Source of the DNA: Betaproteobacteria bacterium
GTDB taxonomy: Bacteria > Pseudomonadota > Gammaproteobacteria > Burkholderiales > Usitatibacteraceae
Direction: 5' to 3'
DNA length: 15,867 nt
NCBI GenBank assembly: GCA_012274175.1
Contig: JAAOZZ010000397.1
Location: forward strand, 1-15,867
A program made the translations under genes and the position numbers. Shown here in pieces: positions 1 to 15,867 of this stretch (position 1 is the first letter of the stretch; the number at the start of each line of letters is the position of its first letter). The notes under the pieces are model-generated. The model saw only the letters and a program-made list of their open reading frames with translations, ran no database searches and had not been told where the DNA came from.

Positions 1-1785
1 CCGATCCTCCTCGAAGGCCTGCAGCGGCTCGAATACCGCGGCTACGACTCGGCGGGCATCGCCGTGGTCAACGGCAAGCTGCACCGCGTGCGCAGCACCG
101 GCCGGGTCGCGCAGCTCGGGCGCCTCGTCGCCCAACGCCGCCTCGCGGGCACCATCGGCATCGCCCACACCCGCTGGGCGACCCACGGCGCCCCGTCGGA
201 AGCCAACGCCCATCCCCACGTGAGCGGGGGCATCTCCGTGGTGCACAACGGCATTATCGAGAACCACGAGGAGATGCGCGCGCAGCTTTGCCTTCGAGGC
301 TACGTCTTCCAGTCCCAGACCGATTCCGAGGTGATCGCCCATCTCGTGCACTCGTTCGCGCACGAGGGCCGCGGCCTGCTCGACGCGGTGCGCCTCGCCG
401 TGGCCCGGTTGCACGGCGCCTACGCCATCGCGGTGATCGACGAGCGCGACCCGACGCGCATGGTGGTGGCCCGCATGGGCGCCCCGCTCCTGCTGGGGCT
501 GGGCGACGGCGAGTATTTCGCCGCCTCCGACAGCTCCGCCCTGCTGGCCGTGACCCGCAGCATGGTCTACCTCGAGGAAGGCGATTGCGCGGAGGTGAGC
601 CTCGCGGGCGTGCGGATCGTGGAGGCGCACGGGCGCGTGGTGCGGCGCGCGCGGCACGAATCCAGCCTCTCGGCCGACGCGGTCGAGCTGGGCGCGTACC
701 GGCACTATATGCAGAAGGAGATCTTCGAGCAGCCGCGCGCCGTGGCCGACACCCTGGAGATCGCGGTGAAGGCCCGCACGCTCGCGCCCGAAGTCTTCGG
801 CAATGCCGCCCCGCGCATCCTCTCGGAGGTCGACTCCGTCCTGGTGCTCGCGTGCGGCACGAGCCTGCACGCGGGGCTGGTCGCGCGCCACTGGATCGAG
901 TCGATCGCCGGCATCGCCTGCAATGTGGAGATCGCGAGCGAGTATCGCTACCGCCGATCGGTCCCGAATCCGAAGGCGCTCGTGGTGGCCATCTCCCAGT
1001 CGGGGGAGACCGCGGACACCCTCGCCGCCCTCGACCATGCGCGCACGCTGGGCCAGCCCCACAGCCTCGCCGTGTGCAACGTCGCCGAGTCGGCGCTGGT
1101 GCGCTCGGCCGAGCTGCGCTTCCTCACCCGCGCCGGCCCCGAGGTCGGCGTGGCCTCCACCAAGGCCTTCACCACCCAGCTCGCGTCCCTGCTGGTGCTC
1201 GCCATGGCGCTCGCCAAGCTGCGGGGGAAGCTGTCGAACGGGCGCGAGGCGGAGCTGCTGGAGTCACTGCGCGCCCTGCCCTCCATCCTCACCCGCGCCC
1301 TGGACACCGAAGGGGCGATCACCGACTGGTCCGCGCAGCTCGCGCTGCGCCGGCACGCGCTGTTCCTCGGCCGCGGCATCCACTACCCCATCGCCATGGA
1401 AGGCGCGCTCAAGCTGAAGGAGATCTCCTACATCCATGCCGAGGCCTACCCCGCGGGGGAGCTCAAGCACGGGCCGCTCGCGCTGGTGGACGCCCGCATG
1501 CCCGTGGTCGCGATCGCCCCGCGCGGCGCGCTGCTGGACAAGCTGAAGTCGAACCTGCAGGAAGTGCGTGCGCGAGGCGGCGAGCTCTTCGTGATGGCGG
1601 ACGAGGATGCACACGTCGCGGCCGGCGAGGGACTGCACGTGGTGCAGATGCCGCCGCACCCGGCGATCGTCTCGCCCATCGTGCACGCGGTGCCGCTGCA
1701 GCTGCTGGCGTATCACGCCGCGCTCTGCCGCGGCACGGACGTGGACAAGCCGCGCAACCTCGCCAAGTCCGTGACGGTGGAGTGA
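1..1785 (+). CDS. glmS: Glutamine--fructose-6-phosphate aminotransferase (isomerizing), 5'-truncated
   Basis: GlmS makes glucosamine-6-phosphate from fructose-6-phosphate and glutamine, the first committed step of UDP-GlcNAc synthesis for peptidoglycan and LPS, in the cytoplasm. The reading frame is open from base 1; 594 residues are visible and the first ~14, including the N-terminal nucleophile Cys of the glutaminase domain, lie outside the window. Visible hallmarks are [14 protein letters not shown] near the start, HTRWATHG and HNGIIENH of the glutaminase domain, then two SIS sugar-isomerase domains with [15 protein letters not shown] and STKAFTTQL, and the family's canonical C-terminus ending [12 protein letters not shown]. 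Alignment to the remembered E. coli protein is nearly gap-free. It ends facing a convergent small gene only 22 bp away, with no obvious terminator between them. Function is certain; the truncation is only the window edge. Confidence 0.98.
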
Positions 1786-1807
1786 GGCCCGGAGGAAGTG
1801 GGGTGGA

Positions 1808-2056
1808 TCAGAGCATGGTCGGGGCGCGCGTGCGCCGCACGACCACGAGGGCTAGGAAGCCCCCCGCGAATATCCAGCCGGCCGAAGGATCTGGCGCCTC
1901 CGGCGAAGGCAGGCTTGCAAAATCCGCCGACGGCGGCCCGTCGACCGCCTGCACCGGAGCCGCATCGATCGGGGCCGCGACACCGCGGGCCTGGCTCTCG
2001 ATGGACGAGGCGCCGCAGCAGAGGACGGCAAGCAGGATCGCGAAGACCCGACTCAT
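1808..2056 (-). CDS. Small exported protein with PEP-CTERM-like C-terminal tail
   Basis: I do not recognise a family for this 82-residue protein. It begins with a signal-peptide-like segment (MSR, then a hydrophobic run to about residue 16). The middle (residues 25-55) is rich in Ala and Pro. The C-terminus has the order Pro-rich turn (EAPDPSAGW), a hydrophobic helix (IFAGGFLALVVV) and a basic stop-transfer (RRTR). This resembles the PEP-CTERM/exosortase sorting layout, although the motif is not canonical PEP and seven residues follow the basic cluster. The protein could equally be a simple two-TM or tail-anchored peptide. The ATG lies 13 nt downstream of the phoB-like stop codon, with a GGGGA-type ribosome site, so the two are probably cotranscribed. 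There is no lipobox with small residues before Cys, so a lipoprotein is unlikely. No function is assigned. Confidence 0.6.
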   Translation of the reverse strand: MSRVFAILLAVLCCGASSIESQARGVAAPIDAAPVQAVDGPPSADFASLPSPEAPDPSAGWIFAGGFLALVVVRRTRAPTML

Positions 2057-2069
2057 GGCGTCCCCGGCC

Positions 2070-2849
2070 TCACGCGGCCGCGCGCACGAAGTCCGGCAGG
2101 CACTGCGCCGGGCGCAGCACGGAGGACATGCGCGGGGGCACGAGCACTGGAAGGTCGCGCCGGAAGCAGTAGCCCACGCCGCGGACCGTCTCCAGCAGGT
2201 CCTTGTGGCCCGTGGGCTCGAGCGCCTGGCGCAGGCGGCGGATGTGCACGTCGACCGTGCGCTCCTCCACGTAGACGTTGTTGCCCCAGATCTCGTCGAG
2301 CAGCTGGGCGCGGCTGTACACGCGTCCCGGATGGGTCATGAAGAAGCGCAGCATGCGGAATTCGAGCGCGCCCAGGTCGATGTCGCGCCCGTTGCCCACG
2401 ATGCGCCGCGAGGCCGGATCGAGGCGCAGGCCCGCGATCTCCACCACCACGTCGGCGTGTTGGGGCGCGCAGCGGCGCATGACGGCCTTGATGCGCGCGA
2501 GCAGCTCCCGCGGCGAGAAGGGCTTGATCAGGTAATCGTCGGCTCCCGCCTCGAGGCCCGTGATCCGGTCGGATTCGCACCCGCGCCCCGTGAGCAGGAT
2601 GATGGGCACGGCCATGGTGCGGTTCTCGGCGCGCAGCTTGCGCGCGAAGGACAGGCCCGGCGTGTCCGGCAGCATCCAGTCGAGCAGCAGCATGTGGGGC
2701 AGCATCGTGTTCACCACGGCTTCCGCCTGGCGCACGGTGCCGGCGCGCGCGACCTGGTATCCCGCGTTCTGCAGGTTCAGGGCGAGCACTTCCTGGAGCT
2801 CCGGATCATCTTCGACGACGAGAATCGTGTTTTCCATGTTGCGGTCCAT
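2070..2849 (-). CDS. phoB: PhoB-type OmpR-family response regulator
   Basis: DNA-binding response regulator, 259 residues from this ATG. The receiver domain (about 8-122) has the acidic pair E13/D14, phospho-acceptor D57 in LLLDWMLP, T87 and K109 in KPFSP. The winged-helix effector domain (about 140-230) contains FFMTHPGRVYSRAQLLD, the recognition helix in VEERTVDVHIRRLR, and TVRGVGYCF. LLDWMLP, KPFSPRELLARIKAVMRR and the effector domain closely resemble PhoB, the activator of the phosphate-starvation regulon. No PhoR kinase, phoU or pst gene is next to it in the window, so PhoB orthology is likely but not proven by context. A second in-frame ATG at codon 5 (2835-2837) aligns better with PhoB N-termini. 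The protein runs about 30 residues past the usual PhoB end, with a Pro/Arg-rich tail. It is followed by the small exported protein gene. Confidence 0.88.
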   Translation of the reverse strand: MDRNMENTILVVEDDPELQEVLALNLQNAGYQVARAGTVRQAEAVVNTMLPHMLLLDWMLPDTPGLSFARKLRAENRTMAVPIILLTGRGCESDRITGLEAGADDYLIKPFSPRELLARIKAVMRRCAPQHADVVVEIAGLRLDPASRRIVGNGRDIDLGALEFRMLRFFMTHPGRVYSRAQLLDEIWGNNVYVEERTVDVHIRRLRQALEPTGHKDLLETVRGVGYCFRRDLPVLVPPRMSSVLRPAQCLPDFVRAAA

Positions 2850-3127
2850 TTGGGGCAGTTCGTGGGAACCATCGTAAGGGGCGGCACTTTGTCACGAAGT
2901 CAGGCGTGCAATGATTCGCCTGTCGGATGGCGCCATCAGGGATGTAGCCCGTTTCCTACAGCAAAGCGATTTGCGTTGCCTTGCGGACGGCTCGATGCTT
3001 GCGGGGAGGCTTCGGATCATTTTTTTTCGGGACCCTTGAATTCGCGATCAGCAGCCCGGATGGGTCACGGGTGCGATTTCCGGGTCCCGAAAAAGCGATC
3101 CGAAGCCTCCCGGCCCTCGACGGGACC
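2850..3127. other. Intergenic region with no gene; inverted-repeat structures
   Basis: These 278 bp lie between the GntR-family gene and the phoB-like gene, both on the minus strand, and should hold the phoB-like promoter. I see no coding signal. The stretch is lower in GC in places (a run of eight T at 3020-3027). It contains a 12-bp perfect palindrome GATGGCGCCATC at 2926-2937, a small GCAAA/TTTGC stem at 2961-2974, the pair TGTAG/CTACA on the minus strand at about 2944-2961, and the large inverted repeat listed separately at 3004-3110. I could not identify a convincing Pho box (tandem CTGTCAT-like repeats). Confidence 0.6.
3004..3110. repeat. Long imperfect inverted repeat (arms ~29-32 bp, 46-bp loop)
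   Basis: The left arm 3004-3035 and right arm 3082-3110 are reverse complements. The outer 15 bp, GGGAGGCTTCGGATC (3004-3018), pair perfectly with 3096-3110 apart from the outermost base being at the arm edge. The inner 13 bp, TTTTTCGGGACCC (3023-3035), pair with GGGTCCCGAAAAA (3082-3094). A short mismatch and indel lies between the two paired blocks. The loop is 3036-3081. It starts 18 bp beyond the GntR gene stop and could act as a transcription end or RNA-stability structure, but no U-tract follows the stem on either strand, so it is not a textbook terminator. A MITE-like relic is the main alternative; I see no clear target-site duplication. Confidence 0.75.
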
Positions 3128-3841
3128 TCACGCCTTGCGGCGCTTGCGCTTCTCCCAGCTCGTGCTGAAGCGGCGGGCCGCGTGGTTCATGTGGCGGCGC
3201 ATCGCGGCGCGGGCCGCGGTGGGGTCGCGCCGGGCGATCGCCTGCACGATCTCGTGGTGCTCGCGGATCGCCACGTCCCACAGCGCGGGCGTGTCGTAAT
3301 GGTGCTCGAGGCGCAGGAAAAGCGGCCCCATGCGCTGGTCCCACAGCGTCTTCACGACGAGCGCCAGGGCGCTGTTGCCGCTCGCCTCGGCGATGCGCAG
3401 ATGGAACAGCCGGTCGGATGCGAGCGGCATCGTGCCCTTGTCGCGCTGCGCCTGCATCTGGTCGAGCGCGTCTTCCACGGCGCGCACCTGGGCGCGCGTG
3501 GCCGAGCGGGCGGCAAGGGACGCGCATTCCGATTCGATGAGCCAGCGGGCGCGGATCAGCTCGAACGGGCCCGAATCCGCCGGCAGCACGGGAGAGCCCG
3601 ACGCGGGATGGGGACCCAGCGCGTATACGCCCGAGCCCACGCGCACCTCCACGTAGCCCTCGACTTCGAGCGCGATCAGCGCCTCGCGCACCGACGGGCG
3701 GCTCACGCCCAGCTGGCGCGCGAGGTCGCGCTCCGGCGGCAGGCGCTCGCCCGCGCGGTACTCGCCTTTCTCGATGAGCGCGGCGATCTGGTCGGCGATC
3801 TGCCGGTACAGGCGGCGGCTGTCGACGGATTGAAGGGGCAT
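3128..3841 (-). CDS. GntR-family transcriptional regulator, FCD (FadR) subfamily; probable local repressor
   Basis: Ligand-responsive DNA-binding regulator, 237 residues, full family length. The N-terminal winged HTH (about 9-76) has LYRQIADQI, GERLPPERDLARQLGVSRPSVREALIALE and the wing GSGVY. The FCD effector domain (about 90-225) shows the usual metal or ligand residues: D143 with H147 in DRLFH, H195/H196 in REHH, and H217 in RRHMNH. FCD regulators of this type usually repress adjacent carboxylate or sugar-acid genes and release DNA on binding a pathway intermediate. The gene is divergent from the SDR operon across 82 bp. A candidate operator (3848-3864) lies a few bases upstream of its start codon, and an identical copy sits in the other divergent promoter region at 14489-14505, so autoregulation and control of both units is inferred. 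No clear Shine-Dalgarno precedes this ATG; the N-terminus nevertheless matches the family. The effector is unknown. Confidence 0.93.
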   Translation of the reverse strand: MPLQSVDSRRLYRQIADQIAALIEKGEYRAGERLPPERDLARQLGVSRPSVREALIALEVEGYVEVRVGSGVYALGPHPASGSPVLPADSGPFELIRARWLIESECASLAARSATRAQVRAVEDALDQMQAQRDKGTMPLASDRLFHLRIAEASGNSALALVVKTLWDQRMGPLFLRLEHHYDTPALWDVAIREHHEIVQAIARRDPTAARAAMRRHMNHAARRFSTSWEKRKRRKA

Positions 3842-3842
3842 C

Positions 3843-3864
3843 TGGTAAAGTGGTCAGGCCAATT
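3843..3864. promoter_or_regulatory. Candidate GntR/FCD operator, copy 1
   Basis: The core AAGTGGTCAGGCCAATT (3848-3864) is a near-palindrome around a central A: AAGTGGTC against GGCCAATT, with 6 of 8 positions complementary. It has the TGGT-N3-CCA layout of FCD-type GntR operators. The same 17 bases occur at 14489-14505, and extension to TGGT at 3843 keeps 21 of 22 identical. It lies 1 nt from the regulator's start codon and 59 nt before the SDR ATG at 3924, so it could control both divergent genes. Binding by the neighbouring regulator is inferred. Confidence 0.75.
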
Positions 3865-3923
3865 CCGGGGCAGCTTTTCACACCGGCATGCCCCCGTCAA
3901 GCGAACGATCCCGGGAGAAAACC

Positions 3924-4664
3924 ATGGCCCAACGCCTGCAGGGCAAGCGCGCCCTCGTCACCGCCGCCGGCCAGGGCATGGGACGCGCCGCGGCCCTCGC
4001 CTTCGCGCGCGAAGGCGCACAGGTGCTCGCCACCGACCTCGACCCCCGGCTGCTCGAGGCGTTCGCGCGGCACCCGGCCATCGTGCCTTCGCGCCTGGAC
4101 GTGACCGACGCGCAGGCGGTGGCCGAATTCGCCGCGGCCACGGGCGCGGTCGACATCCTCTTCAATTGCGCCGGATGGGTCCACCAGGGCTCGATCCTGC
4201 AATGCGGCATCGAGGACTGGGACCGCAGCTTCCAGCTCAACGTGCGCAGCATGTTCCTCGTGGTGAAGGCGATGCTGCCCGCGATGATCGCGGCCGGCGG
4301 CGGCGTGATCCTCAACATGTCCTCGGTGCTGGGCGCGGCCAAGGCCGCCCCCAACCGGCTTGCGTATGCGGCGAGCAAGGCGGCGGTGCAGGGCTTCACC
4401 CGCGCGCTCGCCATCGACCACGTGAAGCAGGGAATCCGCGTGAACTGCGTCTGCCCGGGGACGGTGGACACGCCCTCCCTCGCCGATCGCATCAACGCCT
4501 TCGCCGATCCGGTCCAGGCGCGCAAGGATTTCGTCGCGCGCCAGCCCATGGGGCGCCTCGCCACCGCCGAGGAGATCGCCGAGACCTTCGTCTACCTCGC
4601 GAGCGACGAGTCGTCCTTCATGACCGGGCAGGCGGTCTATGTGGACGGCGGGATGAGCCTGTAA
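3924..4664 (+). CDS. SDR-family NAD-dependent dehydrogenase, probable 2-keto-3-deoxy-aldonate (e.g. L-fuconate-type) 4-dehydrogenase
   Basis: Classical short-chain dehydrogenase, 246 residues. Cofactor loop TAAGQGMG at 13-20, Asp38 at the end of the second strand (NAD preference), NCAG at 81-84, N106, S133/S134, and the catalytic Y148-x3-K152. It strongly resembles the 2-keto-3-deoxy-L-fuconate dehydrogenase / human BDH2 group (shared IRVNCVCPGTVDTPSL and ATAEEIAETFVYLASDES). With an FAH hydrolase 49 bp downstream, C4 oxidation of a 2-keto-3-deoxy sugar acid to a 2,4-diketo acid is the best reading. The in-frame ATG at 3888 was rejected: 3924 has a GGGAG ribosome site 7-11 nt upstream and the family's normal N-terminus. 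First gene of the plus-strand operon, with the candidate operator 59 nt upstream. The exact sugar acid is not determined, and a 3-hydroxybutyrate-type substrate remains possible. Confidence 0.88.
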   Translation: MAQRLQGKRALVTAAGQGMGRAAALAFAREGAQVLATDLDPRLLEAFARHPAIVPSRLDVTDAQAVAEFAAATGAVDILFNCAGWVHQGSILQCGIEDWDRSFQLNVRSMFLVVKAMLPAMIAAGGGVILNMSSVLGAAKAAPNRLAYAASKAAVQGFTRALAIDHVKQGIRVNCVCPGTVDTPSLADRINAFADPVQARKDFVARQPMGRLATAEEIAETFVYLASDESSFMTGQAVYVDGGMSL

Positions 4665-4713
4665 ACTCCGTCGCTCGCCCGCACGGACGGGAAGAACGAA
4701 CGGAGAACGACCC

Positions 4714-5565
4714 ATGAGACTCCTGCGGTACGGCGCACCCGGCCGGGAGAAGCCCGGCCTCGCGGACAAGGACGGCAACATCCGCGACCTGTCCAAGGTC
4801 ATCGCCCAGATCGACGATTCGCTGCTCGCGCCGCGCAACCTCGCGCGCCTCGCGCGGGTGAAGCCCGAGACGCTGCCCATCGTGCGTGGCAACCCGCGCC
4901 TGGGCGTGCCTTATGCGGGCATCAGCAAGTTCGTGGCGGTGGGCCTCAACTATTCCGACCACGCCGCCGAAGCGGGCATGCCGATCCCCGCCGAGCCGAT
5001 CCTCTTCATGAAGGCCACCACGTGCCTGTGCGGGCCGAACGACGACACCATCCAGCCCAGGGGCTCCACCAAGCTCGACTGGGAGGTGGAGCTGGGCATC
5101 GTGATCGGCACCCGGGCGCAGTACGTGCCGGAATCGAAGGCGATCGACTACGTCGCGGGGTACTGCGTGGTGAACGACGTCTCGGAGCGCAACTTCCAGC
5201 TCGAGCGCGGCAGCCAGTGGGACCGCGGCAAGGGATGCGACACATTCGGGCCCGTGGGCCCCTGGCTCGTCACCACCGACGAGATCACCGATCCCCAGAC
5301 CCTCGACCTCTGGCTCGACGTGAACGGCGAGGCGCGCCAGCGCGGCAACACCCGCACCATGGTCTTCAACTGCGCGCGGCTCGTCTCGTACATCAGCCAG
5401 TACATGACGCTCCTGCCGGGGGACATCATCACCACCGGCACGCCGCCCGGGGTGGGACTGGGAATGAAGCCGCCGCAGTACCTCAAGGTGGGCGACGTCG
5501 TGACCCTCGGCATCCACGGCCTGGGCGAGCAGCGCCAGCGCGTGGTCGCCTGCGCCGCCAAGTGA
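4714..5565 (+). CDS. Fumarylacetoacetate-hydrolase-family protein, probable 2,4-diketo-3-deoxy-aldonate hydrolase
   Basis: 283 residues, the usual length of the bacterial FAH-fold group often labelled ureidoglycolate lyase or 2,4-diketo-3-deoxy-L-fuconate hydrolase. These enzymes cleave a C-C bond in 2,4-diketo acids to give pyruvate plus a shorter acid. The variable N-terminal domain (1-70) is followed by the catalytic FAH domain with GLNYSDHA (78-84), metal ligands E124 and E126 in LDWEVELG, D155 in VVNDVSER, and the C-terminal TGTPPGVGLGMKPP followed by LKVGD. Start ATG 4714 has CGGAG 9-13 nt upstream. It lies 49 bp after the C4-dehydrogenase and 19 bp before the 2-hydroxyacid dehydrogenase, so it is cotranscribed. 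Context (C4 dehydrogenase plus aldonate dehydratase, no aldolase in the window) favours the diketo-acid hydrolase over ureidoglycolate lyase, as no purine or allantoin genes are nearby. Confidence 0.88.
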   Translation: MRLLRYGAPGREKPGLADKDGNIRDLSKVIAQIDDSLLAPRNLARLARVKPETLPIVRGNPRLGVPYAGISKFVAVGLNYSDHAAEAGMPIPAEPILFMKATTCLCGPNDDTIQPRGSTKLDWEVELGIVIGTRAQYVPESKAIDYVAGYCVVNDVSERNFQLERGSQWDRGKGCDTFGPVGPWLVTTDEITDPQTLDLWLDVNGEARQRGNTRTMVFNCARLVSYISQYMTLLPGDIITTGTPPGVGLGMKPPQYLKVGDVVTLGIHGLGEQRQRVVACAAK

Positions 5566-5584
5566 CCTCTTCGCGAGGGCCTGC

Positions 5585-6523
5585 ATGAAACCGGAAGTGC
5601 TCCTGATGGGACCGATGTACCCGCCGACCATGGAGGCCCTCGAGCAGGCGTTCACGCTGCACAAGGTGGCCCAGGCGGGCGATCGCGGCACGTTCATCAC
5701 CTCGCTCGCCGATCGCGTGACCGCCGCCGCGACCACCTCGTCCCGGGGCATGGACCTGGCGACCATGACCATGCTGCCGAAGCTGAAGCTCATCTCCCAC
5801 TTCGGCGTGGGCGTGGATTCCGTGGACGTGGCCGCCGCCACCGAACGCGGCATCAAGGTGACCAATACGCCCGACGTGCTCACCGACGACGTGGCGGACC
5901 TCGCCCTGGGCCTGCTGCTCGCCACGGTGCGCCGGATCTGCGCGGGCGATCGCTACGTGCGCGCCGGCAAGTGGACCGCGGGCTCCCTGCCCCTCACCGA
6001 CACGATCCAGGGCAAGACCCTCGGCATCGTCGGAATGGGGCGCATCGGACGCGCGATCGCGAGACGCGCCGAGGCCTTCAACCTGAAGATCGCCTACCAG
6101 GGACCGAACCGCAAGGCCGACGTGGCGTATCGCTACTTCGCCGATCCCGTGGCGCTCGCGAAGGAAGCGGATTTCCTCGTCGCCGCGTGTCCCGGGGGCG
6201 AGGCCACCCGCGGGCTCGTGAGCCGCGCGGTGCTGGAGGCACTCGGCCCGCAAGGCGTCTTCGTGAACATCTCCCGCGGATCGGTCGCCGATGAGCCAGC
6301 GCTCGTCGCGGCGCTCGCCGAAGGCCGCCTCGGCGGCGCGGGACTCGACGTGTTCGCCCACGAGCCGCGCGTGCCGGAAGCCCTGTTCGAGATGGACAAC
6401 GTGGTGCTACAGCCCCACGTCGCCAGCGCGACGCACCCCACCCGTCGCGCCATGGGCCAGCTCGTGGTCGACAACCTCGCCGCCTTCTTCGCCGGCAAGC
6501 CGCTGCTCACGCCCTACAACTGA
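5585..6523 (+). CDS. D-2-hydroxyacid dehydrogenase, hydroxypyruvate/glyoxylate reductase-like (GhrB/HPPR group)
   Basis: 312 residues, full length. A substrate domain built from the N-terminal part plus the C-terminus encloses a Rossmann domain (about 100-280) with G150-x-G-x2-G155 and the catalytic triad R231 (NISRG), E260 (AHEPR) and H278 (LQPHVAS). The loop after the second Rossmann strand reads YQGPNRK without an acidic residue, which favours NADPH. Its pattern, including [16 protein letters not shown], resembles hydroxypyruvate/hydroxyphenylpyruvate reductases. The likely reaction is reduction of hydroxypyruvate to D-glycerate, glyoxylate to glycolate, or the reverse. This fits with the hydroxypyruvate isomerase gene convergent to it, whose coding end overlaps this one by 10 bp (6514-6523). 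Third gene of the SDR-FAH operon. The substrate is inferred, and a lactate-type 2-hydroxyacid is an alternative. Confidence 0.85.
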
Positions 6524-7284
6524 AGCCAGCCCAGGCCCTCGGAAGTTCCGCGCCGCGGCCGGTACTCGCAGCCGATCCAGCCGTCGTAGCCCAGCTCGTC
6601 GATGAGCGCGAAGAGGTAGGGATAGTTCACCTCGCCCAGGTCGGGCTCGTGGCGCTCCGGGACCCCCGCGACCTGCATGTGGCCCACGCCGGCGATGTAC
6701 TGGCGGATCTTCGCCGCGAGGTCGCCTTCCACGATCTGGCAGTGGTAGAGGTCCATCTGCACCTTGAGGTTCGCCTCTTCCGCCTCGCGGCAGATGGCGT
6801 GCGCCTCGTCCTGGCGGTTGAGGAAGTAGCCGGGAATGTCGCGGGTGTTGATGGGCTCGATCAAGACGGTGATGCCGAGGGTGGCCGCCTCTTTCGCCGC
6901 GTAGGCGAGGTTGCGCACGTACGCGTCGCGATGGCGCGCACGGTCCCCGCCGGGCGCGACGAGGCCCGCCATCACGTGCAGGCGCCGGTTGCCGAGGACA
7001 CGCGAGTATTCGAGCGCGGTCGCGATCGAGGCGCGGAAATCGTCCTCGCGCCCCGGGATCGCCGCCAAACCCCGCTCGCCCCTCGCGCGGTCGCCCGGAG
7101 GCGAGTTGACGAGCGCGAGCTCCAGCCCCGCCGCATCCAGGCGCGCGCGCAGCTCCGCGGCACGATGCTCGTAGGGAAAGAGGATCTCGACCGCGCGAAA
7201 CCCGTCCTTCGCCGCGGCGGCGAAGCGCTCGAGGAACGGATGCTCCCCGTACATCATCGTGAGATTGGCGGCGAAGCGCGGCAT
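6514..7284 (-). CDS. hyi: Hydroxypyruvate isomerase family TIM-barrel protein
   Basis: 256 residues, the usual length for Hyi, which interconverts hydroxypyruvate and tartronate semialdehyde. This is an AP-endonuclease-2-like TIM barrel. Metal-ligand candidates match the family: E143 ([12 protein letters not shown]), D178 (QMDLYHCQ), Q204 (GHMQVAG) and E240 (GCEYRP). The N-terminus [21 protein letters not shown] is typical, which is why the start at 7284 is preferred over the much longer upstream extension of the same frame. It is the last gene of the minus-strand operon, 32 bp after the second permease, and its stop region overlaps the end of the convergent 2-hydroxyacid dehydrogenase. A short GCGCCC/GGGCGC stem (7302-7315) lies just upstream. 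2-oxo-tetronate isomerase (OtnI) is a close relative and the main alternative, but no otn kinase or aldolase partners are visible. Confidence 0.86.
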
Positions 7285-7316
7285 GCCGTTCCTACCGGTG
7301 CGCGCCCAAGGGCGCC

Positions 7317-8207
7317 CTACTCCTTGACCGCGCCGGTCATGCCGGAGACGTAGTACTCCACGAAGAACGAATACATGATCGCCACCGGCAGCGACCCCAG
7401 GAGCGCCCCGGCCATGAGCGCGCCCCAGTGGTAGACGTCGCCTTCCACGAGCTCGGTGATGACGCCCACGGGAACCGTCTTCACCTCGGAAGAGGAGATG
7501 AAGGTGAGCGCGTAGATGAACTCGTTCCACGACAGCGTGAAGGCGAAGATGCCCGCGGAGATGAGCCCCGGCACCGCGAGCGGCAGCACGATCTTCACCA
7601 GGATCTGCCAGCGGGTGGCCCCGTCGATGAGGGCGCACTCCTCCAGCTCGAACGGGATCGAGCGGAAGTAGCCCATCAGCAGCCAGGTGCAGAACGGGAT
7701 GAGGAACGTGGGATAGGTGAGGATCAGCGCCCAGCGGGTGTCGAAGAGGCCGAGCTTGAAGACGATCGCCGCCAGCGGGATGAAGAGGATCGAGGGCGGC
7801 ACCAGGTACGCGAGGAAGATCGCGAGCCCCACCTGCTTGGAGCCGTGGAAGCGCAGCCGCTCGATGGCGTAGGCCGCCAGCACGCTCGCCGCGAGGGACG
7901 TGAACGTGGCAACCACGGAGACGATCACCGTGTTCCACATCCACTCCGGATATTGGGTCTCGAACACGAGGTGCTTGAAATGCTCGAGCGTCGGATGGAT
8001 CACCCAGAACGGATTGCCTTCCCGGGAAAGGAGCTCCCCGTTGGACTTGATGGAGGTCATGACCATCCAGTAGAACGGGAACAGCAGCACGATGACGAAG
8101 ATCGCGAGCGGCAGGTAGAGCGTCACCAGGCGGCGCGGCACCGACTCCAGGTAGCGCATGCCTTCGTTGCCGGGCACGACTTCGGTGCGGTCGGGCTCGC
8201 TCGCCAC
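7317..8207 (-). CDS. Sugar ABC transporter permease, MalG/UgpE type (CUT1)
   Basis: Inner-membrane permease subunit, 296 residues with about six TM segments, the first at residues 28-50 ([21 protein letters not shown]). The binding-protein-dependent transport domain carries the EAA loop variant [27 protein letters not shown], which docks on the ATPase. The start is GTG 1 nt after the stop of the other permease gene, so translation is probably coupled. An internal ATG at 8157-8159 ([10 protein letters not shown]) is an alternative start that removes a soluble 16-residue leader. Together with the MalF-like permease, binding protein and ATPase this forms a complete four-gene CUT1 importer. Substrate is unknown; pathway context suggests a sugar, sugar acid or small oligosaccharide. 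Confidence 0.93.
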
Positions 8208-8208
8208 G

Positions 8209-9105
8209 TCAGTCCCTGCCGCCCTGCTGCCATTTGCGCCGCTGCAGCCCGAAATAGCTGAAGAGGATCGCCGAGAGCAGGAACGGGATCATGAGGGTCG
8301 CGAGCGCCGCGCCTTCTCCCAGGGAGCCGCCGGGAATCGCGCGCTGGAACGAGAGCGTCGCCATCAGGTGCGTCGCGTTGAGCGGACCGCCGCGGGTGAT
8401 GACGTAGATCAGCTGGAAGTCGGTGAAGGTGAAGAGCACGGAGAACGTCATCACCACGGCGATGATCGGCGTGAGCAGGGGCAGCGTCACGTGGCGGAAG
8501 CGCTGCCAGGGAGTCGCGCCGTCGAGGGCCGCCGCCTCGTAGAGCGAGGGCGAGATGGTCTGCAGCCCCGCCAGCAGGCAGATGGCGACGAAGGGCACGC
8601 CGCGCCACACGTTGGCCGCGATGGTGGAGAACCGCGCGTTCCACGGGTCGCCCAGGAAATCGATGTAGGTGTGGATGAGTCCCATGCGCTCGAGCGCCCA
8701 GCTCAGCACGGAGAACTGCGCGTCGTACATCCACCAGAAGGCGATCGCCGAGAGCGCCGTGGGCACGATGAAAGGCAGCAGGATCACCGCGCGGAAGAAC
8801 GACTTGAAGGGCAGGCGCCGGTTGAGGAGCAGCGCCAGCCACAGCCCCAGCGCGAACTTGAGCGCGCTCGCCACCACAGTGTAGAAGAGCGTGTTGAAGA
8901 GCGCGAGGCGCGCCACGCTGTCGCCCACCAGGTACTGGAAATTGTCGAGACCGATCCAGTGGCCCGCGCGCCCGATCTTCGCGTCCGTGAACCCGAGCCA
9001 CGTCCCCAGCCCCAAGGGGTAGGTGAGGAACACCAGCAACAGCACTCCCGCGGGCAGCATGAAGAGCATCCCGAGGAAATGCTTGTTGTTGAACAGTCGG
9101 TTCAT
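8209..9105 (-). CDS. Sugar ABC transporter permease, MalF/UgpA type (CUT1)
   Basis: Inner-membrane permease subunit, 298 residues from the chosen ATG. About six TM helices, the first in FLGMLFMLPAGVLLLVFLTYPLG, with the EAA loop YEAAALDGATPWQRFRHVTLPLLTP. The frame is open to 9156, but the extra 17 residues would be encoded inside the hairpin region and are hydrophilic. MNRLFNNKHFLG at 9105 fits the family better. It pairs with the MalG-like permease 1 nt downstream. It is separated from the binding-protein gene by 111 bp containing two tandem hairpins, which may lower permease expression relative to the binding protein. Confidence 0.93.
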   Translation of the reverse strand: MNRLFNNKHFLGMLFMLPAGVLLLVFLTYPLGLGTWLGFTDAKIGRAGHWIGLDNFQYLVGDSVARLALFNTLFYTVVASALKFALGLWLALLLNRRLPFKSFFRAVILLPFIVPTALSAIAFWWMYDAQFSVLSWALERMGLIHTYIDFLGDPWNARFSTIAANVWRGVPFVAICLLAGLQTISPSLYEAAALDGATPWQRFRHVTLPLLTPIIAVVMTFSVLFTFTDFQLIYVITRGGPLNATHLMATLSFQRAIPGGSLGEGAALATLMIPFLLSAILFSYFGLQRRKWQQGGRD

Positions 9106-9123
9106 GGCATTAGGTTGCGTTGG

Positions 9124-9164
9124 GGACCCGGTTGAGCGGCGATGAGTCCGCTCCAACCGGGTCC
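9124..9164 (-). other. Intercistronic hairpin 1 between binding-protein and permease genes
   Basis: GGACCCGGTTGAGCGG (9124-9139) pairs with CCGCTCCAACCGGGTCC (9148-9164) with a single bulged base and an 8-nt loop. It lies in the transcribed spacer of the minus-strand operon. The very GC-rich stem has no following U-tract. Its position after the solute-binding-protein gene is where other ABC operons carry stems that stabilise the upstream mRNA or attenuate read-through; that role here is inferred. Confidence 0.7.
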
Positions 9165-9165
9165 T

Positions 9166-9203
9166 GCCCGACTTGAGCGGCTCCAGGTCCGCTCCAACCG
9201 GGC
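9166..9203 (-). other. Intercistronic hairpin 2, degenerate copy of hairpin 1
   Basis: GCCCGACTTGAGCGG (9166-9180) pairs with CCGCTCCAACCGGGC (9189-9203), with an 8-nt loop and about three mismatched positions. The right arm repeats that of hairpin 1 (CCGCTCCAACCGGG), so the two stem-loops are a tandem duplication with the left arm of this copy diverged. It begins 14 nt past the binding-protein stop codon. Confidence 0.65.
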
Positions 9204-9216
9204 TCCATACCGCGCG

Positions 9217-10542
9217 CTACAATTTGTAGTATCGCTCCGCGCGCTGCTGCGCCCGCGCCGCGGCCTCCTTCGGCGACTTCGACCCGCTCGCGGCCTCCGC
9301 CACCATGTTGACCATGATGAAGTCCGCCATGGTCGCCGCCGACGCGTAACCCATGTCGCCCGCGTAGCCGTTGGGCAGCATGATCTTCATGGCGTCGCGA
9401 TAGGGCGTGTGCTTCGGGTCCGAGGTCCAGATGGGATTGGCCTCGTAGGCCTTCAGCGGCTGGGTCACGTAGCCGATCGCGGCCTGCTGCCACGGCTCGT
9501 ACTGCTCCTTCTCCATCATGAAGGCGAGATAGGCCTTCGCCGCGTTCGGATGCTTCGAGTACTTGAACAGCATCATCGGGAAGAAGAGGTTCAGCTCCGT
9601 GGTCTTGCCGATGGGCCCGATGGGCAGGTGCGCGTGCTGGATGTCGTTCGCCAGCTCCTTCAGCTTCGGATCCTGGGAAGTCTTCGCCGCGTAGTAGATC
9701 GAGATGCCGTTCAGCGTGAGCCCGATCTGCCCGTCGAGGAACGCCTTGTTGTTGTTGGAGTCGAGCCAGGAGAGGGTGCCGGGCGCGAACGTCTGGTAGA
9801 GCTCCTTGGCGTACTCGAGCGCGGCGATCGTCTCGGGGCTGTTGATCACCACGTTGTTGTGCTGGTCCACCATCTTGCCGCCGTGGGCCCATACCACCCA
9901 GTGGGTCCAGGAGTTTCCGTCGCCCGTGGCGTTGCCCAGCGCGAAGCCCGACGGCATGCCCTTCGCCTTCATGCCCTGGGCGAGCTTCAGGAAGCCCGCG
10001 AGGTCCGAGGGGAACTTGTCGAACCCGGCTTCGTGCATCTTGCTCTCGCGATAGACGAGGGCGTTGCCCGCGCATCCCATGGGCACCGCGATCCAGCGGT
10101 TCTTGTGGGTGCAGTAGGACTTGCACACGTCGTACCAGCCGCCGTACTTGCCGCCGAGGTAGTTGCAGACGTCGGTCACGTCCACCAGCTTCTCGGGATA
10201 TTGGTGCGCGTCCTCGAAGGTGGAGATGATGATGTCGGGCCCGCTGCCCACGTTGGCCGCCACCGCCGCCTTGGGCCGCACGTCCTCCCAGCCCTCGTTG
10301 TCGACGCGCACCTCGATGCCCGTCTTCTGCGTGAACTTCTTGGTGTTCTGCATCCAGAGGTCCTCGTCGCCCTGCACGAAGCGCTTCCAGCGCAGCACCC
10401 GCAGCTTGGCGCCCTTTTCCGGCACCCATCTGCCCTGGGCGAGCGCGTCTTCGGACAGCGTGGCGCCGCCCACTCCCAGCGTTCCCGCGGCCGCGGCGCC
10501 CGCCGTGGTCTTCAGGAAATCGCGTCTCGAATACTTGGACAT
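9217..10542 (-). CDS. Extracellular solute-binding protein of sugar ABC transporter (CUT1), Tat-exported
   Basis: Periplasmic binding protein, 441 residues, of the family-1 extracellular solute-binding type. It has a twin-arginine signal (SRRDFLK at 5-11, an Ala/Gly-rich hydrophobic stretch, cleavage probable after ALA near residue 36). Mature-domain features are VLRWKRFVQGDED, GSGPDIIIS, and the late LFFPMMLFKYSKHPNAAKAYLAFMM segment common in CUT1 binding proteins. The ATG at 10542 is preceded by GAGGAGAAG, a strong ribosome site. It lies between the ATPase gene (36-bp gap) and the two permeases. Tat export implies folding in the cytoplasm before secretion. Ligand specificity cannot be read from the sequence. 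Confidence 0.94.
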   Translation of the reverse strand: MSKYSRRDFLKTTAGAAAAGTLGVGGATLSEDALAQGRWVPEKGAKLRVLRWKRFVQGDEDLWMQNTKKFTQKTGIEVRVDNEGWEDVRPKAAVAANVGSGPDIIISTFEDAHQYPEKLVDVTDVCNYLGGKYGGWYDVCKSYCTHKNRWIAVPMGCAGNALVYRESKMHEAGFDKFPSDLAGFLKLAQGMKAKGMPSGFALGNATGDGNSWTHWVVWAHGGKMVDQHNNVVINSPETIAALEYAKELYQTFAPGTLSWLDSNNNKAFLDGQIGLTLNGISIYYAAKTSQDPKLKELANDIQHAHLPIGPIGKTTELNLFFPMMLFKYSKHPNAAKAYLAFMMEKEQYEPWQQAAIGYVTQPLKAYEANPIWTSDPKHTPYRDAMKIMLPNGYAGDMGYASAATMADFIMVNMVAEAASGSKSPKEAAARAQQRAERYYKL

Positions 10543-10579
10543 GGCTCTTCTCCTCGTTAGGGGTCTATGGTCCCCGGTT

Positions 10580-11656
10580 TCAGTGCCTCAACGACTTTCC
10601 CGACTCTGCGTCGAACAGGTGCGTGCGCTCGTGATCCGGCACGAGCCGGATCGCTTCGCCCGCTCGAAACTCGTGGCGCTCGCGGAAGACCGCGGTCACT
10701 TCCGTGCCGCCGATCTTCGCGAACACCTGGGTGTCCGCCCCGGTGGGCTCCACCACGACCACCTGAGCGGCGAGTCCCTGGCCGTCCGCGGCGAGGGCCA
10801 GGTGCTCGGGGCGCATCCCGAAAATGACTTTCTGACCGTCTTCGCCCGCGGCGTCGCGCGGCAGCGGCACGGTGACCCCGCCCGCCACCTCCACCCGCGC
10901 GCCGTTCGATCCGCGCCGGATGGTGGCGGGGAGGAAGTTCATCGCCGGCGAGCCGATGAAGCCCGCCACGAAGAGGTTGGCCGGATGGTCGTAGAGCTCG
11001 AGCGGCCGACCCCGCTGCTCGACGATGCCGTCGCGCATCACGACGATCTGGTCGGCCATGGTCATGGCCTCGATCTGGTCGTGGGTCACGTACTCCGAGG
11101 TCGTCTTCAGGCGCTGGTGCAGCTCCTTGATCTCGGTGCGCATCGCCACGCGCAGCTTCGCGTCCAGGTTGGACAGCGGCTCGTCGAAGAGGAACACCTG
11201 GGGATCGCGCACGATGGCGCGCCCCATGGCCACCCGCTGGCGCTGCCCGCCCGAGAGCTGGCGCGGATAGCGCTCGAGCAGATCCCCCAGGCCCAGGATC
11301 GTCGCGGCCCGGTTCACCCGCTCGTCGATCTCGGAGCGGGGACGCTTGGCGAGCATCAGGCTGAAGGCCATGTTGTCGCGCACCTTCATGTGCGGGTAGA
11401 GCGCGTAGTTCTGGAACACCATCGCGATGTCGCGCTCCTTGGGCGGCGTGTCGTTCACCACCTTGCCGCCGATGGCGATCTCGCCGCCGGAGATCTCCTC
11501 CAGTCCCGCCACCATGCGCAGGAGCGTGGACTTGCCGCATCCCGACGGCCCCACCAGCACCGCGAACTCGCCGTCGGCGATGTCGATGTCCACGCCGCGG
11601 ATCACGTGCGTGCCGCCGAAGTGCTTGTGGACATTGCGGATGTGGACCGAGGCCAT
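10580..11656 (-). CDS. ABC transporter ATPase, MalK/UgpC type
   Basis: Energising subunit of the CUT1 importer, 358 residues. Nucleotide-binding domain: Walker [10 protein letters not shown] (about 37-45), Q-loop [11 protein letters not shown], signature [14 protein letters not shown], Walker [13 protein letters not shown], and H-loop [14 protein letters not shown]. It is followed by the C-terminal TOBE/OB regulatory domain (about 240-358, with [10 protein letters not shown]) typical of MalK/UgpC. Start ATG 11654-11656 overlaps the TGA of the upstream 2-hydroxyacid dehydrogenase by one base (TGATG), which signals translational coupling. The longer open frame upstream of [13 protein letters not shown] lies antisense or out of frame to the real upstream gene and was rejected. 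Confidence 0.95.
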
Positions 11657-12612
11657 CAGCGGCTTCCCTCGACGACCACATAATTCGGCCTGCCGTTGCG
11701 CGCCCAGTCGATCAGGTTCCGGGCGGCCTTCGTTCGCAATTCCATTTCCCCCTCGCGCGAGTAGAAGGCGGCGTGGGGCGAGAGCATCACGCGGGGATGG
11801 CGCAGGATCCCATGGCCCGCCTCGGGAGGCTCGTGGGGAAGCACGTCGAGCGCGGCCCCGTCGAGGCGCCCCGCGTCCAGCGCCGCGAGCAAGTGGTCCA
11901 GGACCACCACCGCGCCCCGGGCGGTGTTCACGAGCCAGGATCCGGGCTTCATCGTGGCGAGCGCCGCGGCGTCGACAAGGCCCCGGGTCTCCTCGGTGAG
12001 CGGCACGTGCAGCGAGAGCACGTCGGATTCGCGCAGGAGCCGCTCGCGGTCCACCCGCTCCACGTAGGAAGGAAAGCCGGAATCGGGAATGTATGGATCG
12101 CAGGCGACGATGCGCCCGAACACGGGACGGGAGACCTCGGCCATGCGCTTGCCGATCCGCCCGAGGCCGAGTATTCCGAGCGCCAGGCCCCGCGGCCGGC
12201 GCAGCGTGCCCGCCGAGGTGTAGTGCCAGCGGCCCGCGCGCACGTCGCGGTCGTACCACGGCAGGTGGCGCACGAGGGCCAACGCCATGCCGAGCGCGTG
12301 GCTCGCGACCTCTCCCAAGCCGTAATCGGGCGAATTGGCCACCCACACGCCGAACGCGCGCGCGTCGTCGGTATCCACGGTGTCGAACCCGGCTCCCATG
12401 CGGCTCACGATACGCACTTCGGGACGGGCCGCGAACACCTTGCGATTGATGGGCGCGTACTGAGTGAGCAATCCCTGGCATCCGGCGGCGGCGGCGATCA
12501 CCTCGTCCTCCGTGCGGCACTGGGCGATTTCAAGCTCCATTCCGGCTTCACGGCACAGGGCGCGCTCGAGGTCGGCGTCGGGGAAGTCGTGGTCGGTGAA
12601 GAGGAAGCGCAA
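11656..12612 (-). CDS. C-terminal-binding-protein-like D-2-hydroxyacid dehydrogenase (NAD type)
   Basis: 318 residues from TTG at 12610-12612. It contains the substrate domain, a Rossmann fold with GILGLGRIG, an acidic residue after strand two (ACDPYIP) favouring NAD, and catalytic R (NTARGAVV), E (LPHEPPE) and H (LSPHAAFY). The pattern [16 protein letters not shown] at the N-terminus, with [10 protein letters not shown], matches the CtBP/phosphoglycerate-dehydrogenase-like group found in sugar-acid operons. Start choice: the frame is open to a TTG at 12637-12639, but the extra nine residues (MGEGRGEGT) would be encoded by a dispersed hairpin repeat. The TTG at 12612 has GTGAGGG just upstream and fits the family. 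It lies second in the minus-strand operon, 97 bp after the dehydratase and overlapping the ATPase start by one base. The substrate is unknown; a 2-hydroxyacid made by the pathway is the simplest idea. Confidence 0.84.
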
Positions 12613-12614
12613 GG

Positions 12615-12651
12615 TACCCTCACCCCGGCCCTCTCCCAAGGGAGAGGGAGA
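12615..12651. repeat. 37-bp hairpin repeat, copy A
   Basis: Identical over 37 bp to 14521-14557. It contains a perfect 9-bp stem, CCCTCTCCC (12629-12637) and GGGAGAGGG (12640-12648), around AA. It sits directly upstream of the TTG start of the 2-hydroxyacid dehydrogenase and next to the 29-bp tandem repeats. The form (CCCTCACCCCGGCCCTCTCCC) looks like a common dispersed intergenic repeat of GC-rich proteobacteria; that comparison is from memory. Confidence 0.85.
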
Positions 12652-12720
12652 TCAATGGTCGCCCTTCAGGCCGAGGGTGATCAATGGTCGTCCTTCAGGC
12701 GGAGGGTGATCAATGGTTGT
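12650..12720. repeat. 29-bp tandem repeat, about 2.4 copies
   Basis: Two full 29-bp units at 12650-12678 and 12679-12707 match at 27 of 29 positions. A third, partial unit begins at 12708 (GATCAATGGTTGTC) and is the natural end of the dehydratase gene, including its stop codon. On the minus strand every unit repeats the dehydratase terminal codons followed by TGA (GACCATTGATC), so the array looks like a duplication of the gene's 3' end into the spacer. Confidence 0.85.
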
Positions 12721-14434
12721 CCCTCGGCACGGCGGCGCCGCTCTTGCCCACGAGGAAGTCCAGGTCCGCCCCGTCGCTCGCCTGGTTCACGTGGTCCACG
12801 TAGAGCTTCCAGTATCCACGGGTGAGATGGGGCTTGGGCTTCTTCCACGCGGCGCGGCGCTTGGCCAGCTCCGCGTCGCTCACGTGCAGGTGGAGCTTGC
12901 GCCGGCCCACGTCGAGCTCGATCTCGTCTCCTTCCTTCACGAGCGCCAGCGGCCCGCCCGCGGCGGATTCCGGCGCCACGTGCAGCACCACCGTGCCGTA
13001 GGCCGTGCCGCTCATGCGGGCGTCGGAGATGCGCACCATGTCGGTGATGCCGCGCTCGAGGATCTTGGCGGGCAAGGCCATGTTGCCCACCTCCGCCATG
13101 CCCGGGTATCCCTTGGGGCCGCAGTTCTTCAGCACCATCACGCAGCTCTCGTCGATGTCGAGCTTCGGGTCCTCGATGCGCCGGTGGAAATCCTCGATGT
13201 CCTCGAACACTACCGCCCGGCCCTTGTGCTTCATGAGCCTGGGCGTCGCGGCCGAGGGCTTGATGAGGGCGCCGTCGGGACAGAGGTTGCCGCGCAGCAC
13301 CGCGATGCCCGTGTCGCGCTTGAAGGGCTTGGCGAACGGCATGATCACTTCCGGGTTGTCGTTGCGCGCGTCCTTGCTGTTGTCCCAGATCGTCCGTCCG
13401 TTGGCGGTGAGCGCGTCCCGGTGCAGCAGGCCCCGCTCGCCCAGCTCGCGGATCACCACCGGCAGCCCGCCCGCGTAGCAGAAGTCCTCCATCAGGTACT
13501 TGCCGTTGGGCATGAGGTTCACGAGCGTGTGCACGCCGCGCCCGAGCTTGTCCCAGTCGTCGAGGTTCAGCTCCACCCCGATGCGCCGGGCGATGGCAAT
13601 GAGATGGATCACCGCGTTGGTCGAGCCCCCGATCGCCGCGTTCACGCGGATCGCGTTCTCGAACGCCTCCCGGGTCAGGATCCGGGAGAGCTTCAGGTCT
13701 TCCTTCACCATTTCCACGATCCGCCGCCCGGCCATGCGCGCGATCACGTTGCGCCGCGCATCCACGGCGGGATAGGCCGCGTTGCCGGGAAGTCCCAGCC
13801 CCAACGCCTCCACCATCGAGGCCATCGTGGAGGCGGTGCCCATCGTCATGCAGTGGCCGTGGGAACGGTGCATGCAGGTCTCGGCCTCGTGGAATTCCTC
13901 CCGGGTGATCTCGCCCGCGCGCAGCTGCTCCGAGAGCGACCACACGTTGGTGCCCGAGCCGATGCGCTCGCCCCGGTACCAGCCCGAGAGCATCGGCCCG
14001 CCGGAGACGCCGATGGTGGGCAGGTCCACGCTCGAGGCTCCCATCACGAGGGAGGGCGTGGTCTTGTCGCAGCCCATGAGCAGCACCACGCCGTCGATCG
14101 GGTTGCCCCGGATCGACTCCTCCACGTCCATGCTCGCGAGGTTGCGATAGAGCATGGCGGTGGGACGCAGCAGCGTCTCGCCCAGGGACATCACGGGAAA
14201 CTCGAGGGGGAAGCCGCCCGCCTCGACCACGCCCGTCTTCACGTGCTCGGCGAGCGTGCGGAAGTGGGAGTTGCAGGGCGTGAGCTCGGAATAGGTGTTG
14301 CAGATGCCGATCACCGGCCGGCCGTCGAACTGGTCCTGGGGCACCCCGCGGTTCTTCACCCATGAGCGATAGATGAAGCCCATCTTGCCCTCGCGCCCGA
14401 ACCACTGGGCGCTGCGGCGTTTGCGGGATGCCAT
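12710..14434 (-). CDS. IlvD/Edd-family sugar-acid dehydratase (L-arabinonate/D-xylonate dehydratase type)
   Basis: [2Fe-2S], Mg-dependent dehydratase that turns an aldonate into its 2-keto-3-deoxy acid; 574 residues. Cluster-ligand cysteines C54 (TPCNSH), C122 (GCDKTTPS) and C195 (HGHCMT), with K124 as the probable carbamylated metal-site lysine, E86 and D123 at the metal site, and SDARMSGTAYGTVVLH near the C-terminus. These line up with the sugar-acid branch (Rhizobium L-arabinonate dehydratase) far better than with dihydroxyacid dehydratase, including the GADLDFL end. ATG 14432-14434 has GAGGAG about 10 nt upstream; an upstream TTG at 14473 adds 13 atypical residues and was rejected. First gene of the minus-strand operon, divergent from the second SDR across an operator-bearing spacer. 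The sugar acid acted on (pentonate or hexonate) is not decided by sequence. Confidence 0.92.
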   Translation of the reverse strand: MASRKRRSAQWFGREGKMGFIYRSWVKNRGVPQDQFDGRPVIGICNTYSELTPCNSHFRTLAEHVKTGVVEAGGFPLEFPVMSLGETLLRPTAMLYRNLASMDVEESIRGNPIDGVVLLMGCDKTTPSLVMGASSVDLPTIGVSGGPMLSGWYRGERIGSGTNVWSLSEQLRAGEITREEFHEAETCMHRSHGHCMTMGTASTMASMVEALGLGLPGNAAYPAVDARRNVIARMAGRRIVEMVKEDLKLSRILTREAFENAIRVNAAIGGSTNAVIHLIAIARRIGVELNLDDWDKLGRGVHTLVNLMPNGKYLMEDFCYAGGLPVVIRELGERGLLHRDALTANGRTIWDNSKDARNDNPEVIMPFAKPFKRDTGIAVLRGNLCPDGALIKPSAATPRLMKHKGRAVVFEDIEDFHRRIEDPKLDIDESCVMVLKNCGPKGYPGMAEVGNMALPAKILERGITDMVRISDARMSGTAYGTVVLHVAPESAAGGPLALVKEGDEIELDVGRRKLHLHVSDAELAKRRAAWKKPKPHLTRGYWKLYVDHVNQASDGADLDFLVGKSGAAVPRDNH

Positions 14435-14460
14435 GCGGGGGGTCTCCTCGGCGTGATCGA

Positions 14461-14490
14461 AGGGTACGGTCAAGGTCGCCGGATGGTCAA
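14461..14490 (-). promoter_or_regulatory. Putative sigma70-type promoter of the dehydratase-ABC operon
   Basis: Read on the minus strand, TTGACC (14485-14490) and TACCCT (14461-14466) are separated by 18 nt. The -35 matches consensus at five of six, while the -10 is weak (three of six). The -35 overlaps the candidate GntR operator at 14484-14505, which would suit repression by occlusion. Transcription would begin roughly 20 nt upstream of the dehydratase ATG. Pattern-based only. Confidence 0.35.
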
Positions 14491-14505
14491 GTGGTCAGGC
14501 CAATT
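14484..14505. promoter_or_regulatory. Candidate GntR/FCD operator, copy 2
   Basis: AAGTGGTCAGGCCAATT at 14489-14505 is identical to 3848-3864; with the preceding TGGT-N the match is 21 of 22. It is centred in the spacer between the dehydratase (start 50 nt to the left) and the second SDR (start 57 nt to the right). An adjacent perfect 8-bp palindrome TGGTACCA (14507-14514) adds another TGGT/ACCA pair and could be a secondary half-site pair. Confidence 0.75.
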
Positions 14506-14520
14506 TTGGTACCATCCCGT

Positions 14521-14557
14521 TACCCTCACCCCGGCCCTCTCCCAAGGGAGAGGGAGA
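14521..14557. repeat. 37-bp hairpin repeat, copy B
   Basis: Identical to copy A (12615-12651). The stem arms are 14535-14543 and 14546-14554. Its 3' arm and flank (AGGGAG, 14551-14556) form the purine-rich ribosome site of the second SDR gene, 6 nt before the ATG, so the repeat is part of that gene's 5' leader. Confidence 0.85.
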
Positions 14558-14562
14558 AGACC

Positions 14563-15309
14563 ATGAACCAGCTCGACCTGAAGGGACGCAAGGCCGTGGT
14601 GACCGGAGGCGCGGCGGGGATCGGATGGGCGATCGCCCAACGGCTGGCTGCATCGGGCGCGCGGGTGAGCCTGTGGGATCGGGACGAGCGCGCCCTCGCG
14701 CAATGCGCGGAAAAGCTTTCAGGCGGCGCGCATGCGGCCCCCGTGGACGTGAGCGACGAGGCCCAGGTGGCCCGGGCCCTCGGCGAGACGCTCGCGGCCT
14801 TCGGACGCGTGGACATCCTGGTGTGCAGCGCCGGCATCACCGGGCCCAACACGACCACCTGGGAGTATCCCGTGGCCGACTGGAAGCAGGTGCTCGACAT
14901 CAACCTCACGGGCACCTTCCTCTGCAACCGGGCCGTCGCGGCCCACATGCGCGCCAACGACTACGGGCGCATCGTGAACATCGCCTCCATCGCCGGCAAG
15001 GAAGGCAACCCCAATGCCTCGGCCTACAGCGCTTCGAAGGCGGGGGTGGTCTCGCTCACGAAGTCCCTGGGCAAGGAGCTCGCGAAGAGCGGCATCCGCG
15101 TCAATTGCGTGACGCCCGCGGCGGTGAAGACCGGCATGTTCAGCCAGATGACCCAGGCCCACATCGACTTCATGCTCTCGAAGATTCCCATGGGCCGCTT
15201 CGGCGAGGTGAACGAGATCGCGGCGATGGTGGCCTGGCTCTGCACCGAGGAATGTTCCTTTTCCACCGCGGCCGTCTTCGATCTGTCCGGGGGGCGCGCC
15301 GTCTATTAG
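14563..15309 (+). CDS. SDR-family NAD-dependent oxidoreductase, possible sugar 1-dehydrogenase
   Basis: Classical short-chain dehydrogenase, 248 residues. TGGAAGIG at 14-21, D39 after strand two (NAD preference), S142, Y155 and K159. The usual NNAG is replaced by CSAG at 88-91, and the common PG after the sixth strand reads PA (185-186). The C-terminus [10 protein letters not shown] is characteristic of a FabG-like group of sugar/polyol dehydrogenases. A FabG role is unlikely, because it is isolated from lipid genes and divergent from the aldonate dehydratase behind the shared operator. Oxidation of the free sugar at C1, or of another pathway hydroxyl, is inferred. The frame is open to 14428, but 14563 has a good ribosome site (AGGGAG) and the normal N-terminus. 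It lies 57 nt right of operator copy 2. Confidence 0.85.
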
Positions 15310-15400
15310 CCGGCCACGCCCGCGGAAATTGGGAGTAAAGTCGGCGACACAAACGGCGTGTACTTTCGAAGCGCTTTTCCTAAACGCGGGAGGAGTGTCG
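15310..15400. other. Spacer between second SDR and CoxS-like gene
   Basis: These 91 bp contain no gene. AAGCGCTT (15369-15376) is a perfect 8-bp palindrome, and the CoxS-like ribosome site lies at the right end. No strong terminator or promoter hexamers stand out, so I cannot tell whether the CoxS-like gene is read from the SDR transcript or from its own promoter. Confidence 0.4.
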
Positions 15401-15867
15401 ATGAAGATTTCCCTGTCCCTCACGGTGAACGGCAAGCCCGTCGCCGCCGAAACCGAGCCCCGAACGCTGCTGGTCGATTTTCTGCGCGAGCACCTGCAGC
15501 TCACCGGCACCCACGTGGGATGCGACACCGCCCAGTGCGGCGCATGCACCGTGCTGCTGGACGGCAAGGCGGTCAAGAGCTGCAACATGCTCGCCGTGCA
15601 GGCGGGGGGCGCGGCGGTCACCACGATCGAAGGCCTTTCGCCCACCGGCGAGCTGCATCCCATGCAGGCGGCGTTCAAGCGCCACCACGGACTGCAGTGC
15701 GGCTTCTGCACGCCCGGCATGGTGATGGCCGCGGTCGGGCTCGCCTCCCAGCTGAAGAAACCCACGGAGGCGCAGATCCGCGAAGCGCTCGACGGCAACT
15801 TCTGCCGGTGCACCGGATACCACAACATCGTCAAGGCCGTGAAAGCGGGCCTCGAAGAGATGGCGTA
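15401..15867 (+). CDS. [2Fe-2S] small subunit of xanthine dehydrogenase/CO dehydrogenase-family molybdenum hydroxylase (CoxS-like), 3' end at window edge
   Basis: 155 codons are visible, ending in TA at the window edge, probably the first two bases of a stop because the family is about 150-160 residues long. N-terminal plant-type ferredoxin domain with cluster cysteines in CDTAQCGAC and VKSC; C-terminal helical domain with the second cluster in CGFCTPGM and [10 protein letters not shown]. The subunit passes electrons from a molybdopterin active site to the FAD subunit. ATG 15401 is preceded by GGGAGGAG at 15388-15395. It is 91 bp after the SDR stop and codirectional; the large and medium subunits would be expected just beyond the window. 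Small subunits do not reveal the substrate: CO, an aldehyde, a purine or an aromatic are all possible. Confidence 0.93.

Follow-up and report, generated by a model that had tools for sequence, protein, structure and literature searches.

A GntR-family regulator and two three-half-site operators predicted to control a sugar-acid catabolic cluster in a betaproteobacterium

The FCD-type GntR regulator encoded at 3128-3841 very probably acts as the local repressor for a cluster of sugar-acid catabolism genes, which it would control as four transcription units through two predicted operators, O1 and O2, in the window, the whole stretch of 15,867 nucleotides of betaproteobacterial DNA analysed here. 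The regulator would bind O1 and O2, each located in a divergent intergenic region, and the units under its control would be gntR itself, an SDR1-FAH-hydroxyacid dehydrogenase unit, a dehydratase-hydroxyacid dehydrogenase-ABC transporter-isomerase unit, and SDR2. In each predicted operator, two half-sites form a palindromic core, and a third one lies beyond one arm at a distance of 8 bp. The repressor would come off the DNA when a pathway intermediate, either an aldonate or a 2-keto-3-deoxy-aldonate, binds close to the FCD domain's metal site, and the genes for sugar-acid breakdown would then be switched on together. In this scheme, which follows route III, the imported sugar acid would be dehydrated and its 2-keto-3-deoxy product oxidised at C4, after which hydrolysis would yield pyruvate and a 2-hydroxyacid. 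An earlier, sequence-only reading had interpreted the region as a GntR regulon, an interpretation that our analysis largely supports. The features are the following.

3128..3841, minus strand: GntR-family regulator with FCD domain, proposed repressor (PF07729 96.4 bits, PF00392 79.3 bits, both above cut-offs)
3843..3864, minus strand: predicted operator O1 (TGGT 3843-3846, TGGT 3851-3854, GCCA 3858-3861), between gntR and SDR1
3924..4664, plus strand: SDR1, probable 2-keto-3-deoxy-sugar-acid 4-dehydrogenase (PF13561; sequence likeness to solved enzymes)
4714..5565, plus strand: FAH-family hydrolase, probable 2,4-diketo-3-deoxy-sugar-acid hydrolase (PF01557)
5585..6523, plus strand: D-2-hydroxyacid dehydrogenase 1, third gene after O1 (PF02826, PF00389)
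6514..7284, minus strand: isomerase, better fit 2-oxo-tetronate isomerase, start inferred (NF043033 395.9 bits, cut-off 325 passed)
7317..8207, minus strand: ABC permease 2 (PF00528)
8209..9156, minus strand: ABC permease 1 (PF00528)
9217..10542, minus strand: ABC substrate-binding protein with twin-arginine signal (PF13416, PF01547, PF10518)
10580..11656, minus strand: ABC transporter ATPase, MalK/UgpC type, start inferred (NF008653 512.9 bits, cut-off 432)
11656..12639, minus strand: D-2-hydroxyacid dehydrogenase 2 (PF02826, PF00389)
12710..14434, minus strand: IlvD/EDD-type sugar-acid dehydratase, first gene of the putative transport operon (NF004784 943.2 bits, cut-off 539)
14484..14505, minus strand: predicted operator O2 (TGGT 14484-14487, TGGT 14492-14495, GCCA 14499-14502), between dehydratase and SDR2
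14563..15309, plus strand: SDR2, short-chain dehydrogenase (PF13561, PF00106; 303.4 bits to 6d9y)

The exact 17-mer AAGTGGTCAGGCCAATT occurs at 3848-3864 and 14489-14505, 10.6 kb apart and with zero mismatches, just where the sequence-only reading had placed it; these are the 2 copies found in the window at up to three mismatches, against 0.01 expected. Its extended match is reproduced as well: the 22-mers at 3843-3864 and 14484-14505 are equal at 21 of 22 positions, the sole difference being an A or C at the fifth base, and the match reaches 22 bp because a third half-site lies beside one arm. The setting is likewise as described, divergent and 57-59 nt from SDR starts. O1 is flanked by gntR (minus strand, start codon 3841-3839) and SDR1 (plus strand, start 3924, 59 nt away), and O2 by the dehydratase (minus strand), for which we prefer an ATG start at 14434 over the mechanical TTG at 14473, and SDR2 (plus strand, 14563, 57 nt away). 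Both operators contain TGGYNNNRCCA, a palindrome of closely spaced GT and AC pairs, as in the FadR-subfamily consensus given in the accessible part of PMC4494728. The TGGT-N3-ACCA-like site proposed earlier thus stands as far as the palindromic core is concerned, but the operator has three half-sites, and since one arm is GCCA the right arm deviates from strict AC.

The regulator carries a winged-helix GntR domain followed by an FCD domain, the arrangement of the FCD group of the GntR superfamily. It had been taken for the only local regulator; its FCD and GntR domains are confirmed, and an OmpR-type response regulator is also encoded at 2073-2849, outside the cluster. The nearest NCBIfam models are ExuR (161.5 bits, cut-off 396) and UxuR (144.2, cut-off 442), which places the protein outside the UxuR/ExuR equivalogs; it is not a NanR either, with 123.8 bits to the NanR model (cut-off 260), an inverted core and no N-terminal extension. 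In 15 aligned sequences Asp143, His147, His195 and His217 are invariant, at the sequence level the metal-binding FCD pattern of Asp/Asn plus three His, as are Arg38, Arg48 and Arg52, spaced like the DNA-contact arginines of FadR. The ligand domain has seven helices in the FadR subfamily and six in the VanR type. The predicted model shows seven from residue 92 on (mean pLDDT 82.9, pTM only 0.59), its first helix begins at residue 8, and its PDB matches, at a TM of about 0.5, are mixed (DhdR, NanR, VanR-type). A residue set comparable to Asp143 and its histidines, Asn137 plus three His, is reported for Atu1419 in the accessible part of PMC7797058.

The 22-mer of O1 and the gntR start codon are one base apart, a position that would suit repression of gntR, and sugar-acid regulators of the FadR subfamily are mostly repressors. 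Both points count against the regulator being an activator, or repressing its own gene while switching on the enzyme operons through the same sites, which we consider unlikely. Activating FCD regulators do exist, CitO being one according to the accessible part of its description. In addition, a promoter and terminator scan of both intergenic regions found none, and no sigma-70-like promoter was recognised near O1 or O2, so that the position of the sites relative to a start is not fixed. Overlap of O1 and O2 with a promoter, and with it repression, is thus a prediction; we retain the local repressor as the preferred reading.

Conservation of the two intergenic regions in related genomes supports the regulon. 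In 4 of 5 congeners each of the two homologous regions has its site, although the DNA between the two sites spans 10.6 to 32.8 kb or is divided over contigs and the operator-to-SDR distance varies. Across five species the 22-bp element forms a conserved island, with 19/22 invariant columns against 7/88 outside it in the O1 region and 21/22 against 5/262 in the O2 region. The remaining congener, G005, lacks the regulator ortholog, the sites and a close FAH ortholog alike (best FAH match 40% identity); as FAH is missing too, the missing sites are consistent with the regulon and say little as an independent test.

Beyond the genus, we compared 80 named loci, the best of 579 confirmed relatives as picked by GntR similarity. 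At least one core site of at least 19 bits is present in 78 of these 80, against 2 matches in 1.37 Mb of reversed-sequence control; it lies near the gntR start in 66, and TGGYNNNRCCA near gntR in 65. In G075 and G026 a site is directly upstream of SDR1-FAH, with gntR on a different contig. For the conservation table, 65 of the 80 loci yielded 39 non-redundant sites, and 37 of these, all from outside the genus, make up the sequence-only profile R1. Read in the direction of gntR, two loci, L076 and L122, show no CC in the third box (both have a box on the other side); they were excluded from the alignment, so that the third box is slightly over-represented in R1 relative to the 39-site table.

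R1 scores O1 at 26.4 bits (E 2.8e-5) and O2 at 27.4 bits (E 1.3e-5), its E-values being rough. With 150 of the 300-909 candidates per genome scored, each of the five genus genomes that have this GntR, own genome included and three of them single-contig assemblies, gives two strong sites, and G005 gives none. Because that scan was confined to 150 candidates per genome, an exhaustive scan with the three-half-site pattern was added; across the 6 genomes it gave 7 exact matches, every one at these operators, and other one-mismatch matches were no commoner than with a reversed-pattern control. Outside the cluster, the 11-base core occurs once more in G002 and once more in G004; these copies were rejected as operators for having the same unrelated sequence in both genomes and negative profile scores. 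Searched for copies away from such genes, the own assembly (3,143,817 bases, 479 contigs, 80.56% complete) has the exact 17-mer at only these two places, and two additional matches within three mismatches, each with 3. The earlier description of a complete regulon holds in that each complete congener has two sites; it rests on those congeners, since the window's own genome, at 80.6%, cannot carry it alone (completeness of G000, G001 and G005: 81%, 81% and 87%).

Site and regulator also co-occur. Among order-level genomes, a near match is found in 15 of the 16 that have a GntR ortholog and in 63 of the 284 without a close one (Fisher p 7e-9, not a true probability because these genomes are related to one another), and the latter fraction means that the 17-mer by itself lacks specificity. 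The near match in G198 does not adjoin the ortholog. This association, together with the position of the site beside this gntR across families in those 66 of the best 80 loci, makes it improbable that the sites belong to another GntR paralog, LldR- or UxuR-like for instance, with the adjacent gntR merely one target. The own genome, where 6 proteins match this GntR with an E-value of at most 0.001, could supply such a paralog, the core does fit the FadR-subfamily consensus, and sites exist without a close ortholog, one of them in G155 near a 31%-identical GntR. Against it, G005 retains other GntR proteins (2 matches) and yet has no site among the up to 150 candidates scored. We therefore keep the adjacent gntR product as the proposed binder of O1 and O2.

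As judged from the aligned sites, the operator is composed of three half-sites and is not a plain palindrome. The third half-site lies 8 bp from one arm, and its CC is present in 37 of the 39 non-redundant sites (from the best 80 of 579 relatives); being nearly as conserved as the core, it led us to reject the plain palindrome model. Extra sites without it do occur (5 of 25, and G158 too). In the third-box counts for extra sites and single loci the orientation of each site was that of its best full score, which favours finding the box. A symmetric operator of four half-sites was rejected, being confined to single loci such as L096 and L101, with TGG in the mirror box in only 4 of 39 sites.

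The third box, which reads CTTGACCA and points to gntR in gntR-proximal sites (37/39), might instead belong to the gntR promoter as its -35 box, given the likeness of TTGACC to TTGACA. We find this very improbable and reject it on the base pattern, the missing -10 box and the nearness of the start codon. Of the 39 sites, 37 have C as the sixth base and none has A; variants like TTGTCC and TTTACC retain the CC and lose other -35 bases, and no conserved -10 box follows 16-18 nt further on. In the window a single base separates the motif from the gntR start codon, too little for a promoter to fit in, and the motif persists at O2 and at those SDR1 promoters that are not next to gntR. We thus continue to regard the box as a third half-site. 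It is quite possible, and we propose it tentatively, that two dimers of one and the same FCD regulator, a protein without a NanR-like N-terminal extension, occupy this clade's tripartite operator.

That the identical sites are chance or dispersed-repeat copies is untenable given the R1 sites in genus genomes and the intergenic islands: in the congener G002, repeat arms (AAGGGGTCAGACCACTT) that differ from the site at three positions do number in the dozens, and both G002 and G004 have repeat hairpins in the same intergenic region, but the G002 arms score 10.7-10.8 bits against 21.7-28.5 for sites, the own genome has no such arms within 3 mismatches, and chance would not be expected to yield both copies.

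The adjacent SDR1 and FAH are probably the dehydrogenase and hydrolase of a route III pathway for 2-keto-3-deoxy-sugar acids, being homologs of the 4-dehydrogenase and of the diketo hydrolase that lie side by side. SDR1 matches L-2-keto-3-deoxyfuconate 4-dehydrogenase (8xwk, 241.8 bits) and human BDH2 (2ag5, 279.5 bits). The three substrate arginines of L-KDFDH, Arg148, Arg192 and Arg214 (chain residues 144, 188 and 210 at a constant offset of four), are all Arg in SDR1. Trp252, which meets the C6 methyl, aligns with Met, which sets SDR1 apart from the L-fucose branch; this argues weakly for a substrate without a C6 methyl and makes L-fucose less likely. The best solved relative of FAH is L-2,4-diketo-3-deoxyrhamnonate hydrolase (8gsr, 350.9 bits), and its closest named function, NF053535, is matched at 455.5 bits, under the cut-off of 500. 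The dehydratase scores 859.1 against the L-arabinonate dehydratase model, below the cut-off of 882. The dehydratase-ABC-hyi operon of the sequence-only reading does contain the dehydratase and ABC genes, but the second D-2-hydroxyacid dehydrogenase was missing from it and another name suits hyi better: the isomerase passes the 2-oxo-tetronate isomerase model and, at 315.9, falls below the cut-off of 353.45 for hydroxypyruvate isomerase (TIGR03234). A full four-carbon-acid module is not general, as an OtnK-type kinase (PF07005) beside the isomerase turned up in G001 alone among the 6 genus genomes.

The control proposed here is of a familiar kind in a new example, a two-operator regulon predicted for a route III-like cluster, with support from relatives in many named betaproteobacterial genomes; the tripartite operator is its interesting part. 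UxuR/ExuR-type regulators act on sugar-acid genes through TGGT/ACCA half-sites and are the best NCBIfam matches of this GntR, which differs in scoring far below the family cut-offs. The cluster genes, we presume, fit route III and not the hexuronate isomerase and oxidoreductase genes of UxuR/ExuR systems.

With NanR of Escherichia coli, a related protein (6on4, 65.1 bits), the system shares three repeated half-site words per operator. According to the accessible part of PMC8012715, the NanR operator consists of (GGTATA)3 repeats and cooperativity needs a 32-residue N-terminal extension, whereas the present operator has two inverted arms and a direct one, and in the predicted model of its regulator helix 1 begins as early as residue 8. 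Filling by two dimers, if true, would be an arrangement between single-dimer binding to a palindrome and the tandem-repeat assembly of NanR. Suvorova et al. 2015 (PMC4494728, accessible part) report that FadR-, HutC- and YtrA-subfamily sites can have an additional half-site, 7-12 nt off their centre; those boxes are described as weaker, whereas the CC of the third box here is nearly as invariant as the core, which turns published, unexplained extra boxes beside GntR-family sites into a directly testable pattern.

A literature search returned no publication describing this regulon, a weak negative given that subscription journals lie mostly outside its coverage, and the word GntR is absent from the accessible main texts of the route III papers PMC6336799 and PMC11199699. 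As far as those texts go, the L-fucose/pentose route III clusters of Herbaspirillum huttiense combine an SDR 4-dehydrogenase, an FAH-type hydrolase, an ABC transporter and a regulator, and the cluster described here resembles them in uniting SDR and FAH homologs with an ABC transporter and a regulator. It differs from them in its IlvD/EDD-type dehydratase, its two D-2-hydroxyacid dehydrogenases and the changed residue at the C6-methyl contact.

The same 17-mer lies at 3848-3864 and 14489-14505 without a difference, 10.6 kb apart as the sequence-only reading had it, and the match extends to 21/22, the 22-mers that start at 3843 and 14484 differing at one base. Both copies are indeed in divergent intergenic regions, gntR/SDR1 and dehydratase/SDR2:

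3128-3841, minus strand: gntR, the regulator gene
3843-3864: first operator
3924-4664, plus strand: SDR1
4714-5565, plus strand: FAH-family hydrolase (FAH)
6514-7284, minus strand: isomerase
start at 14434, minus strand: dehydratase
14484-14505: second operator
14563-15309, plus strand: SDR2

At up to three mismatches, the chance expectation for the 17-mer is 0.01 matches. No further exact copy exists in the 3.14 Mb of the window's genome (479 contigs, 80.56% complete; the window is its contig C55), where the next-best matches have three mismatches each.

A genome-wide scan for the site, one of the checks proposed earlier, was performed with R1, a sequence-only operator profile of 26 positions scored in bits. 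R1 was built from 37 of 39 non-redundant sites, all from outside the genus (loci L076 and L122 were omitted). It gave two strong matches in each of the five genus genomes with a GntR ortholog, at scores of 21.7-28.5 bits and E-values no worse than 8.1e-4, and no strong match in the sixth, G005. No other match above 13 bits or below E 0.68 was found among the candidates that were scored, 150 of the 300-909 in each genome. An exhaustive scan for AANTGGYNNNRCCANTTNNCC with at most one mismatch returned seven exact matches, all at operators of the window's genome, G002, G003 and G004; the other three operators, both of those in G001 and one in G003, each deviate at a single position. Further one-mismatch matches were not more frequent than in a reversed control. 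The predicted regulon therefore consists of the two operators and their four flanking transcription units, and the earlier proposal of one GntR regulon holds up as an interpretation of these sequences.

Within the genus (six genomes, the window's own included), the core TGGTCAGGCCA is found in five. Comparison of orthologous loci, the other computational check proposed, shows that each of G001-G004 has two sites and that they occupy both homologous intergenic regions. The distance between them is 17.2 kb in G002, 15.2 kb in G003 and 32.8 kb in G004; in G001 they lie on separate contigs. One extra core copy elsewhere in each of G002 and G004 is identical unrelated sequence, with a score of -2.6 or less. 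In alignments of the five species, the gntR/SDR1 region has 19 invariant columns among the 22 of the operator and 7 among the 88 outside it; for the dehydratase/SDR2 region the counts are 21 of 22 and 5 of 262. The outer box reads TGGTAAA at the first operator and TGGTCAA at the second in all five, so the single difference between the 22-mers is itself conserved. In G005 (87% complete) we found neither a close ortholog of the regulator (best E 1e-7) nor an operator site, and the best FAH is only 40% identical; the cluster as a whole therefore seems absent from this genome.

Several other features of these loci were observed. G002 alone among the congeners carries a dispersed hairpin repeat (for example L145; L045:1017-1070), with 97 matches that differ from the operator at no more than three positions, a count that includes the two operators of this genome. 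Most of the 97 (77 by count of the list) are AAGGGGTCAGACCACTT and 14 a variant; these arms score 10.7-10.8 bits with R1 and mostly form inverted pairs 30-60 bases apart. Both G002 and G004 have similar hairpins next to their dehydratase/SDR2 operator. In the window, a CCCTCTCCC/GGGAGAGGG palindromic repeat directly before SDR2 (14530-14560) seems to be the source of its ribosome-binding site, and the second hydroxyacid dehydrogenase seems to have a similar stretch in front of it (about 12640). FAH and hydroxyacid dehydrogenase are directly adjacent there, whereas G003 has a PF02615 malate/L-lactate dehydrogenase family gene between them (L044:14825-15868). An OmpR-type response regulator (2073-2849) lies downstream of gntR and adjoins it in G001 (L050) too.

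Beyond the genus, 16 of 300 genomes of the order, the window's own and three congeners among them, encode a close ortholog of the regulator (E 1e-55 or better). Near matches to the site are present in 15 of these 16 versus 63 of the 284 others, and by their coordinates lie within about 150 bases of gntR in 14; the site near gntR is more degenerate in G177, and in G198 the near match is far from gntR, with weaker sites 1.2-1.4 kb from it. Among the best 80 of 579 confirmed GntR relatives, taken as loci in named genomes, 78 carry one or more core sites of 19 bits or better within the fetched stretch, in 66 cases close to the start of gntR. The 78 exclude L063, where the stretch ends shortly upstream of gntR, and L121, where the site is degenerate; reversed sequence, scanned in the same way, yielded 2 matches in 1.37 Mb. 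Homologs at these best 80 loci number at least 61 for SDR1, 60 for FAH, 43 for SDR2, 26 for the dehydratase and 24 for the ABC ATPase. In other families (L077, L080, L086, L092, L106), two sites stand 105-199 bases apart before SDR2, the second being weak (<15 bits) in L080 and L106; this pairing suggests one site per operon.

The closest relatives of SDR1 are human BDH2 (2ag5) and Herbaspirillum huttiense L-2-keto-3-deoxyfuconate 4-dehydrogenase (8xwk and others). The substrate arginines of the latter, 148, 192 and 214 (PMC11199699; 144, 188 and 210 by chain numbering), are each matched by Arg in SDR1. In place of Trp252, the residue in contact with the C6 methyl of the fuconate product (PMC11199699), SDR1 has Met, a change that weakly favours a hexonate or pentonate over a 6-deoxy acid. 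The kept arginines and this change are clues to the substrate. The best match of FAH is L-2,4-diketo-3-deoxyrhamnonate hydrolase, but its score stays below the NCBIfam cut-off. Together with the IlvD/EDD dehydratase and the ABC importer, the predicted SDR1 and FAH functions fit the non-phosphorylative route III (PMC6336799). The isomerase gene had been called hyi, but 2-oxo-tetronate isomerase is the better fit: the protein scores above the cut-off for that enzyme and below the one for hydroxypyruvate isomerase. In G001 (L048:971-3467) the isomerase gene is preceded by a class II aldolase gene and by the gene of a kinase that has SBD_N and NBD_C domains, which we take to be of the OtnK type. 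The domain of this kinase was found in none of the other five genus genomes, the window's (80.56% complete) included.

The regulator has GntR and FCD domains above Pfam cut-offs; its best named models, ExuR and UxuR, score far below theirs. Structure prediction gives it a winged-helix domain plus seven additional helices (pTM 0.59, the domain arrangement being uncertain), and the PDB matches of this model belong to the GntR family, with 6az6 and the DhdR-DNA complex at the top. Most likely, the protein would repress from both operators and be released by a pathway intermediate. A scan of both intergenic regions recognised no promoters.

An extra half-site, or third box, lies 8 bp from one arm of the palindromic core. 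CC is found at +11/+12 in 37 of 39 non-redundant gntR-proximal sites (CCA in 32), while the mirror position across the core is near background (TGG in 4/39). The third box is present at all ten genus sites, and in G075 and G026, where a site stands directly before SDR1-FAH on a contig without gntR. In the named loci, CC also occurs at 20 of 25 sites that are not next to gntR, a count biased towards the third box by the choice of orientation on best full score. Ten extra genomic stretches were inspected: with an ortholog present, CC occurs in all four from G075, G026 (two) and G281 and is absent in G158; without a close ortholog, it occurs in two of five (G155, G237). Read as a -35 box, the third box is at odds with the base pattern and with the lack of a conserved -10 box.

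Suvorova et al. 2015 (PMC4494728) describe weaker extra boxes at this distance and leave their role open; the third box here is better conserved. Arg38, Arg48 and Arg52 of the regulator are spaced like the DNA-contact arginines 35, 45 and 49 of FadR, and one Asp and three His, invariant in 15 sequences, fit an FCD metal site, for which Atu1419 (PMC7797058) offers a comparison. An operator with three repeats has a precedent in NanR, but NanR cooperativity requires an N-terminal extension (PMC8012715) that the GntR protein studied here does not have.
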